A program made the position numbers and the translations under genes. From positions 1-62,351 of the forward strand of contig CABMIB010000001.1 of NCBI GenBank assembly GCA_902386135.1: a DNA stretch of 62,351 nucleotides, read 5' to 3'. Positions within the stretch are counted from its first letter, which is position 1; each line of letters opens with the position of its first letter. Of the stretch, positions 1 through 62,351 are shown in pieces. The notes under the pieces were generated by a model. The model was not told where the DNA came from and searched no databases. It saw only the letters and a program-made list of their open reading frames with translations. The DNA is from an uncultured archaeon. GTDB lineage: Archaea > Halobacteriota > Methanosarcinia > Methanosarcinales > Methanoperedenaceae.

Positions 1-1
1 A

Positions 2-178
2 ACACCGACGCCGACTCCAACACCATCACCAACACCTCCACCTACTCCAACTCCACCACCTACAACTACTCCAACTACAACTCCAGCACCTACAACTCCT
101 GCACCTACAACTCCAGCACCTACTACCCCGGCACCTACCACTCCAGCACCTACTACTCCGCTATCTAATTCGTCTTAA
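2..178 (+). CDS. C-terminal end of a Thr/Pro-rich (probably exported) protein, partial
   Basis: An open frame enters from the left edge and ends at TAA 176-178. Its 58 visible residues are nearly all Thr and Pro, starting with TP dipeptides and moving to a TTPAP unit repeated about six times, then a short LSNSS tail. Such tails are typical of wall-spanning or O-glycosylated linkers in archaeal surface proteins. No membrane anchor or sorting motif follows, so either it anchors through its N-terminal part or it is secreted. The function cannot be judged because the folded part lies outside the window. Confidence 0.7.
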   Translation, partial: TPTPTPTPSPTPPPTPTPPPTTTPTTTPAPTTPAPTTPAPTTPAPTTPAPTTPLSNSS

Positions 179-218
179 TGAAAACAGTATAACTCATAAA
201 AATCCGGTCCATTTAAAA

Positions 219-899
219 CTACTCGGTTGATTGAATTCTTTGGACAGGTCGCAAAATCTTCCTTGCTATAATATACGCTTCTTTTTTCTCCGGCTCAAGT
301 ACTTCAACAATTTCCAGTCCCAAGGTAGATAGTTTCCTGAGGATCGGGTCCCTGTCCCTTTTTTTTGGCAATTTCACAACCAGCAGGAGCCTGCCGCTGC
401 TTTTTAATGCCTCAAGTATGTTCTCAAGTGCTTTTATCGAAGATAAGGGGCTTACTGTAATATCCATAAGCAAGACATCGAACTTTTCCTTTTCAAATGG
501 CATTGTGAACGCATCCCCGGACTCGACCGTTACATTGGGATGCTCATGAACTATTTTCCCAAGTTCGGAGCGGAATTCGTGGCTGAACTCAATACCATGA
601 ACATGCGAGGCAATCCCGGAAGCGAACAAGAGAAAACCTCCTGCGCTTGAGCCGATGTCCAGTACGCTATCCCCATCCTTTATGATACCGGTCTTCTCCT
701 GGATCTCTTTAAGTTTCCAGTAACCTGCGGGTTTATCCAGTCCTTCTGATACTTCAACATTATCCGAGTATGCAACATCAAACGAGGGTTTGGTGACTAC
801 CCTGCCGTTAACTCTCACATATCCCTCAATGATCGAGCGTTTTGCGCGCCCGCGGGAGCCGAGATTCCCGATCTCAACAAGATAAGAGTCAAGCCTCAT
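219..899 (-). CDS. TlyA-like S4-domain RNA methyltransferase
   Basis: The protein has 226 residues. Residues 1-50 form an S4 RNA-binding domain (RLDSYL...GRAKRSI...GYVRVNG). Residues 60-210 form an FtsJ/RrmJ-type SAM-dependent methyltransferase with motif I DIGSSAGGF at 81-89, Asp146 in LLMDI and Lys176 in VVKLP; with Lys56 these fit the K-D-K-E set of the family. Bacterial TlyA 2'-O-methylates rRNA cytidines, and archaeal relatives of this size are annotated as TlyA or hemolysin A although haemolysis is not their job. The substrate is probably rRNA, by inference. It is transcribed alone on the minus strand and ends in TAG. Confidence 0.8.
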   Translation of the reverse strand: MRLDSYLVEIGNLGSRGRAKRSIIEGYVRVNGRVVTKPSFDVAYSDNVEVSEGLDKPAGYWKLKEIQEKTGIIKDGDSVLDIGSSAGGFLLFASGIASHVHGIEFSHEFRSELGKIVHEHPNVTVESGDAFTMPFEKEKFDVLLMDITVSPLSSIKALENILEALKSSGRLLLVVKLPKKRDRDPILRKLSTLGLEIVEVLEPEKKEAYIIARKILRPVQRIQSTE

Positions 900-981
900 A
901 GATACCTATATACTTAATCATATTATATCAGCAGATTTCCAAAGGTTAATAGCTACCAAACTATATTAAAAACATACCCGT

Positions 982-1067
982 GCCGAGGTGGCAGAGCGGA
1001 CTAACGCGGCAGGCTCGAGACCTGTTTTACCTTCCGGTAAGCTAGGGTTCAAATCCCTACCTCGGCG
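982..1067 (+). tRNA. tRNA-Ser (anticodon CGA)
   Basis: The acceptor arm GCCGAGG (982-988) pairs with CCTCGGC (1060-1066), followed by discriminator G1067. The anticodon loop CTCGAGA sits on stem GCAGG/CCTGT and reads CGA, decoding UCG. A long variable arm (class II, as expected for Ser) precedes the T arm TAGGG-TTCAAAT-CCCTA. No intron is present and CCA is not encoded. Confidence 0.95.
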
Positions 1068-1120
1068 CTTAATAATCACTTCAGCGGGCATCTCACCATA
1101 AAAAAATATATGTAATGTAC

Positions 1121-1221
1121 CATCTATATATACTAAGGCTAGAGAGTTTTATATCGAGGTCTCTAATGAAATTCCCGCTTCCCCGGCCTGCCTGCACGGG
1201 ATTGAAAAAAAGCTGCGGGAA
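1121..1221 (+). promoter_or_regulatory. Promoter and hairpin leader of the KaiC/histidine kinase operon
   Basis: A TATA-like box (CTATATATA, about 1123-1131) would start transcription near 1150, leaving a leader of about 125 nt before the ATG at 1277. In the leader, TTCCCGC (1172-1178) pairs exactly with GCGGGAA (1215-1221), enclosing a GC-rich loop. The spacing suggests an RNA element in the 5' untranslated region. The role is unknown. Confidence 0.4.
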
Positions 1222-1276
1222 GTCAGGAAAGTTTTATTGGTAATAAGAAATAGACCTGTTCAATGGTGGTAGCCGG

Positions 1277-2740
1277 ATGAAATCAGTACCAACTGGGATA
1301 AAAGGGCTGGATATTGTTCTTAACGGAGGATTTAACCATCCTTCAACAGTTTTAGTGGCTGGCACGGCAGGGGCTGGCAAGACCACGCTTGTAATGCAAT
1401 CACTGTTCAATGCAGCAAAAGAAGGGGAGACCTGTGTTTTTATATCAGCCATCTCCGAACCTGTCGCCATGATGGAGAGCTTTGTTTCCAATTACTCCTT
1501 TTTTGATTATTCTTTGCTTGAAAAGAAGAAGATAAGGTTATTTAACGTCGAGGAAGACCTGATCAAAGCAGGGGCGCCTGCGGTTATACAATTTATTGAA
1601 GAAAAAATACAGATGTACAAGCCGAGCAGGCTTGTCATCGACCCTGTGACCGTACTTGCGGAATCAAGGGAAAATGAATACGAGCAGCGCCTTTTCCTTT
1701 TTGAACTTCTCACAAGGATGAAAAGCTGGAACCTGCTCATTCTCCTCACCGGCGAGTTCACTATTGAGAGCCTGAAAGAGAGCCCTCTGGGATACCTGGT
1801 AGATTGCATCCTGCACATTTCCGAGGTAATGGTAGAGGACAGGAGCGAGCGTTACCTGAGCGTAATAAAGATGCGCGGAAGGTCCTATATCTCTGGAAGA
1901 CACACCTACAAACTGAGCAGCGACGGGATTGAGGTTTTCCCAAGGCTGCTTCCTGAAACTGAGTTCAAAGCAGCTTCAACGCTCCGGGTAAGCACAGGCG
2001 TGGAAGGTCTTGACAAAATGCTCAAGGGCGGTCTTTTAAAGGACGACATACTCTTATTTTCAGGAAGCCCCGGTACAGGGAAAACGATCTTCGGTCTCTC
2101 CTTCATATATGAGGGCGCGAGCAAAGGGGAACCGGGTTTGATAATCTCGCTTGAAGAATGGCCTGACAAACTTAAACGGAATACAAAGGCTTTCGGATGG
2201 GACTTTGAGCAATTGGAGAAAAAGAATATGGTCAAATTCCTGTATATCCCTCCGGCACTTTTCAATGCAAATGAATATGCTGTACTGATAAAAGATATCC
2301 TGAAAAAACACAATATTAAAAGGGTCTTTTTTGATGGCATCGAAGATTTAGAGACCGCCCTGCCTGATGTCATAAAAAGGAGGGACTATGTCCATTCCCT
2401 GGTGGATTATTTTGCATCGCAGGGTATTACGACACTTTTGACAAGCGAGATACCGGAACTCTTCGGTTCCATCCGGTTGACCCAGGAAACCCTTTCCGGT
2501 TGCGTAGATACCGTAATACTGCTGCGGCAGGTGGAAGTGGAGGGGCAGATGAGAAAAGCCCTGAGCATTTTAAAATCCCGCGGCTCTGACCACGACAAGG
2601 AAATAAGGGAATTTGTAATAACTGATAAAGGAATAGAAGTGAGGGTCGCCATAAAAGGGTACGAGAACGTGCTTGCAGGCATGGCAAGGAGACCTCCTTC
2701 AGATGTGTTCAGGGAAATGTTCGGTGGTAAAAAATCATGA
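1277..2740 (+). CDS. Double-domain KaiC-like RecA-superfamily ATPase
   Basis: The protein has 487 residues in two KaiC-like domains. The first has Walker A GTAGAGKT (about 29-36), the second GSPGTGKT (about 262-270). Each is preceded by the family signature TGxxGLDxxLxGG (TGIKGLDIVLNGG, TGVEGLDKMLKGG). Archaeal KaiC-like proteins are RecA-fold ATPases implicated in signal transduction; they are not evidence of a circadian clock, and no KaiA or KaiB is visible. The gene heads a tight operon: its TGA overlaps the next ATG by four bases, and a receiver protein and a large histidine kinase follow. It probably acts as an ATP-dependent relay or assembly factor in that pathway, by context only. Confidence 0.85.
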   Translation: MKSVPTGIKGLDIVLNGGFNHPSTVLVAGTAGAGKTTLVMQSLFNAAKEGETCVFISAISEPVAMMESFVSNYSFFDYSLLEKKKIRLFNVEEDLIKAGAPAVIQFIEEKIQMYKPSRLVIDPVTVLAESRENEYEQRLFLFELLTRMKSWNLLILLTGEFTIESLKESPLGYLVDCILHISEVMVEDRSERYLSVIKMRGRSYISGRHTYKLSSDGIEVFPRLLPETEFKAASTLRVSTGVEGLDKMLKGGLLKDDILLFSGSPGTGKTIFGLSFIYEGASKGEPGLIISLEEWPDKLKRNTKAFGWDFEQLEKKNMVKFLYIPPALFNANEYAVLIKDILKKHNIKRVFFDGIEDLETALPDVIKRRDYVHSLVDYFASQGITTLLTSEIPELFGSIRLTQETLSGCVDTVILLRQVEVEGQMRKALSILKSRGSDHDKEIREFVITDKGIEVRVAIKGYENVLAGMARRPPSDVFREMFGGKKS

Positions 2741-3006
2741 ACTACCTGCTGGTGATCCTGTGGATAATCACAATGATACCTTTACTCCTTTTACCTTACA
2801 GTATAGCGCTATTTTACCAGCGCACTTTTAAAAGGATGACCTATCCATATCTTTTTTTGGTTGCCCTTGTCCTGTTCATAGTTTCTTCTCTCCAGTACCT
2901 GTTTCCCTCTTTACTCTGGAGAAACCTGTTCTTTGCATTCGGGGGCGTACTCCTGGGAAGCGCGAGTATCAGGCTGCACCAAGTTATGACAAAGAGGTGG
3001 AAATGA
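2737..3006 (+). CDS. Small membrane protein of the KaiC/HK operon (89 aa)
   Basis: An ATGA overlap couples it to the upstream KaiC-like gene. The 89 residues form about three hydrophobic spans (roughly 3-27, 36-58 and 64-82) separated by short basic turns such as QRTFKRM. I do not recognise a family. Position between an ATPase and a two-component pair suggests a membrane partner of the signalling complex. Its end overlaps the next small membrane gene by ten bases, so the two were probably co-translated. Confidence 0.65.
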   Translation: MNYLLVILWIITMIPLLLLPYSIALFYQRTFKRMTYPYLFLVALVLFIVSSLQYLFPSLLWRNLFFAFGGVLLGSASIRLHQVMTKRWK

Positions 3007-3302
3007 TACTTGAGTTCGGTCTTTTCTTCCTGGGCATCCTGGGCTTACTTGTCTTTTATACAGCACTGGCGCACCTCAGCGAAAGAATGGGTGAAGGGAT
3101 GGGCGCCCCGAAATATTATCTGCTGTACTATTTTGCTATTATAGTATTAATTATGACTATATCTGCAGGCTGGCAAATCCACTACACATCGAGTACGACT
3201 TCCGAGGATTCCCTATTTGCCCTGCTCATAATTGGAAATTCAATCGTTCTTGCTGCTTCTTATAAATACTGGTGGTGGTTAAAAGATGAACTTCTTAAAT
3301 AA
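2997..3302 (+). CDS. Small membrane protein of the KaiC/HK operon (101 aa)
   Basis: The 101 residues have hydrophobic spans near 4-24, 43-61 and 72-92, and a linker holding LSERMGEGMGAPKYY. It starts inside the end of the preceding small membrane gene and ends 20 bases before the receiver gene. No family is recognised. Two consecutive mini-membrane proteins between a KaiC ATPase and a receiver are the least explained part of this operon; they could form a heteromeric sensor or anchor. Confidence 0.65.
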   Translation: MEMILEFGLFFLGILGLLVFYTALAHLSERMGEGMGAPKYYLLYYFAIIVLIMTISAGWQIHYTSSTTSEDSLFALLIIGNSIVLAASYKYWWWLKDELLK

Positions 3303-3322
3303 GGAAAAGTGGAGTAAACCGC

Positions 3323-3688
3323 ATGAGTAAGAAAATAATGGTCGTAGATGATGAACCTGATACCGTGGACCTGGTAAAGCTTGTACTTGAAACAGAGGGT
3401 TTTGAGGTAATAACCGCTTACAGCGGCAGCGAATGTTTGAAGAAATTAGACGAAGAAAAACCCGATGCGGTACTTTTGGACATAATGATGCCTGAAATGG
3501 ACGGATGGGAAGTATTCAAGAAAATAAAAGAAAAGCACCGGCATTTGCCTGTGGCAATGCTCACAGTAAGGAACCAGGATATCGATAAAATGCTCGGTCT
3601 GCATGTACTTAAAGCAGATGACTATATCACTAAACCTTTCGGGAGAAAAGACCTGGTTGAAAGAGTCAAAAAAATGGTTGAGTCGTGA
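3323..3688 (+). CDS. Stand-alone response regulator receiver protein (CheY-like)
   Basis: A 121-residue single REC domain with all key residues: acidic pair D9/D10, phosphoacceptor D53 (LLDIMMPEMDGW), T81 and K104. There is no output domain, so it must signal through protein contact, as archaeal REC-only proteins commonly do. The stop TGA overlaps the GTG start of the histidine kinase (GTGA), so kinase and regulator are translationally coupled and very probably a cognate pair. A plausible output partner is the KaiC-like ATPase at the head of the operon (inference). Confidence 0.9.
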   Translation: MSKKIMVVDDEPDTVDLVKLVLETEGFEVITAYSGSECLKKLDEEKPDAVLLDIMMPEMDGWEVFKKIKEKHRHLPVAMLTVRNQDIDKMLGLHVLKADDYITKPFGRKDLVERVKKMVES

Positions 3689-6600
3689 AAAGTTTGAGGA
3701 TAAGCCAGAAATTAGTAATCTCTTTAATAGTAATATCTCTCCTGCCCTATGCTATAATAAGCTACATCAATTATTCGGCAGAAAAGGCCGCTCTGGAGAA
3801 AACGATATTCGATGACCTGAGCGGGATTGCTGAGGCGAAGAAAACACACATTTCAACTGTTGTGAACTTCAGAGTAGAGCAGATAAAGGAGATCTCTTCA
3901 TCAAATTTCATGCAGGAGATAGAAAGTAAGAACACAAGCAATCTTGCCTTTAACCTTGAAAGAGTAAAAAAGGACATCCCTGTGTTCCTTAAGATGACAG
4001 CGCTTGACCACAATGGTATTGTCGTGGCTTCCACGGAGAGAAAACTGATAAACACGAACCAGTCCGGAGAAGATTTTTTTAAAAAAGCTAAGGAAAACCT
4101 GTACATTGGCAATATAAGTTATTATGATAATACGACCGGCTATATTATAGCGTCTCCTGTATTAAATAGGAGCACAGGCAAATTCATTGGCGTACTTGCG
4201 GTCACGGTTTATCCCATGCTCATATACGATGTTACCGGTGATTATACAGGACTGGGAGAAACCGGTGAAACCCTTCTCGTCCAGAGAAGAGGAAATTATG
4301 TTGTTTATTTGAATCCTTTACGTCAAAATAAAAGCGCGGCTTTGCAGCTCATGTTTCCTCTTGACTCTAACCTTGCCCAGCCGGCAATCCATGCAGTAAA
4401 CGGAGAAAATGGCACCATCCAGGCACTTGATTATCGTGGGAAAGAAGTTTTTGCTGCGTATACCTATATTCCTGTTATAGGCTGGGGGTTAGTGGTAAAG
4501 ATAGATTCTTCCGAAGCGCTGATACCTGTAACAAGGTCTAAAGAGAGGTCAATCGCACTGGGCATATTTTACTTTGCTGTAATATCATTGTTAGCATATT
4601 TTTTAGGCAAGAGGTTTGCAGGTCCCCTTGTACGGCTTTCAAATGCATCCAGAAAAGTAGCCAAAGGTTATCTGGCTGTTCAAATAGAACCTGAGAGCAA
4701 AGATGAGATCGGCGAACTTGCACAGTCTTTCAATTTAATGGTAAAACAGTTGAAAGAATTGTACGAGGGCTTGGACCAGAAAATAAAGGAGAGAACCAGG
4801 GACTTAAACAGAAGGAACCTTGAACTTTCTGCGCTGGTCAAAACGAACCAGAGCATTTCAAGCGGTCTTGATCTGAATAAAATCCTGGACATCGCAGTCA
4901 GGGAAGCAGTAAAAATAGTCAACGTCTCCCATTGTTCCATAATACTTGTGGAAGAGGGAAAAGAGTATGGGACCGTAACTTCCGAATACAGTCCCAGAGA
5001 CCACCTGAAACCATCCCTTGGGGAAATATTGTATTTTAAAGATTTTCCATTACTGAATGAGGCATATCAAAATAAGCAGTATGTACTGGTTGAAGATACT
5101 GCAAAGGCGGAATTATCCCCGAAAGAAAAAGAGATGGCAGAAAGGCTGGATATAAGGTCTATCCTTGTAGTGCCTCTGGTTCTTGGGGAAAAGACGCTGG
5201 GAATGATGCTGTTGAGCAGCCTTGGTGAAGAAAAAGAATTCACTGAACAGGAAATAGGCATCTGCCAGACGATTGCAAACCAGGTGGCAATCGCTATTGA
5301 AAACGCCCATTTATATTCCGAGCTCAAGGAACATGATAAAACCCTGGAAATTCTCTTTGAAATCGACAGGGTTGTGAGCCAGTCCCTGGATCTTGATGAA
5401 CTATTAAGGGAGGCGGTGGCAAAATCTATCCAGGTGACATCCTCGGATGCAGGCTGGATTTATTTACTTGAGACTGATGAGAAAACTCTCAGCATGAGAA
5501 CCTATACAGGCATATCCTCAGAGCTGGCACAGGCTGCCTCAAAGCTGACAATAGAGCAGGGGGTATCGGGACTGGCCGTTAAAGCAGGTAAACCGGTAAC
5601 CATGGAAATTGAGGACTTTCCCTATGTTGAGTTTCTTCCCCTCATGTTAAAAGATGGTATAAGTTCCCTTGCCGGCGTTCCTCTCATATCAAAGGGAAAG
5701 GTCGTCGGGGCTATGGTCCTCTCAACCCGCAAGCATAGGCTCTTCTCAAAAGAAGACCTTGATATTCTCGCATCCATAGGCAGCCAGATAGGAGTGGCGG
5801 TCGAAAATGCCAGATTGTATTCTGAACTAATGAGCCGCAGCCAGACCATGGAGATACTTTTTGAAATCGACAGGGTAGTGAGCCAGTCTTTAGATCTGAA
5901 TGAGATATTCAAAGAGGCGCTTGCTAAAACCTTGCAAGTTACATCAACCGATGTCGGTTCGATATATTCACTTGAAGATGAAGGAAAAATGCTGAAATTG
6001 AAGACTGCTAGGGGGCTTTCCGATACCTTTATAAAAACTGTTTCTGAAATAAAGATCGGTGAAGGTGTTGCAGGGAGGGCTGTTCAAATTAAAAAACCGT
6101 TTGTCACGGATATAGATCACTATCCCACCCGTTCTCTTTTACCCTCTTTAGAAAAAGAGGGGCTTGTTACGCTTGTGGGTGTGCCGCTTATGGCTAAAGG
6201 CAATGTAGTAGGAGCCATGAACCTTGCAAACCGCAGGCGCAGGGTATTCACGAAAGAAGATATTGATGTCCTGGCATCCATAGGTAGCCAGATAGGCGTT
6301 GCAATTGAAAATGCCAGATTGTACCATGAATCCATGATTTCCTACGAAAAACTGGAGGCAGCGTACGAAGAACTTAAGTCCCTGGACAGGATGAAAAGCG
6401 AGTTCCTCTCAAACGTTTCCCATGAGCTGAAGACCCCACTCGTCTCGATCCGCGGATACAGTGAGCTTATGTATGATGATAAGCTCGGCGCCCTTACACC
6501 GACCCAGAGAAAATCCCTGGAAGCCATAATCAGGAATACCGACAGGCTCACCAGGCTGATAAATAGTTTATTATTTTTAAGCGTGCAGCAGATAGGCAAA

Positions 6601-7071
6601 CCTGCGCTTGAGATGAAAAAGCAGGATGTTGAAGATATAATAACCGCTTCTATGGCTGATATGAAGGTACAGACTGAGAGAAAGAACATCACCCTGGCAA
6701 AAGAACTGCCTGCTCACCTTGAGGTTATGGGAGACAGGGACAGGCTGACAGAAGTATTCATGAACCTTATGGATAACGCCATAAAGTTCACACATCCGGG
6801 AGGCAGCGTAACGGTTAAAGCGTGGGAAGAAGACGATACCGTGCATATAACAGTTGCAGATACTGGCATAGGGATCCCTGAGAACGTGGTCCCCTATCTT
6901 TTCCAGAGATTCTACCAGGCTGATGCTTCCCTGACCAGGAAATACGGCGGGACAGGTCTTGGACTTTATATTTGCAAGAGTATCGTTGATGCCCATGGAG
7001 GCGAAATCCGGATAGAGAGCAGGGTCGGGGTCGGGACGACTGTGCATGTCAGGCTGCCTAAAAAGGTATGA
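3685..7071 (+). CDS. Membrane sensor histidine kinase: dCache, HAMP, three GAF, HisKA, HATPase
   Basis: The 1128-residue protein starts at GTG, overlapping the receiver stop. Order: TM1 (about 9-27), a long extracellular dCache-type sensor (30-280), TM2 (about 288-308), HAMP, a short coiled coil (to about 385), three GAF domains (about 390-545, 560-720, 735-885), HisKA with phosphoacceptor His near 913 in NVSHELKTP, then HATPase with N-box NLMDNAIKF (about 1027), DTGIGIP (about 1059) and GGTGLGLYI (about 1089). GAF2 and GAF3 share a nearly identical leader (EILFEIDRVVSQSLDL), so one is a duplicate of the other. It senses an outside ligand plus small intracellular ligands, identities unknown, and passes phosphate to the adjacent receiver. 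Confidence 0.92.
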   Translation: MKSLRISQKLVISLIVISLLPYAIISYINYSAEKAALEKTIFDDLSGIAEAKKTHISTVVNFRVEQIKEISSSNFMQEIESKNTSNLAFNLERVKKDIPVFLKMTALDHNGIVVASTERKLINTNQSGEDFFKKAKENLYIGNISYYDNTTGYIIASPVLNRSTGKFIGVLAVTVYPMLIYDVTGDYTGLGETGETLLVQRRGNYVVYLNPLRQNKSAALQLMFPLDSNLAQPAIHAVNGENGTIQALDYRGKEVFAAYTYIPVIGWGLVVKIDSSEALIPVTRSKERSIALGIFYFAVISLLAYFLGKRFAGPLVRLSNASRKVAKGYLAVQIEPESKDEIGELAQSFNLMVKQLKELYEGLDQKIKERTRDLNRRNLELSALVKTNQSISSGLDLNKILDIAVREAVKIVNVSHCSIILVEEGKEYGTVTSEYSPRDHLKPSLGEILYFKDFPLLNEAYQNKQYVLVEDTAKAELSPKEKEMAERLDIRSILVVPLVLGEKTLGMMLLSSLGEEKEFTEQEIGICQTIANQVAIAIENAHLYSELKEHDKTLEILFEIDRVVSQSLDLDELLREAVAKSIQVTSSDAGWIYLLETDEKTLSMRTYTGISSELAQAASKLTIEQGVSGLAVKAGKPVTMEIEDFPYVEFLPLMLKDGISSLAGVPLISKGKVVGAMVLSTRKHRLFSKEDLDILASIGSQIGVAVENARLYSELMSRSQTMEILFEIDRVVSQSLDLNEIFKEALAKTLQVTSTDVGSIYSLEDEGKMLKLKTARGLSDTFIKTVSEIKIGEGVAGRAVQIKKPFVTDIDHYPTRSLLPSLEKEGLVTLVGVPLMAKGNVVGAMNLANRRRRVFTKEDIDVLASIGSQIGVAIENARLYHESMISYEKLEAAYEELKSLDRMKSEFLSNVSHELKTPLVSIRGYSELMYDDKLGALTPTQRKSLEAIIRNTDRLTRLINSLLFLSVQQIGKPALEMKKQDVEDIITASMADMKVQTERKNITLAKELPAHLEVMGDRDRLTEVFMNLMDNAIKFTHPGGSVTVKAWEEDDTVHITVADTGIGIPENVVPYLFQRFYQADASLTRKYGGTGLGLYICKSIVDAHGGEIRIESRVGVGTTVHVRLPKKV

Positions 7072-7075
7072 CGAA

Positions 7076-7900
7076 TCATAAATTGAATATGGAGCCCAGA
7101 TACTTCCTTTCTTCTACCAGTTCCCTGACCTTATCCTCTCTTGACATGGGCGTGGAATAAGCCTTATCATCGATCTCTATCGTCAGGTCGCCTTTATAAC
7201 CTGAATCGTGGAGCGCCTGCAACACTACCCCCATGTTCTTCTGGCGGTGCGACGGGTAATGCTGCGTCCCGTTGTGTGGTGCACCGACGTGAACATTGAT
7301 GATCCTGTCGCCAAGTTCATTGATGAAAGAGAGAGCGACTTCGCTGGATTGGATGAACGCATGCATTGCATCAAAAGTGAAAAAAATTCCCGGGAATTCT
7401 TCAAGGACATCTTTCATTTCATCCGGCCCGGAGCACATGCGCGATATGCCCGGCATGCTGTTCTCAAGTGAAAGAGCAATATCCAGGTCATCCGCTTTCT
7501 TTTTACATATCCTGAGATATTTTAAGAACTTGTTCCAGTCCTCATTGGTAGGGATGCGGTGTACCGTTCTCTTGCCTGCATGAATCGTGACCACTCTTGC
7601 CTCAAGCGTATCTGCAAGTTCAAGAGACCACAACGTCTCCTTTATAGTGGCTTCATGCACATAATCGTTGTATGACGCGGGGTTCAGATCCAGTATCGGT
7701 GCATGCAGGGTGCATCCGTCAGGCATCATGGAGATGGCTTCTTCAAGAGCTGCCCGGGCTATCAGGTCATGCCTGTCTTTCCAGAAATCAGGTGTTTCAA
7801 CCCAGAATTCAACACTCTTTATGCCAGCCTCAAGCAGTATCTCCATTATATCGTAGACCCTGTATTCCCACAGAAAAAGAGATGCGCATGAGAGCTTCAT
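7076..7900 (-). CDS. Sugar phosphate isomerase/epimerase-like TIM-barrel protein
   Basis: I place the start at ATG 7900, where AGGTG lies six bases upstream, giving 274 residues; a GTG three codons upstream is possible. The sequence fits the xylose-isomerase-like/AP-endonuclease-2 TIM barrel: SVEFWVETPDFW near the N terminus, HAPILDLNPAS, VVTIHAGK, LSLENSMP, FTFDAMHAF, NVHVGAPHNGTQH and LTIEIDD give the usual His/Glu/Asp metal ligands on successive strands. The substrate is unknown; relatives act on sugars, inositols or abasic DNA. It is convergent with the histidine kinase gene and lies just downstream of arcS. Confidence 0.75.
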   Translation of the reverse strand: MKLSCASLFLWEYRVYDIMEILLEAGIKSVEFWVETPDFWKDRHDLIARAALEEAISMMPDGCTLHAPILDLNPASYNDYVHEATIKETLWSLELADTLEARVVTIHAGKRTVHRIPTNEDWNKFLKYLRICKKKADDLDIALSLENSMPGISRMCSGPDEMKDVLEEFPGIFFTFDAMHAFIQSSEVALSFINELGDRIINVHVGAPHNGTQHYPSHRQKNMGVVLQALHDSGYKGDLTIEIDDKAYSTPMSREDKVRELVEERKYLGSIFNL

Positions 7901-7939
7901 TCCCAACACCTGTAATATTATTGGTGCCGAGACTATATA

Positions 7940-9745
7940 TCAGTTGGCAATTTTCCTTGAGTGGCGAAGCTCTACAGCAATGCCCTTTGCACACTCTTTA
8001 ATCTCCCAGCCGCTCATGAGGGCGCGCCCGACGCCGAAGAACCCTTCGCCTTCCACGATAACTTCATCATTGGGGCGGATCTGCGGGTCTGCATTCAGCA
8101 CGCCGGGAGCAAGGATACTGCTGTGGGGTGTGAAATCACCTATCTTCACTTTATAGCCGGGATGGTCACGGAGCCGGAGCCCGCCCTCGACCGTCAGGGC
8201 AATGGTGCCGTATTGCGGGATCAGAGTTGCAAGCTGCTTTTCTGCAAATAACTGGAACTTGGGAAACGGAGCTTTAACTGAAGCACCTTTCACAAGGATA
8301 TCTCCTGCACCTCTTCCGAACTGGAAATCCGCAGCCGCGCGCATAAGGTCAAGTTTTGCCTCTTCTGATGAGCGTTTTTTGCCGCCTTCGAATTCTGAGA
8401 CCGCCTGTCCAAGTTTCTCAAGGGATGACCTTGCGGTTACGCCATCCTCTGCAGTATAAATAAATTCAAGCCCAAGCTCTTTCTCCACCGAGTCGCATAT
8501 CTCCCTGTATGCGCCGTCCACATGTGCGATTATGTTCCTGTATTTATTCTTCAGCAGATACGAGCGCAGGCATCCGCCTACCCAGGCTCTCTCCTCTTTG
8601 TCCCAGTATCCCGTGACCGGGGTGTCGTAATGCGCAGCAGGGTACATCAATTCAAGCTCGCGCGGGACAATGCCTACAGGAGATGTGATAATCACCTCAT
8701 GAGCGTGTTTCCTGTACTTTCCCATCGTATTGATGAACTTCTGGTGGGAGAGTGAAGTAGAGTATGGTTTTCTTGCAGAACAGGGGAGGAGGACAAGAGT
8801 ATCCAGCTCGGGCGCTGTGTAGCGTTCCATAACCCTCTGAGCGAACCTTCTGATCTCCACCCTGTTAAGCGATTCTGATGTGTTGGCGTATAAGGTGTTC
8901 GACCTGAAAACCGGGGTTCTTTTCTCAAGAAATACGCCCTCCGCATCGATAAGGCGGAGCGCCGCAGTAAGCCACGGGCGCGCCCTGCACTGCCGTTCTA
9001 CGTATTCGCGAAGACTCCCTGTCCTTATTTGCTCACGAATTACTCGCAGTTCTTCGCCAAGTTTTAATGAATTGTGCTGCGATAATGACTCGGCGCGCTC
9101 TTTTTTGGGAAGTTTGATCAGTTCCTGCGGGGTGTTCCCCGAACATATAGCACAGGCGCAGGGTAGCTCATGCAGCCTGTCAAGATGGTATTCTCCTGAA
9201 TTCGTAAGGTAAATGTCCTGGTAGCCCTTGATTATCGGCAAAGTCTCATCTACGATATCAACGCCGATGTACACAAGCATTGACAGGTTCTCAGGCGTTG
9301 CAAGGGCGGGCGCATATAATAACGAGTCGGCACGCGTGTTTTCCTTGAGCCTGATTATCGAATTTACGAAGTCCCTGGGCTGGTTCTCAAGCTGTTTTGC
9401 GGCGCCGAGTACATATAAGTCTGATGCCGGGTATTCACGGGCGAAGGGATGGATTACAGTGCCAGTCTGAGACGAATTTGACAGCGGTTTAACCTCTTTT
9501 TGGATTTCTTCTATGAGCTCATCTCTTATATGGAGGGGCAGTGATTTGTGGGGAAGAATGACTATTTTTTGGGATTCAGCAAGTTCGTTAAACTCGGTTT
9601 TTTTCCAGAGAGAGCCGGAATCGATTACAGGGGATTCCTTTTTGTGGATCTGGATAATGGCTGGAATTGATAGCTCACTGTCCAGAGCCAATTTACCGAT
9701 TCTGGCTGCTCCGTCGCGATGGGTTATTTCGAAGATTTTGGTCAT
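7940..9745 (-). CDS. arcS: Archaeosine synthase (TgtA2/ArcS)
   Basis: A 601-residue paralogue of tRNA-guanine transglycosylase. It opens with the family start TKIFEITHRDGAARIGKL, carries the Cys cluster PCACAICSG and the ArcS signature PCSARKPYS (about 320-328), and ends in a PUA RNA-binding domain (about 525-600; VKIGDFTPHSSILAPGV, IRPNDEVIVEGEGFFGVGRAL). In Euryarchaeota ArcS converts preQ0 at position 15 of tRNA into the archaeosine precursor or product after TgtA has inserted preQ0. The TGT catalytic Asp context DSGSxQ seen in TgtA is absent here, as expected for ArcS. Its partner tgtA lies about 3 kb away in the same orientation, beyond the satD region. Confidence 0.88.
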   Translation of the reverse strand: MTKIFEITHRDGAARIGKLALDSELSIPAIIQIHKKESPVIDSGSLWKKTEFNELAESQKIVILPHKSLPLHIRDELIEEIQKEVKPLSNSSQTGTVIHPFAREYPASDLYVLGAAKQLENQPRDFVNSIIRLKENTRADSLLYAPALATPENLSMLVYIGVDIVDETLPIIKGYQDIYLTNSGEYHLDRLHELPCACAICSGNTPQELIKLPKKERAESLSQHNSLKLGEELRVIREQIRTGSLREYVERQCRARPWLTAALRLIDAEGVFLEKRTPVFRSNTLYANTSESLNRVEIRRFAQRVMERYTAPELDTLVLLPCSARKPYSTSLSHQKFINTMGKYRKHAHEVIITSPVGIVPRELELMYPAAHYDTPVTGYWDKEERAWVGGCLRSYLLKNKYRNIIAHVDGAYREICDSVEKELGLEFIYTAEDGVTARSSLEKLGQAVSEFEGGKKRSSEEAKLDLMRAAADFQFGRGAGDILVKGASVKAPFPKFQLFAEKQLATLIPQYGTIALTVEGGLRLRDHPGYKVKIGDFTPHSSILAPGVLNADPQIRPNDEVIVEGEGFFGVGRALMSGWEIKECAKGIAVELRHSRKIAN

Positions 9746-9890
9746 ATGGTCTCATAGCTGATTTCAACCGCAGATGAACGCGGATGAACGCAGATGTTTG
9801 TTAATTGTAGTGCTGTTAATGTGAGGGATTTATTTAAATATGAGCTTAAATTGCTGTGAATTTGATCTGCATGACCGGAGTATATAAATT
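9746..9890. other. Upstream region of arcS with short repeats
   Basis: No gene is visible. It contains a short direct repeat (GATGAACGCGGATGAACGCAGATG, two to three GATGAACGC units, about 9771-9795), then AT-rich sequence leading into the palindromic repeat at 9891. The arcS promoter is presumably here. Confidence 0.4.
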
Positions 9891-10160
9891 AGCCACAGAG
9901 ACGCAGAGGCACAGAGACCATTATGCTGAGGATCAAAAGCTAACATTTTAACTTCAATCTCTGTGTTCTCTGTGCCTCAGTGGCAATTAGTTTCTTAAGC
10001 CCTGATTGTAACCTCTGTGTTCTCCGCGTCTCCGTGGCAAATATAATCAAAAGCCACAGAGAAGCAGAGGCACGGAGAGCTTTTTTTAAAATATCTCTCT
10101 GCATCTCCATGCCTCAGTGGCGATTTTTTATATAGGTCACGAAATTTAGGACGCTACCTA
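9891..10160. repeat. Palindromic CACAGAG/CTCTGTG intergenic repeat, copy A
   Basis: Alternating arms of GCCACAGAGACGCAGAGGCA type and their reverse complements form nested hairpins: sense arms at about 9891-9918 and 10051-10079, antisense arms at about 9956-9985, 10012-10039 and 10093-10122. The element ends with AAATTTAGGACGCTACC (10142-10158). A shorter second copy with the same arms and the same tail (AAATTTAGGACACTACC, 32244-32260) lies 22 kb away, so this is a dispersed family. No coding frame is evident. Confidence 0.8.
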
Positions 10161-10161
10161 A

Positions 10162-10210
10162 AGAATAAAGGAGAAAAACAGAAGGGCGCAGGCATCAGGC
10201 TTGCGCCTCG
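10162..10210. other. Stretch with GGCGCA/TGCGCC hairpin
   Basis: GGCGCA and TGCGCC around a GGCATCAGGCT loop (about 10186-10208) form a hairpin. On the minus strand a frame covering 10195-10392 encodes 65 residues with a plausible C-terminal half (DARSNQQYNYK...QTAEAQA), but its N-terminal half is AT-driven low complexity. I treat it as a possible gene remnant and not as a gene. Confidence 0.3.
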
Positions 10211-10340
10211 GCAGTCTGTTGAGAGGCTGATATCTGATCAATCACGCCAAGTTTGTAATTGTATTGCTGGTTACTTCGTGCATCCACTTGAATATAATTA
10301 ACAAGAATAATAATCGAGGGACTAACAATTGGCACGGATA

Positions 10341-10416
10341 AATAAGTTGTTTTTTTATATACAATCAAAATAAGTTGTTTTTTAATAAACAAACAAAAAC
10401 GATTGTTTTATAAACC
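10341..10416 (+). promoter_or_regulatory. Triple TTGTTTT operator-like array upstream of satD
   Basis: The unit AATAAGTTGTTTTTT occurs at 10341-10355 and again at 10369-10383, 28 bp apart. A related unit CGATTGTTTTATAAAC follows at about 10400-10415, roughly 30 bp on, and is nearly palindromic (AAAACGATTGTTTT). Spacing close to three helical turns places the sites on one face of DNA. The array ends about 25 bp before the satD ATG. The downstream protein carries a helix-turn-helix, so autoregulation is plausible. Confidence 0.45.
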
Positions 10417-10439
10417 ATAAACACTATACAATATCTTAA

Positions 10440-11108
10440 ATGAAACAAAAATTCTACGTGATGCTGGGCGATGTCGTAGCCTCCCGCAAGATTAAGGATA
10501 GGGAGATATTTCAGAGAAAACTAGAAAAGGCATGCTCGAATGTGAATTTGAACTTCGTTGAGGATATTTATGCAAATTTCAATATCTTGAAAGGGATAGA
10601 CGAGATTGGAGGAGTACTCCTGAATATAACGAGTGTTTATAAGATAATAAACACGCTGTTGGAACAGTTTTATCCATATTCTATGAGGTTCGTGCTGGTC
10701 TTCGATTACATTGATACTGCAGTGGAAAGCCAGGAAGTATCAAGGATGGATGGACCAGCATTCCACAAAGCTTCAGATATCCTGAAAGACCTCAAACGTT
10801 CAAGATTGATGTTCAAAATGTCCATTGGCGATGAGATAATGGATAAAATAGTGGCGGGAGAAATAAATTTAATCTTTCTACTGAAAAAAGGCTGGTCTCC
10901 CCGGCAGCGCAGGATACTCTATGAATATAGAAAGATAGGAAACCAGAATATGGTGGCAAAAGCATTGGGTATATCGCAGCAAGCGGTATCAATGGCTCTA
11001 AACCGCTCTATGTGGAAGGAGATTTCGGGTATCGAAGAAGATTTAAACTATGTGCTCCAGTATAATCCACCGAGACTGCTGGAAAAGATAAAGGAGGATA
11101 AAGAATGA
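10440..11108 (+). CDS. SatD-family protein with C-terminal helix-turn-helix
   Basis: The 222-residue protein begins with the SatD-family signature YVMLGDVVASRKIKDRE. The C-terminal third carries a clear HTH (SPRQRRILYEYRKIGNQNMVAKALGISQQAVSMAL, written here as two joined pieces SPRQRRILYEYRKIG and NQNMVAKALGISQQAVSMAL). SatD proteins are DNA-binding-like proteins normally encoded next to a small membrane protein, and that partner begins four bases before this stop (ATG 11105) but is split by an insertion sequence. The biochemical role of the family is poorly known. Repeats just upstream may be its own operator. Confidence 0.75.
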   Translation: MKQKFYVMLGDVVASRKIKDREIFQRKLEKACSNVNLNFVEDIYANFNILKGIDEIGGVLLNITSVYKIINTLLEQFYPYSMRFVLVFDYIDTAVESQEVSRMDGPAFHKASDILKDLKRSRLMFKMSIGDEIMDKIVAGEINLIFLLKKGWSPRQRRILYEYRKIGNQNMVAKALGISQQAVSMALNRSMWKEISGIEEDLNYVLQYNPPRLLEKIKEDKE

Positions 11109-11138
11109 ACACAATCTATGTCGCTATTCTATTAGTTG

Positions 11139-12210
11139 TAGGACTTACGCATTTGCCCTCAAATAGTTATTAGCAGCACATCTATTGATAGTAGCCTTTT
11201 GCTCATACCATGATATATTTTCCTTTAACCGTCTGATTTCTAACTTAATAAACGCTACAAAAGAAGCAAAAATATGAGTTTTTTGAGAAGATGCCAGAGT
11301 AGAATAGCACTTCTCTATTCCTGTTGTTTGCTTGATTCCCCTGTGAAATTCTTCTATCTTCCACCGCTGCTGAAAATGATTTACGAAATCATCGTAATCT
11401 TGTAGAGTTAAATCACTTGTTGCCAGATACGTAATGTCGCCATTCTTGTCAACTATCTTACATACCAAGATGAAACCAAATTCCTTAAGCCAGACTTTCC
11501 TCACTTGTTTTTCAGCAAGATCCAAATCAGCTATAGGAATATAAGTTCCTTGGATAACATTGATTTTACGGTTAGATTTCAGACTGCAAATGAAATTCCA
11601 TCCGAATTTCTTAGATACAAGTTTAAGGTTGCTAATACTGGAATACCAGGAATCAATCAGGACATAGAGCGGAGAAAAACCACGGTCTTTAGCCCTTTTG
11701 AGCATGTCTTGAAAATGGTCGTTTTTAGTCTTGTCATCGGCCTCTTTTCTGTAGATCCGATAGTCTACGGGAATGAATTCATCTTCATTTGTCCAGAGCA
11801 AATTTACAAGGCAGATACCATTTACCAGCCCATGCTCGTTTCCGCTGTATTGCTTTTTTGCAAGTTCGTTTACTCTTGAGTATTGCTTGTTGAGAAGGGT
11901 ATCATCGCATAACAGGTATCCAGTTTTAACATCAACCAAACTTTTAACCTGGTTCCAAAGGTCAGAAGGCGTAAAATTTGAACTGGATAGCCACCTTGAA
12001 ACCGAATCATGACACAAATCTTCAACAGGAGATACTCTTGACAGTTCTAACCCAGAATATCTATTCTGGTTTGCTATTAAAAAATTGGTATACAATTTTA
12101 AGGAACACTTTTGCTTTTGCATAATTTTATTGCTTCAAAATGTGTTTGTGCAAGCTGAATATTAAAATTATGCTGAGTACGGTTGGTTGAAGTTAATCGC
12201 GTAAGTCCTA
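11139..12210 (-). mobile_element. Complete insertion sequence, 1072 bp, DDE transposase
   Basis: The ends are a 12-bp perfect inverted repeat TAGGACTTACGC (11139-11150) / GCGTAAGTCCTA (12199-12210). They are flanked by the direct repeat AGTTG at 11134-11138 and 12211-12215, the target duplication. One transposase gene fills most of the element on the minus strand. I cannot fix the IS family by eye; the transposase resembles the IS4/IS701 group. Confidence 0.92.
11145..12122 (-). CDS. DDE transposase of the insertion sequence (IS4/IS701-like)
   Basis: The 325-residue protein carries the catalytic fold of IS4-superfamily transposases: first Asp in GYLLCDDTLLNKQYSR, second Asp in YVLIDSWYSS, and Glu in WKIEEFHRGIKQTTGIEKCY (YREK-like region). 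YRIYRKEADDKTKNDHF matches the IS701-type insertion between strands. Its stop lies six bases inside the left inverted repeat end. The frame is intact, so the element may be mobile. Confidence 0.88.
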   Translation of the reverse strand: MQKQKCSLKLYTNFLIANQNRYSGLELSRVSPVEDLCHDSVSRWLSSSNFTPSDLWNQVKSLVDVKTGYLLCDDTLLNKQYSRVNELAKKQYSGNEHGLVNGICLVNLLWTNEDEFIPVDYRIYRKEADDKTKNDHFQDMLKRAKDRGFSPLYVLIDSWYSSISNLKLVSKKFGWNFICSLKSNRKINVIQGTYIPIADLDLAEKQVRKVWLKEFGFILVCKIVDKNGDITYLATSDLTLQDYDDFVNHFQQRWKIEEFHRGIKQTTGIEKCYSTLASSQKTHIFASFVAFIKLEIRRLKENISWYEQKATINRCAANNYLRANA

Positions 12211-12731
12211 AGTTGGATATATTGTTCTTGTAGGAACCAGCAGTAAGTTACTGAATTATATTCTCACCAATTTTTTAGCCAAGCCAGTTAGCCAGACTCT
12301 TAGTAAAGAGGTATTAGATACCGGTTTCATCATAGGTAAGTGCGAGAACGTTCTGATACTCACCTTTATGTTCTTGAATGCATATACCGCACTGGCACTA
12401 GTATTCACAGCCAAATCCATTATACGTAAGGAGGATATGAGCAAGAACTCGCTGTTCTTCCTAGCTGGTACAATGATCAACGTCACATATTCCATAATGA
12501 TAGGGCTTGCTGTAAAGTTCGTTATAGGAATTTTTTGATTTATTCTCTTTAATAAGTGCCCCTCCCAGATAAAATAAAAGCCAAAATGGTAAATACACGA
12601 CAGAAACCCTCATGCGCCTATATAATGCCTCCGACCTCGGTCGGTAGTCCGTTACTACCATAATGCGCTTACTCCAATCATTCGCAGTATATTACGAAAA
12701 AACAAAAAGGCTTGTTATCCATCTCAACCCT

Positions 12732-14195
12732 TTAACTGTGAGCAGTCTCTCCTTTTACCACCAATTTCGCCCTTTGCCCTATTTTCTCCATTAGAGGATG
12801 TTCTCTTTCATACACGAACGTAAACTCCGCCTCAGGGTTCAACTCCATCAACTCCAGCGTATTCTGTAGCGCCACAGTAAGAGACTCGTAATCCGGCTCA
12901 TCTGTTACCTCAGCATTGAAAGGATACGTTTCCTTAAGCTCCAGCGGATATGCGCCAAAAGGCGGTTTAAAATCAAGCACCCAATCGAAATCATCTTCAT
13001 TATCAAGCCTATGCGTCCTGATAAGCACCTTGCCTTTCAGGTCGAAGTTTTTCAGCTTTTTCCTGTATCTTAAAACCTCTGGCCTGAGCGCTGATTCAGG
13101 ACCGCTGTAAAAGAACGTCGATCTGGGCGCAGGCTGGAACTGCTCTATCCAGTCCGAGTAATAAAGCGCGCGCTTAAGCCCGTTCAGGAGCTGCGGATGC
13201 GTCCTGCACCTCTGCTCCACGAGTTCCCAGAGGCTTCCCTCTTTTATAGCCTGCTTTACTTCCCGCATCTCAGCAAAGGTCACGTAAAGATTATGGCGCG
13301 CCAGAAGCTCTTCCCGGTTTTCGCTCTTTATCAATTCGCCGGCATCATGTGAAGTGCATACAGGGCAGGAGCACGGCAGGTACTGGAGTTTATCCACATG
13401 GTGCGTCCCGCGCACGGTCATGTACCGCCCCTCTTTGGCATAGAGGGCATACGAGGCGGAATCGAAGAGATCGCAGCCGAGCGCGACAGCCAGGGAGAAC
13501 ATCATTGGATGTCCGGCGCCGAAGAGATGAACGGGCGAAGCAGGAGAAAGACCTTTCTTTGATGCGACAATGACATCTACAAGGTCGGAATAGCGGTATG
13601 ATTCCATAAGCGGCACCACCGCGCCAAGAGGATAGATGTCAAAATCAAGCTGGCTTAACTCACGCGCCGCGCGCTCCCTCAGGTCAGGGAATGTTGAGCC
13701 CTGCACCGGCGCGGCCAGGAGCATGTCTTTCTTTAGCCCCAGGGCTTCTTTTGCCCTGCTGGAGGTTATCTCAAGCTCAGATTCGGCGCGCTCTCTGGGA
13801 ACGCCGGGTGGCGTGGGTATGTCGAGCGGGACTCCGATATCCGAGCCGATATCCTGCTGGAACCGGATAATCCGGGCGTTATCCATTTCCACCTGCCCGT
13901 AAACTGATAGCTGGTAGGAACCCGAATCCGTCATAATCGGGCCATCAAAATCAAGAAGCGAGTGCAGCCCCTCGCTCAGGGCACGCGCCGCAAGTTCGGG
14001 TTTGCGGTAAATTATATAAGAATTAGTTATAATAATCTCGGCGCCGAACTTGCGAAGCTCGGAAGGCTTGATGGTCTGGATATTGGGATTAACAACGGGC
14101 ATAATAGTCGGGGTTTCGATAATCCCGTTACGGGTTTCGAGGCGCCCGATGCGTCCGGCGCAGTCCTTATGGGTTATTTCGAAGATTGGGGGCAT
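12732..14195 (-). CDS. tgtA: Archaeosine tRNA-guanine transglycosylase (TgtA), short form without PUA
   Basis: A 487-residue enzyme that replaces G15 of archaeal tRNAs by preQ0, the first step of archaeosine formation. Visible features: FEITHKDCAGRIG start, IMTDSGSYQ with the nucleophile-region Asp near 90, DIPTPPG with the second catalytic Asp, LFGAGHP, and the zinc cluster CSCPVC followed by a His. It ends after the C1-like domain; no PUA domain is present, whereas many archaeal TgtA proteins carry one. ATG 14195 is about 30 bases from a TATA-like box (TTTTAATATAC on the minus strand, 14222-14232), so the message may be leaderless. Confidence 0.92.
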   Translation of the reverse strand: MPPIFEITHKDCAGRIGRLETRNGIIETPTIMPVVNPNIQTIKPSELRKFGAEIIITNSYIIYRKPELAARALSEGLHSLLDFDGPIMTDSGSYQLSVYGQVEMDNARIIRFQQDIGSDIGVPLDIPTPPGVPRERAESELEITSSRAKEALGLKKDMLLAAPVQGSTFPDLRERAARELSQLDFDIYPLGAVVPLMESYRYSDLVDVIVASKKGLSPASPVHLFGAGHPMMFSLAVALGCDLFDSASYALYAKEGRYMTVRGTHHVDKLQYLPCSCPVCTSHDAGELIKSENREELLARHNLYVTFAEMREVKQAIKEGSLWELVEQRCRTHPQLLNGLKRALYYSDWIEQFQPAPRSTFFYSGPESALRPEVLRYRKKLKNFDLKGKVLIRTHRLDNEDDFDWVLDFKPPFGAYPLELKETYPFNAEVTDEPDYESLTVALQNTLELMELNPEAEFTFVYEREHPLMEKIGQRAKLVVKGETAHS

Positions 14196-14250
14196 GGTGA
14201 ACTATGATAGGATGGAGGAGTATATTAAAATGAGGATTGGCTCTTGTTTC

Positions 14251-16305
14251 TCAGTGTCTGATTTCAGGCTTCATCATTTTATTCAAATCATCCTTCCTGT
14301 AGTACCATATAATTAACCCGATTAGAGTAACAAGAGAAACAAGATACCCCACCAGGTAAGTATTAAACCGCCCGTAATAAACCATCCCCGACCCGGCAGG
14401 GTAAACCGCATAGAACCTGTTAATAGTTGAAGTTTGTCCGTCAAGCTCCCACCAGTCGGAGTCCAGGTTAGGCGGCACGAACACTACATATCCTGCATCC
14501 GCGTTTACGCTGAACTTTACAGGAGAAAGCTGTGTATAATCAGAGGGTTTAAGGGACAGAATAAATTCGGACTGCTCCTGCGGATCAGATGGAGGGGGCG
14601 AAGAAGATAAGTAGAAGCGGGAGACCGGATGAGCGTTTTTGAAGATATAGAAATTTTCGGTTTCTTTTGTTAACTTCAGGTCGGTCTGATTCAAAAGGAA
14701 GAAGTATTCTTTATAATCCACTTCTTTAGTTAAAAGAACGTATTTGACGTTTAACGGGATTATAAGCTCGCCGAAGTTTGTAATTTTATCTCTATTACTC
14801 AACAAAGACTCAACATAGCGCTGTGCGGGGTTGGTGGACTGGGTGTAAATAGAGCCAATCTCGGTATTTTCGCCTTGAATTATAGGTTTATTGAAAAAAA
14901 AAGATGCCGGATTGTTTATTCTTTTCTGAACATTAGGAATCCATTTAAAATCCATATATTGGTGCCATGGTAAGAATAAAACATTAAAATCTTGGGGATC
15001 TTTGTTTAACAGTTCATTCACCTCATACCAGTCTTCAGGATAATCTGTTGGTTTTAATTGTCCCCAGAAGCCGTTAAACATGGTGAAGGAATAGACAAAA
15101 GGTGTGATTAGAGCAATAATAACAACCACCCATGCTGCCACTTTTTTATATGCATCAGCGCTGCATACCGAATCGTGGGCAATTTTCTCAAACCCTGCCA
15201 CACCTAAAGCCCCGAGATAAGAGTAAGAGAGAGTAAGCAGTGCTGCAAACTTATGAGAATCCCTTAGACCCTTGAAGAAAAATATATTATTAAATAAAAA
15301 TTCGAATAATGATGAAAATGGGCTAAAGGCGCCAGAGCCTAAAATTACCGCAATTATTGCTATTGCCACAAAAGCTTTTACAGGTAAATCAAAGATTTTG
15401 TTCTTGTAATTATCAATAAAACCATTCACAGCCAGGAAAAGTATGAAAAAGAATAAAAGATACCAGTAAGGAATGAAATCCTTTGCATAGATATAGCCGC
15501 TACGCCAGAAGCCGTACATACTGGCTATTGTAAAAACAGCATTAAATGCTGATGCTTTTGTGGCAAAGACATAAATATCAGCCTGGGAGATTTGATGTAT
15601 CAGCGTTGCCTTTGCCGTAAATAAAGGTAGCAGCCAGTAAAGATTTAGCAACAGGAATAATACAGCAAGTATAGCCAGAGATTTTAGAAGAGTTTTTATC
15701 GCGTATACTTCACGTTTTATCTGATAGAATTTATTAATCAAAAAAATTAAATATACAAGAAACAGCAGGGCAAGAATATGGGAGTCCATGGCACCTGTTA
15801 GAGCAGTCAAGAGCGATAGTTTCATGAGATTTTTCTTGCTCTGGCTGTTAAGAAAATCAATAAATGATTTTACCGCAAAAGGCGTAACAGAGTAGGCAAG
15901 TAAGATAAGCCATTGTCCTGCTAAAAACCGAACATATACAAAAGGGTTTACAGCGTAAAGAATGCCCGCAAAGTATTTTGGAATGGAGGATTCTGTATTG
16001 ATTAGAGAATGCATGGAAATTCCGGAAAGGAATACTATTAAAATTAAGTAGATTTTTTGTAATAACCAAGAAGGTATTACGCCAGATAGCCCCATAGTTG
16101 AGGCTACGAGTATATTCCCGCCAAAAACTGGAGGAGAGAAGCCATAAAAATAGTTTGTAAAAAATATCTTTATCGGAAAAATCATATCCAGCGTTAAGAC
16201 GTAGTATCCTTTAAAATAAAACAGAATCGGAAACGATATGGAGAAATAAAAAATTATTGGATAATATTGATTAATTGCAGCATTCTTTAAAACCGAAAAG
16301 TTCAT
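14251..16305 (-). CDS. Large polytopic membrane protein, GT-C/glycan-assembly type
   Basis: The 684-residue protein has about 12 hydrophobic spans up to residue 430, then a globular part rich in beta-type sequence (ADAGYVVFVPPNLDSDWW), then a last span near the C terminus (VGYLVSLVTLIGLIIWYY). An early Asp-containing loop (YVLTLDMIFPIKIF) and the layout resemble GT-C fold glycosyltransferases or YfhO-like proteins. The substrate is unknown. The start overlaps the upstream 152-residue gene by four bases (ATGA). With the neighbouring glycosyltransferases it probably builds a surface glycan from polyprenyl-phosphate sugars. Confidence 0.65.
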   Translation of the reverse strand: MNFSVLKNAAINQYYPIIFYFSISFPILFYFKGYYVLTLDMIFPIKIFFTNYFYGFSPPVFGGNILVASTMGLSGVIPSWLLQKIYLILIVFLSGISMHSLINTESSIPKYFAGILYAVNPFVYVRFLAGQWLILLAYSVTPFAVKSFIDFLNSQSKKNLMKLSLLTALTGAMDSHILALLFLVYLIFLINKFYQIKREVYAIKTLLKSLAILAVLFLLLNLYWLLPLFTAKATLIHQISQADIYVFATKASAFNAVFTIASMYGFWRSGYIYAKDFIPYWYLLFFFILFLAVNGFIDNYKNKIFDLPVKAFVAIAIIAVILGSGAFSPFSSLFEFLFNNIFFFKGLRDSHKFAALLTLSYSYLGALGVAGFEKIAHDSVCSADAYKKVAAWVVVIIALITPFVYSFTMFNGFWGQLKPTDYPEDWYEVNELLNKDPQDFNVLFLPWHQYMDFKWIPNVQKRINNPASFFFNKPIIQGENTEIGSIYTQSTNPAQRYVESLLSNRDKITNFGELIIPLNVKYVLLTKEVDYKEYFFLLNQTDLKLTKETENFYIFKNAHPVSRFYLSSSPPPSDPQEQSEFILSLKPSDYTQLSPVKFSVNADAGYVVFVPPNLDSDWWELDGQTSTINRFYAVYPAGSGMVYYGRFNTYLVGYLVSLVTLIGLIIWYYRKDDLNKMMKPEIRH

Positions 16306-16760
16306 GACCTAACCCTTAATATCAGATGAAGCGCAAAGAATATAATAATAACGTATACCAATCGTCTAATAAACGTTTCCAAAAAGAACCAATCGACTAA
16401 CGCTCCATAACCCAGGATTATAAGGAAAAAAATCAGTAATGAGAGGCCAACATTCTTCGTGATATCGGTGAAAAAATCAAGCATGTAATCACTTGCAGCA
16501 TTTAAACTATTTTCGCCTCTGTTTATTTTGGGTAGTTTTGCCTTTAATCTCTGGATAAATGTTTCAGGTAATATGAGCTCAAAAAATCTTATTGCAACAC
16601 CTGCTATTAATAGAAAATAGATATTTATAGCCAGCTGATTTGCATAAGCTGCGCTGCCTCCAAGCCCTGATACTATGCCTGTTGTAACAAGAAGTATCAC
16701 AGCCGTAAGTATTAAATAATTGGATAGCGACCATTCACTTGTTACATCTTCATCAGCCAT
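16302..16760 (-). CDS. Small four-span membrane protein in the glycan cluster
   Basis: The 152 residues include about four spans (16-36, 43-60, 96-118, 126-146). A charged loop (KLPKINRGENSLNAASDYMLDFF) separates the first and second pairs. I do not recognise a family. It is coupled to the downstream 684-residue gene by an ATGA overlap, so the two probably work together in the membrane. Confidence 0.55.
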   Translation of the reverse strand: MADEDVTSEWSLSNYLILTAVILLVTTGIVSGLGGSAAYANQLAINIYFLLIAGVAIRFFELILPETFIQRLKAKLPKINRGENSLNAASDYMLDFFTDITKNVGLSLLIFFLIILGYGALVDWFFLETFIRRLVYVIIIFFALHLILRVRS

Positions 16761-16888
16761 ATTCTCTGCCCTTTTGTTTGTAGCTTTTTATGATACTTAA
16801 AGTAAATTCATATGCTACTGATTTTTCGCATTCCTATTACCAATGCAAGTAAATTGACTGCTCTCAAAGACAAATCATTCAATCCTTC

Positions 16889-19828
16889 TTATCCTCCATG
16901 AAATTTCAAAGGTTCGGATTCGTAATTGAAGGTAACATTCGTTGGGGCAGTGATGTTCTCCGGGATTTGGACATACATGAAACCTGGTCCTGTAAAATAA
17001 ATCGGCAACTCTTCGGTTTTATCATCGCGAGTTATATATGACTTCCAATTTTTGTTGAATGATTCTTTAAGCAAAACCCCTCTGGTCCTATTTTGCAAAC
17101 TTATTATTATTTCCTGGGGATTTTTTCTTACATATTTTGGTTCTATCTTGATTCCATGATTCAGATACGGTATATCCAGGAACGAAACTGTTACATTTCT
17201 CAACCGTACTACATTATTTTTAGAGTTGTACGGAGCGTCTTCGTTTATTGCTATCTCTATAACATTAAAATTTTTTAATATCGGATCAGGATTTCCTTTT
17301 AATCTAAATCCTGATACTGGCACTGAAAACTTTCTCCAACCTTCATTCGGATAAGAATTTTCCGATTTTAATTTCACCGGATAATATAGAAATCCATTGT
17401 AGTAATTACTATCCTTTAGAATTATATCAGCATACATATTCCTCCAGTTGTTACTGTACATATCCAGAGAAATTATACCCTGACGATCTGTAGGCGCTTT
17501 TCGCATTGCAGATATAAAAATATTGATCTGGTTATGCTTCAAGGCAGGATTAATCGAATAATTCAGAACAGCGATTTCATTTTCTTTTTCGTATAAAATT
17601 TTACTTGAAGTATTCTCTGTAGTAAATCCTATTTTCCACTGCGTCGAGAGATCAATTTCTTCCATCTTTAACGAGGGATTTAACAATTGTATAAAATTAA
17701 ATACAGTTAAAAAATCCCCTGCATCAAAAATCTCATCCAGGCTGGCATTTATCCAAGCTATTTTCCCGTTTCCTATCTTTTCAGTTTTATTAGTCACTTG
17801 ATTTAATTTTGATTCAATAGCTCTGCTTCTACCTTTGCTGATGATCAATAGATTTCCACCATTTCTAACATACTTCACTAATTCTTCTTTATACGCCCGA
17901 TACAATTCATCAGTTACTAGAATACTATCGAATTGATTTAACTTACTTGAAGAAATTCTATTTGGGTCTATTTTAATTGGAATAATTACTTTAGAATCTG
18001 CATTTACATAACTTAAAATCATAAGGGTTTTCATAAATAAGTTATCTCTGTTCTGAGAGTCAGACGGGATGGCTAAAGTGGGTACATCGGATAACACTAT
18101 GATTGGACTGGATTTGTTATATTTGATGTAATATATGTCTCCTAATCTTGTTCTCCCGCTCTCGATCTCAAAGATCTGAGGTCTGCTCAAATACTCCTGT
18201 AGCGTATTCCGGTTTAACATTATATTGGGATAGAATATTACACCACTACTGCCAGCCCAATCTAAAAGCCACAGTATAGGACTTACGCTTTTATTGTCAG
18301 TAAATCCATATTCTGGTCGTATTTTTGGTAAATCTTCACCATACATATCTTTGTATCTTTCATAATCAAATCGATAGAAGACCCTGTCCAAAAACCAATC
18401 CTGATATTCCATGTTAGGCTGTGAGCTTACATCCCTCCCACCAGTTATCTTCAGTTCCGGGTAAACATAGTTTATCCATCTTGTCAAGAGTCTATTGTAT
18501 GTGATTCCCAGCCTGTATTGATCTGGCATGCCATCAATCTGTTTATCGAGAAATTGTTTAGATTCAAATGCAACGGTTCTCCAATCATCTGGAGCTGTAT
18601 AGGACATAAAATTATCCTTCACTAAGGGCAGAGTGTTAGATAGTTCAAGTAGGATAAGCAGAATCAATCCAATTTTAATACTCTCGAATTTTATGGCTTT
18701 ACCTGTAAAATTCCTCTCAAAAAGAGAATAACTGGAGATTATAAATAATAGAAGAAAAAGATTTAACCAGGTTGCTGAATCGTAGGCAGAAATCTGGTAC
18801 ATAGTTCTTGGCATTGAAAACCATCCAAAAAGCAAATGGTAAAAAGAAAACAGCAACGATGCTATCAGAAGAGACACCGTGCTTCTTTTATATTTAACGG
18901 GCTCACCTTTGGCATATTTCAATAACAAAGCCAAAAGAGGTAGCATCAGGATTATTACAAGAAAAGCATATAAAGTGTTAAGAGTTAAAACTGTAGTCGG
19001 AAGCGTTTTGAACAGTCCAGACATTGGGTTTGGCGTATAGTCGTGAAGAGGCACACTTATTTTCATTTGTAGATATGGAATATAAAACCAGAAAGTAACG
19101 ACCGAAACTGGAATAAAAATTCGGAACAGATTTTTAATTTTGAGCCTTATACCTTTCACCCCCAGGATATATAATAACAGGATAGTGGGGAGGGTAAATA
19201 ACCATATAAACGGATGGAGTAAAGCAGTAATGGCTAAAACGGTTGTTACCTTGAGAAACGTTTGCGTGTTAGTTTTACCTGAATTTATCTCATCAATATG
19301 CTTAATGCTGTACAGTACGGAAAGAATCATGAACGGAAGAGCATATAATCTCAGATATGCTCCACCCACAAGACTCCAGTTCCAAAATACTGGAGTAGAG
19401 AAGATTAGAAGGGATAATACTATTCCCATCGCTCTTGATATGTTAAGTAATCGTGTCAGTTTAAGTATCGATGTGCCAAATAAAATCAATGAAAATAATA
19501 ATCCACCTATAAGCAGGGTCTCCAATGATGCACCAGTTATTTTATATACGGCGGCTAGAATTAGGTATGGAACATAAGGGTATGTATTAAAAGGTTCGTA
19601 TCCAAAATATTGATAAGGATTCCAACCAACATTTGGGAAATTATCTATAATAAATTTTATTTTTGTCAAATGAAGATAAGCATCATCCCCCTTGGGATAA
19701 CCATTCCATGCTTCAAGATAATATCCTATAAACAATATCAGTAATGATAACAAGAAATAATCATAATAAGCCGGGAGTTCATCGAAACGATTAAAAAATT
19801 TTACAATATTACACTTGTAAATTTTCAT
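16889..19828 (-). CDS. Very large membrane protein with extracellular C-terminal domain, GT-C type
   Basis: The 979-residue protein has about 11-13 spans in residues 25-420 and a long hydrophilic C-terminal half. The first loop holds GYPKGDDAYLHLTKIKF, an acidic motif of the kind that serves GT-C enzymes as the catalytic DD/DxD. The later half includes a ThuA/GATase-like stretch (VTDELYRAYKEELVKYVRNGGNLLIISKGR) and beta-sandwich sequence. Archaeal relatives are annotated as membrane proteins with a 6-pyruvoyl-tetrahydropterin-synthase-related domain; that label says little about function. It starts 20 bases inside the end of the GT2 gene and is likely part of the same transcript. Confidence 0.6.
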   Translation of the reverse strand: MKIYKCNIVKFFNRFDELPAYYDYFLLSLLILFIGYYLEAWNGYPKGDDAYLHLTKIKFIIDNFPNVGWNPYQYFGYEPFNTYPYVPYLILAAVYKITGASLETLLIGGLLFSLILFGTSILKLTRLLNISRAMGIVLSLLIFSTPVFWNWSLVGGAYLRLYALPFMILSVLYSIKHIDEINSGKTNTQTFLKVTTVLAITALLHPFIWLFTLPTILLLYILGVKGIRLKIKNLFRIFIPVSVVTFWFYIPYLQMKISVPLHDYTPNPMSGLFKTLPTTVLTLNTLYAFLVIILMLPLLALLLKYAKGEPVKYKRSTVSLLIASLLFSFYHLLFGWFSMPRTMYQISAYDSATWLNLFLLLFIISSYSLFERNFTGKAIKFESIKIGLILLILLELSNTLPLVKDNFMSYTAPDDWRTVAFESKQFLDKQIDGMPDQYRLGITYNRLLTRWINYVYPELKITGGRDVSSQPNMEYQDWFLDRVFYRFDYERYKDMYGEDLPKIRPEYGFTDNKSVSPILWLLDWAGSSGVIFYPNIMLNRNTLQEYLSRPQIFEIESGRTRLGDIYYIKYNKSSPIIVLSDVPTLAIPSDSQNRDNLFMKTLMILSYVNADSKVIIPIKIDPNRISSSKLNQFDSILVTDELYRAYKEELVKYVRNGGNLLIISKGRSRAIESKLNQVTNKTEKIGNGKIAWINASLDEIFDAGDFLTVFNFIQLLNPSLKMEEIDLSTQWKIGFTTENTSSKILYEKENEIAVLNYSINPALKHNQINIFISAMRKAPTDRQGIISLDMYSNNWRNMYADIILKDSNYYNGFLYYPVKLKSENSYPNEGWRKFSVPVSGFRLKGNPDPILKNFNVIEIAINEDAPYNSKNNVVRLRNVTVSFLDIPYLNHGIKIEPKYVRKNPQEIIISLQNRTRGVLLKESFNKNWKSYITRDDKTEELPIYFTGPGFMYVQIPENITAPTNVTFNYESEPLKFHGG

Positions 19829-20561
19829 GTAACTTATGGTGCCTCTGCTTAGCTTTCACTTTGCGTTCATTAAATGAATTTGATGATGAGAGAAATGGTA
19901 TGAAATTTTCCAGGACATAAAGAAATAAAAGGTTAAATCTTAAAAAACCCATTTCCCATAACCTTCTTGATGAAATATGTACATAGGTACTACTATCAAA
20001 TTTTATTTCTCCTCTCTTAGATAATTCTCTTCCAAATAAACCATCTGCATTCACATCGTTTCTTCTAAAACCGGCTATCTCTTCAAAAACATTTTTTTTA
20101 CAGGCGAGGAAATTTGTGCTTGTCGAAAAAATCTTGAATTTAGAGGCAAGAAGCCTTGTTTTATTATATATTATGTATTCAAGCTTACCCCAGTAAGGAG
20201 GATTGATAGGTATTCCTGGGCCAGTAAGCCCAACTAATTTTTTATTTTTTAAAAAAGAATCTACCACTCTTTCAACCACCTTCTCAGGAAATACAATATC
20301 AGCACATGTTTGTATCAGAATTTTACCTTTTGCCAGCTTTGCGCCTATATTACGAGATTCAAATTCTCCTAATTTATCTATTATTTTCACCATAGCACCA
20401 AATCCATTGGCTATATCGAGAGTTTTATCTTTGCTTCCCCCATCTACTATAATAATCTCTATACGACTATAGCTTTGCCTTTTAATAGACGTTAAAAGTT
20501 GAGTTATATGCTTTTCTTCATTTAACGTTGGTACAATAATTGAGACCAGTGACTGCTGCAT
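19809..20561 (-). CDS. Family 2 glycosyltransferase
   Basis: The 250-residue GT-A fold enzyme has SIIVPTLNEEKHI, IIIVDGGSKDKT and FESRNIGAKLAKGKILIQTCADIVFPE with the metal-binding Asp region, then FRRNDVNADGLFGRELSKRG as acceptor region. No membrane span is evident until a weak one near the C terminus (FNLLFLYVLENFIPFL), so it probably sits on the inner face of the membrane. It likely transfers a nucleotide sugar to a lipid or growing glycan. Donor and acceptor cannot be told from sequence. It is followed by the 979-residue membrane protein. Confidence 0.85.
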   Translation of the reverse strand: MQQSLVSIIVPTLNEEKHITQLLTSIKRQSYSRIEIIIVDGGSKDKTLDIANGFGAMVKIIDKLGEFESRNIGAKLAKGKILIQTCADIVFPEKVVERVVDSFLKNKKLVGLTGPGIPINPPYWGKLEYIIYNKTRLLASKFKIFSTSTNFLACKKNVFEEIAGFRRNDVNADGLFGRELSKRGEIKFDSSTYVHISSRRLWEMGFLRFNLLFLYVLENFIPFLSSSNSFNERKVKAKQRHHKLHENLQV

Positions 20562-20641
20562 GAGCTTTACCCCCTATTTTTCCTGCACAATCATGATACA
20601 ATAGATAAGCAGAGAATATAATGCCCCCATACCTCAGCAGC

Positions 20642-21352
20642 TCATCCACCATGTAATCTCCTGTTCAGCTTGAACCCGTAGAGATGATACAGTAGCATTA
20701 AGTAGTTGGCATACTCCCCTATACCGAGCTTGCTTTTCCCGTTTTCCCGGGGTTTAAAGGTATATGGGATTTCTTTTACACTGTTGTATAACCCTTTTAC
20801 CAGCACCTCGAGCAATATTTTATAGCCTTTTGGATTGAATGAAACGCCCTCAATAACCCTCCTGTTTAGGAAAAAGTACCCGCTCATTGGGTCTTTAATA
20901 TCTGTTAATGGTCTGCAGAGCATGATAGCTCCCTTTGAAATTATAGATCTGAGATTACTCCAGCCCTTAATTCTTCCACCCGCAGTATACCTGCTTCCAA
21001 CTGCAATATCGTGTTCTTTTGATACGACAGAAACAAAACTTTTAATGTATTCCGGAGGATGCTGCAGGTCTGCATCCACTACGCCAATGCATTTTCCAAC
21101 CGATTCCTTAAATCCTTTCACTACTGCGGATGATAATCCCAGCTTCCTTGGTCTTTCTATGACCCTGACCGGAAAATTGTTTGCCAGTTCTCTTGCGGTT
21201 GCAGCCGTACCATCTGGAGACGAATCATCTACAACAATCATTTCGTAATCGTACTCGTGAAGATTTTCTGCAATACCGGGAATTAATTTTTTTAGATTCT
21301 CCCGCTCATTATACGTCGGAATTATGATAGATACATCTACCATACTAACCAT
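20642..21352 (-). CDS. Dolichol-phosphate mannosyltransferase-like GT2 (polyprenol-P-sugar synthase)
   Basis: The 236-residue protein has the DPM1 pattern: SIIIPTYNERENL, MIVVDDSSPDGTA, RKLGLSSAVVKGF, VVDADLQHPPE (DxD at about 94-96), GSRYTAGGRIKGW and DPMSGYFFLNRRV. It is the short, soluble form without C-terminal spans. Such enzymes charge dolichyl phosphate with mannose or glucose, which GT-C membrane enzymes then use outside the cell, so it fits the two large membrane proteins downstream. A second ATG three codons in (21343) is an equally possible start. Confidence 0.88.
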   Translation of the reverse strand: MVSMVDVSIIIPTYNERENLKKLIPGIAENLHEYDYEMIVVDDSSPDGTAATARELANNFPVRVIERPRKLGLSSAVVKGFKESVGKCIGVVDADLQHPPEYIKSFVSVVSKEHDIAVGSRYTAGGRIKGWSNLRSIISKGAIMLCRPLTDIKDPMSGYFFLNRRVIEGVSFNPKGYKILLEVLVKGLYNSVKEIPYTFKPRENGKSKLGIGEYANYLMLLYHLYGFKLNRRLHGG

Positions 21353-21575
21353 AGCCCCCTTTAACCCTTCAAGTTAAGTTACAATAAAGATATTTAATCG
21401 TAAAGTATTTATAGATTGCGCATAGACTCTTGCGTGTGGGGCAATGAAAATTCGATACGGAGCGGTCGCTTCCACTGGTTATGGAAGTTATAAAAACTAA
21501 CCGCAACGTGATGGGTGGTTTATTCGAAAACACTTGCTCCGAAATCTTAATACAGGAGACATGGGGGGAAATATA
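21353..21575. other. Divergent promoter region between the DPM-like gene and the SdrD-like surface protein gene
   Basis: The region between the minus-strand glycosyltransferase and the plus-strand surface protein is AT-rich, with a TATA-like AAGTATTTATAG around 21400. No gene is visible. A frame extends the surface protein upstream to a TTG at 21534, but the GGGGGGAAAT ribosome site sits just before ATG 21576, which I prefer as start. Confidence 0.4.
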
Positions 21576-22880
21576 ATGGTTGATAAAAGAAATAAAAATA
21601 GATCACTTGTAGCAAGTTCATTGGTTACATTATCAGTTATTGCAATGCTGATCGCTTCAGTACCTGCCAGTGCTGTCACAGTCTCGATAAGTGGTCTCTC
21701 AGGATCGATTACGCAAGGTACTTCGAAAATGTTCATGGTAACGGTGACAATGGAAAATCCGGATAAGTTTGTTCCGGTTTCCAATATAACTTTAAGCATC
21801 AAAGGGCCTACTACAAAACAGTGGACTTTCAATCCTGTCTGCGGTATACTAACATCAACTGATAAAAACATAACAGTTAAGGTGATATCTCCACCTAACA
21901 CAGGAAACCTTGGACATGGTTATGGTTATGGTGTAGATACAGTTGGCTATGGGTACGGCTATAATTTCGGCTATGGATACGGTTATGGTTATAATAACGG
22001 ACAGGGAGGAGGGCGCATTTCATTCACATATCAAGTCACTCTCTTAACAACCGATCTGGCAGCAGGCAGCTATACCGCAACTGCTTATCTCAATACAGGA
22101 AATCCTGCTAAGGCTAACTTTGCCTCATCTGACACATCATTCACGATAGTACCCAGGAATACCCAGGACAAAGGCAATATCTCAGGCATGAAGTTCAACG
22201 ACTCAAACGCTGATAGTATAAAGAACCCATGGGAACCTGGACTTGAGAACTGGACAATCAAACTGATAGATTCAGGCGGTAACGTTGAAACTGCAACTAC
22301 TGATGCAAACGGCAACTATAACTTCAGTGGATTATTAGAAGATAACTATACTGTGGCAGAGGTCCCTATGCCAGGCTGGACACAGACATTCCCGATAGGA
22401 GGGGTTTATACTGTAAACCTTAAACCTGGGGAAAATATGATGAACGCAGATTTTGGCAATTTCAACGGGTCGCTGGGCATACCTGAGATCTCTGGTATGA
22501 AGTTCAATGATTCGAACGGTAATGGTAAAAAGGATCCTGGAGAAGCGGGACTTGCTGATTGGCTGATCAAACTGAACGATTCATTCGGCAATACTCTGAC
22601 CACGATTACAGATTCAAACGGCAACTATACCTTCCATCTGTCTGATACGGATGGGGGCATTGGAGCGGGAAGCAACCTGAGAGGACTGAACTATACTGTG
22701 GCAGAGGTTCTGAAGCCAGGCTGGACACAGACATTCCCTGTAAATGGAACCTATAATGTGCAATACATGGGAGAGCAAAATTTGCAACCACTTGATTTCA
22801 AAGATCTGGACTTCGGAAACACAGCAGGAATGCTTTCGTCACAGACCGTATGCAACCTGCAAGTCGCAGGGAAAAAATAA
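21576..22880 (+). CDS. Secreted surface protein with Gly/Tyr-rich segment and two SdrD-like B domains
   Basis: A 434-residue protein with a Sec signal peptide (basic RNKNRS, then hydrophobic SSLVTLSVIAMLIASVPASAV, given here in two parts). An N-terminal beta domain of about 80 residues leads to a Gly/Tyr-rich stretch (GYGYG repeats, about residues 105-135), then two B-repeats of the SdrD/Cna family starting ISGMKFNDSN, each with NWTIKL or DWLIKL, DxNGNY and YTVAEVxxPGWTQTFP. The Asp-rich FNDSNxxxxxDPxExGL loops suggest calcium binding. Many NxS/T sequons could be glycosylated. No PGF-type sorting tail or anchor is seen, so the protein is secreted or held by contacts. Confidence 0.8.
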   Translation: MVDKRNKNRSLVASSLVTLSVIAMLIASVPASAVTVSISGLSGSITQGTSKMFMVTVTMENPDKFVPVSNITLSIKGPTTKQWTFNPVCGILTSTDKNITVKVISPPNTGNLGHGYGYGVDTVGYGYGYNFGYGYGYGYNNGQGGGRISFTYQVTLLTTDLAAGSYTATAYLNTGNPAKANFASSDTSFTIVPRNTQDKGNISGMKFNDSNADSIKNPWEPGLENWTIKLIDSGGNVETATTDANGNYNFSGLLEDNYTVAEVPMPGWTQTFPIGGVYTVNLKPGENMMNADFGNFNGSLGIPEISGMKFNDSNGNGKKDPGEAGLADWLIKLNDSFGNTLTTITDSNGNYTFHLSDTDGGIGAGSNLRGLNYTVAEVLKPGWTQTFPVNGTYNVQYMGEQNLQPLDFKDLDFGNTAGMLSSQTVCNLQVAGKK

Positions 22881-22974
22881 CCGGGCAATATCCCGGATTT
22901 GATTACACAGGCATGGACTCTGGCAACAAACATATATCTCCCCGCCAAAATAACAGCATAAGTACTGTGAAGAA

Positions 22975-23012
22975 GGGGACAAATAATTAAATTGTCCCCG
23001 ATTTTTATTTTT
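22975..23012 (+). terminator. Hairpin plus T-run terminator
   Basis: GGGGACAA (22975-22982) pairs with TTGTCCCC (22992-22999), followed by GATTTTTATTTTT. It lies about 95 bases past the surface protein stop and ends that transcript; a minus-strand gene converges from 23057. Confidence 0.75.
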
Positions 23013-23056
23013 AAACGAAGTTCCTAGGATTGGAAGGGTAGTTTTCCTGTCCAGGG

Positions 23057-24313
23057 CTAAAACAAAACCCTCACTCTGTTATCAATGCTTGAAACCATCT
23101 GCTGCAGCTCACTCTTTTTATCCTCAACATCGCGCTCAAGCGAAGCAAGGCGGTTTTTCGCCATCTCAAGCTCTTTCTCTGCAGAAGCCAGCTTCTCCTG
23201 AAGCTCTGAAATCCTGCTGTCTAGACTCTTCTCCTCAGCAACGATCCCCAGTTTTGCTATTTCATCTTTTTTCTTCTCGATGTCGGCCATAAGAGCCTGG
23301 TATTGCTCTTTATAAGAGCCAAAAGACGATTGGGCAAGCCTGACCTGTTCCAGCATTTTATCCAGTTTTTCCAGTTTCAGGACATCGCTTTCAACGATGA
23401 CTTTCTCAAACTCAACAAAGAACCCGGGGCTGCAGGATTTAGAGTCTGATAAACATAAATTCAGCCCCTCCTTGACATCCGGCGCCAGGGTATATCTCCC
23501 GCTTTCGCTTAACTGCTTGAGCCTGTTGAGGGCTTTATTCAGAGGCAGGACAATGTTATTGATCTCAGACTCTGTCTTTTTTGCGTTATCCAGAAGTGCA
23601 GCAAGCTCATCCATGCTCCTCTGGTATTGTTTCCACTGTTCGCTTTCCTTCAGCAGGACAAGGGCGCCCTGCCCTTCCTCGATCTCTTTTTTCAGGGCAG
23701 CCGCTTTTTCCTCTTTCTCTTTTATGGATGTACTCTCAAGTTCAATGGCAGAACGCATCTCTTTTATGGACTGTATCGTCTTTAGGGCATTCTCAGCAGC
23801 ATCGAGCAGTTTCTTCCTGTCCTTCAGGGGTTCCACAAGCTGGTTCAGAAGCCTCCCGAGCGCGTTCACGTCCGCGATCACCTCTTTTGAGTCTTCAAGG
23901 AACACCATCTTAGCGTACTGGTAGCTCTTCATCATGTTCTCGAGGCATACATTCAGGGTTTGCATGGCGTTCTCATGGAAAGCGATGATAGTTTTGATAT
24001 CGGTAGCTTTCGGTACAGTTATATTGTCTGTAAGCAGCCTGACCTGTTTTACCATGTTGTCCCTGTTAGTTGCGGCGACCTTCACCATCTTAAGGTGGTA
24101 CCTCCCCTCAGGCTGCGCCTCCTCAAGCCCGGCAGCGCTTTTTTTGATTTCCCTGAGCGCATCTTCTATATCCGAATAAATGGGGGCGACATGCCTTTCC
24201 ACTTCCCCGGATATTTCCTTTGACCTTGATTCAAGCCATCCCGCAAGCTCATCAAACCCGATCTCAGGTGAAAACGGTTCTTTTTTTCCGAATAGCCTCT
24301 CAATCCATTTCAA
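23057..24313 (-). CDS. Coiled-coil protein of unknown function
   Basis: The 418-residue protein starts MKWIERLFGKKEPFSPEIGFDEL and has heptad-rich helices over about 150-290 and again about 325-405 (SRISELQEKLASAEKELEMAK...). No Walker motifs, hinge or membrane span is present, so it is not an SMC ATPase. A spaced CLENMM and CLSDSKSC are its few cysteines. It could be a cytoskeletal, scaffold or SMC-partner protein; I do not recognise a named family. It is read alone, ends in TAG and is bracketed by the terminator on one side and trpB2 on the other. Confidence 0.6.
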   Translation of the reverse strand: MKWIERLFGKKEPFSPEIGFDELAGWLESRSKEISGEVERHVAPIYSDIEDALREIKKSAAGLEEAQPEGRYHLKMVKVAATNRDNMVKQVRLLTDNITVPKATDIKTIIAFHENAMQTLNVCLENMMKSYQYAKMVFLEDSKEVIADVNALGRLLNQLVEPLKDRKKLLDAAENALKTIQSIKEMRSAIELESTSIKEKEEKAAALKKEIEEGQGALVLLKESEQWKQYQRSMDELAALLDNAKKTESEINNIVLPLNKALNRLKQLSESGRYTLAPDVKEGLNLCLSDSKSCSPGFFVEFEKVIVESDVLKLEKLDKMLEQVRLAQSSFGSYKEQYQALMADIEKKKDEIAKLGIVAEEKSLDSRISELQEKLASAEKELEMAKNRLASLERDVEDKKSELQQMVSSIDNRVRVLF

Positions 24314-24355
24314 ATTATGTCCTTATTTTATGAACCCGGTATAATATCAACCCTT

Positions 24356-25666
24356 TTAAATGGATTCATCTAACATGTTCCCGCCGAAATAAGTATCGTA
24401 TGCGCTCATATCAAAGTGCCCGTGTCCGCTCAGGTTAAAGAGTATTGTCTTCATCTCGCCACTCTTTTTACACTCAAGCGCTTTATCTATTGCGCACTTT
24501 ATCGCATGTGCCGATTCAGGCGCCGGAACGATGCCTTCACTTCTTGCAAATGTCACTCCTGCTTTAAATACCTCTGTCTGGCGGTATGCGACCGCATCTA
24601 TCACTTTATCCGCATATAACTGGCTCACTATCGGGGAATCGCCGTGATAACGCAGCCCTCCGGCATGTATCGCAGGCGGGATGTATTCATGTCCCATGGT
24701 GTACATTTTCAGGAGAGGCGTAAGTCCCACAGTATCACCAAAATCGTACCTGAACTCGCCGCCTGTGAGGCTGGGGCATGCCGTGGGTTCAACGGCAATA
24801 ACTTCTACATCCTTTGTTCCGGCAAGCTTATCCATAAGGAACGGGAAGCTCAACCCGGCGAAGTTACTTCCTCCTCCCACGCACCCGATAATACAGTCGG
24901 GGTATTCCTCAACCTGCGCCAGTTGCTCCTTTGCCTCCTGGCCAATAACGGTCTGGTGAAGCATTACATGGTTAAGGACACTACCGAGGGAATAATGTGT
25001 ATCGTCATGGGTCGCTGCATCTTCGATCGCCTCGCTTATCGCAATCCCAAGACTCCCCGGGGAATCCGGGTCTTTGGAGAGAATCTTTTTTCCGGCATTT
25101 GTTTTATTGCTCGGTGAAGGTATGACATTCGCACCCCACAGATGCATCAGCGATTTGCGGTACGGCTTCTGCTGGTAGCTTATCTTTACCATGTAGACCG
25201 TGCACTTAAGACCGAACAGGGTAGTTGCAAGAGCAAGCGCGCTTCCCCACTGTCCTGCGCCCGTCTCTGTTGCCAGCCGCTTAATGCCTTCTTTCATATT
25301 ATAATACGCCTGTGCCACGGCTGTATTGGGTTTATGGCTGCCGGTAGGGCTTACGCCTTCGTACTTATAATAAATCCGGGCAGGCGTCTTTAGGGCAGCT
25401 TCAAGCCGGTGCGCCCTGTACAGGGGGGAGGGGCGCCACAGACCGTAGATATCCCTGACCTCATCGGGTATTGTTATGAACCTCTCCTGGCTGACCTCCT
25501 GTTTTATAAGTTCGATCGGGAAGAGGGGCGAGAGGTCTTTCGGACCTATCGGCTCTTTACTGGCAGGGTTCAGCGGGGGAGAAAGAGGCGTCGGCATATC
25601 CGGTAAAATGTTGTACCATTTCTTCGGGATTTCGTTTTCATCAAGTATTATCTTTGTTTTCTGCAT
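24356..25666 (-). CDS. trpB2: Tryptophan synthase beta-like protein TrpB2
   Basis: A GGAGAT ribosome site precedes ATG 25666, giving 436 residues; an upstream ATG at 25708 lacks one. The protein is a fold-type II PLP enzyme with the PLP lysine in GSHKPN, the [10 protein letters not shown] catalytic stretch, the phosphate-binding CVGGGSN and C-terminal LSGHGHFD. The longer N terminus ([16 protein letters not shown]) and WRPSPLYRA mark type II TrpB (TrpB2), found in archaea often alongside TrpB1. It makes tryptophan from indole and serine and may salvage indole. No trpA is adjacent. Confidence 0.93.
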
Positions 25667-25793
25667 GGGAACATCTCCAGAAGGAATATTTACGTGGTAG
25701 TATATCAAGCTTGGTGATTTAATTCACAAAAATTATAATTAGAATGAACAATGAGCATCAATAAATAGTTGCATTGTCTATTAGCGTACTCTC

Positions 25794-27065
25794 ATGAAAC
25801 TGACTATCCAGAAATCGGACATTAAAGGAACGGTTAACGCCCCGCCATCAAAAAGCTATACGCACAGGAGCATTGCGATAGCGGCACTCTCAAAAAAAGC
25901 AACTGTCAATAACCCACTGATATCGGAGGACACAAAGGCCACGATAAGGGCATGTGAGGCTTTCGGGGCCACTGTGGAGTCAAAGAAAGACTCGCTCGTA
26001 ATCAGTGGATTCGACGGCAAATTAAAAGTTCCAGATAACGTGATCGATGTCGCGAATTCCGGTACCACTCTTCGCATAATGACGGCAGCGGCTTCGCTTG
26101 TCGACGGAGCCACGGTTCTCACAGGCGATGCCAGTATCAGGACAAGACCCAACACGCCGCTCCTGGATGCACTGAACGACCTAGGCGCAGAGGCGTTCTC
26201 CACACGCAACAACGGCATGGCTCCCATCATTGTGAGGGGAAAGATGAGAGGGGGACGCGTTCATATCGACGGCTCTATAAGCTCGCAGTTCATCTCGGCA
26301 CTTCTTATCGCCTGCCCGTTCGCGCAGAACGAGACGACGGTCATGATAGATGGAGAATTGAAATCCAGACCGTACGTGAACATTACAATCGACATGCTAA
26401 GAGATGCTGGCGCTAAAATCACAGCGGAAGGCACGAACTCTTTCATCATCCCGCCCGAGCAGGAGTACAACATGAAGTCATATAACGTCCCGGGCGATTT
26501 CTCTTCAGCTTCATACATGATGGCTGCGGGTGCACTTTGCGGCGAAGTCACCATCAAGAACCTGTTCCCCTCGGAGCAGGGGGATTCGGCGTTGATCGAG
26601 ATACTGAAAAAAATGGGAGCAAAAATCCGGTGGGATGAGAAAAAAGGTGAGGTAAAAGTTAGCAGGAGCGAGCTGCACGGCATCATTGTCGATGTCGGGA
26701 AGACACCTGACCTTGTTCCGACACTGGCTGTGCTGGGAGCGGCATCAGAAGGCACTATGACAATTGAGAACGCGGAGCATGTGAGATACAAGGAAACCGA
26801 CAGGCTCCATGCAATGACGGTTGAGCTGAAAAAGATGGGCGTGGATATAACAGAAGAAAAAGACAGGCTGATAATCAGGGGCGGAGCATTAAGAGGCGCC
26901 GGGGTGCACGGCTGGGATGACCACAGGATAGTGATGGCACTGGCAGTGGCAGGGATGGTTGCAGGTAATACGACTATAGATACGGTGGAATCGGTCAGCA
27001 TATCGTATCCCGGGTTCTTTGAGGATTTGAAGAGGATTGGCGCAGGTGTTGAGCAGCCTGAATAA
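25794..27065 (+). CDS. aroA: 3-phosphoshikimate 1-carboxyvinyltransferase (EPSP synthase)
   Basis: The 423-residue enzyme has PPSKSYTHRSIAIAAL (Lys binding shikimate-3-phosphate), the NSGTTLRIM loop, SSQFISALL, PGDFSSASYMMAAG, ETDRLHAM, and DDHRIVMALAVAGM at the end. It transfers enolpyruvyl from PEP to shikimate-3-phosphate in the chorismate pathway, feeding tryptophan production; trpB2 lies divergently next door. The toroid-repeat protein begins about 35 bases downstream and may share the transcript. Confidence 0.95.
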   Translation: MKLTIQKSDIKGTVNAPPSKSYTHRSIAIAALSKKATVNNPLISEDTKATIRACEAFGATVESKKDSLVISGFDGKLKVPDNVIDVANSGTTLRIMTAAASLVDGATVLTGDASIRTRPNTPLLDALNDLGAEAFSTRNNGMAPIIVRGKMRGGRVHIDGSISSQFISALLIACPFAQNETTVMIDGELKSRPYVNITIDMLRDAGAKITAEGTNSFIIPPEQEYNMKSYNVPGDFSSASYMMAAGALCGEVTIKNLFPSEQGDSALIEILKKMGAKIRWDEKKGEVKVSRSELHGIIVDVGKTPDLVPTLAVLGAASEGTMTIENAEHVRYKETDRLHAMTVELKKMGVDITEEKDRLIIRGGALRGAGVHGWDDHRIVMALAVAGMVAGNTTIDTVESVSISYPGFFEDLKRIGAGVEQPE

Positions 27066-27098
27066 CGGTTAACGGTTAGTAAAATCCGAGGTAACATC

Positions 27099-27815
27099 CT
27101 GATAAATGAAATTGTTATACAAAATGCTGCCACAGCCGGGATTGAGTGGTTAAATAACCAGGAACCCACGGCAGTTAAAGATATATCCAGGACGATCCAG
27201 GCATTATCATTATGGGGCGAGATGACATCCGGCCTGGTTGAAATACTATTATCAAAGAAAAAAGACGGATACTGGGAAACGGATAAGCCTGTTGTTGATA
27301 CTGCAAGAGCGTGCAGCGCGCTGGCTGGATGCGGGATAATACATTCGGATGCCATCAACCGGATCCTGGAACGACAGGAGGATGGCAGCTGGAATAATAA
27401 CGAGATTGATACTTCATACGCCCTGATAGCACTCGGGGACGCTGGCATAAAAAATGAGCCCGGATGCGAGTGGCTGCGGCGCAATTACGGAGAGAGATGG
27501 GAGCATGTGGGCACAACATCGCTGATAATCACGGCTCTCCTGAGGCAAAATAAAACAAAATACGAAGAGTTCATAAAAGACCGCTCAAGCTGGCTTCTTT
27601 CTAAAAGGCAATCCGGAGGATGGACTTATATCGCTACAAGCAACCTTGCAATTCAGGCATTGATGCTGGCAGAAGAAGCTGATATTACGCCATCTATCCA
27701 ATGGCTTCTGGGAAAACAGGATAACGGCAACTGGGGAGATATCACTTCAACTTCACTTTCGTTGATCTCTTTAAAGATGTACCTGGATAAACTTAATGCT
27801 CATTTGTGTTCATGA
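27099..27815 (+). CDS. Prenyltransferase/terpenoid-cyclase-type toroid repeat protein with non-standard start
   Basis: Four to five repeats of the alpha/alpha-toroid kind occur: DGYWETDKPVVDTARACSAL, DGSWNNNEIDTSYALIAL, GGWTYIATSNLAIQAL and NGNWGDITSTSLSLISL, with QW-like Gly-Trp motifs as in squalene cyclases and protein prenyltransferase beta subunits. The first in-frame ATG is 27222, but coding-like sequence in the same frame runs back to about 27099 (ILINEIVIQNAATAGIEWL) with no ATG, GTG or TTG. GAGGT at 27088-27092 sits six bases before CTG 27099, so CTG (or ATA 27102) may start it. At about 238 residues it is short for an enzyme; the function is unknown. Confidence 0.6.
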   Translation: MINEIVIQNAATAGIEWLNNQEPTAVKDISRTIQALSLWGEMTSGLVEILLSKKKDGYWETDKPVVDTARACSALAGCGIIHSDAINRILERQEDGSWNNNEIDTSYALIALGDAGIKNEPGCEWLRRNYGERWEHVGTTSLIITALLRQNKTKYEEFIKDRSSWLLSKRQSGGWTYIATSNLAIQALMLAEEADITPSIQWLLGKQDNGNWGDITSTSLSLISLKMYLDKLNAHLCS

Positions 27816-27837
27816 AAGGGGGCGCAGAGAGATAATC

Positions 27838-28854
27838 ATGAGCAAGAGAGCAGCAGTAATAAAAGGTGACGGCGTTGGCCCGGAACTCGTTGAGAACATG
27901 CTACGGGTGGTCGAGGCTGTCGGCACGGATATTGAATTCATACCATGTGAAGCGGGCGCCGAATGGTGGCAGCAGCACGGCGGGGATTCGCTTATCCCTG
28001 AAGAGACATGGAAGATACTGGAGAGTACGGATGCTGCCTTCAAAGGTCCGACCACAACGCCCGGCGGCGCAGGTTCCCCGAAGAGCGTGGCTGTCTCTAT
28101 CCGCCAGAGATTCAATCTCTATGCCAATGTCAGGCCTGTAAAATCCTTCCCCAATACCCAGAAACCGCTTGGTGATGTTGATTTCGTATGCGTGCGGGAG
28201 GGCACCGAAGGATTCTATTTTGCCAAGGAGATACAGTTGACCGACGATGTTTTTATCTCGATAAGAAAAATCACGCGGTCGGCATGCAGGAACGTGGCGC
28301 ACTACGCGTTTGAAGAGGCGGCACGCCGCGACTGGAAGAGTGTCGTGGCGATCCATAAGAGCAATATATTGAAGCAGACGGACGGGACATTTATCGAGGA
28401 AGTCAGGAAGGTTGGCGAGAATTATCCCGGCATCGGGATGGAAGAATACCATATTGATAACATTGCGCAGCAGTTGATAAAGAACCCGCAGCTCTTCAAT
28501 CAGAAAATCCTTCTCTCAACCAACCTTTTCATGGACATCCTGAGTGAGGAGTGCTCTGCGCTCGTGGGCAGCATCGGGCTCATTTACTCTGCCAATATCG
28601 GGGATAACTATGCCATGTTCGAGCCAGCGCACGGCTCTGCGCCAAAATACGCAGGACAGGATAAGGTGAACCCTGTGGCGACGGTGCTTGCGGGCGCGTG
28701 GCTTCTTGATTATCTGGGTGAGAAAGAGAACTCGAAGGCGATATTTGAAGCGACTGAGAATGTTATAGCCGAGGGAAAATACCTCACCTATGACCTTGGC
28801 GGAAGCGCAAGGCAGAGCGAGATGGTAGATGCGATAATCAGGAAGCTCAGGTAG
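27838..28854 (+). CDS. Isocitrate/isopropylmalate dehydrogenase family, probably NAD-isocitrate dehydrogenase
   Basis: Start ATG 27838 is preceded by GAGAGAT; a frame from 27796 is longer but lacks a site. The 338 residues have the family order: IKGDGVGPEL, GPTTTPGGAGSPKSVAVSIRQRFNLYANVRP (quoted as two pieces GPTTTPGGAGSPKSVAVS and IRQRFNLYANVRP), the EGTEG loop, Lys in AIHKSNILK, YHIDNIAQQL, and the NAD-site FEPAHGSAPKYAG. The Ser and Asn/Val in SPKSVAVSIRQ line the substrate loop; this variant resembles the enzyme of Methanosarcina annotated as NAD isocitrate dehydrogenase. 3-isopropylmalate as substrate cannot be excluded. It supplies 2-oxoglutarate for amino-acid synthesis. Confidence 0.8.
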   Translation: MSKRAAVIKGDGVGPELVENMLRVVEAVGTDIEFIPCEAGAEWWQQHGGDSLIPEETWKILESTDAAFKGPTTTPGGAGSPKSVAVSIRQRFNLYANVRPVKSFPNTQKPLGDVDFVCVREGTEGFYFAKEIQLTDDVFISIRKITRSACRNVAHYAFEEAARRDWKSVVAIHKSNILKQTDGTFIEEVRKVGENYPGIGMEEYHIDNIAQQLIKNPQLFNQKILLSTNLFMDILSEECSALVGSIGLIYSANIGDNYAMFEPAHGSAPKYAGQDKVNPVATVLAGAWLLDYLGEKENSKAIFEATENVIAEGKYLTYDLGGSARQSEMVDAIIRKLR

Positions 28855-28868
28855 CTTGATTGGATAAT

Positions 28869-28940
28869 AACAACGAACTTGGACGAACTCGATACGAACT
28901 TAACCAGAGTTCGCTGTGAGTTCGTATTGAGTTAGTTGTT
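28869..28940. terminator. Imperfect 72-nt inverted repeat between convergent genes
   Basis: AACAAC (28869-28874) pairs with GTTGTT (28935-28940), and CGAACTC/GAGTTCG-type units continue the pairing imperfectly towards the centre. The motif CGAACT recurs four times. It lies between the dehydrogenase stop and the stop of the minus-strand small gene, where a two-way terminator would sit. No T-run is evident, so the role is not certain. Confidence 0.4.
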
Positions 28941-28958
28941 CTATTGTTCTACCCCCTC

Positions 28959-29258
28959 TTAACCAAAAATCATCCCCATACCGCTGGCTGCGTTCTCCTC
29001 TTCAGCGATGAAAGCAGCAGTCACAAGCTTCTTCTCCTCTCCCATGAGCTTCTCAAGCCCCACGCCCTCGAACTTTTCCTCGGCGCGGTCGATATCCTCG
29101 GAATTGGCTTTTATATACAGGAAATAACCTTTGCGCTCATTCCCAAGCAGCTTGCAGCACTCCCTCACAATATAACCTATGCGTTTGAAAAAATCATCTT
29201 CCAGCACTTTTGCGACATCTTTGCTGACCTTGTCTTCATAGAAATAAACAGATTCCAT
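28959..29258 (-). CDS. Small conserved-looking protein of unknown function (99 aa)
   Basis: The 99-residue acidic protein begins MESVYFYEDKVSKDVAKVLEDD, with a helical body containing RECCKLLGNERKGYFLYIK. No metal-binding pattern or membrane span is seen apart from the adjacent CC. The composition and length suggest a compact alpha/beta fold. It is read alone, convergent with the dehydrogenase. I do not recognise the family. Confidence 0.5.
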   Translation of the reverse strand: MESVYFYEDKVSKDVAKVLEDDFFKRIGYIVRECCKLLGNERKGYFLYIKANSEDIDRAEEKFEGVGLEKLMGEEKKLVTAAFIAEEENAASGMGMIFG

Positions 29259-29339
29259 AATTTTCCTCTACGCCTTATTGGAGGTAGCGGTTAATAAATA
29301 ATTCCAAGCGTTGGTTTAACCTTTCCACTAAGAATAATC

Positions 29340-29409
29340 AACCACAGAGTACACAGAGAGCACAGAGAATTGTGGTTTTCGCTCTGTGTCCTCTGTGCAC
29401 TCTGTGGTT
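29340..29409. repeat. CACAGAG/CTCTGTG hairpin, copy C
   Basis: AACCACAGAGT (29340-29350) pairs with ACTCTGTGGTT (29399-29409), and the inner ACACAGAG/CTCTGTGT units extend the stem, giving a long near-perfect hairpin. The arm sequence matches the larger repeats at 9891 and 32053 but the flanking tail is missing. It lies upstream of the radC-like gene. Confidence 0.75.
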
Positions 29410-29502
29410 TATATTCTATTACCGGATATTATGCGTGACTGCAATACATGCACCGGAGTTTTTAGAAAGATTTTAATGTATAAGAATAATTGTGGGGAAG
29501 TC

Positions 29503-30189
29503 ATGCAGGAATATAAGCTCAGGATCCTTGATATGCAAAAAGAGGAAAGGCCCAGAGAGAGGCTGATAAAGAACGGGGCAGCAGCGCTGAGTGATTCCGA
29601 GCTCCTGGCGATAATCCTGAGAACCGGCTCAAGGCAGGAGAATGTGATAAATCTCTCCCAGAGATTATTATCCGAGTATAATTTAAAACAGCTCTCGACT
29701 ATAAACATCGCCCAGTTGATGAACATCCATGGAATAAAAGAAAGCAAAGCAGCCCAGATCGCAGCCTGTTTTGAGATCGCACGAAGGCTTGAATCTTTCA
29801 ATGAGGAGGTAAAACCCAAAGTCAACTCCCCGGAAGACGTGTACAGGCGGATCTATCCCAGAATGAGGGAGCAAAAGAAAGAGAATTTTATCGAGCTCTG
29901 CCTTGACACCAAGAACCAGATAATCAGGGAGGAGATTATTTCTATAGGCTCGCTCAATGCTAACGTCGTGCATCCGAGAGAAGTGTTCAAAACTGCCCTG
30001 GCTGTATCCGCAGCGCACATAATCGTGGCTCATAACCACCCGTCAGGCGACCCGACGCCGAGCAGGGAAGACATCGAGGTAACGAAAAAACTGATAGAAG
30101 CTGGAAAGATAATCGGGGTCGATGTGCTCGACCATGTCATAATCGGCGATGGCAGGCATTTTAGCATGAAAGAGGCGGGACATATCTGA
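29503..30189 (+). CDS. radC: RadC/JAB-domain protein
   Basis: I start at ATG 29503 behind GGGGAAG, giving 228 residues; the frame is open further upstream but lacks homology-like sequence. Residues 10-100 form the N-terminal helix-hairpin-helix part (RERLIKNGAAALSDSELLAIILRTG, shown here in part as ALSDSELLAIILRTG). Residues 110-225 form the JAB/MPN metalloprotease-like domain with Glu and HNHPSGDPTPS, matching HxHxnD. RadC was linked to DNA repair by old genetics, but its biochemical role is unclear. It starts a plus-strand run with mobA two bases downstream. Confidence 0.9.
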   Translation: MQEYKLRILDMQKEERPRERLIKNGAAALSDSELLAIILRTGSRQENVINLSQRLLSEYNLKQLSTINIAQLMNIHGIKESKAAQIAACFEIARRLESFNEEVKPKVNSPEDVYRRIYPRMREQKKENFIELCLDTKNQIIREEIISIGSLNANVVHPREVFKTALAVSAAHIIVAHNHPSGDPTPSREDIEVTKKLIEAGKIIGVDVLDHVIIGDGRHFSMKEAGHI

Positions 30190-30191
30190 TC

Positions 30192-30815
30192 ATGGGGTCT
30201 TATTCTGCGCTCATCCTTGCAGGCGGAAAAGGCAGCCGCCTGGGTTACAAGGAAAAGGCGCTTATAGATATTAACGGCGAACCGCTGATAGCCGTCATGA
30301 TAAAAAGACTGGAAAAAGCCGTGGATAACATCATAATATCCGTGCGCGACAGGGCGCAGGGTGAATTGCTTGACTCCAGCCTGCCAGGTTTGGTTAAAAC
30401 CCCGTACAGGTTTGCATACGACACCTACAAAGAGACCGGACCGCTTGCGGGTATACTTTCCGGACTTGAGGCTTGCGAAGATGAATATTGTTTTGTTGCA
30501 GCCTGCGATATGCCTTTTATAAACGAAAAAGTCGTAAAGATGCTTTTTAAAGAAAGTGAACATTACGAGGCTGCCATCCCGCGCTGGGATGACGGCTTTC
30601 TTGAGCCGCTTCATGCTGTTTACAGGTGTGAACCCATGATAAGGGAGACAAAAAAGGCGATTGAGAAAGGCGAGACTGTAATCTTGGCTCCGGTATTCAA
30701 ACTCAACATCAAGTATGTCCCGGTGGATGATATCAAAAAGCTCGACCAAGAGCTAAGAACATTTATAAATATCAATACTTACGAGGATATCCAGAAATTA
30801 GCTGAAACGTTTTAA
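30192..30815 (+). CDS. mobA: Molybdenum cofactor guanylyltransferase
   Basis: The 207-residue nucleotidyltransferase has LAGGKGSRLGYKEKAL at the N terminus, CDMPFI as metal-binding Asp, DGFLEPLHAVYR and the family length. It adds GMP to molybdopterin to give the bis-MGD cofactor of DMSO-reductase-family enzymes, such as formate dehydrogenases and nitrate reductases. It is followed one base later by fdhD and then mobB, so the three form a cofactor-delivery operon. The metal could be tungsten in this archaeon. Confidence 0.9.
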   Translation: MGSYSALILAGGKGSRLGYKEKALIDINGEPLIAVMIKRLEKAVDNIIISVRDRAQGELLDSSLPGLVKTPYRFAYDTYKETGPLAGILSGLEACEDEYCFVAACDMPFINEKVVKMLFKESEHYEAAIPRWDDGFLEPLHAVYRCEPMIRETKKAIEKGETVILAPVFKLNIKYVPVDDIKKLDQELRTFININTYEDIQKLAETF

Positions 30816-30816
30816 T

Positions 30817-31560
30817 ATGTACACAAAGCAATATCAAGCAAGGGAATTGAACGGTAATGGATCGCGCGAGATAACGTACTCGGTAGCAGTTGAAGATACC
30901 ATTGATATTTTCGTGAATAAGATCCACATGGCCGCCATCTTAGCCACGCCTGAAATGTTAGAAGAGCTCGCTTTAGGCTATCTCATCTGCGAAGGGGTCG
31001 TTAAATCACCTGATGAGGTCAAGAGGCTTCTCATAGACGGGAAATCGATATACGTGGAAATAGAGACAAGTGAAGATTTTGAGCTCTGGCGCGAACTGCG
31101 CTCCTCAGGATGTGTAGGCGTACGGTGGGACGAAAATGAAGATATCCATGTAAGTTCGGATACGAGATTCGATACAGATACTATCAGGAAAAGCCTCGTG
31201 TTTTTAGAGTCAGAGATTTACAGAAAGACGCACGGTACCCATGCGGCATGCCTTGTAAGCACCGGTGGCGAGTGTGTTGTCAAGGCGATCGATGTAGGGC
31301 GGCACAATGCTTTTGATAAGATCGTGGGGCGCGCCTATCTTGATGGTATCGATGTCAGCCGCCATTTCCTGCTATCCACGGGGAGACAATCTGCCGGCAT
31401 GGTGCTGAAGGCTGCCCGCGCGGGAATCCCTCTTGTAGCAACAAAGACTGCACCCCTGAATACGGGTGTGGCGGCGGCTGAGCGTACTGGCATCTGCCTT
31501 ATATGTTTTGTTTCTCATGATAAACTCTCAGTCTTTACGCATCCTGAGAGGCTTTTATGA
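30817..31560 (+). CDS. fdhD: Formate dehydrogenase accessory sulfurtransferase FdhD
   Basis: A 247-residue protein. The catalytic Cys lies in SSGCVGVRW (about residue 99), where E. coli FdhD has a CxxC; only one Cys is seen here. Family motifs are LALGYLICEGV, THAACLVSTGGE, DVGRHNAFDKIVG, LSTGRQSAGMVLKAARAGIP (shown as 20 residues) and VATKTAPLNTGVAAAERTG. FdhD moves sulfur from a cysteine desulfurase to Mo/W-bis-MGD before insertion into formate dehydrogenase or related enzymes. It sits between mobA and mobB, with an ATGA overlap to mobB. Confidence 0.93.
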   Translation: MYTKQYQARELNGNGSREITYSVAVEDTIDIFVNKIHMAAILATPEMLEELALGYLICEGVVKSPDEVKRLLIDGKSIYVEIETSEDFELWRELRSSGCVGVRWDENEDIHVSSDTRFDTDTIRKSLVFLESEIYRKTHGTHAACLVSTGGECVVKAIDVGRHNAFDKIVGRAYLDGIDVSRHFLLSTGRQSAGMVLKAARAGIPLVATKTAPLNTGVAAAERTGICLICFVSHDKLSVFTHPERLL

Positions 31561-32024
31561 CCCCGCATGTGATCTGTATCGTGGGAAAAAGCAAAAGCGA
31601 AAAAACATGGTTGATGGAGGCGCTGGTAAAGGAACTTAAAAGCCGTGGTCTTCGGGTAGGCGCTTTAAAGCATCACAAGCATGGTGATTTTGAGATGGAT
31701 AAAGAAGGCAAAGATACATGGAAATATGCAAGAGCGGGAGCTGATACTGTGGCAATATCTTCGCCTGTTAAGCTTGCGGTCATCAAAAACGTAAAAGGCG
31801 AGATGGAGCTTGGCGAGATACTCGACAGATATTTCGCGGATAATGATATCGTGCTTGCCGACGGGTTCGCGCTGTCGGATAAGCCCCGTATAATACTTGC
31901 TGAAAGCAGCGAGGATATAGAGATTTTCAAACGGGGGTGCGAGGTCGTTGCCGTAGTGGGTAAAGCGGGTTTGGGAATTAACAATATCAATAGCATTGTT
32001 GAAAAAATACTGGGTTTTCGGTAA
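31557..32024 (+). CDS. mobB: MobB-type GTP-binding molybdenum cofactor adaptor
   Basis: The 155-residue P-loop protein has GKSKSEKT (about 8-15) in place of the usual GxSGSGKT, then VGALKHHKHGDFEMDKEGKD, the typical MobB switch region, ARAGADTVAISSP and a late ADGFALSDKPRI. Its partner MobA is two genes upstream. It starts in the fdhD stop (ATGA). MobB binds GTP and helps MGD formation but is not always essential. The altered P-loop still keeps GK and KT. Confidence 0.88.
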   Translation: MTPHVICIVGKSKSEKTWLMEALVKELKSRGLRVGALKHHKHGDFEMDKEGKDTWKYARAGADTVAISSPVKLAVIKNVKGEMELGEILDRYFADNDIVLADGFALSDKPRIILAESSEDIEIFKRGCEVVAVVGKAGLGINNINSIVEKILGFR

Positions 32025-32052
32025 TGTCTTATAAAATATGGGTGGAGCATAA

Positions 32053-32265
32053 ATGAGCCACAGAGGCGCAGAGGCACAGAGACCATCGCAATAATATCCT
32101 GAGCAACCTCCTTGCCTTCAATCTCTGTGTTCTCTGTGCCTCCGTGGCAAATTGTTTCAGAAGCCACAGAGACGCAGAGGCACGGAGGGTTTTTTGAAAT
32201 ATCTCTTTGTATCTCTGCGGTGGTTGTTTTTACATAAGTCACAAAATTTAGGACACTACCGGGTT
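32053..32265. repeat. Palindromic CACAGAG/CTCTGTG intergenic repeat, copy B
   Basis: GAGCCACAGAGGCGCAGAGGCA (about 32055-32074) is followed by its complement (about 32121-32148) and a second sense arm at about 32162-32186, ending in AAATTTAGGACACTACC (32244-32260). Arms and tail match copy A at 9891-10160, which has one additional internal unit. It lies directly after mobB and before the stop of the Lrp regulator gene. No gene is visible in it. Confidence 0.8.
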
Positions 32266-32297
32266 TTCCAAAAAGATGAGCTTTTTTTATCCCTTTA

Positions 32298-32783
32298 TTA
32301 AAGCTGGTCTTCAGGTATTGAATTGTAGCCGCTCTTGGTCACTTCATAGATTATATTTACATCCACACGTTCTATTTCAAGCCATTGCCTCAGTTCTTCG
32401 ACCAAATTGTTAAGCTTTAACTGGTCTTTAGCCCTGGCTGTGGCAACAATCGAATGGGTGGGACCGAGTGAAAGGGAGACGAAGAAGAAATCATCGATTT
32501 TTGAGAGCTTTTTTGCTACGTGCCTGACATCAGCGCCGGGCACAAGGGTAATTCCGAAGAAATAGACGCTGGTAAAGCCGAATTTCCAGGGGTTCAACAT
32601 CGCCCTGACCTTGAGGTAGCCCGTGTCCTCAAGCCGTTTCCTCCTGCGCTTGGAAGTGTCGTCTGATATCCCGACCTTTCTTGCGATATCAACGTCCTGC
32701 ATCCTGCCGTCTTCCTGGAGCAGCGTGATTATACGCTTATCAATGTCGTCAAGTTCGAGCACTTTTTTTTCTGGCATATTCAT
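32298..32783 (-). CDS. Lrp/AsnC-family transcriptional regulator
   Basis: A 161-residue protein with N-terminal winged helix (LDDIDKRIITLLQEDGRMQDVDIARKVGISDDTSKRRRKRL; key parts DKRIITLLQEDGR and VGISDDTSKRRRKRL) and a C-terminal RAM/ACT-like effector domain (about 70-155). Family members sense amino acids or related small molecules. It reads alone, facing the MFS exporter gene behind it at 34354, with a promoter between 32784 and 32899. The regulon is unknown. Confidence 0.88.
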   Translation of the reverse strand: MNMPEKKVLELDDIDKRIITLLQEDGRMQDVDIARKVGISDDTSKRRRKRLEDTGYLKVRAMLNPWKFGFTSVYFFGITLVPGADVRHVAKKLSKIDDFFFVSLSLGPTHSIVATARAKDQLKLNNLVEELRQWLEIERVDVNIIYEVTKSGYNSIPEDQL

Positions 32784-32899
32784 TTTGCGAATTTTTCTCA
32801 GGAATTACTGAGTAAATACGATATATTCTAAATTATTGATTAATTACATAGCAAATTATATATATGCTTCGTTGAGCCTGCCGGTGAGATTTACACCGA

Positions 32900-34354
32900 T
32901 CACTTCAGTATATCTTCTTTTCCACGCATGGCTGATACGATAATTGCAGGCAGGGTGATTATCGAAGACAGGATGAATGCACTGGTTATGCCGCTCGTAA
33001 ATGCTTCCTGCACGGCTACAGGCATGTTCGCCCCGCCGACGACGAACATATTCATCATCGCATCAATGGAGATCGTTCCCATGATCAGCGGGAAAGCTAT
33101 CCCCATGCTCAGCACCATGCCGGCGCTGTTGAAAAAGGCTCTCATGGATGAGGCAACGCCGCGCCGCTGCGGGGATACCGCTGTCATGATGGCGCTGGTG
33201 TTCGGAGGCTGGAACAGCCCTGAACCGAAACTGTTGATGAACATCCATACGGCAAGTATCCAGTATGGCGTATTGTAATGCATGGTCGCTAAACCAAGCA
33301 TACCGACCAGGGATATAGCCAGTCCGATCGTGCTGATGCTCCTGGAACCGTATCTATCCGAGAGTATCCCGCCTATCGGTCCTGTTATCGCAAGACCGAT
33401 TGCAAGCGGGGTGATGAGTATGCTTGCCGTGAGCGGGTCATAGCCCCTGGGTCCCTGGAAGAAAAGGATGAGGAGTATCATTACCGCTCCCCTGGCTATG
33501 GAATTCAGGAGGTTGCTTAGCTGCCCGTAAGAGAATATCTTTATTTTGAAGAGGCTTAAGTCCATCAGCGGATAGACCGCTCTCTTTTCAACGCGCAGGA
33601 AGGCGGCAAAACTTACGATCGCGATAACAAGTGACAGAAGCATCGGGAGTGACGTCAGCCCGATGACAAATCCCGCTGTCAGGTAAATCATGGACGTGAG
33701 GAAGGCGATAGTAAATAAAACCATTCCCTTGAAGTCGAATGTTTCTCCTTTTGGCAGCTCTGCAACATCTCTTAATTTTAAATGCGCCCATACAGTCGTG
33801 ATTATACCGATAGGGACGTTAAAAAAGAAATTCAGCCGCCAGTTGATTAATGTGAGGAAGCCGCCGAGTATCGGACCCACAACGAACGCAGCAGCCATTA
33901 TCATGCTTAGAACTCCCATGGCTTTTCCAAGCTCATTCCGTTTGAATGCATCAGTTACTATTATGGTGCCGTTAGCCACGAGCATCGACCCACCCACGGC
34001 CTGCAGCACCCTGAAAGCGATAAGCTGGTTTATGTTAGCTGCAAGACCGCAAAGCAGTGAACCTACTGTGAACACTGCCAGCCCGTAAACATATAGTTTC
34101 TTCCTCCCGTAGATATCTGCAAGCCTGCCCCATGCAGGTGCGAGTATTGTGAGGAGAAGAGTATAACTTATCAGTACCCACATTATCCCGAAAAGATCAG
34201 TGTTCAGTTTCACCATCATAGTGGGAAGGGCTATTATCAGGGTACTGGCGTTTAGGATCCCGACAAGCATCCCGAGAGATGTTACGGAAAGCGCAGTCCA
34301 TTTATAGCCATCCTGGATGTTTTTATCGATGTTAGAGCTCATGCTAATTCTCAT
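32900..34354 (-). CDS. MFS multidrug exporter, DHA2 (EmrB/QacA) type, 14 TM
   Basis: The 484-residue protein has about 14 spans. MFS motif A appears as RLADIYGRKKLYVYG between TM2 and TM3, and GGILSDRYGSRSIS marks the second half. The start SVTSLGMLVGILNASTLIIALPTM is typical of EmrB/QacA proteins. It is likely a proton-driven exporter of drugs, dyes or metabolites. ATG 34354 and ATG 34342 are both possible. It lies behind the Lrp gene in the same orientation, separated by about 115 bases. Confidence 0.9.
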   Translation of the reverse strand: MRISMSSNIDKNIQDGYKWTALSVTSLGMLVGILNASTLIIALPTMMVKLNTDLFGIMWVLISYTLLLTILAPAWGRLADIYGRKKLYVYGLAVFTVGSLLCGLAANINQLIAFRVLQAVGGSMLVANGTIIVTDAFKRNELGKAMGVLSMIMAAAFVVGPILGGFLTLINWRLNFFFNVPIGIITTVWAHLKLRDVAELPKGETFDFKGMVLFTIAFLTSMIYLTAGFVIGLTSLPMLLSLVIAIVSFAAFLRVEKRAVYPLMDLSLFKIKIFSYGQLSNLLNSIARGAVMILLILFFQGPRGYDPLTASILITPLAIGLAITGPIGGILSDRYGSRSISTIGLAISLVGMLGLATMHYNTPYWILAVWMFINSFGSGLFQPPNTSAIMTAVSPQRRGVASSMRAFFNSAGMVLSMGIAFPLIMGTISIDAMMNMFVVGGANMPVAVQEAFTSGITSAFILSSIITLPAIIVSAMRGKEDILK

Positions 34355-34693
34355 AAAAATGAAGGTATGCTTAGATAATTCTCATATATTTAAGACTATG
34401 TGCGATAAAAGCGCATTAAAAGAAGGTGCATGTATCTGCGGGCCGGGTGCGCCAGGGGGTTTTTACATGCCGGGATAGATCTTTGCCGGTAATGCAAATC
34501 CGGTTATGTAAGAACCTGGCCATAACTGCTGCAAACATTTTTAACTTAAGCAAAGTTTTATGTATTGTGAAGCTATACAATTGTAGTCAACAGAAGACTG
34601 CCCTGGTACGGCATTTACAGCAGTAAAGGTAATTACTATTTCTGCGGTTCTTGTTTGCCGGGACAGAGTAAACCGTAAGGATGTGTAATTTTG
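34355..34693. other. Intergenic region upstream of the TRAM gene
   Basis: No gene is visible in these 339 bases. A TATA-like AAGTTTTATGTATTG near 34552-34566 could drive the TRAM gene with a leader of about 110 nt; GGATG sits about ten bases before its ATG. A long leader is notable for a small RNA-binding protein. Confidence 0.35.
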
Positions 34694-34897
34694 ATGAGAG
34701 ATGAGGAAATAAGCGCTCCGGTAGTAGTCGGGGAAACATATGACGTATCGATAGATGATATTGCAAAACAGGGCGACGGCATCGCAAGGGTAAAGGGTTT
34801 TGTAATATTCGTGCCGCAAACAAAAAAAGGTGACAAGGTCAAGATCAAGGTCAATAAAGTGATGCGGAAATTCGCATTTGCGGAAAAAGTAGAGTAA
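34694..34897 (+). CDS. Small TRAM-domain RNA-binding protein
   Basis: The ATG at 34694 gives a 67-residue protein consisting of one TRAM domain: VVVGETYDVSIDDIAKQGDGIARVKGFVIFVPQTKKGD (key pieces GETYDVSIDDIAKQGDGIAR and GFVIFVP) and VKIKVNKVMRKFAFAE. Archaeal single-TRAM proteins act as RNA chaperones, similar to cold-shock proteins, as shown for a methanogen homologue. A terminator follows immediately. Confidence 0.92.
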   Translation: MRDEEISAPVVVGETYDVSIDDIAKQGDGIARVKGFVIFVPQTKKGDKVKIKVNKVMRKFAFAEKVE

Positions 34898-34932
34898 ATG
34901 CTCTACTAATTTGATTTTATTATTTTTTGTAT
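34889..34932 (+). terminator. Hairpin plus T-rich terminator of the TRAM gene
   Basis: GTAGAG (34889-34894) pairs with CTCTAC (34901-34906) across a TAAATG loop that contains the TRAM stop codon, followed by TTTGATTTTATTATTTTTT. Confidence 0.75.
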
Positions 34933-34956
34933 CAATTTTTTATATTGCTTTTTGTA

Positions 34957-35148
34957 TCACCAGAATTTCCACCAGGGCTTTTTTTCAGGCATCGCTTTCG
35001 GTCCGCCCTTCAGGTACTTCTCAGGCTCTGATTCAAATGCTTTCTTACAGCCGGGTGAGCAGAAATAGTAAGTGCTACCCTTATAATCCGTCTTGAACTG
35101 TGCTGCTCTTTCATCAACCGTCATCCCGCAAACAGGGTCGATAGCCAT
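34957..35148 (-). CDS. YHS-domain protein
   Basis: The 63-residue protein has DPVCGMTVDERAAQF and YYFCSPGCKKAFESEPEKY, the YHS domain with three Cys that binds metal (copper, iron or zinc) and often accompanies heavy-metal P-type ATPases or oxygenases. A basic Trp-rich tail (KKPWWKFW) is present. It is the last gene of a minus-strand run with fprA, nifB and rubredoxin, so a metal or redox sensing part in oxygen defence is likely, by context. Confidence 0.85.
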   Translation of the reverse strand: MAIDPVCGMTVDERAAQFKTDYKGSTYYFCSPGCKKAFESEPEKYLKGGPKAMPEKKPWWKFW

Positions 35149-35189
35149 ATTCTTGTCCTCCGCTCAATATTAATAAGCCAGAACTGGAT

Positions 35190-36383
35190 TTACCCGCAGC
35201 TCCTTAAGCCTATCGCAAAATTCCTTCCGAACTCCACGCATTTCTCAAGTTCTTCTTTTGTAGGCTGCCACTTGAATTTGATCCCTTCCTGGATGATCTT
35301 TATCTTCGCTTTCTCAAGGTTTTGCTCTATGCATTTTACGTTCTCCCCGCTCCATCCGTAGGAACCGAAAGCTGCACCCACTTTGTTCCTGAACCTCAAT
35401 CCTTTCAGGTCCTCAAGTATGGGTTTGATCGTCGGAAGGAGACCATTATTCAACGTGGGTGAGCCGATAAGTATTCCCCTGGCTTTGAAAATCTCCGTCA
35501 GCACATCGTTGCGGTCGCAAACTGCCATATTGAATAGCTTGAACTTCATTCCCTCCTCTGCAAGCCCCTGTGCAATTGCATGTGCCATTTTTTCAGTGGC
35601 GTTCCACATGGTATCGTAGATTATCACGGTAGAATTATCGCTCTTCCCCGATGCCCATTCGTAGTATTTGTTAACTATCTGCATCGGATCTTTTCTCCAT
35701 ATGATTCCGTGGCTTGGCGCGATGATATCAACCGGGATGTTCAACTTTTTGAACTCATCAATCTTCTTGATTACGAGCTCGCTAAAAGGAGTAAGGATGT
35801 TCGCATAAAATTTTATTGCTTCCTGGTACACTTCGGTCTCATCGACTTCATCATTAAAACGCCCTGCGGATGCGTAGTGCATGCCGAAGGCATCGTTGGG
35901 CATCAGGATGTTCTTGCCTGTGAGGTACGTGAACATGCTATCAGGCCAGTGAAGCATAGGGGCTGTCACGAAAACAAGCTTGTTCTCACCGAGGCTGATG
36001 CTGTCGCCTGTTTTCACTGTCTTGAAATTCCAGCGCCTGTGATAGTGCTTGAAGATGCTTTCCTGCCCCCTCTCCGAAACAACGACCGTGGTGTCTGGTA
36101 TATACTTCATCACTTCAGGAAGCCCGCCTGAGTGGTCAACTTCGGCATGGTTCGCTATCACATAGTCAATTTTTTTAATATCGGTGATCTTCTCAATATT
36201 ATTTATCAGCTCCTGCGAATAAGGTCCCCAGACTGTATCTACAAGAGCTGTTTTTTCATCGATGATCAGGTAAGCGTTATATGTAGTACCCCTGTGAGTT
36301 GAATATTCATGCCCGTGGAATTTCTTTATATTCCAGTCAACGACCCCGACCCAGTAAACACCGTCTTTTAGTTCAACTGCCAT
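35190..36383 (-). CDS. fprA: Flavodiiron protein, F420H2 oxidase type (FprA), copy 1
   Basis: The 397-residue protein has a metallo-beta-lactamase-like domain with diiron ligands in HAEVDH, LHWPDSMF, NDAFGMH and APSHGIIW, then a flavodoxin domain (about 255-395; VIIYDTMWNATEKMA, SPTLNNGLLPT, GSYGWSGE). In methanogens FprA reduces O2 to water with electrons from F420H2. A second gene with the same order lies at 38124. It follows a small zinc-ribbon gene and nifB on the same strand. Confidence 0.93.
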   Translation of the reverse strand: MAVELKDGVYWVGVVDWNIKKFHGHEYSTHRGTTYNAYLIIDEKTALVDTVWGPYSQELINNIEKITDIKKIDYVIANHAEVDHSGGLPEVMKYIPDTTVVVSERGQESIFKHYHRRWNFKTVKTGDSISLGENKLVFVTAPMLHWPDSMFTYLTGKNILMPNDAFGMHYASAGRFNDEVDETEVYQEAIKFYANILTPFSELVIKKIDEFKKLNIPVDIIAPSHGIIWRKDPMQIVNKYYEWASGKSDNSTVIIYDTMWNATEKMAHAIAQGLAEEGMKFKLFNMAVCDRNDVLTEIFKARGILIGSPTLNNGLLPTIKPILEDLKGLRFRNKVGAAFGSYGWSGENVKCIEQNLEKAKIKIIQEGIKFKWQPTKEELEKCVEFGRNFAIGLRSCG

Positions 36384-36494
36384 TTTATTTCACTCCTTGA
36401 CACTCCGAAATTCTGTGTTCGTATCTCTATTTTGAACGTATTTAATACTATTGAATACTATGCGAACCTGTAAATTGGTAACAGCCGCCGGGAA

Positions 36495-36647
36495 TTATAC
36501 CTTCTTGACGTTTGTTGATTCGCACGAGGGGCAGCGTATCTTTTTCCCTATCCCGCGGAACCTGGTGTTACAGTCTGCGCACCTGTACTGGGTCCCTAAT
36601 TCACCGGAATCGATGTCTATACTGGTTGAGGAATCTACTAAACACAT
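36495..36647 (-). CDS. 50-residue zinc-ribbon protein, paralogue A
   Basis: The sequence GAGGTGAG lies just before ATG 36647. The product of 50 residues has CADCNTRFRGIGKKIRCPSC, thus CxxC-x12-CxxC, with ExTNVKKV at the end. It is the size of a rubredoxin-like ribbon but lacks the rubredoxin CGYIYDP and CGVGK features. A very similar gene of exactly the same length lies at 37699-37851, on the other side of nifB. It could be an electron-transfer or metallochaperone mini-protein for the redox locus. Confidence 0.8.
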   Translation of the reverse strand: MCLVDSSTSIDIDSGELGTQYRCADCNTRFRGIGKKIRCPSCESTNVKKV

Positions 36648-36696
36648 GGTCTCACCTCGTTATACTGAATGATTTTTAAGTATTAATCGGTTATCC

Positions 36697-37587
36697 TCAT
36701 GCGTGGTAATACTCACCGCTTGCGCGCTGCTGCACCGGGGAGCCGCACGGCTCAAATCCCGGGATCCCTATAGCATCGGCGCGGCACTGCCTGCATAGCC
36801 GGAACTGGGGCAGGAATTCCTCGGCTAAAGTCCTTGCAATCGTCAGTTCATCGCATTCCGGCGCCCTTTCTTTCTCGAATTTATTAAGCGGTATCAGGGG
36901 GATTATGTTCATCAGTATGGCGCCGTTCTCCGCCGACCTCCTGGCTACTTCCTTTATCTGTTCAAAATTGACTTCGGGAATCAGCACCGTGTTCACTTTA
37001 ACGTTCAGCCCTACCTCACTTGCTTTCTTCACGCCCAGGAACTGGTTCTCGATTAGCAGCTTTGCGCCTTCAGCGCCTTTATAGGTCTTATCATGGTAGC
37101 GTACGAACGAGTAGATTTTCGCCCCGATCTCAGGGTCGACTGCGTTTATGGTAACGGTCACGCTGGTCACCCCTACTTCAACTAATCTATCAACTTTTTC
37201 AGAGAGCAGAAGCCCGTTACTGGCTACGCATTTTATAAGCTGCGGATATTTTTCATGAACAAGGCGCAGGGTCTCAAAGGTCTCTTCGTTTGCCAGCGAT
37301 TCACCGGGACCTGCAATCCCTACCACGCGCAGGTTGGGCATTTCCTTTATATATTTATCAACCCTCACAAGCGCCTCCTGTGGATTGAGAATGCTTCCCG
37401 CAACCCCGGGTCTGTGTTCGCATTTATCCAGTTTCCTTATGCAGTAATTGCACTGGATATTACAGCGCGGCGCCACAGGTAGGTGGATCCTTGCCGTCGT
37501 GAAATGCGCTTTTTCATTGTAGCAGGGGTGTACACTCGTCAGGTGCGCGAATTTTGAACCGATGTTTCCCCAGCGTTCCTGTTTCAT
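36697..37587 (-). CDS. nifB: NifB, nitrogenase FeMo-cofactor biosynthesis radical SAM protein
   Basis: A 296-residue radical SAM enzyme. CNIQCNYC (Cys 42, 46, 49) binds the SAM cluster; HPCYNEKAH (20-28), EHRPGV and the C-terminal LCRQCRADAIG provide the NifB-specific cluster ligands. It is the stand-alone archaeal form without the C-terminal NifX-like domain of bacterial NifB. NifB makes NifB-co, the 8Fe-9S-C core, for nitrogenase. No nifHDK or other nif gene is in this window, so nitrogen fixation itself is not shown. It lies between two oxygen-defence genes and two mini zinc ribbons, a setting that could protect an oxygen-sensitive enzyme. Confidence 0.93.
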   Translation of the reverse strand: MKQERWGNIGSKFAHLTSVHPCYNEKAHFTTARIHLPVAPRCNIQCNYCIRKLDKCEHRPGVAGSILNPQEALVRVDKYIKEMPNLRVVGIAGPGESLANEETFETLRLVHEKYPQLIKCVASNGLLLSEKVDRLVEVGVTSVTVTINAVDPEIGAKIYSFVRYHDKTYKGAEGAKLLIENQFLGVKKASEVGLNVKVNTVLIPEVNFEQIKEVARRSAENGAILMNIIPLIPLNKFEKERAPECDELTIARTLAEEFLPQFRLCRQCRADAIGIPGFEPCGSPVQQRASGEYYHA

Positions 37588-37698
37588 ATCATCCTCGTTT
37601 TTTGTTCGTTTATATACGAATCAATATCTGGCATTGCTACTATATAGGTATTTTCCCGAATGTTGCCCTAAAAAACCTATTAAATAATAAATCTACCG

Positions 37699-37851
37699 TT
37701 ATTTGGCCTTAACGTTCGTCGAATGGCACCTGGGACAGCGAAGACTCTTCCCTATTCCCTTGAATTCCTTGCCACAGTCGCTGCATACGTACTCACGCAT
37801 GGTGGCATCACCCGAGATGTCCACGTCGAACATGTCGCCGACACTGCACAC
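37699..37851 (-). CDS. 50-residue zinc-ribbon protein, paralogue B
   Basis: Starts with GTG 37851 behind a perfect GGAGGTGAG site. The 50 residues include CSDCGKEFKGIGKSLRCPRC followed by HSTNVKAK, aligned position for position with paralogue A at 36495-36647 (C-x2-C-F-x-GIGK-x2-RCP-x-C-x-STNVK). Only 13 bases separate it from the rubredoxin gene upstream, so the two are co-transcribed. It is likely a metal-binding electron-transfer or metallochaperone mini-protein; I do not recognise a named family. Confidence 0.8.
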   Translation of the reverse strand: MCSVGDMFDVDISGDATMREYVCSDCGKEFKGIGKSLRCPRCHSTNVKAK

Positions 37852-37864
37852 GGTCTCACCTCCC

Positions 37865-38020
37865 TTACATTCTTTCAAACATATCCTTGCCTACACCGCA
37901 CTGCGGACATACCCAGTCATCAGGCAGGTCTGAAAACTCAATCCCCGGCTTGATCCTCGGGGCATCCCCGACCTCCGGGTCATATATGTACCCACAGACA
38001 GTGCATCGGTATTTTATCAT
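37865..38020 (-). CDS. Rubredoxin
   Basis: ATG 38020 follows GGAGGC, giving 51 residues; a frame extending nine codons upstream lacks a site. It has both knuckles, [14 protein letters not shown] and [15 protein letters not shown]. Rubredoxin passes single electrons to flavodiiron proteins in anaerobes. It diverges from the second fprA gene across about 100 bases and heads the minus-strand run zinc ribbon - nifB - zinc ribbon - fprA - YHS. Confidence 0.95.
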
Positions 38021-38123
38021 TTTTTGCCTCCTAAATGGCTTGATCACGTTTATTTTAAAGTTGTTCTTCTCTAACCAAAAGCTATAATTCTATAACGTTA
38101 AATAATTAACGATAGGAGAGTAT

Positions 38124-39320
38124 ATGACTAAAATACAATTAACGGATGGAGTTTACTGGGTAGGTGTCGTGGACTGGAACCTGCGGGATTTTCACGGCTA
38201 TACCACCCCGCGAGGGGGAACGTACAATGCCTACCTGGTAGTGGGTGAAAAAATAGCTCTTGTTGACACCGTGAAACACGGTTTTGGCGGGGAGATGATC
38301 GAAAAGATAAAAGAGATCGTAGACCCCTCAAAGATAGATTACGTTGTCTCAAACCACGTTGAGATGGATCATTCAAGTTCCCTGCCTGATATCATGGAGA
38401 TAGCTACGAACGCGCAGGTCATAGCCACTGAAAAGGGAAAAGAGGGTTTGCTCAGGTATTACAGGGGTAACTGGAATTTCAGGACAGTTAAGACCGGCGA
38501 TGAACTGGCGCTTGGCAAAAAGACGCTGTTCTTTATTACCGCACCGATGCTCCACTGGCCTGACAGCATGTTCACTTACCTGAAGGAAGATAAAATACTG
38601 CTTTCCAACGACGGGTTCGGGCAGCACCTTGCCACATCGTTCCGGTTCGATGAAGAGATGTGCAGCCTTATAGGGTACGAATGCGACACGGTGATGGACG
38701 AGGCTGCCAAGTATTATGCCAATATCCTGATGCCGTTTGGAGGTATTATCCTTAAAAAAATCGAGGAAATCCAGAAACTTGGCATCGAGATAAAAATGAT
38801 AGCGCCATCGCACGGCATGATATGGAAAAACCCGGCTAAAATAATCGATGCGTATCTCTCCTGGGCTAAAGGCGCCTCAAAGCAGAAAGTGCTTGTCATT
38901 TATGATACCATGTGGAACAGCACCGAGATAATGGCGCAGGAAATCCTGAGGGGCGTATCAGACTATGGCGTGGAGGTATCGCTTTTCCATCTGCGCAGGA
39001 ATGAATGGAGCGAAATAGTAAAGGAAGTGCTTGAGAACAGGGCAATCATTATAGGTTCGCCGACGCTGCACAACGGGATGTTCCCCACCGTGGGGGGCTT
39101 TCTGACCTATCTGATGGGCTTGCGTCCAAAGAACAAGCTCTGGGCGACCTTCGGCTCCTACGGCTGGGGAGGCGGGGCGGTGAAAGCGGTAAACGAGAAA
39201 CTGAAGTCGTCAGGATACGAGCCGGTCGAGTCGCTTGAAGTCAATTTCAGACCTGACGGGCAGGACTTGGCTAAGTGCTATGCTCTGGGGCAGAAGATAG
39301 CTTCGATGGTCAAGGCTTAG
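38124..39320 (+). CDS. fprA: Flavodiiron protein, F420H2 oxidase type (FprA), copy 2
   Basis: The 398-residue paralogue of the 35190 gene has HVEMDH, LHWPDSMF, NDGFGQH and APSHGMIW diiron ligands and the C-terminal flavodoxin domain (VLVIYDTMWNSTEIMAQ, SPTLHNGMFPT, GSYGWGGGAVKA). A short insertion (SLIGYECDTVMDEA) distinguishes it from copy 1. The two copies could differ in substrate (O2 or NO) or in expression. It is divergent from rubredoxin, with shared control in 38021-38123. It ends in TAG, followed by a strong hairpin. Confidence 0.92.
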   Translation: MTKIQLTDGVYWVGVVDWNLRDFHGYTTPRGGTYNAYLVVGEKIALVDTVKHGFGGEMIEKIKEIVDPSKIDYVVSNHVEMDHSSSLPDIMEIATNAQVIATEKGKEGLLRYYRGNWNFRTVKTGDELALGKKTLFFITAPMLHWPDSMFTYLKEDKILLSNDGFGQHLATSFRFDEEMCSLIGYECDTVMDEAAKYYANILMPFGGIILKKIEEIQKLGIEIKMIAPSHGMIWKNPAKIIDAYLSWAKGASKQKVLVIYDTMWNSTEIMAQEILRGVSDYGVEVSLFHLRRNEWSEIVKEVLENRAIIIGSPTLHNGMFPTVGGFLTYLMGLRPKNKLWATFGSYGWGGGAVKAVNEKLKSSGYEPVESLEVNFRPDGQDLAKCYALGQKIASMVKA

Positions 39321-39354
39321 TGCCGTGTCTGCGTATGCCCTCGGTGTACGGGTG

Positions 39355-39372
39355 CGCGCCTCCCAAGGCGCG
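39355..39372. terminator. GC-rich hairpin after fprA copy 2
   Basis: CGCGCCT (39355-39361) pairs with AGGCGCG (39366-39372) across CCCA. It lies 35 bases past the fprA stop and just before the end of the minus-strand mini-gene, so it may stop both. It lacks a T-run on the plus strand. Confidence 0.45.
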
Positions 39373-39379
39373 ACTCGGG

Positions 39380-39526
39380 CTAACGAAGTTGCATGGATTG
39401 TGGTCTTATAAAATAAAGGCGATAGCGCAGGCACTCTTTGAAGTTATCTCCCTGGAAATCGCATGGAACTAAATCCGCTGCGACACATTTTTCGTCTGAG
39501 CAGAAGCTGCATTTATCGGATGGCAT
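39380..39526 (-). CDS. 48-residue cysteine-rich mini-protein
   Basis: GAGGTT lies seven bases before ATG 39526. The frame encodes 48 residues with CSFCSDEKC, then C in LVPCDF, then ECLRYRLYF, five Cys in all. Spacing C-x2-C-x4-C resembles ferredoxin-like or zinc-binding mini-proteins. Composition is balanced and the stop TAG lies just before the GC hairpin. It is too short for default gene calling. The function is unknown; it faces fprA copy 2 and lies upstream of phaC. Confidence 0.6.
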   Translation of the reverse strand: MPSDKCSFCSDEKCVAADLVPCDFQGDNFKECLRYRLYFIRPQSMQLR

Positions 39527-39667
39527 GAATTGAACCTCGGATACAGGATATTGGATATGCGTCTTATTTCTTTCGGTTATATCGTTCCGGACTGGCTCTG
39601 GTAAGCGCCGATGAACGAAATCTATAAGATGAGACGGCGGTTATTTTAATAGGGGAAAGAAGTGGTC

Positions 39668-40744
39668 ATGAGCATAACCGATTTAATAAATAATTATGTT
39701 GAATTTATAACCGGAGCCGGAGCATTGCTGGGATCGTATACCGGAATCCAGGTAGGGACAACGCCTTCAGAGGTGGTATACAGCGAGAACAAAATGAAGC
39801 TCCTCCATTATCTTCCGACTGTAAAAAAACAACACCCGGTTCCGGTATTCATAGTTTACGCGTTTGTGAACCGCTATTATATCATGGACCTCCAACCCGA
39901 TAAAAGCGTGGTAAAAAGATTGCTGGATGAGGGTTTTGATACTTATATCGTTGACTGGGGGTATCCCTCAACCGATGATAGGCACCTCACGCTTAACGAT
40001 TACGTGAACGATTATTTAAATAACGCAGTGGACAGGATAAGGGAAATATCGGGCTCAGAGAGGGTAACGCTGACGGGCGTATGTCATGGCGGGGTCCTTT
40101 CTTTGATGTATGCTGTACTGCATCCCGAAAAGGTAAAGAACCTTGTTGTACTGAACACACCTGTGAACTTTGACACGGATAAAAGCCTTCTCAACATCTG
40201 GTCAAAAAGCCTGGATGTGGACCGGCTTGTGGATTACTATGGCACGGTCCCGGGGGAATTAATGAACATAGGGTATTTTTTTGTAGACCCTCTCAGGAAT
40301 ATGATCGACCTGTATTCTGGCGTATATGATAGGACTGTTTGCGAATCGGATGATACAAAATGTCCGCAGTTAGATGAAGAAAGCATAATGACGTTCTTCC
40401 GGCTCATGAAATGGGGTTCGGACAATCCGGGACAGGCGGGCGAAGCCTACAGGCAGTTCATCAAGGACTGCTATCAGAAGAACTTACTTATAAAGAACGA
40501 GATGGAAATAGACGGGCAGAGGATCAATCTAAAAAATATCACCATACCTTTACTTAATATCATGGCAAAGTACGATAATTTCATTCCCAACGATTCAAGT
40601 ATACCGCTGAACGATGCCGTATCGAGCGTGGATAAAACGATGGCGATTTTCCCCACAGGGCATATAGGGATCTTTGTGGGCTATGAATCCCAGAAGGATG
40701 TCTGTCCCATGATTACAGGGTGGCTCAAGCAAAGGTCTTTCTGA
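39668..40744 (+). CDS. phaC: Poly(3-hydroxyalkanoate) synthase, class III PhaC type
   Basis: I start at ATG 39668 (GGGGAAAGAA upstream), giving 358 residues. It has an alpha/beta-hydrolase fold with lipase-like box GVCHGG holding Cys139, Asp303 in AKYDNFIP and His332 in PTGHIGIF, the catalytic triad of PHA synthases. VDWGYPSTDDRHLTLNDYV and the length near 355 match the short class III/IV type that needs a partner PhaE or PhaR; none is visible here. It joins hydroxyacyl-CoA units into storage polymer. PHA genes are unusual in archaea outside haloarchaea and are known in Methanoperedens. Confidence 0.92.
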   Translation: MSITDLINNYVEFITGAGALLGSYTGIQVGTTPSEVVYSENKMKLLHYLPTVKKQHPVPVFIVYAFVNRYYIMDLQPDKSVVKRLLDEGFDTYIVDWGYPSTDDRHLTLNDYVNDYLNNAVDRIREISGSERVTLTGVCHGGVLSLMYAVLHPEKVKNLVVLNTPVNFDTDKSLLNIWSKSLDVDRLVDYYGTVPGELMNIGYFFVDPLRNMIDLYSGVYDRTVCESDDTKCPQLDEESIMTFFRLMKWGSDNPGQAGEAYRQFIKDCYQKNLLIKNEMEIDGQRINLKNITIPLLNIMAKYDNFIPNDSSIPLNDAVSSVDKTMAIFPTGHIGIFVGYESQKDVCPMITGWLKQRSF

Positions 40745-40897
40745 GCTGGTAAAGGAAGTTCTCTACAGGCATTATCCACAGCCTTTTTCTTCCCACTCCG
40801 CAATATTTTGGTAAGGTCAAAATGACAAAGCGAAGAGTGCAAAATGAATTTTTTTCATTCTTGTCTGCATCTCATTCGCCCCCCTTTCGATCTGGAT
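40745..40897. other. Region between phaC and the 52-residue gene
   Basis: No gene is visible. Past the phaC stop, TTTTTCTTCCC near 40785-40796 is a possible T-run terminator on the plus strand, and a further T-rich stretch (ATTTTTTTCATTCTTG) lies near 40848-40863. Confidence 0.3.
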
Positions 40898-41056
40898 TTA
40901 TGCTCTAACTAACTTCTTGATATCAATCAATGATACGTGGTATTCTTTGGATACGTCAAGCTGAGCTTTAGCCAGAGCTTCATGTTCATTTATACCGCTG
41001 TGCATGAGCACTTTCTTTCTTTTCGAGATAGCGGTCAGTACTTCGAATATGTCCAT
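40898..41056 (-). CDS. 52-residue protein beside phaC
   Basis: GGAGGG lies six bases before ATG 41056, a strong site. The 52 residues are DIFEVLTAISKRKKVLMHSG, then INEHEALAKAQLDVSKEYHV, then SLIDIKKLVRA: helical, amphipathic and without cysteines. It is convergent with phaC and follows the patatin gene on the minus strand after about 150 bases. The function is unknown; a small polymer-granule or regulatory protein is one guess without direct support. Confidence 0.65.
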   Translation of the reverse strand: MDIFEVLTAISKRKKVLMHSGINEHEALAKAQLDVSKEYHVSLIDIKKLVRA

Positions 41057-41205
41057 TTATTTCCCTCCATCAAGGTATAGAAGAGGTTCTATCTATTTAA
41101 AGATATTTGAAAACCAATAATAATTATATTTAATAATAATTAACAACTTATCGCAGAGGGAAAGTTGGAGTAAGCGGCACCCAGTTTAGCTTCTCACTGT
41201 TCCTA
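41057..41205. other. AT-rich spacer upstream of the 52-residue gene
   Basis: The sequence includes ATAATAATTATATTTAATAATAATT (part at about 41120-41140), a probable TATA region for the minus-strand mini-gene. No gene is visible. Confidence 0.3.
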
Positions 41206-42471
41206 TCATGCCTCAGCACCGGGTGGAACAGCATCATACCCGAACTGCAGACGCTCATCGAGCAGAACTTTCAGGTTCCGCTTCAGTTCTCGGATGTGGC
41301 GCAGGTAATCGGAGCCAAGAGAAGGTTTTGGTTCTATGATAGATAATGTTTCGTCGTGCCCGGGTCCACCGTTCGCCCGGTGCTCCATTTTCCAGAGCTT
41401 CAATCTAAGCCGCGTGATATCATCAGAAGTCCTTTTGAGGTTCTCGAATTTCCCGGGATTATTGCTCTCCTCCACGACATCAAAAGCCCGCATATAGCCG
41501 TACGCCATGCTTATCGATATCATTTCGGGATCAACCGCCAGGACATCATGTGTTCTCAGCGTGGGCTGTATCAGCTTAAAGTCCACTCCCCAGCCGCGGG
41601 GCGGATGTGCATCTTTTCGCTGTATCTCATCCAGCGCGATATCCTTCGTGGCGCGAAGCGTAATATCTATCATATTGCTGTTATCGAACGACTGCGAGGT
41701 ACCTACCCCGGATTTTGAACAGGCTATCGCATATACCTCCGTAGCTCCAAGGGAAATAGCAGCCTCCACAGGGAGCATCTCCCTCACACCGCCATCGACG
41801 TAGTTCTCGGAGTATAATTTAACAGGCGGGAACAATCCGGGTATCGAGGATGAAGCCAAGACCGCATCTATCAGGTCGACCTGCCTGCCTGTATCCGCCC
41901 CATCTGAGAAGTGCCCCGATTCGGTTATGTACTGCACCTCACCGCTTTCAAGACCTACCATTGTTATGCGAATCTTGATTCCGGATCTGCGCACTTTCCC
42001 GGGGTCAAGCCGGGAACGCAGTTTCGCTTCAGTAGGTGAAAGATTGAAAAAGGATTTTAACTGCCCGTATCCGCCTGGCGCAGACATCAGCTCTGCCATC
42101 CCTGTCCAGAAATTAACTGCATCGAAGAATAACACGGGCGGGAACAGTGTGTATTTTACCATCCTGCCTGCCATTGCGGAAACAGCATCAGCCGCGGTCA
42201 TACGGTAAAGCTGCCCTGTTATCGGTTTAAGCGCCCTCAGCCACGGCTCTTCCGTATACACATCATCAGTTTTCCTGAAACTTTTCCATAAGGCCACTAA
42301 TTTCTCAATACCGCCTTCGGCCAGCACAAGCCCGTTGATCGCCCCGATGGAAGTGCCGCAAATTATGTCCGGGCGAATCCCGCGGCTGTTTAAGAATTGC
42401 AGCGCCCCGACCTGGAAATCACCACGCGTCCCCCCGGCGCCAAGCACAAATGCCAGAGTAATGGTTACCAC
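41206..42471 (-). CDS. Patatin-like phospholipase
   Basis: The 421-residue protein has the patatin glycine-rich oxyanion loop VLGAGGTRGDFQVGAL near the N terminus, nucleophile Ser in ICGTSIGAINGL (GxSxG) and the catalytic Asp in YVDGGVREMLPV. It probably hydrolyses acyl esters; it ends with a coiled or helical tail holding HIRELKRNLKVLLDERLQF. It reads just downstream of the acyl-CoA synthetase gene (13 bases) on the same strand, so free acids released here could be charged to CoA by it or used to recycle PHA. Patatin-type PHA depolymerases exist, but this remains inference. Confidence 0.85.
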   Translation of the reverse strand: MVTITLAFVLGAGGTRGDFQVGALQFLNSRGIRPDIICGTSIGAINGLVLAEGGIEKLVALWKSFRKTDDVYTEEPWLRALKPITGQLYRMTAADAVSAMAGRMVKYTLFPPVLFFDAVNFWTGMAELMSAPGGYGQLKSFFNLSPTEAKLRSRLDPGKVRRSGIKIRITMVGLESGEVQYITESGHFSDGADTGRQVDLIDAVLASSSIPGLFPPVKLYSENYVDGGVREMLPVEAAISLGATEVYAIACSKSGVGTSQSFDNSNMIDITLRATKDIALDEIQRKDAHPPRGWGVDFKLIQPTLRTHDVLAVDPEMISISMAYGYMRAFDVVEESNNPGKFENLKRTSDDITRLRLKLWKMEHRANGGPGHDETLSIIEPKPSLGSDYLRHIRELKRNLKVLLDERLQFGYDAVPPGAEA

Positions 42472-42483
42472 CTCAGTTCAGCT

Positions 42484-44523
42484 TTATCTCAGGCTGAGCG
42501 CCTTCCCGACCGCATCAAAAGCCTCTTCAAGTTCTGCGAAATTCGGTATGGAAGCCTTTCTCAATATATGCACACCGCTCTTCATACTGTTGCCCCCGAG
42601 CAGGCATCCGACTATCATTTTATGGGTGTGGTTCGAGAACCTTACGATCTCCTGGGCGAGATGCCTTGAATCCAGGACGCCCGAGGGTACTGCAATAACA
42701 AATGTAATATCCCATTTATCCTGGTTGCGTATCATTACATCGAATACGCGGGCATACCTGTCTGCTCCGGCGTCTCCAACTATATCCATCGGGTTCTCAT
42801 GGCTCCATTCCGGCGTCAGGAAGGAATTCAGCTCATCCATTAATTTTTTTGAAAGGTCTACAATTTCAACGCCGTACTTCTCAGCATAATCCGTAGAAAG
42901 AACTGCAAAGCCTCCGGCATTAGTTATGACTGCTGCCCTGTTCCCTTTCGGGTAGTCCTCGGAAGCAAGAAGCTCACCTATCTGGAATGCCTCTCTCAAA
43001 GAATGAGTGGCAATGACCCCTGACTGTTTAAATGCTGCCATGTACACCTGATAGCTTCCTGCAAGAGCACCTGTATGCGACGACGCTGCCTTCTGACCTC
43101 TTTTCGAGGAGCCAGATTTTATCGCTACGATCGGTTTTTTCTCCGACACCTCACTTGCGACCTTCATGAACAACCTGCCGTTTTTTATTTCCTCGATGTA
43201 GAGAACAATGGCTCTGGTGTCTGTATCGTTTCTTGCGAATTTCAGGAACTAATCGAAACCCAGGTCGGCTTGATTGCCCACGCTTATGACGGCAGAAAGC
43301 CCTATATCTATATCTTCCTTCAGGCTCCAGTCCACTACTGTAGTAATAATAGCGCCACTTTGAGAAATGAATGCCAGGCCGCCGGGCTTGGGGTTTGCAG
43401 GGTCAAATGTTGCATTTATCTTTTTATGCGGCAAAATAATCCCAAGGCAGTTCGGACCCACCATCCTGATGCCGTATTTTTGCGCGAGCTGCGATATCTT
43501 GTCCTGAAGCTCTTTTCCTTCATCGCCTATCTCCTTGAAGCCTGCTGTTATAACGACAGCCAGTCTTACACCCTTTTTACCGGCTTCTTCCATAATTTCA
43601 GGAACCACCTTCGCAGGGACTGTTACAACAATAAGGTCAACCTTATCCTGGATGGATGCCAGGTTCGGGTAAACTTCGCGCCCGAGTATCTCTTTTCTTT
43701 TCGGATTCACAGCATACAGTTTACCCGGAAAGTCAAGCAGGTTCCTGAAAACAGAATACCCTACTTTGGTGGGATCAGAAGAAGCCCCAATAACTGCAAT
43801 GGATTCAGGGTAAAATATATCTGCCGGAACTTCTGTCTCTTCTTTTTCCTTGTGCTTGACCTCCTCTTCGCTCTCGTATATCCTCGCATCGACAGCGCAC
43901 GCTCCCTTTTCATATAGTATTAGCGGATTTATATCAAATTCAACAAGATTATGGCTCTCATGGAATAACTTAGAGATATTATTAATAATCTGTACTAATC
44001 CCTTCTCATCCTTAGGCGGCTCACCCCTGTAGCCCTTTATGAGAGTGTATCCTTTTATCTCATGTACCATCTTCTCTATATCATCTGTCTCAATCGGAAG
44101 AACTTTCATTGAGACATCTTTCAGGAACTCAACAAGTGTCCCGCCAAGCCCGAAAGTGAGCATCTTTCCGAAAGAAGGGTCGGTCTTTCCGCCTACTATC
44201 AGTTCAAGCCCCGAAGGCATATCTTTCTCAATGATTATCCCGGTTATCTCGGCATCGGGAACTTTTTCCTTTACATTATGCATTATCTTATTAAAGGCAT
44301 TTCTTACCTCGTCCTCGTTTTTTATTCCAGTTATGACCCCGCATGCATCGCTTTTATGAACTACCTGGGGCGAGACAATTTTTGCCACGACAGGGTACCC
44401 TATCTTTTCAGCAGCCTTTGCAGCCTCGTCAGCACTCTTTACGATCTCATGCGAAGGTACAGGGACATCGTGTTCCTTCAGCAGGTCGTATCCTTCAGCC
44501 TCGGTTAGCAGCCTCTTTTCCAT
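42484..44523 (-). pseudogene. ADP-forming acyl/acetyl-CoA synthetase (fused beta-alpha), interrupted by an in-frame TAG
   Basis: The frame covers 680 codons. Residues 1-225 are the ATP-grasp (beta) part (LTEAEGYDLLKEHDVPVP, GLGGTLVEFLKDVSMKVLP), about 240-370 the CoA-binding part (VIGASSDPTKVGYSVFRNLL, in 20-residue form), then ISVGNQADLGFD. Codon 425 is TAG (43249-43251); the same frame continues FLKFARNDTDTRAIVLYIEE and includes the phosphohistidine in SSHTGALAG (about 483). No frameshift or other damage is seen. Without read-through, two shortened products would lack the active His. The intact enzyme would make acyl-CoA or, in reverse, ATP from acetyl-CoA. TAG is used as an ordinary stop elsewhere in the window. 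Confidence 0.85.
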
Positions 44524-44526
44524 AAC

Positions 44527-44583
44527 TCACACTCCTGAATGCGATTTTATCCACTCAATACTCTGCTCGATCCTTTGAACCAT
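44527..44583 (-). CDS. Possible 18-residue leader peptide before the acyl-CoA synthetase
   Basis: ATG 44583 opens a frame MVQRIEQSIEWIKSHSGV ending TGA three bases before the synthetase ATG. GGAGGAG lies about ten bases upstream. The close spacing to the synthetase start suggests translational coupling. It may be chance. Confidence 0.3.
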   Translation of the reverse strand: MVQRIEQSIEWIKSHSGV

Positions 44584-44650
44584 ATTAATCCACTCCTCCA
44601 ATTTAGGGTTGTCTTTTCCTCATATAAAGCTTTTTAATCAGATTATAAAT

Positions 44651-47116
44651 TTATAATTTGAATTTAGCTTCTTCCGCCTCGACCGGACGTTCCAGCCGCT
44701 TATGGAAATAGATCTTAATAAAATCGGTTATTACAAAGGCTGCTAATGCCCAGCCCCATACCAGTCCTGCAAGCCACCAGCCGAGCGGATTCATAAAAAC
44801 GCCATATACAGCCAGCAATGTGGCAAGAAGCTGCGTAGTTTCAGTCGTTCCGAACAGTATTTTAGCCGGATAAGGTGGAGTCCAGGCATGGCGCGCTTCG
44901 CCTACTCTGGTCAAATATATGGTCATATGACCTCCTGCTGCAAGTTTCAGGAACATAAGCGTCTGGATCGTAGGCCTGGGCAGGTGCAACACTTGATCGG
45001 CGACAAAGAACAGGCTGAAACTTGAGACAACCCCGATTATGCCGAGTACGGTTGCAATAGTCAGCACTTTGCGCATTTCCCAACCTGTGGGTCTTTTAAG
45101 GGGCTTGGTATTATCATAAGCTATAGTCATTATTGGAAGATCATTTAGCAATGACAGAATAACTATCATCACTGCAGTCAGCGGGTAGAAGTTGAAGATA
45201 ATGATGGCAAGAGTCAGGAATATCAGTACACGAATTGTCTCAGCAATACGATACGTGGCATAGCTGTTCATCCGCTTGAATATTTTGTGGCTGGTCTGGA
45301 TAGCATCAATGATAACAGAAAGCCCAGGTTTTGTAAGTACTATCGCTGCTGCGGATTTAGCTGCATCAGTAGCGCCTGCAACTGCGATTCCTGCATCCGC
45401 CTTCTTAAGAGCAGGGGCATCATTTACCCCGTCGCCTGTCATACCCACAATATGATTTTTTTTCTGAAGCAGGTCAACGATGCGGTACTTATGCTCAGGG
45501 AAGACCTCGGCAAAACCATCCGCTTTTTCGACTGCATCCTCCGCCTCTTTATCAGGTTTATCCATAAAGGCTGAGGAAGTCAGGATATTGGTGCCCATAT
45601 GCACCTGCGCTGCTATGTTCTTGGCTATAGCTACGTGGTCACCTGTGACCATTTTTACGTTAACGCCCATGGATTGCGCTGTCTTTATGACCTCAGCCGA
45701 ATCCTCGCGCGGCGAATCGGAGATAGCAAGAAGTCCTATATACTGCCACTTCCCCTGCTCATCTGTCTTGGCTACCCCGAGAGGACGGTGCCCTTTTTTA
45801 GCAAAATCATCCACAGTTTCATTAACTTTGGATTCGATATCCTTATTTTTCACAAGCGCCAGAATGGCCTGCGGCGCTCCTTTGGACACTTTGTATTTTT
45901 TACCATCGGGGTCTTTTACTGTAGCTTCTGTGCGTTTTATAACAGGATCAAACGGTTTGAACTCCGATACATTATATGCACCGCTCTTTTCCACAAGCTC
46001 TTTCTCTGCTTTGAATTTATCTATAACCGCCATATCAATGGGATCCTGGTCTTCCTCTCTGGACGCCAGGGTCGCGACCAGCAGCACGTCATTATCTTTG
46101 AACCCCTCAAAAGGCTTAACTTCTGCAATCGACAACTGGTTCTTGGTTATAGTGCCGGTTTTATCCGCACACAGGATATCCATGCCTGCCATTTCCTCGA
46201 TGGCTACGAGCCTGCTGACAATGGCTTCCTTTTTAGCAAGGGCGATAGCGCCTATTGCCATAGTGACCGATAAGACAGCAGGCAGCGCGACTGGTATGGC
46301 TGCAATCGTCAGGACCAGTACGAACTGTAGTGTCTCAAGAACTCCTGCGTGGCGGTAAAGAGCGATGATAAATACTATCGCTACCAGCACAACATCTATT
46401 CGAATAAGGTAATCTCCTATCCGGAGGATTGCTTTCTGTAAATGGCTCACAGCCTTTGCTTCCTCCACCAGCTTCGCTGTTTTGCCAAAATAAGTGTTCA
46501 TCCCCGTAGTGACCACAAGACCGTTCATTTCCCCCTTTTTGGCCAAGGAACCTGAGTATGCGATATCGTTAACATGCTTTTCAACAGGCTGGGATTCGCC
46601 GGTCAGCGCGGATTCGTCCGCCAGTAGATAGTCCCCTTCTATGAGTTTGATATCTGCCGGAATTACCTCACCCGGGCGCACCCGCACTATATCCCCCGAA
46701 ACAAGTTCCCGGGCGGCAATCTGCTGCCATTTGCCGTCACGCAGAACCCGTGCCTTGAGCGCCAGCTTCTGCTTTAGTAGCTCAATGGCATTCTCAGCCT
46801 TATTTTCCTGCCAGAATCCTACGACCGCATTTATCAGTAACAAAGCTAAGATTATCGCGAAATCCTCCCAGTGCCGGATTATTGCGGACAGGATAATCGC
46901 GACTTCTATCATCCAGGGGATTGGTCCCCAGAAATATTTTAAGAATTTAGTAAATTTACTCTCCCTCTTTTTAGTGATCTCGTTAGGACCATACTGCTCA
47001 AGCCGGTTTTTTGCTTCCTGGCCAGAAATTCCCCCTTTACTCGACGAGAGCTTCTTCATCAGCTCATCTATAGATGTCTTCTTTGCCTCATCAGTACTGA
47101 TTTTAGTCTGGTTCAT
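44651..47116 (-). CDS. P-type (P3A) proton-efflux ATPase
   Basis: Start ATG 47116 follows GGGAGAAC, giving 821 residues. It matches plasma-membrane H+-ATPases: LSGQ-like cytoplasmic N terminus (KLSSSKGGISGQEAKNRL), LTGESQPV, phosphorylated Asp318 in DKTGTITKN, KGAPQAIL, MTGDGVNDAPALKKADAGIAV and about ten membrane spans, the last cytoplasmic tail short. Residues such as VLTIAAIPVALPAVLSVTMA mark TM4. It likely expels protons at the cost of ATP. Archaeal P3A pumps are less common than V/A-type ATPases. It reads alone. Confidence 0.93.
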   Translation of the reverse strand: MNQTKISTDEAKKTSIDELMKKLSSSKGGISGQEAKNRLEQYGPNEITKKRESKFTKFLKYFWGPIPWMIEVAIILSAIIRHWEDFAIILALLLINAVVGFWQENKAENAIELLKQKLALKARVLRDGKWQQIAARELVSGDIVRVRPGEVIPADIKLIEGDYLLADESALTGESQPVEKHVNDIAYSGSLAKKGEMNGLVVTTGMNTYFGKTAKLVEEAKAVSHLQKAILRIGDYLIRIDVVLVAIVFIIALYRHAGVLETLQFVLVLTIAAIPVALPAVLSVTMAIGAIALAKKEAIVSRLVAIEEMAGMDILCADKTGTITKNQLSIAEVKPFEGFKDNDVLLVATLASREEDQDPIDMAVIDKFKAEKELVEKSGAYNVSEFKPFDPVIKRTEATVKDPDGKKYKVSKGAPQAILALVKNKDIESKVNETVDDFAKKGHRPLGVAKTDEQGKWQYIGLLAISDSPREDSAEVIKTAQSMGVNVKMVTGDHVAIAKNIAAQVHMGTNILTSSAFMDKPDKEAEDAVEKADGFAEVFPEHKYRIVDLLQKKNHIVGMTGDGVNDAPALKKADAGIAVAGATDAAKSAAAIVLTKPGLSVIIDAIQTSHKIFKRMNSYATYRIAETIRVLIFLTLAIIIFNFYPLTAVMIVILSLLNDLPIMTIAYDNTKPLKRPTGWEMRKVLTIATVLGIIGVVSSFSLFFVADQVLHLPRPTIQTLMFLKLAAGGHMTIYLTRVGEARHAWTPPYPAKILFGTTETTQLLATLLAVYGVFMNPLGWWLAGLVWGWALAAFVITDFIKIYFHKRLERPVEAEEAKFKL

Positions 47117-47395
47117 GTTCTCCCGATCCTTTATCAAACAAATTTAATTGCAAAGTTCGTTTACCGTAAGGTAACTCAGGAATTAGTCAGCGAATGCTAA
47201 TTAGCCAATGTGCATTATACCCCACGGCTGGTTTCTTCTACAGCAAACCCACAAATGATGTATTGAGATTGATGTTATTTAAAGCCAACGAAAAAGTTAA
47301 AAATACAATCAGGCGAAGGCGGCTATCCCACGGGTTGGTAGCCATCTATATAATAGTTAAAGGTTGTAATACGCTTATTGAATTTTTCTCAAACA
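47117..47395. other. Promoter region of the H+-ATPase and flanking spacer
   Basis: No gene is visible. TTACCGTAAGGTAA (47161-47174) is a small palindrome about 45 bases upstream of the ATPase start on the minus strand and could be an operator. Confidence 0.3.
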
Positions 47396-47593
47396 TCACT
47401 GAACAAGTTTTTCCACTTCGGAAATGAATTTAAGGCTGATGGTGTAGATTTCGTTCATGTCCTCATTTGTTTCGATCATATCCAGAGAATACTGGGTGGT
47501 ATGCCTCAGGTCGCGCAACGAATCGAGAACCAAGATGAACTTTTTATCAAGTCGATCTTTTAATACATACTCCGATTCAACATACCTCGCCAC
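47396..47593 (-). pseudogene. HEPN-domain-like C-terminal fragment
   Basis: The frame runs KNHYFVARYVESEYVLKDRL before and through a GTG at 47593, then FILVLDSLRDLRHTTQYSLD and ends EVEKLVQ. The pattern YFVARxYV...LRDLRHxxQY is that of the C-terminal helices of archaeal HEPN-type proteins, RNases or nucleotidyltransferase partners. The N-terminal half is missing and is replaced by a solute-binding-protein fragment, joined in another frame near 47595-47615. It is probably a non-functional remnant. Confidence 0.5.
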
Positions 47594-48192
47594 AAAATAG
47601 TGGTTTTTAGTGTATATAGAAATTCAGGATAAGCGTTTTTCCTGATAATACTGAATGTAGTCTCATTCTCGACTTTTGGCTCGACAAATACAGTTTTCCC
47701 GTCCGCTTCCTCCTGCCAGTCACCTGCATAGGGATATGCCATCCAGTCTGCAAACATGAGGTTCTTCATGGTGTATACAAAATCCTCAGATGTTACAGGC
47801 TTCCCATCGCTCCATTCAAGGTCATCCCTGATGGTTACAGAATAAATTAAACCGTCATCCAAGACTTTAATATCATTTTTAAGCCATCTGAGCAGATAAT
47901 TGAAATCATTGTCATATGTTCCAAGCCCATCAAGGGTTAGACCTATATAACCAAAAGAGGTAGCGTCTCCCGCCAGTATCCAGTTCACTGTTTCAGCGTC
48001 CCCGCCCGATGCGCCATCAATAAAATCACCTTTTACTTTAGGAGACTCCTGAACAGTTGTATTCTGCGCAGTCATATTCCGCGCATCCTGCCCCTTCTCC
48101 AGGCATCCGGCCAGCCCTACCCCTCCTGCCAGAAGCCCTGCCTTTGCACACATTCCCACAAATCTGCGCCGTGTCAGGTTCACTTTTATCAA
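47560..48192 (-). pseudogene. Truncated family-5 extracellular solute-binding lipoprotein
   Basis: The frame encodes a twin-arginine/lipoprotein signal (LTRRRFVGMCAKAGLLAGGV, then LAGC as lipobox at about residue 30), followed by the start of an OppA-type peptide/nickel-binding protein (NWILAGDATSFGYIGLTLDG, TVRDD-like IRDDLEWSDGKPVTSEDFVY, MKNLMFADWMAYPYAGDW). It stops at about 210 residues, where the family has 500-600, and the last ten residues come from an out-of-frame HEPN-like stretch. Likely start TTG 48192 or GTG 48183. The permease genes are absent. A deletion joined two unrelated genes here. Confidence 0.75.
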
Positions 48193-48215
48193 CCTTAATT
48201 AAAACCAGGCGTATT

Positions 48216-48689
48216 TTAAGCTTTGTAAGCAACGTGCTTATCTATAAAACTCCCTGTTCCGGTCAGTATTAGAACAAGAATAAAATACAGAAGTACAATA
48301 TCGCTTGCCTCAGGATGTACACTGCCTGCAAGAGCGCTCATGTTAGCGTATATTCCACTCACTCCGGCAGCTATTTGAGCGATCAGGAACCCGTTTATTG
48401 TCCAGTATATGTTTTCTTTCGATCGCACCTGAACCATGTAAGTCGCAAGAAGCATCATGAAAGTAACCCATATCTTTGTCAATACCATACCCTCAAAACC
48501 CATTGTCATAAACAGGTCTCTTATAAGCGGGTTAGATTCGCTAAAAGGACCCTGCACTTCCATCATATAAGCAGATGTAATTCCATCACCTATGCCAAAA
48601 GTGATAAACGCTGTAAGGTACAGGACACGCTGTAGAGTTATATTATATACGATCGGGAGTAGCGCCTTTAGTATCAGTCTCATAAGCAT
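48216..48689 (-). CDS. Four-span membrane protein of unknown function
   Basis: The 157-residue protein has spans at about 20-42 (VLYLTAFITFGIGDGITSAY), 66-86, 94-114 and 128-148. FGIGDGITSAYMMEVQGPFSESNPLIRDLF (key parts GDGITSAY and SESNPLIR) resembles small archaeal DUF5658-like membrane proteins, where a GDxxxT and ExNP pair recur. No enzymatic residues are recognised. It precedes the truncated binding-protein gene by about 24 bases on the same strand, so they may have been one transcript. Confidence 0.6.
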   Translation of the reverse strand: MLMRLILKALLPIVYNITLQRVLYLTAFITFGIGDGITSAYMMEVQGPFSESNPLIRDLFMTMGFEGMVLTKIWVTFMMLLATYMVQVRSKENIYWTINGFLIAQIAAGVSGIYANMSALAGSVHPEASDIVLLYFILVLILTGTGSFIDKHVAYKA

Positions 48690-48823
48690 ATATGGAATTT
48701 TTCCATGCGAATAAGATTATCATCATCACAAAAGTTTATTAAGTGTAATAATCTTACCGTGTGCAAAACCCTGATAAACTCCAACAATAATAACCTTTCC
48801 GAAAAAGGGCTGATAGCTATATT

Positions 48824-49162
48824 TCAGATGCTCTTGCCCCAGCCCCCAATAAGATGTATATGCAGATGGAAAACCCGTTGTCCGCCGCCCCAGCCCACAT
48901 TTGTTACAAGTTTATAACCGCTATCCGCTATACCCAATTGCTTTGCTATATCCCTGGCTTTCAGTATCATTTTCGCAATAATAGAGCTATGCTTCTCTTC
49001 CAGTGCATTTATGCTCTCGATATGTTCAACCGGAACTACCAGAACATGTACCGGCGCAGAAGGTCTTATATTGCGAAAGACGACCAGGTCTTCATCCTTG
49101 TATACAAAATCCGCCGGTGCTTCACCTTTGATGATCTTACAAAATATGCAATCGCTGCTCAT
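48824..49162 (-). CDS. HIT-family (histidine triad) nucleotide hydrolase
   Basis: The 112-residue protein has CIFCKIIKGEAPADFVY at the start with two Cys, LVVPVEHIESI, and the triad FHLHIHLIGG at the end. HINT-type proteins hydrolyse adenosine phosphoramidates or related nucleotide conjugates. It reads divergently from carA, with the shared promoter between 49163 and 49278. Confidence 0.93.
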   Translation of the reverse strand: MSSDCIFCKIIKGEAPADFVYKDEDLVVFRNIRPSAPVHVLVVPVEHIESINALEEKHSSIIAKMILKARDIAKQLGIADSGYKLVTNVGWGGGQRVFHLHIHLIGGWGKSI

Positions 49163-49278
49163 ATTCCCCTGTTATGTTAGTATCTGGGAACTTCTTCATT
49201 AATCTTTGTATTTAATGTTAATATCCTGGACTTCCTGCATCGTAACATATTTACCCAGCTTATACCGTTTAGGAATGG

Positions 49279-50376
49279 ATGAAGGCAGTACTTGGTCTTG
49301 AAGATGGAACGTTCGTTAAAGGAGAAGGTCTTGGCGTAGAAGGCATTGTTCAAGGCGAGCTTGTTTTTACAACCCAGTACACGGGATACGAAGAGGCCCT
49401 GACAGATCCATCGTACAGGGGTCAGATACTATTGTTCACCTATCCTCTTATCGGCAACTATGGCATTAGCGGCGAGACTTTCCAGTCAGAGCATATGCAG
49501 GCTGAAGGTCTGGTCGTGAGAGAAGCCTGCAACCACCCGTCTCACCACAAATCCTCCCGCTCTATCTACGAGTTCCTGAGAGATGAAGGCAAGTCGGGTA
49601 TAATGGGCGTCGATACACGCATGCTCACCATAAAAACAAGGGAGCACGGCACGATGAAGGCGGCGATAATCGCAGGGAGCGACGACGGCGATGAAGCGGT
49701 CAGGCTTGCAAGGGAACAGCCTGATATCGGAAGTCTCGATCTGGTAGGCAGGGTCACCTGCAAGCAGCCGTACCGGGTAAATGGTAATAAGAACGGCGGA
49801 AGCATGGTGCTAATGGATTTCGGCGTCAAAAGGAACATTATTAAAAGCCTGAATAACAGGGGGATCAATGTCACCGTAGTCCCTGCTACAACGCCAGCAA
49901 AGGAAATTTTGAATTACGAGCCCGATGCCATCCTGTTATCGAACGGTCCGGGCGACCCGCAGCAGGCTGTGAACGGCATTTCGGTCGTGAAAGAGCTTGC
50001 GGGACAGCTTCCCATTTTCGGTATCTGCCTGGGGCACCAGATCATTTCCCTGGCTCTCGGCGGGAATACGTATAAGATGAAGTTCGGTCACCGCGGCGCC
50101 AACCAGCCTGTAAAAGACCTGAAACGGGGCATCGTGCATATCACTTCGCAGAACCACGGCTATGCCGTGGACGAAAGCAGCACTGATGGAAAAGAGGTCT
50201 CCATAACCCAGAAAAACGCCAACGACGGGACAGTTGAGGGACTTGAGCATAAATACCTGGAGATAATGTCGGTGCAGTACCATCCTGAAGCGCATCCCGG
50301 TCCTCTTGATACTGAAAAGATCTTCTTTGACAGGGTTGCGGAAAAGATGAGGAAGATTAAGGTGGCGGTTAAGTAA
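49279..50376 (+). CDS. carA: Carbamoyl-phosphate synthase small subunit
   Basis: A 365-residue glutaminase subunit. Its N-terminal domain starts KAVLGLEDGTFVKGEGLG and the class I amidotransferase domain has Cys250 in FGICLGHQ and the His335/Glu337 pair in YHPEAHPG. It supplies ammonia to CarB for carbamoyl phosphate in arginine and pyrimidine synthesis. No carB follows; the next genes read from the other strand. CarB must be encoded elsewhere. Confidence 0.95.
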   Translation: MKAVLGLEDGTFVKGEGLGVEGIVQGELVFTTQYTGYEEALTDPSYRGQILLFTYPLIGNYGISGETFQSEHMQAEGLVVREACNHPSHHKSSRSIYEFLRDEGKSGIMGVDTRMLTIKTREHGTMKAAIIAGSDDGDEAVRLAREQPDIGSLDLVGRVTCKQPYRVNGNKNGGSMVLMDFGVKRNIIKSLNNRGINVTVVPATTPAKEILNYEPDAILLSNGPGDPQQAVNGISVVKELAGQLPIFGICLGHQIISLALGGNTYKMKFGHRGANQPVKDLKRGIVHITSQNHGYAVDESSTDGKEVSITQKNANDGTVEGLEHKYLEIMSVQYHPEAHPGPLDTEKIFFDRVAEKMRKIKVAVK

Positions 50377-50395
50377 CCGCCGCGGGTTCACCCGC

Positions 50396-50674
50396 CTAAC
50401 CCGGTATCAGCCCGTCCCCCTTGAAAATCTCCCGCGCCTCATCAAGCGTGAGATCGGCAGGCGGTATGATTATATCGCTTGGCTTAAGTACGTTATCCGG
50501 TATCTTTTTACCGTACTTGTGCAAATAATCGGTGAGCTTCTTGAATTCGCTTTTATAGGCTTTGCCATCTCCTTTTGTCACAAGCTTTACGATGTTATTA
50601 TCTATCCTGTTCAGTTCATCAATATGCTTCTTATCAATCTCGTACTGCCCTTCTCCCATTAATCTCACTATCAT
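50396..50674 (-). CDS. PspA-associated protein (PspAA)
   Basis: The 92-residue protein has MIVRLMGEGQYEIDKKHIDE, LVTKGDGKAYKSEFKKLTDY and DIIIPPADLTLDEAREIF, the PspA-associated domain found next to pspA in archaea and actinobacteria. Its ATG overlaps the pspA stop by four bases (ATGA). It probably tunes PspA membrane-stress function; details are not known. Confidence 0.85.
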   Translation of the reverse strand: MIVRLMGEGQYEIDKKHIDELNRIDNNIVKLVTKGDGKAYKSEFKKLTDYLHKYGKKIPDNVLKPSDIIIPPADLTLDEAREIFKGDGLIPG

Positions 50675-51372
50675 TTTCCCATCTCCTTCTTCAGCGCCTC
50701 AAGCTGCGCATCCACCTCGCCCTTTGACTTTATTTTGGAAAGTTCCCGATCGATATCATCTTTCGTTCCACCGGTCACGTCCTCAAGCGTGCCAGCCTCC
50801 ACAAGCTCATCAAGTGCCGAGGCGCGCGCCTTCATTTCTTCGGTCTTATCCTGTGCGCGCTGTACAGCCATGCCAACGTCGCTCATCTCCTCACTGATGC
50901 CGCTTACTGATTCTGTTATCTTTACCTGCGCTTCAGCAGCGCTGTATTGTGCTTTGATGGTTTCTTTTGTCGAGCGGAATGTTTCTATCTTGGCGGACAG
51001 GCTCTTCTCAGTCGCCATGAGTTTGTCTTGCTGTTTGGCGACATCGGCTATCTGCTGCGAGAGATTCGCTATTTCAGCCTGCGATGTGCTCTTTCGCTCA
51101 AGCGCGATTTTTGCAAGGTCTTCCCTTCCGGCTTTCACAGCCTCTCGTGCCTGTTCGTCCAGCTTCTGTATATTCTGCTCAAGCTTGACCTTCTGGAGTT
51201 CAAGGCGCTTCTTTGCGGTCGTCACCTCAGCCACTCCGCGCTTCACGTTCTGCAACAGTTCAAGCTGCTTCTCATAAGAGTAATCGAGAGTCTCTCTCGG
51301 GTCTTCGAATTTTCCTAAGATCTTGTTTATCTTTGATTTTATGATTGTGCTCGTTCTATCTATTAGCCCCAT
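50671..51372 (-). CDS. pspA: Phage-shock protein A / IM30 family
   Basis: The 233-residue, almost wholly helical coiled-coil protein starts GLIDRTSTIIKSKINKILGK and has DPRETLDYSYEKQLELLQNV-type pattern of PspA/Vipp1, an ESCRT-III-like membrane-repair family. The N-terminal amphipathic helix binds stressed membranes. No pspF or sigma-54 system is expected in archaea. The gene forms an operon with pspAA. Confidence 0.93.
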   Translation of the reverse strand: MGLIDRTSTIIKSKINKILGKFEDPRETLDYSYEKQLELLQNVKRGVAEVTTAKKRLELQKVKLEQNIQKLDEQAREAVKAGREDLAKIALERKSTSQAEIANLSQQIADVAKQQDKLMATEKSLSAKIETFRSTKETIKAQYSAAEAQVKITESVSGISEEMSDVGMAVQRAQDKTEEMKARASALDELVEAGTLEDVTGGTKDDIDRELSKIKSKGEVDAQLEALKKEMGK

Positions 51373-51516
51373 GATTTTTACCTCCTTAGTTTTAATTACC
51401 TTTAAATGCTAAATACTTTCTCTAAAACCTTTGGGATAAGTTAACAAATCCAAGCTAACTGGCGTAACGGTTATAGAGAAAGTATAATAATCAATGGAAT
51501 AATCCTGAGAGATACA

Positions 51517-53289
51517 ATGGTGAAGGACTCAATAGGCGTTATATTCGGAAAAACCGAATCTCTCAATTTCATGTTCGCTGTTTCCGACAGCACGGCAATA
51601 AAAAAGTCAGATTACGTTAAAGTCTGGCACGAATCGGACGGCTGGACCCTGGGGCAGGTCTCTTCTATCACTCGTTCAAGCGAGGATTTCTCAATAAAGG
51701 AAGCAGTCGATGTGGCTGAAGGCTCATCCAAAGTCGGTGAGATGGATGAACGGGTTATTGCGCAGGCGACCGTGATAGGTTCAAGGGACAAGGAAGGGAA
51801 AATGCGGGTGCCGAAATCCCCATTTAGCCCAGGGGATAAGGTCTTTAAAGCGGATGAGCTGCTCATAAGACAGACACTTGGTTTGATGCGTGGGGATGTT
51901 TATATCGGTCTTCTTGAAGGTCAGAATATCCATGTCAATCTCGATGCCAACAACCTTGTCCAGAAGCATTGCAGCATCCTGGCGAAGACAGGTGCGGGAA
52001 AATCCTATACAAGCGGCGTGATACTGGAGGAGCTTCTCGACAAGAACGTCCCGCTCCTGATAATTGACCCGCACGGGGAATATGCGACCCTGAAATTCCC
52101 GAACGAAGATAAACATTCATCTTTTGAGCGGTACGGAATATCGCCAAAAGGCTATGCTACACAGGTGACGGTATATACACCTGCAAATAAGGTACTCAAC
52201 CCTGCCGCAGATACGCTTTTCAGATTAAACGGAATAAACCTCGGGATAAAGGATTTCTTACAGTTCTTTGCCGAAGACCAGTCGCAGAACCAGACAGGCA
52301 TACTGTTCGAGGCTGTCTCAAAACTTAAGGTTGAAAAACAGACTTATGCTATTGATGATATAATCTTCGAGGTCGGACAGAATAAGAGTAAAATCAAATG
52401 GAACGTTATAAGCAAGCTTGAGGCGTTACGGGAGACGGGGATATTATCCGATAAAGCCACTTCCATCAATGAACTTGTACAGGAAGGCAGGGCCTCGATA
52501 ATCGATATGAAGGGCGTGAATCCCGACCTTCAGGCGATGATTGTCGCGAAGTTGTGCAGCGACCTGTTCGAGGCGCGCAAGCTCAACACAGTATCCCCAT
52601 GCATGCTTGTGCTTGAGGAGGCACATAACTTCTGCCCTGAGAAAGGGTTCGGTGGGGCGGTATGCAGCGATATCCTGCGTACGATCGCCTCCGAGGGCAG
52701 GAAGTTCGGTCTTGGGCTCCTGGTCGTCTCGCAGCGCCCTGCACGTGTGGATAAGAATATCCTTTCGCAGTGCAATACCCAGATAATAATGAAAGTGACT
52801 AACCCGAATGACTTAAAAGCCATAAGCAAAGGGCTTGAAGGCATAAGCTCAGGTGTAGAGGATGATATCAAGAGCCTTTCCCCGGGTGTGGCGATGATAG
52901 TGAGCAATTATATCGAGCGCCCCGTGCTTGTGGATATCAGGGTTCGAAAGAGCAGGCACGGCGGGGCCAGCGTTCCGGTCGTGAAGGCACCTATTGCTGA
53001 TGGCAAGCAGGTAGCTGAGAATAAAACAGAGCCTTTTCCAGCCCAGGGTAAAGAACAAACGACACAGGCTTTGCCTTCGGATTCTATTTTGAGTAAAATA
53101 TTCCAGGTTCAGACCGCAAAACAGGGCAGGGAGCGCCCGGAGAAAAAAAAGGAGTCTTCTGGAAAGCTTCCTGAAGAGCCTACCGAGGAACAACCGGATG
53201 AACAAATTGAGAAGCTGGCGCAAAAGAAACAAAAAACAAAGCGTGGAGTAAGTCTTATCACTAAAATGTTCGGTTCGAGGAAGAAATGA
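51517..53289 (+). CDS. HerA-like hexameric ATPase/helicase (DUF87, HAS barrel)
   Basis: The 590-residue protein has an N-terminal HAS-barrel (about 1-120), Walker [14 protein letters not shown] (about 154-166), LIIDPHGEY, Walker [14 protein letters not shown], and a sensor [12 protein letters not shown] region. The C-terminal 100 residues are Lys/Gln/Glu-rich and disordered, ending KMFGSRKK. HerA translocates on DNA and works with the NurA nuclease in break resection, but no nurA is present here. The ATGA overlap at its stop couples it to thiC, an odd pairing. Confidence 0.9.
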
Positions 53290-54554
53290 CTACATCAATG
53301 GAAAAAGCACACGCCGGCGTTGCAACGGGAGAGATGAAACGTGTAGCGGCAAAAGAGGGAGTAGATGTTGAGGATGTGAGGAAACTGCTTGCAAAAGGAT
53401 ATCTCGTCATCCCGAAGAACGTCAAAAGTAAATCGCAGCCCATGGGTATTGGCAAATTGATGCAGACAAAGATCAATGCCAACGTGGGTACTTCGAGGGA
53501 TTATGTTGATATTGAAGCTGAGGTCGAGAAGGCTTTGATCGCACAGAGATACGGCGCAGACACTATAATGGATCTCTCCACAGGCGGCGACCTTGACCTG
53601 ATACGCAAACGCATCATAGAAGCTGTAGATGTGCCTGTAGGTTCTGTGCCCATCTACCAGGCAGCGAGCAACGGTATCGAGAAAATGACCTCTGACGATA
53701 TGTTCAACGCCGTAAGAAAACACGCTGAGGATGGTATAGATTTTGTCACTATCCACGCAGGCGTGACTCATGAATCCTTCAAGCGCCTGAAAAGCAGCGA
53801 CAGGATACTGGATGTCGTGAGCCGCGGGGGCGCGTTCACGATCTCGTGGATGAACAAGAATTACGAGGAGAACCCGTTCTATGCGGAGTATGATTACCTG
53901 CTTGAGATAGCGAGGGAATTCGACCTGACCATAAGCCTGGGCGATGGCATGCGTCCCGGCTGTATCCACGATGCTTCTGACAGGGCTAAATTCGAGGAGT
54001 TCATTATCTTGGGCGAGCTTGCAAAAAGGGCGCGCGCTGCAGGAGTTCAGACGCTTGTTGAAGGCCCGGGGCACGTGCCTATTGACGAGATCGGGCTTTC
54101 CGTATCGGCAATGAAACATCTCACCGACAATGCACCGCTTTACCTTCTCGGACCGCTTGTTACCGATATCGCTCCCGGCTACGACCACATCACAGCCGCA
54201 ATGGGCGGCGCTGTCGCTGGAATGCACGGCGCGGATTTCCTGTGCATGACCACGCCTTCCGAGCATCTTGCTCTTCCCAATGTGGAGGACATAAAGGAAG
54301 GCACGATAGTAACGCGGATAGCAGCCCATGCAGCAGATTTAACGAAAGAAGGTGTCCGCGAGAAAGCGCGCGCCCATGACCGCGATATGGCGCTGGCGCG
54401 CAAAGACCTTGACTGGAAGAGGCAGTTCGGGCTTGCTATCGATAGCGAGAAAGCAAAAGCGATACATGCCAGGAGCAAGAACGCGGATACGTGCAGCATG
54501 TGCGGGGAGCTTTGCTCGATAAAGATGATGCGTGAAGTGATGGGGAAGAAGTGA
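53286..54554 (+). CDS. thiC: Phosphomethylpyrimidine synthase ThiC
   Basis: The 422-residue radical SAM enzyme turns AIR into HMP phosphate for thiamine. It has [58 protein letters not shown] and [20 protein letters not shown] (20 residues), with the C-terminal cluster motif CSMCGELC (Cys 403, 406, 410). The spacing CX2CX3C is one residue shorter than in bacterial ThiC and is seen in short-form ThiC proteins. It is the short form lacking the bacterial N-terminal domain. The start overlaps herA. Confidence 0.95.
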
Positions 54555-54664
54555 AGACCATTAAAAGTAAAATTAGGCCTCTACGTCTCTATTACTTTAT
54601 TAATTTCCGGTGTCACGAATAAAAAAAATAGTTTTCAATGTATCTTTTTTTATACTCTCTCTTG

Positions 54665-54877
54665 CTAAGTTTTTCCATTTTCAGTTGTCTTAAGAACCTG
54701 AAAAGTTCTAAGAAATTGTTCTTCTGTTACCAAATCTAATTTAATTAAGTTCTCAATTATCTGATATTGATTTGAATTAAAATGAACTTAAAGTAATCCA
54801 TCTGAACGAATATTTTGACCGATGTATATTTCAACTAGAAGTTCTTTTTGATCATCAGATAAATCGGTAAGCTGCAT
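54665..54877 (-). pseudogene. Small helical (HTH-like) protein gene broken by an in-frame TAA
   Basis: ATG 54877 opens MQLTDLSDDQKELLVEIYIG then QNIRSDGLL and TAA (54788-54790). The same frame goes on VHFNSNQYQIIENLIKLDLV then TEEQFLRTFQVLKTTENGKT and ends TAG 54665-54667. Both halves have the composition of one 70-residue winged-helix-like protein, so a single nonsense change is likely. It lies in an AT-rich tract before the HicAB genes. Confidence 0.55.
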
Positions 54878-54920
54878 TTTAACCAATCCTCATTTCCAAC
54901 ATAGGTGCAGTATAGTCATA

Positions 54921-55187
54921 TTACGTACCGACTCTTTGCGAATGTGTTGAGCGAAAGGTTTCCAACTTCTCAACCAAAGTACTCAGGATTTCTTTCCCTG
55001 TAGGTTTAGGAATCTCTCTTCCATCTTTTTTAGCAGTCTCCAGCCAGAGGTCAATCGCTATTTTGATTTCCCTCAATGCCTCCTCCTCTGTTTCCCCAAA
55101 AGCGGAGCATCCGGGAAGTTCTGGTACTACCGCAATGTATCCCTCATCCTCTTCGCTATAGAAAATTTCTATCGCGTACTTATACAT
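54921..55187 (-). CDS. hicB: HicB-type antitoxin
   Basis: The 88-residue protein has YAIEIFYSEEDEGYIAVVPE, LPGCSAFGETEEEALREIK and AIDLWLETAKKDGREIPKP, the partial RNase-H-like HicB fold. The DNA-binding tail is short, ending STHSQRVGT, so it may lack the C-terminal HTH of longer HicB. It overlaps the hicA toxin by eight bases. It would neutralise HicA. Confidence 0.9.
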   Translation of the reverse strand: MYKYAIEIFYSEEDEGYIAVVPELPGCSAFGETEEEALREIKIAIDLWLETAKKDGREIPKPTGKEILSTLVEKLETFRSTHSQRVGT

Positions 55188-55437
55188 TATTTTCCTCCTT
55201 TAGGAGATTATACTTATCAATAATTTTGATAAGCTGTTTAACCTGATAAGGCTTTGCCCATCCGCCAACATTTTGAAAATTCAAAGCTTCTTTTATTCCA
55301 GCACGCACATATATTCTGTGGCTGCCTTTTCCTCCTCTGAATTTGAAACCAAACAGCTCGGCTGCACCACATAATTTATTGAAACGCACGTTTTTAGGAT
55401 TTTCCTTCAACTCCTCGTAAACAGCATTTTTATCCAT
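55180..55437 (-). CDS. hicA: HicA-type mRNA interferase toxin
   Basis: An 85-residue double-stranded RNA-binding-fold toxin with GSHRIYVRAGIKEALNFQNV (catalytic His in GSHRIY) and GGWAKPYQVKQLIKIIDKYN. HicA cleaves mRNA to halt growth. The gene comes first in the pair, typical of hicAB. A lone RHH gene lies about 100 bases upstream. Confidence 0.88.
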   Translation of the reverse strand: MDKNAVYEELKENPKNVRFNKLCGAAELFGFKFRGGKGSHRIYVRAGIKEALNFQNVGGWAKPYQVKQLIKIIDKYNLLKEENNV

Positions 55438-55534
55438 TAAATACTTACAATTTTGCTATCGAATTAAACTTTTTGTATTTATCGTACATTCTTCCTGATT
55501 TGGCAATTTGTATCACTAAAAGGTAAGTACCTCA

Positions 55535-55792
55535 TTATTCTTCGTAAACATACTCATCCGCTTTATCCGCACAGCTCCTCCCCCGCCTGCCAACTGGCAT
55601 GTCAGGATTTTTCTCAGCGCGCTGCGGTTTTTCAATTTGCAGCAGCTCATCCTCATGCCGCAGCGCGATCTGCGTCATGGTATCGATAAGCTCCATCAGC
55701 GTCACTTTCCTGCGGCGCGCAAGGGTTATTTTTGCCTGTATCATGTCCAGGCGCTGCTTCGTTTCGTCGGAGACTTTGATTGTTGTCGTCAT
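55535..55792 (-). CDS. Ribbon-helix-helix protein (antitoxin-like)
   Basis: The 85-residue protein starts TTTIKVSDETKQRLDMIQAK with ARRRKVTLMELIDTMTQIAL, a MetJ/Arc-type RHH domain, followed by a charged tail with RRGRSCADKADEYVYEE. Such proteins are antitoxins or autoregulators. No toxin partner reads next to it apart from hicAB. An inverted repeat AGTATA-N4-TATACT lies right at its start. Confidence 0.75.
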   Translation of the reverse strand: MTTTIKVSDETKQRLDMIQAKITLARRRKVTLMELIDTMTQIALRHEDELLQIEKPQRAEKNPDMPVGRRGRSCADKADEYVYEE

Positions 55793-55808
55793 AGTATATT
55801 AGTATACT
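55793..55808 (-). promoter_or_regulatory. Inverted repeat at the RHH gene start, probable operator
   Basis: AGTATA (55793-55798) and TATACT (55803-55808) flank TTAG, touching the ATG of the RHH gene at 55792. A related ATATACTTTT follows. RHH repressors bind such short inverted repeats, so autoregulation is likely. Confidence 0.5.
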
Positions 55809-55948
55809 TTTTATCTAAATATACTTTTCTACTTTTATTCTTATGAGATATTCAATACCTGCTAATGAAAGGTTCGCGAGATTATGTAACTTTAGGCACC
55901 AATACTTCGGCGCGTATGGAACAGGCAATGCAATAATGCTGCCCGATC

Positions 55949-55984
55949 GTATGATATATCATATAATCGTATCATATATCATAC
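55949..55984. promoter_or_regulatory. 36-bp palindromic site upstream of hel308
   Basis: The site starts GTATGATATAT and ends ATATATCATAC, two 11-bp exact inverted arms around a 14-bp centre. Each half itself contains a palindrome-like ATGATATATCAT or ATCATATATCAT. It lies 83 bases upstream of the hel308 start and is a strong operator candidate. The outer words GTATGA and TCATAC equal the bacterial NikR half sites, but spacing differs (24 instead of 16 bases). Confidence 0.5.
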
Positions 55985-56066
55985 GTTATCAAATGGATTT
56001 TATCTAAAGTTATTTTTACAAAGTCTGAGAAACACTTTTTAATCCCTCCCACCTTTTAGCACTGAA

Positions 56067-58256
56067 ATGAAAATCCAGGAACTTGACCTTCCAGAAGGCG
56101 TTATCCAATATTATCAGGATTCAGGCATCACCGACCTCTATCCCCCTCAGGCAGCCGCGATTGAAGCCGGTCTCCTCGAAGGCAAGAACATCGTCGCAGC
56201 AATCCCCACAGCCTCAGGCAAAACGCTTCTCGCGGAGTTCGCCATGCTGAAATCGATATTGAACGGCGGGGGAAAAGCTCTCTATATAGTGCCTCTTCGC
56301 GCGCTGGCTTCCGAGAAGTACGACAGGTTCAGGAGCTTTGAGGCTATTAAGAAAAGCAGCGGCAGTGGCGTATCTGCGGCTATTGCCACAGGCGATTACG
56401 ATTCTCCGGATAGTTGGCTTCGGAATTTCGACATTATCGTTGCTACATCCGAGAAAGTGGACTCGCTGCTGCGCAATAAAGCCTACTGGATGGAAGAGAT
56501 AACAGTTGTGGTAGCGGACGAGATCCACCTTATCGACTCACCTGACCGCGGACCCACGCTTGAGATCGTGCTCGCCAAAATGATGCGAATGAACCCGAAG
56601 CTGCAGATGGTCGCGCTCTCAGCCACCATAGGAAACGCGAACGAGGTCGCAAAATGGCTGAATGCTGAACTTGTGGTGAGCGACTGGCGCCCCATAGAAT
56701 TGAAGGAAGGCGTCTTTTTCGGAAATGCCATAAATTTTGCCAGCAGCCAGAGGGAAATCAAAGAAAAATACAGGGACAGCGCCATCTCCCTTGTCTGCGA
56801 TACTCTAATAGAAGGCGGGCAGTGCCTTGTTTTTGAGAGCAGCCGAAAGAATGCCGAGGGCATGGCGGCGCGCATCGGGACTGCGATATCGGAGCTGCTC
56901 TCCCATGAGATAAAAGAGAAACTTAAAATCATTGCAGCAGAGGTACGCGAGACAAGCGAAGTGGATACCACAAGAAAACTTGCCCTGTGCATCGAGAACG
57001 GAAGCGCGTTCCATCACGCAGGTCTTATATCGGAGCAGCGCAAGCTGATCGAGGACGGGTTCCGCACAGGCACTATAAAAGTCATCGCTGCAACCCCGAC
57101 CCTTGCCGCAGGTCTCAATCTCCCGGCGCGCCGCGTCGTGATCAAAGGATACCGCCGGTATGATGCCAACTTCGGGATGACGCCTATCCCGGTGCTTGAA
57201 TACAAACAGATGGCCGGGAGAGCAGGGCGCCCGCGCCTTGACCCTTACGGCGAATCGGTCCTTATCGCAAAGACATATGATGAATTAGAGGAACTCATGC
57301 AGCAATATGTTCTTGCAGATGTTGAGAGAATCTGGTCAAAACTGAGCAGCGAGAACGCCCTGCGAACGCACATCCTCTCGACAATAGCGACTGGTTTTGC
57401 AAGGAGCATGGAAGAACTGCTGGAATTCATGGGCGGCACTTTTTACTCCACCCAGCAGACGCCGTGGAGCCTGAAGGCAATAATTGAAAAAGTAATTGGT
57501 TTCCTGGTCGAAAAAAAGATGATAGTAGAAAAAGAAGGGCTTTTCCCGACGCGCCTGGGCGAGCTGGTATCGCGCCTTTATATTGATCCTCTCTCCGCAT
57601 CCATGATCATCGATGGCATGGAAAAGATGGAAAATAAAAACATCCAGTACACCGAGCTGACCCTCCTGCATCTTGTCTGCACGACCCCTGACATGCGCCC
57701 CTTGTATCTTCGCTCGAACGATTATGAATGGTTAAGCGACATTGTAATGGAACATCACATGGAATTCGTTCATATACCGGAGCAGTTCAAGGTGGACTAC
57801 GAATGGTTCCTGTCCGAGGTCAAGACCGCATGCGTCATGCTTGACTGGATAAACGAGAAAAAAGAAGAAGATATCGTCAAGAGATTCGGGATCGGTGAAG
57901 GCGATATACGCGCTCTTGCCGAAACTTCGCTATGGCTTGTCCATTCGATGGCCGATATCGGCACATTCCTGAAAAGAGCAAGCGCGCCAAAAGTGCGGGA
58001 GCTTGCACAGCGCGTGGAATACGGAGCAAGCCCTGAGCTTCTTGACCTCATCCAGATAAGAGGCATCGGCAGGGTGCGTGCCCGCAAACTCTATAATGCA
58101 GGATTCAGGGATATGGAAGCTCTCCGGGCAGCAGACCAGAAAGAGATTGCAAAGATAATCGGCACAAAAGTAGCTACGAAAGTCCTTAAACAGATAGGGA
58201 CGAATGTAATTGTAGAAAAACCAGAGGAACAGCGCATGCTGGGAGATTTCAGGTAA
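56067..58256 (+). CDS. hel308: Hel308 DNA helicase (Ski2-like)
   Basis: The 729-residue superfamily 2 helicase has the Q-motif region LYPPQAAAIEAG, Walker A PTASGKT (about 49-55), DEIH (about 151-154), SAT in VALSATIG, CLVFESSRKNAEGMA, motif V ATPTLAAGLNLPARRV and motif VI QMAGRAGRPRLDP. A winged helix and ratchet domain follow, then helix-hairpin-helix IRGIGRVRARKLYNAGF (about 660-680). Hel308 unwinds lagging-strand forks in archaea and is homologous to HELQ and POLQ. It starts ATG 56067. Confidence 0.97.
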   Translation: MKIQELDLPEGVIQYYQDSGITDLYPPQAAAIEAGLLEGKNIVAAIPTASGKTLLAEFAMLKSILNGGGKALYIVPLRALASEKYDRFRSFEAIKKSSGSGVSAAIATGDYDSPDSWLRNFDIIVATSEKVDSLLRNKAYWMEEITVVVADEIHLIDSPDRGPTLEIVLAKMMRMNPKLQMVALSATIGNANEVAKWLNAELVVSDWRPIELKEGVFFGNAINFASSQREIKEKYRDSAISLVCDTLIEGGQCLVFESSRKNAEGMAARIGTAISELLSHEIKEKLKIIAAEVRETSEVDTTRKLALCIENGSAFHHAGLISEQRKLIEDGFRTGTIKVIAATPTLAAGLNLPARRVVIKGYRRYDANFGMTPIPVLEYKQMAGRAGRPRLDPYGESVLIAKTYDELEELMQQYVLADVERIWSKLSSENALRTHILSTIATGFARSMEELLEFMGGTFYSTQQTPWSLKAIIEKVIGFLVEKKMIVEKEGLFPTRLGELVSRLYIDPLSASMIIDGMEKMENKNIQYTELTLLHLVCTTPDMRPLYLRSNDYEWLSDIVMEHHMEFVHIPEQFKVDYEWFLSEVKTACVMLDWINEKKEEDIVKRFGIGEGDIRALAETSLWLVHSMADIGTFLKRASAPKVRELAQRVEYGASPELLDLIQIRGIGRVRARKLYNAGFRDMEALRAADQKEIAKIIGTKVATKVLKQIGTNVIVEKPEEQRMLGDFR

Positions 58257-58300
58257 ATTTTAATACTAACCTGACTATAAATGGGGTGAGGTATATAGGC

Positions 58301-59248
58301 TTGAGCTTTGTGGGAAATCTATTATATGGTGGTTACGAGATTTTGCTAACCAATGAAATAAAGGATAAGCCTGTCCCGTCTCATGTTGCTATAATAATGG
58401 ACGGCAACAGGCGCTTTGCACAAAAATACGGGCTTGCGAAGTATTACGGTCATTTCAAGGGGGCGGATACCACGGAAAAGGTGCTTGACTGGAGCTTTGA
58501 CCTGGGCATCCGGCAGCTCACCGTGTATGCATTTTCAACCGAGAATTTTACAAGGTCGGAAGAAGAAAAGAACCAGCTTTTTGAGCTTATCGGCATCAAG
58601 TTCGATGAAATATGCAGCGACAAGCGCACCCACCGGCGCCGCATGAGGGTCAGGGTGATCGGGAACACGGACCACCTCCCGAACTCACTGCGGTCGGCTG
58701 CGAAACACGCCGAAGATGTAACAAAACACTACAACGGTGTGTATCTCAATGTTGCGCTTGCCTACGGAGGCAGGCAGGAGCTTGTGGACGCAACGCGCTC
58801 CATGGCACATAAGATAAAGAACGGCAAGCTGTCTTTGAGGGATATCAATGAAGAGACCATATCACGTAACCTATATCCGTCAAGCGGTTCGGTGCCCTGC
58901 GTTGATCTTATCATCCGGACAGGCGGAGATGAACGTATCTCCAATTTCCTCCCATGGCAGGCGAACGGGAACGAATGTGCAGCGTATTTCTGCGCCCCGT
59001 TCTGGCCTGAGTTCCGGAAGATAGATTTCCTCCGGGCTATACGCACATACCAGACACGAGAGCACGAGAGGCAGAAAAATACCGTTATGAGGGTTGTCAA
59101 AATGCTAAGTTATTACGGGAAGGTGGAAGTGGAAGATGTGATCAGGATATCAAGGAGATTCATTACAATCCCCAAGCATGAGGTAATAAACATACTCCAT
59201 GAACTGGCGCATCACAATGCTGTGGTGTACAATATGATAAAATGGTAG
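58301..59248 (+). CDS. uppS: cis-prenyltransferase (undecaprenyl/polyprenyl diphosphate synthase family)
   Basis: GGTGAGGT at 58285-58292 is a strong ribosome site and sits eight bases before TTG 58301, which I take as start (315 residues); a GTG at 58286 overlaps that site. Catalytic Asp34 is in IIMDGNRRFA, followed by YGHFKGADTTEKVLDW, TVYAFSTENFTRSEEEKNQL (20) and the C-terminal DLIIRTGGDERISNFLPWQ. It makes the long polyprenyl diphosphate used as sugar carrier in surface glycan assembly, linking to the glycosyltransferase cluster at 14251-21352. Ends in TAG. Confidence 0.92.
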   Translation: MSFVGNLLYGGYEILLTNEIKDKPVPSHVAIIMDGNRRFAQKYGLAKYYGHFKGADTTEKVLDWSFDLGIRQLTVYAFSTENFTRSEEEKNQLFELIGIKFDEICSDKRTHRRRMRVRVIGNTDHLPNSLRSAAKHAEDVTKHYNGVYLNVALAYGGRQELVDATRSMAHKIKNGKLSLRDINEETISRNLYPSSGSVPCVDLIIRTGGDERISNFLPWQANGNECAAYFCAPFWPEFRKIDFLRAIRTYQTREHERQKNTVMRVVKMLSYYGKVEVEDVIRISRRFITIPKHEVINILHELAHHNAVVYNMIKW

Positions 59249-59253
59249 CAGTG

Positions 59254-59676
59254 CTAAACTTCCTCTTCAGGGATGATCGTTGTCAGCTTCACATGTTTTA
59301 CCCCGCGGAGCGTCATTATCTTCTCAGTAAGGCTTTTGACATCCCTGCCTTCTCCTCTTACAAGCAGTACTTCCATGCATATATCATGGCTTATGTGAAC
59401 ATGAAGGGAAGAGCGTATTATTAAAGAGAACTCATGTTCTATGTCAAGCAGCGAATTGACCAGCCCTCTCTGGTTATGATCATAAACCATAGAGATAGTA
59501 CCTACCCTTTCGCCCTCGACTTCGCTCATCCAGGCATAATAACGGATATAGCTCCTTATCGCATCCCTGATCCCTTCGGAGCGCGAGGAATAACCTCTTT
59601 TTGTGATTATTTCATCGAATTCCTCAAGCAGGTTCTCCGGGAGAGAAACACCGATCCTGGCAAGCTCCTTTTCCAT
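59254..59676 (-). CDS. nikR: NikR nickel-responsive regulator
   Basis: A 140-residue RHH-ACT protein. RHH spans 1-45 ([38 protein letters not shown]). The nickel site is complete: His81, His92, His94 and Cys100, in EHEF and [10 protein letters not shown]. NikR represses nickel uptake at high nickel; methanogens need nickel for factor F430 and for hydrogenase. No nickel transporter is adjacent. Its stop lies five bases past the convergent uppS stop. Confidence 0.94.
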
Positions 59677-59817
59677 TTATCAGTCTCCTGACATTTCAAT
59701 ATAATTTAAAGGATGATAAATCTTTTCATCTCGACCAAGTTTTTATATACTGCAATGTTCTAATTTATTATCAGATACAGCAAGTATCTATATTGACTAA
59801 AAGAGTGGAGGAAAATT

Positions 59818-60211
59818 ATGGGAGAGTACGAAGATACATTAGAGGACATAGAGAGCACTCTGGGAATAGTGCCGGGGTTCATGAAAGCCATTCCGGCATG
59901 TACTTGTAAAGGATTGGGCTCTCTGGAAGAAATATTCACTCGGTAAATCCGAGATTCCAGCCAAGTACAGGGAACTGATGGGATTATCAGCAGCAGCTAA
60001 CATCAAATGTCCGTACTGTCAGTTAATGCATACAGGGATAGCTAAATTTCATGGCGCTACGGATGAGGAAATATCCGAAGTTGCCTATCTGGCAAGCCTC
60101 ACAGCAAGATGGAGCGCAATGATACATGCGCAAAACTACGATTATGAAATATTCAAAAAAGAGGTAGGACAGGTAGGAGAGCATCTGCAAAAGGAAAGGT
60201 CGCGCAGATAG
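59818..60211 (+). pseudogene. Carboxymuconolactone decarboxylase/AhpD-like gene with one frameshift
   Basis: GGAGG precedes ATG 59818. The frame reads GEYEDTLEDIESTLGIVPGF MKAIPA (given in two parts) and then goes out of frame: codons after about 59900 read CTCKGLGSL and TAA. From 59903 another frame continues LVKDWALWKKYSLGKSEIPA, KYRELMGLSAAANIKCPYCQ (CxxC redox pair), LMHTGIAKFHGATDEEISEV and ends KERSRR at TAG. Together this is a typical 130-residue AhpD-like protein. The shift equals loss of two or gain of one base. TATA-like TTTTTATATAC lies at 59740-59750. Confidence 0.8.
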
Positions 60212-60246
60212 GCTTGAATGATGTCTTCATAGAAGAAGTTGAAAAG

Positions 60247-60267
60247 GTGTCCGTGTAATTCGGACAC
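60247..60267 (+). terminator. Hairpin after the AhpD-like gene
   Basis: GTGTCCG (60247-60253) pairs exactly with CGGACAC (60261-60267) across TGTAATT, 35 bases after the stop. No T-run follows, so it may be a partial terminator or an RNA-stabilising hairpin. Confidence 0.5.
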
Positions 60268-60383
60268 TGAACACATCACATTGCTACTGCCATGAAAATG
60301 CACTCATAGTTACCGGATAGGTTAAAAAACGGTCCAAATTGAAAGAACCGGGAATAATTCGTTCGATGTGATACTACAAAATC

Positions 60384-60447
60384 GTCAATAGTTGACATCT
60401 TTTATAAATGTTATTAGTTATCAGACTTGATTACCGAAATTTATATG
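60384..60447 (+). promoter_or_regulatory. Promoter of the candidate structured RNA
   Basis: TATA-like CGAAATTTATATG lies at 60435-60447, about 25 bases before the expected 5' end near 60470. A palindrome GTCAA-TAG-TTGAC (60384-60396) and a second TATA-like TTTTATAAATG (60399-60409) lie upstream and may be an operator and an alternative promoter. Confidence 0.45.
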
Positions 60448-60469
60448 TCCCATTAACGCTATGTATTAA

Positions 60470-60620
60470 TTGGAGAGCAAATCGGGTGATTAATAACTAT
60501 ATTTATGGAAACCCCATAGGTTTGGATTGATATAGAGATCCCAAACACGGGTAAAACCGTGTGCGGTAACTATGGAATGAGAGTTCCCGCCCGAGCTCGA
60601 ATCCATTTTTCGCTTTTTTT
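60470..60620 (+). ncRNA. Candidate structured non-coding RNA of about 150 nt
   Basis: No coding frame is evident. A closing stem GAGC (60475-60478)/GCTC (60595-60598) plus CGGG (60483-60486)/CCCG (60590-60593) encloses hairpins TATGG/CCATA (60504-60518, loop AAACC), GTTTGG/CCAAAC (60520-60546), ACGG/CCGT (60547-60560, loop GTAAAA) and AACT/AGTT (60568-60585). An alternative pairs CCATAG 60514-60519 with CTATGG 60570-60575. The transcript ends in TTTTT, then CGC and a seven-T run (60614-60620), a good archaeal terminator. A TATA box lies upstream. I do not recognise the family; it is not tRNA, 5S, SRP or RNase P RNA. Pairing was done by eye. Confidence 0.5.
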
Positions 60621-60681
60621 ATAACATATAGTCTTATTATGAGAATTCTTCTAGATTCTTTTAATTCCTGATAATTTCAGA

Positions 60682-61161
60682 TTAACTTAAATGGATTTTT
60701 AAATTAGAAAGAATTTTTTCATTGAATTTTTGTGCTTCTTTCGTTCCTTCTTCTGGTGCCCATTCAGCGAAAATTTTATCAGTTTCCATTATATATGGAC
60801 CTTCTTTTATTTCATATAACACAGAACCTTCTTTTAAGACTATGAACGAATGCCATGTTTTAGGTGAAATCTCTACTCCATTATTTCCTTTCTCTGAGTC
60901 TAAAATGATATGATCGGTTATTTTCCCATCATCATCAAATTCAATAACTAAAACTCTCCCTTTTAAAATTAGAAAAATTTCTATTTTGTCAGGGTTCTCA
61001 TGCTTATGTGAACGAACATACGTATCAGGCTCTGCGACATTAAGAAAACGTTGTATACAATCGCTATTGCTATTATGGAAATTGTAATTACACCTTTTCC
61101 TAACGGACGTCTTTGCTTTACTTGAAAGCGTGTTCATAAGTTTATCAGTTATCTTGATCAT
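60682..61161 (-). CDS. WbuC-like cupin-fold protein
   Basis: The 159-residue protein has RKRCNYNFHNSNSDCIQRFL, AEPDTYVRSHKHENPDKIEI (His ligands HKH, Glu in EIFL), LKGRVLVIEFDDDGKITDH and a C-terminal cupin motif TWHSFIVLKEGSVLYEIKEG. It matches the WbuC family of cupins that occurs in bacterial O-antigen loci, function unknown. Here it stands alone beside the candidate RNA, read convergently. It may be involved in surface sugar metabolism. Confidence 0.82.
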   Translation of the reverse strand: MIKITDKLMNTLSSKAKTSVRKRCNYNFHNSNSDCIQRFLNVAEPDTYVRSHKHENPDKIEIFLILKGRVLVIEFDDDGKITDHIILDSEKGNNGVEISPKTWHSFIVLKEGSVLYEIKEGPYIMETDKIFAEWAPEEGTKEAQKFNEKILSNLKIHLS

Positions 61162-61264
61162 TTATTTTCGCTCCTCAAATATTATACCTATGTGGAGGAT
61201 AATATTATGCAGTTTATTAGATACATATCTTGGAATTTAGAGAACCTATTGACTATAAACAAAA
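61162..61264. other. AT-rich upstream region of the WbuC-like gene
   Basis: The minus-strand promoter is expected here. No gene is seen. Confidence 0.3.
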
Positions 61265-61486
61265 TCCATTTTGAGGACAGCTTCTGATGTTGGTTTTTAC
61301 CCAAACACGCTCGAATACGCCCTGATATTCTTTTAGTAATCTATCTTCTTTTGTTACATATATATTTTTACAAAATATTGCAGAAATCATTATATTCTAC
61401 TGGAGAATTTTGTTTAAACTCCATGCATTAGCTATAACATAGAAGCTAACATGTATCATCTTAAGCCTCCTGCGAATAGAAAAACG
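61265..61486 (-). mobile_element. Remnant of an insertion sequence (transposase C terminus)
   Basis: A minus-strand frame (61397-61486) ends RFSIRRRLKMIHVSFYVIAN then AWSLNKILQ and TAG, resembling the C-terminal helix of IS4/ISH-type transposases. About 110-130 bases beyond it lies TTTGAGGACAGCTTCTGATG (61270-61289), which has the look of a terminal inverted repeat. The upstream part of the transposase is replaced by the GC-rich stretch. This is a weak call. Confidence 0.4.
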
Positions 61487-61625
61487 TGACGCTGCGCAGT
61501 TCGCAGGGTCGCCCGACCTCTCCACGCTTCGGGGCGCGCCGTCCCCGCAGGGATTCGGCTTTGTCGAACCTTCGGCGGCGCGGCTGGAAGTGGGGGCGCA
61601 ACTATCTCGGCACTTACAAAATTCC
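61487..61625. other. GC-rich island without a gene
   Basis: About 140 bases of strongly GC-rich sequence (such as GGGTCGCCCGACC and GGGGCGCGCCGTCCCCG) interrupt AT-rich flanks. It contains several short inverted repeats, and TTCGGCTTTGTCGAACCTTCGG. I see no gene. It may be an imported fragment, a recombination scar or a folded RNA element. Confidence 0.45.
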
Positions 61626-61669
61626 GGCAGGATATTAAATCTTAGTGCCGCATCGATAGCCTTAATATC

Positions 61670-61691
61670 AATTAAAACAATTGTTTTAATT
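61670..61691 (+). promoter_or_regulatory. 22-bp perfect palindrome touching the antitoxin ATG
   Basis: AATTAAAACAA (61670-61680) and TTGTTTTAATT (61681-61691) form a perfect palindrome ending at the base before ATG 61692. This is a probable operator for the downstream toxin-antitoxin pair; binding would block transcription or translation start. Confidence 0.6.
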
Positions 61692-61922
61692 ATGCCAACG
61701 ACAATTACAATAAATGAGAAAACAAAAGAAAGGTTATCGGATTATAAGTTCGGTGATTTGACTTTTGATGATGTTCTAAATATGCTTATGGACAAGATAT
61801 CAATCGAGGATATAAGCGCGGAACATATCAAAGAACATTATCGCCGCTTTGCTAATTTTAAAGGGATTTCAAAAGAAGAGTTTAAATCCCGAATGAAGAA
61901 AAAAGCTTCAAGTGGATGCTGA
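61692..61922 (+). CDS. Antitoxin-like protein of a RelBE-type pair
   Basis: ATG 61692 gives 76 residues: TTITINEKTKERLSDYKFGD, LTFDDVLNMLMDKISIEDIS, then HIKEHYRRFANFKGISKEEF. The N-terminal beta strand and helices fit an RHH-type antitoxin in archaea; the C-terminal helix would wrap the toxin. It overlaps the toxin gene by seven bases, and a 22-bp palindrome abuts its start. Confidence 0.75.
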   Translation: MPTTITINEKTKERLSDYKFGDLTFDDVLNMLMDKISIEDISAEHIKEHYRRFANFKGISKEEFKSRMKKKASSGC

Positions 61923-62197
61923 TATGGTTGGGCAAAGAAATAATTCCATATGAAGTTCTCATCGATGAAAGAGTTGAAAAGGATTTAGAAAAAGTCCCAA
62001 ACCACGTTGTTAATAAATTTCTAAAATTACTTGATGAATTCGAGAAGAATCCTATTCGACCAAGACCGGGTTTTGATGTAAAGCCCATGGAAGGATATCC
62101 TGGTAATACATATCGATTAAGGATTAGAGCCTATCCGAAAAGCCCTGCTGCTCTGAAAGTTATCCATGCACATGCGAAATGTAGCATTGCAATATAA
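61916..62197 (+). pseudogene. RelE/ParE-type toxin truncated by an IS5 element
   Basis: From ATG 61916 the frame reads YEVLIDERVEKDLEKVPNHV, VNKFLKLLDEFEKNPIRPRP and NTYRLRI, a RelE-type toxin to about residue 70. After 62127 the codons (RAYPKSPAALKVIHAHAKCS) are the reverse strand of the IS5 transposase end. The last beta strand and catalytic residues of the toxin are lost, so it is probably inactive. The intact antitoxin gene upstream would now be an orphan. Confidence 0.8.
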
Positions 62198-62351
62198 TTC
62201 TGAAGCCTTTTCTCCCATCTTATGAATAATCTTCTGAATCGGTTCAGCCACGAATGTGTCCTTTCCACTACCCATCTTCTTGCTCTATAACCTGGTATTT
62301 GCTTTTTTCCTTATTTTCTTCTCCACGACTGCGAATATGGGCAGTATAGCC
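62127..62351 (-). mobile_element. IS5-family insertion sequence, partial, running off the window
   Basis: From about GAGCCTATCC (62127-62136) onwards the minus strand encodes the C terminus of an IS5-family transposase: GYRARRWVVERTHSWLNRFR, then RLFIRWEKRLQNYIAMLHFA and CAWITFRAAGLFG before TAG (62131-62133). The upstream part GYTAHIRSRGEENKEK reads in another frame, with a change at an A-run (minus-strand GGAAAAAAGC, 62301-62310). This may be programmed frameshifting as in some IS5 groups, or a mutation. The right end lies outside. Confidence 0.85.

Follow-up and report, generated by a model that had tools for sequence, protein, structure and literature searches.

In a Ca. Methanoperedens-like archaeon, one in-frame TAG crosses the frame of an ADP-forming acyl-CoA synthetase, which raises the question of whether this codon ends translation and leaves a dead allele, is decoded as an amino acid, or is absent from the cells and present in the assembly only. 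The window, i.e. the whole stretch of DNA that was analysed (62,351 nucleotides), belongs to a draft genome of 3,243,210 bases in 120 contigs that is 99.18% complete and 2.49% contaminated. An initial annotation had placed the gene at 42484-44523; these coordinates are right, and the strand, which it lacked, is minus. It had also described a single TAG at codon 425 (43249-43251) in a frame that is otherwise intact, and this holds: from an ATG at 44523 to a TAA that forms codon 680, the frame of 679 codons contains exactly one internal stop. The features of the locus are as follows.

42484..44523, minus strand: frame of an ADP-forming acyl-CoA synthetase with one TAG inside, recognised from the reading frame, Pfam and NCBIfam
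43249..43251, minus strand: in-frame TAG, codon 425, in an aligned column that is Asp, Glu or His in 23/23 relatives
43249..44523, minus strand: the 424 residues that would be made with termination at the TAG, with the ATP-grasp unit and its H56, CoA-binding subdomain 1 and the start of subdomain 2
43075..43077, minus strand: codon of H483, which aligns with the swinging-loop histidine H256 of Nmar_0206, 3' of the TAG
42484..43173, minus strand: mechanical downstream ORF with a TTG start, 229 aa, in the same frame and not counted as a separate gene

The TAG at codon 425 thus interrupts a frame that would otherwise cover all ACD subdomains, and 254 codons remain open past it. Possible internal starts in this 3' part are a TTG at 43173, in the same frame, and the codon of Met at residue 453. 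Among 45 gene-like ORFs of the window, which were hand-picked from the ORF list and are not a gene prediction, TAG ends six besides the synthetase, and the next stop follows after 1, 10, 26, 20, 2 and 13 codons; compared with these 1-26 codons, 254 open codons put the pattern at codon 425 far above chance. A scan of the window for stops flanked on either side by 120 or more open codons yielded eight places, and the codon-425 site was the only TAG. The four genes that the initial annotation had named as ending in TAG (219-899, 38124-39320, 58286-59248 and 27796-28854) all do so and belong to these six, and its argument that such genes speak against a general reassignment of TAG is borne out by next stops within 1-26 codons. 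General reassignment was rejected on the grounds that a next stop lies close behind the six other gene-ending TAGs and that no CUA tRNA was found in an incomplete tRNA survey.

Read through the stop, the protein matches three Pfam domains, all far above their cut-offs, namely ATP-grasp_5 (PF13549, residues 3-215), CoA_binding_2 (PF13380, 241-364) and Succ_CoA_lig (PF13607, 380-519), and the domain set of the ACD superfamily is present. The Succ_CoA_lig match bridges the stop, with family sequence on both sides of it, in agreement with the earlier statement that family sequence goes on after the TAG. The nearest NCBIfam models are 3-hydroxypropionate--CoA ligase (NF045492, 506.8 of 1300 bits) and Archaeoglobus-type acetate--CoA ligase (NF045494, 502.8 of 1200 bits); as these scores are far under both equivalog cut-offs, no substrate is assigned from NCBIfam. 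In Nmar_0206, the phosphate-carrying histidines are H535 in the ATP-grasp unit and H256 in the swinging loop of subdomain 2, according to PMC11494057. By alignment, H56 corresponds to H535 and H483 to H256, so both ACD histidines are present and the second lies after the stop, as had been claimed for the catalytic phosphohistidine. Paralogues at 38-46% identity are found elsewhere in the host genome.

Most likely, translation ends at this UAG, after residue 424. The resulting stub would keep the ATP-grasp unit with H56 and CoA-binding subdomain 1. Without H483, the greater part of subdomain 2 and the ligase subdomain, it could not finish the phosphate relay to acyl-CoA. In the two-chain ACD 4xyl (chains A and B), as well as in the C59 pair of paralogues, the break separates the ATP-grasp part from the CoA-binding part and does not fall inside subdomain 2. 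The stub is predicted to be inactive.

The codon has no counterpart in related genes. In an alignment of 23 relatives, made up of 21 of the 26 loci of the homologue set plus two loci from another search, the column of codon 425 holds Asp in 18, Glu in three and His in two, and a stop in none; L096, L097, L099 and L103 were left out as partial or broken and L102 as distant. The host copy thus carries a disabling lesion where none of its relatives (0/23) has a stop. The closest of them, all from Ca. Methanoperedens, are L078, L079, L080 and L081, which align along nearly their entire length at 85, 75, 74 and 73% identity, respectively.

The part of the gene behind the stop bears no mark of decay. 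Relative to L078, dN/dS is 0.085 before the stop and 0.036 after it, figures that are rough with dS above 1. By parsimony, the host copy has accumulated 20 synonymous and four amino-acid changes after the stop, and L078 29 and eight (Fisher P 0.75). Had constraint been lacking for more than about 5-7% of the branch, one would hardly expect as few as four amino-acid changes (at 5%, P is 0.07, and at 7% it is 0.03). In the same way, the host copy deviates in two of 169 invariant columns (G61C and P292Q), within the range of 0 to 16 seen in the 23 relatives. These comparisons show a post-TAG region that appears to be under strong purifying selection. Neither dN/dS nor the invariant columns reveal relaxed selection in the host copy, nor would any be expected from a lesion of very recent origin. 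Purifying selection that is undiminished after the TAG means that the stop arose very recently, does not exist in the cells or has no effect. A long-decayed pseudogene was rejected on dN/dS and on the invariant columns, which do not single out the host copy.

Decoding of the codon as pyrrolysine, which the initial annotation had offered together with a fresh nonsense mutation and an assembly error, was examined by the search for pylS and pylT that it had proposed. The best score of the host genome with the PylS model (TIGR02367) is 30.2 bits against a cut-off of 178.15, and the 131-residue stretch behind this match scores best as histidyl-tRNA synthetase. Across the order, pylS exceeds the cut-off in 45 of 119 genomes, and in none of the 34 genomes of the host family. 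A tRNA-Pyl pattern, allowed up to three mismatches, matched in 45/119 genomes of the order, by eye the same 45 as pylS, and in 0/34 of the family, host included; its reversed control matched nowhere. Of note, in another family, one contig (L130) carries pylS and tRNA-Pyl together, and the other genomes of that family that were searched show no tRNA-Pyl. In the accessible part of PMC4683180, the word pyrrolysine appears once, within a reference title.

Other amber-reading tRNAs were sought in the host genome with the Rfam tRNA family, which gave 45 matches, 43 of them above the gathering score, from 150 scored out of 170 first-look candidates, an incomplete survey. Asp, Tyr and Trp tRNAs, which any cell needs, are missing among these matches, so the survey is not exhaustive. 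ARAGORN names 38 of the 45, none with the anticodon CUA; among the other seven, it names two when introns are allowed (Glu and Gly), three were assigned by eye to the anticodons CAT, TTT and CCT, and the two sub-threshold Rfam matches have no CTA on the matched strand. Within this incomplete survey, no CUA tRNA was thus found. Moreover, two patterns that combine a CUA anticodon loop with a T-arm behind it matched twice each, against 10 and 14 times for the reversed controls, and ARAGORN recognised no tRNA at any of these four matches, whether introns were allowed or not.

The gene is patchily distributed and repeatedly damaged in the family. In a search with a loose cut-off, used since a stricter E-value cut hid shorter remnants, it occurs at 70% identity or more in 10 of 34 family genomes; among the matches listed, the remaining ones in the family reach at most 47% identity and include paralogues. 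The 24 genomes that lack it include incomplete ones, and absence here counts assemblies, not cells. The 10 genomes hold 11 loci, of which one (G024) is split across two contig ends and the others are as follows.

Open and full-length, none split (six loci): G001 C8, G002, G003, G005, G006, G012
Broken, with lesions that differ (four loci): host copy, G001 C1, G029, G016

In L099 (LFW-280_4), which is identical to L104 of G029 across 3657 bases, codons 1-283 are missing beside the rest and a frameshift lies near codon 462. L103, which agrees with G016 in contig number and position, retains only codons 562-677, at 93% protein identity; in this Methanoperedens bin, a tRNA-His gene lies some 200 bases away from the 116-codon remnant (2724-3348). 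The second copy in M. nitroreducens, L096 (the G001 C1 region), has an insertion near codon 474. This insertion (4407-4625) is bounded by a 12-base inverted repeat (GAGCCTATCCGA) and encloses a run of 100 N; it is probably an unresolved insertion element. Together, these loci suggest that members of the genus can do without the acyl-CoA synthetase and that its gene has disappeared in more than one way. One ADP-dependent ACS gene is mentioned for M. nitroreducens MPEBLZ in PMC4683180, and PMC7414198 describes acd genes from bins of both ANME-2a and ANME-2d; in both cases this gene or a paralogue may be meant. No report of a loss of this gene was found in those parts of the Methanoperedens literature that were searched.

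The genes around the synthetase are listed below.

44651..47137, minus strand: P-type (E1-E2) ATPase, which adjoins the synthetase gene also in L078/L014, L017 and L099
41206..42471, minus strand: patatin-like protein, 12 bases downstream, apparently intact
39662-40744, plus strand: PhaC-like alpha/beta hydrolase, beside the broken synthetase gene

One might guess that the PhaC-like hydrolase and the patatin-like neighbour are tied to polyester storage. The P-type ATPase gene is itself adjoined by a SBP_bac_5 solute-binding gene (47560-48192, minus strand) that is seemingly short, since its Pfam match is confined to positions 9-93 of 368; it too may be broken. Farther off in the window, a DDE transposase gene with DDE_Tnp_1 and ISC1217-like matches lies at 11145-12122 on the minus strand.

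What does the TAG then stand for? The locus is likely to be a very recent nonsense null allele, in which an optional gene for an ADP-forming acyl-CoA synthetase has reached an early stage of pseudogene formation. This reading is drawn from the single TAG, the lack of pylS and tRNA-Pyl, the failure to find a CUA tRNA in the incomplete survey, the Asp/Glu/His column, the occurrence of the gene in only 10 of 34 family genomes, the four of 11 loci that are broken in different ways and the presence of paralogues. We infer with it that the cells do carry the stop, that it terminates translation efficiently and that the stub has no activity. What speaks against it is that selection has not relaxed, which fits a very recent stop and equally an error or read-through. 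An error in the metagenome consensus, or a minority-strain allele chosen by the assembler, would leave the gene intact in the population; a lone lesion with the selection signature intact behind it, in a draft genome of 120 contigs, would be expected under this account, and it is a serious if rather unlikely candidate. The three other loci of the genus that are broken otherwise raise the prior for a real loss, with the reservation that those assemblies may err too.

The remaining accounts keep the enzyme active. Polypeptides from either side of the stop might assemble into a two-part enzyme, the second being started at the TTG or at the Met codon noted above, and two-chain ACDs such as 4xyl do exist; nevertheless, these separate the ATP-grasp from the CoA-binding part whereas the host cut falls within a single domain (Succ_CoA_lig), and the six full-length family loci are unsplit, which makes such an assembly very improbable. 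Read-through or recoding of UAG by an unrecognised, pyrrolysine-independent mechanism would still yield full-length synthetase and would have left its mark in the undiminished selection behind the TAG, and the tRNA survey that missed Asp, Tyr and Trp could also miss an unusual suppressor tRNA. However, CUA-loop patterns are rarer than in the reversed controls, none is a tRNA by ARAGORN and the stop is common to no relative, so that this mechanism is barely credible. As for pyrrolysine itself, nothing beyond the TAG speaks for it, while pylS and tRNA-Pyl are each at 0/34 in the family against 45/119 in the order and the best PylS-model match belongs to a histidyl-tRNA synthetase; as far as can be judged from a genome of 99% completeness, its probability is negligible. 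Of the three readings first offered, the fresh nonsense mutation consequently fits best, an assembly error is less likely and pyrrolysine is not supported; the alignment of the position in homologues, also proposed then, gave no stop in 23/23.

The locus, as a probable nonsense allele, drops out as a recoding candidate in ANME-2d archaea. With pylS and the tRNA-Pyl pattern both at 0/34, in-frame TAG codons in these genomes are not to be annotated as pyrrolysine. The apparent loss of an optional synthetase in several ways bears on the variation of acyl or acetate metabolism in the genus. The TAG-broken synthetase is in itself an ordinary finding that carries little weight alone.

Compared with known systems, the host copy has its domain order in common with single-chain, ATP-grasp-first ACDs (PDB 9y43/NF045492, and NF045494) and aligns with them over nearly the full length, but it scores far below their equivalog cut-offs and carries an internal stop. 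It also differs in that stop from the full-length Ca. Methanoperedens orthologues L078, L079, L080 and L081. The broken copies L096, L099 and L103 are the same gene and likewise not intact, although their lesions are other than a TAG. Finally, pyrrolysine-containing proteins of Methanosarcinaceae-type archaea have an in-frame TAG within a long conserved frame. The host synthetase resembles them in this respect, and it departs from them in that its genome has neither pylS nor tRNA-Pyl by the searches used here and that its TAG recurs in no relative.

Follow-up and report, generated by a model that had tools for sequence, protein, structure and literature searches.

A structured RNA between converging genes

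The locus raises the question of whether an intergenic stretch of a Methanoperedens genome encodes an RNA of its own and, if so, what kind of RNA this might be. The window, by which we mean the whole 62,351-nt stretch of DNA that was analysed, is contig C1 of a 3.24 Mb genome. The initial annotation had placed its candidate in a 470-nt gap between converging genes, and the gap has exactly this length, separating open reading frames at 59978-60211 (+ strand) and 60682-61161 (- strand). The left frame is a fragment of a frameshifted carboxymuconolactone decarboxylase gene, the right one is a convergent gene for a cupin-like protein of 159 aa, and the diverging neighbour of the locus is nikR, which encodes the nickel-responsive regulator (59254-59676, - strand; Pfam NikR_C 1.6e-30, RHH_1). 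Covariance model R1 matches positions 60468-60612 on the + strand with 141 bits (E 1.9e-30 in the window's genome), a high score that is expected because the R1 alignment includes this sequence. The RNA has a minimum free energy (MFE) of -47.3 kcal/mol (RNAfold z = -4.6, with none of 200 shuffled sequences as stable), and a slightly longer stretch around it gives z = -4.0.

A four-way junction held by compensatory changes

Members of the family are about 140 nt long and adopt a cloverleaf in which the helices P1, P2, P3 and P4 meet at a four-way junction; in the window all of them lie on the + strand. The closing helix P1, whose pairs were counted in the homologue alignments, consists of 60471-60474/60602-60605, 60475-60478/60595-60598 and 60482-60486/60590-60594, and contains an AAA bulge (60479-60481) and a GAA bulge (60599-60601), the second of which reads GAA or GUA across the family. 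This is the two-part closing stem originally described from the window (60471-60478/60595-60605 plus 60482-60486/60590-60594); homologues seldom break its pairs, the outermost excepted, and position 60482/60594 shows a U-A/C-G double change. The P2 arm (60489-60531) is variable in sequence but conserved as a helix, with AUCAU/AUGAU swapped for AUUG/CAAU and other combinations across copies. In the window copy the distal P2 pairs of the model are mostly non-standard, and the MFE structure pairs the distal arm otherwise. The long P3 arm, which shows covariation, comprises AUAG/CUAU (60532-60535/60570-60573), CC/GG (60541-60542/60565-60566) and CACGG/CCGUG (60546-60550/60557-60561). Its tip in the family is CACAG/CUGUG with a GGUAAAAC loop; the loop is GUAAAA in the window copy, and GUAGAA is kept in a distant homologue (G046, described below). 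P4 is a short GGA...UCC hairpin (60574-60587) that was recognized in the homologue alignments. Both the A-rich internal loops and the P3 tip are nearly invariant across copies, and inspection of P1 and P3 by eye revealed no K-turn/L7Ae motif.

Two finer points of the annotation held only in part. Its internal hairpins agree with the stability of the fold, whereas the consensus contains just three arms beyond P1 (P2, P3 and P4), so that the family fold does not have the four hairpins described. The alternative CCATAG/CTATGG pairing, suggested to act as a switch, is present in the window copy, but its full 6-bp version occurs in only 8 of 34 copies, and we therefore rejected it as a feature of the family.

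The structure is supported by compensatory changes. In an alignment of all copies fitted to the model, 23 pairs show compensatory changes, as compared to 9.4±1.7 in shuffled alignments, and 92.9% of paired cells can pair, as compared to at most 46% when the partners are slid. Ten sequences (the stand-alone copies and the leader-type copy L072), also in a model-fitted alignment, gave 13 pairs versus 5.8±1.6. Two of the three alignments were thus fitted to the model, and the third, produced with MAFFT, agrees with them: it has double changes at 15 pairs (7.2 in shuffled alignments), and pairing is possible in 93.6% of cells, a value that falls to 46% or less when the partners are slid. Taken by itself, the derived clade (see below) shows weak covariation (4 pairs versus 4.3 shuffled), although its pairing cells and score exceed those of all shuffles. 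The helices pair in 94% of cells when read on the + strand and in 86% on the - strand; the + strand is favoured because of G-U pairs. Helices held by compensatory changes in homologues are the general mark of a structured non-coding RNA, and they are found here, which makes it close to certain that this is a real structured RNA family. The annotation had made its core claim depend in part on the stems being conserved in relatives; they are, with compensatory changes, and in this respect the claim survives.

Promoter and oligo-T signals

An archaeal promoter element, TACCGAAATTTATATG, with a BRE and the TATA-like box noted earlier, is located at 60432-60447 (+ strand), ~24-25 nt before P1, and is strongly conserved: when the upstream regions of 35 copies were aligned, ACCAAAATTTATAAATGCYATTAATG or a close variant was present in all but a few. 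In four genomes that were scanned, exact matches to TGATWACCRAAATTTATA occur only at copies of the RNA. Upstream of the BRE and overlapping it is an imperfect palindrome, TTATCAGACTTGATTACC (60418-60435, + strand), that could be an operator; a similar ATCAGnnCTGATnACC is present at a subset of copies, and the palindrome ATCAGnnCTGAT precedes the promoter at a subset. The pattern has 46+50 near-matches in the window's genome versus 13+7 for a reversed control. The best of the other matches are mostly not followed by a promoter, and a shared operator regulon was rejected because near-matches beyond the RNA copies are mostly not promoters. An operator-like TTATCGCACCTGATAACAAAAAATA, possibly a remnant, lies upstream of nikR at L160, in a genome that lacks the RNA.

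Directly after P1 is an oligo-T terminator, TTTTTCGCTTTTTTT (60606-60620, + strand), which corresponds to the double T-run of the annotation; a scan for bacterial-type terminators did not score it. In archaea, the U-tract of terminators is reported to correlate with termination efficiency (PMC8716108). The 30 nt after P1 contain 16.1 T in 10 stand-alone copies (G030 and G046 being counted among these) versus 11.5 in 21 leader-type copies (Mann-Whitney p = 0.0004), a difference that is only indicative because the copies are related and were classified by their neighbouring genes. Judged by sequence, the locus has what is expected of a stand-alone archaeal small RNA gene, namely its own BRE/TATA element at the right distance and an oligo-U 3' end. 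A free RNA is very probably transcribed from it, with its 5' end likely at ~60468-60472.

Distribution among genomes

A DNA search produced matches in 20 of 60 relatives, and a covariance model built from 25 sequences produced 37 matches in 22 of 34 Methanoperedenaceae genomes. We consider 35 copies convincing (E 2.5e-16 or better); they are found in 21 of the 34 genomes, with one to three in each. M. nitroreducens Mnv1 and BLZ2 are both carriers of the RNA. The two weaker matches are a copy with a truncated 3' half (G013:C214) and a 32-bit hit in G019 that was discarded, as it lies inside a coding sequence and looks like chance. Several Methanoperedenaceae genomes that are at least 95% complete have no copy, and this patchy presence implies that the RNA is dispensable in the genus.

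Searches of the order (186 genomes) and class (238 genomes) returned only two matches outside the family, G167 and G046. The first is assigned to a different family of the order but most likely represents a mis-binned contig of Methanoperedens: it is 3.7 kb long and carries an RNA of the leader clade together with thermosome and PhaE-like remnants. The second belongs to a family of the order other than Methanoperedenaceae and is a divergent homologue that has the same P1 sequence, folds alone into the same four-way cloverleaf (z = -4.7) and is followed by a long T-run. G046 was also found with a P1-only pattern, for which there were no control matches in the 186 genomes; a relaxed version gave one control match in the 238. 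The divergent homologue (L079, 6432-6587) has differing arms and is located upstream of hdrC/hdrB/hdrA-like genes. The covariance model found nothing new in a phylum sample of 393 genomes, where, as in all searches of more than 40 genomes, stricter filters applied and weak homologues could be missed. An exact pattern run over GTDB species genomes matched Methanoperedenaceae or archaeal relatives and three bacterial stretches; the latter are ascribed to chance, as the covariance model finds nothing in them. Pattern scans of IMG/VR for viral carriage gave no matches.

Stand-alone and leader-type copies

A midpoint-rooted FastTree phylogeny separates copies at the nikR locus, copies at the purE/uspA locus and a large leader-type group; one copy upstream of uspA (G011:C65) is placed close to the purE/uspA copies in this tree. 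The RNA stands alone at both the nikR locus and the purE/uspA locus, as the next genes are convergent or distant and oligo-T occurs just after P1. In G030 the next gene is proS, which is in line with the RNA and lies beyond a strong T-run. Two genera, one of them the sister genus to which G033 belongs, have the nikR-locus copy at this one locus. Although nikR is matched in 32 of the 34 family genomes, the RNA adjoins it in only 5 of these. In G012 and G016, nikR and proS are adjacent and the RNA is absent; when these sites were compared by eye to that of G030, they suggested that the RNA had been cleanly gained or lost.

Approximately 21 copies, more than half, immediately precede a protein gene on the same strand. 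The earlier statement that the RNA is not a 5' leader is therefore correct at the window locus but does not extend to the family. The genes that follow include thermosome genes (some of them remnants), UspA, CxxC zinc-finger, DUF5670, KH and other genes; the zinc-finger gene is followed by a protein-L-isoaspartate methyltransferase gene, and in three genomes the gene directly after the RNA encodes a 63-aa protein. Our impression from the gene identities, with copies across genomes not being independent, is of a stress theme. General control of thermosome genes by the RNA was rejected, as each genome has 5-7 such genes and the majority lack it. At L233-L262, many thermosome genes are preceded by another common motif, CTTATATAGAACCxCAAACATTG, which looks like a dedicated promoter.

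Many leader-type copies share a tail of ~70 nt after the RNA, beyond which the genes vary. Translated, this tail corresponds to the C-terminal part of the TRAM RNA-chaperone domain (E 1.7e-10 with NCBIfam PyTRAM, which is short of the full-length cut-off of that family, and E 0.019 with Pfam TRAM), and the derived clade therefore probably descends from one copy that landed in or next to a TRAM gene. Degraded TRAM coding remnants lie within ~70 nt after the RNA in L083, L082, L085, L087, L088 and others, and in L064 the remnant appears to read in frame into a fragment of a PDZ-domain (HtrA-like) protein. In G022:C15 (L268 ~1500, - strand) the promoter has been kept and the RNA is gone, with a CxxC zinc-finger gene directly downstream; a promoter that outlives its RNA is an argument for regarding promoter, RNA and gene as parts of one unit in the derived clade. 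Given their position upstream of genes and their weaker T-run, the RNAs of these copies probably make up the 5' portion of the respective mRNAs. Leader-type copies thus look like a derived state, and we think it likely that they are mRNA leaders.

Relation to known RNAs

The annotation had stated that the RNA resembles none that is known and had recommended a check against Rfam. With Rfam 15 at gathering thresholds there was no match at the RNA, the only hit being a tRNA elsewhere in the window, and five homologue loci, including G046, likewise had none. A permissive search (E up to 10) returned a single partial match, which scored 12.5 bits (cut-off 60) and lies beyond the RNA on the opposite strand. 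With the compensatory changes and the conserved promoter, this supports the proposal that the stretch encodes a new structured non-coding RNA and has a promoter and a terminator of its own. The NiCo riboswitch also forms a four-way junction and is associated with nickel/cobalt genes, and the window copy is next to nikR. However, this riboswitch gave no Rfam match even at E up to 10 and only the five copies noted above adjoin nikR; identity with the NiCo riboswitch was rejected for lack of a match to its Rfam model. Nor is the RNA consistently placed in 5' leaders, as a riboswitch would be, since at least eight copies are stand-alone at the nikR and purE/uspA loci.

Our search of the open-access literature found no description of small or non-coding RNA in Methanoperedens. 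Methanosarcina mazei sRNA162 (PMC3510493) and Haloferax sRNA132 (PMC6560208) are stand-alone archaeal small RNAs that are described as acting on mRNA targets. Compared by description, the candidate resembles them in being intergenic with archaeal promoter features, and differs in having a conserved, covarying four-way junction and no recognizable target. It also resembles the orphan RNAs and riboswitch candidates of comparative genomics (e.g. PMC2864571), which have a covarying fold, invariant loops and a partial association with genes of a common theme. Unlike these, several Methanoperedens copies stand alone with strong T-runs, the downstream genes form no metabolic pathway and no expression platform is conserved.

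A proposed mechanism and its alternatives

We propose, with a probability of roughly 55%, that the window copy is a free-standing gene whose product, a small structured RNA, acts in trans through a partner, and that derived copies became leaders. TBP and TFB would bind the BRE/TATA element, transcription would begin at ~60468-60472 and end in the oligo-U run after P1, and the transcript would fold into the four-way junction whose helices, as comparison shows, are kept by compensatory changes. As the A-rich loops are nearly invariant and no single-stranded seed is obvious, we favour a partner-binding RNA over an antisense RNA; the folded molecule may thus act on a protein or small ligand through its invariant loops and not by simple antisense pairing. 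We put such binding in trans at slightly short of even odds. The argument from the loops is indirect, and the patchy presence of the RNA, the two nikR-proS sites that lack it and the weak covariation inside the derived clade weigh against the proposal. In the derived clade, the promoter-RNA unit would have ended up ahead of other genes, among them several stress genes, and our best guess is that the trans-acting small RNA came first and the leader was captured later. A broader idea, possible but doubtful, is that anaerobic methanotrophs have a class of regulatory RNA with two lives, a free partner-binding cloverleaf and a leader cassette placed repeatedly ahead of chaperonin, UspA and zinc-finger genes, joined in one stress-responsive control. 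Methanoperedens is a key anaerobic oxidizer of methane, and the family gives a concrete handle on its RNA regulation; as a lineage-specific RNA that is apparently both free gene and leader, it is also a test case for the conversion of stand-alone RNA genes into mRNA leaders.

The main rival is a cis-regulatory origin, which we regard as unlikely: the cloverleaf would be a riboswitch- or attenuator-like element that senses stress and controls read-through at the T-run after P1, or a 5' stabilizer that protects the mRNA, and stand-alone copies such as that of the window would be orphans of lost genes. The ~21 in-line copies ahead of thermosome, UspA, CxxC zinc-finger and other genes fit this reading, as do the position of the T-run immediately after P1, its weakening in leader-type copies, and the pairwise identity in 14 of these copies, which is 83% in the RNA and 72% in the adjacent tail. 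However, entire tree groups, at nikR and at purE/uspA, stand alone beside convergent or distant genes, the downstream genes are diverse and suggest no common metabolite, no alternative structure is conserved, and at the thermosome copies the Shine-Dalgarno region lies at least ~60 nt outside the RNA. Antisense or convergent-transcript control of the opposing gene, which at the window locus encodes the cupin-like protein of 159 aa and at the purE locus is uspA, is suggested by several stand-alone copies that face a gene ending within ~70 nt. It is very improbable, as different loci have different opposing genes, most loci show no overlap between this gene and the structured RNA, the conserved structure is independent of it and leader-type copies face no such gene.

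Dispersed, non-orthologous copies, their patchy distribution, the empty nikR-proS site in G012 and G016 as compared to G030 and the downstream flank common to the derived clade could also reflect a small mobile or repetitive element (a MITE-like cassette), with the RNA as its conserved core and a structure that serves its own spread. We consider this quite improbable. Visual comparison of one empty site revealed neither terminal repeats nor a target-site duplication. The flank common to the derived clade is what remains of a TRAM gene and is more in keeping with one founder event plus ordinary duplication, the copy next to nikR is found at that locus in two genera, and a passive repeat would need neither a conserved promoter nor a conserved terminator.

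Other features near the locus

The carboxymuconolactone decarboxylase gene between nikR and the RNA (59818-60211) is split by its frameshift into two reading frames, and it is missing from the nikR-RNA gap of G008. A GC-rich segment of the window at 61461-61600 could be a dispersed repeat, as its start, AAGCCTCCTGCRAATAGAAAAACG, recurs near the RNA copy at L096. At 61694-62197, two small adjacent genes look like an antitoxin-toxin pair of the RelB/RelE type.
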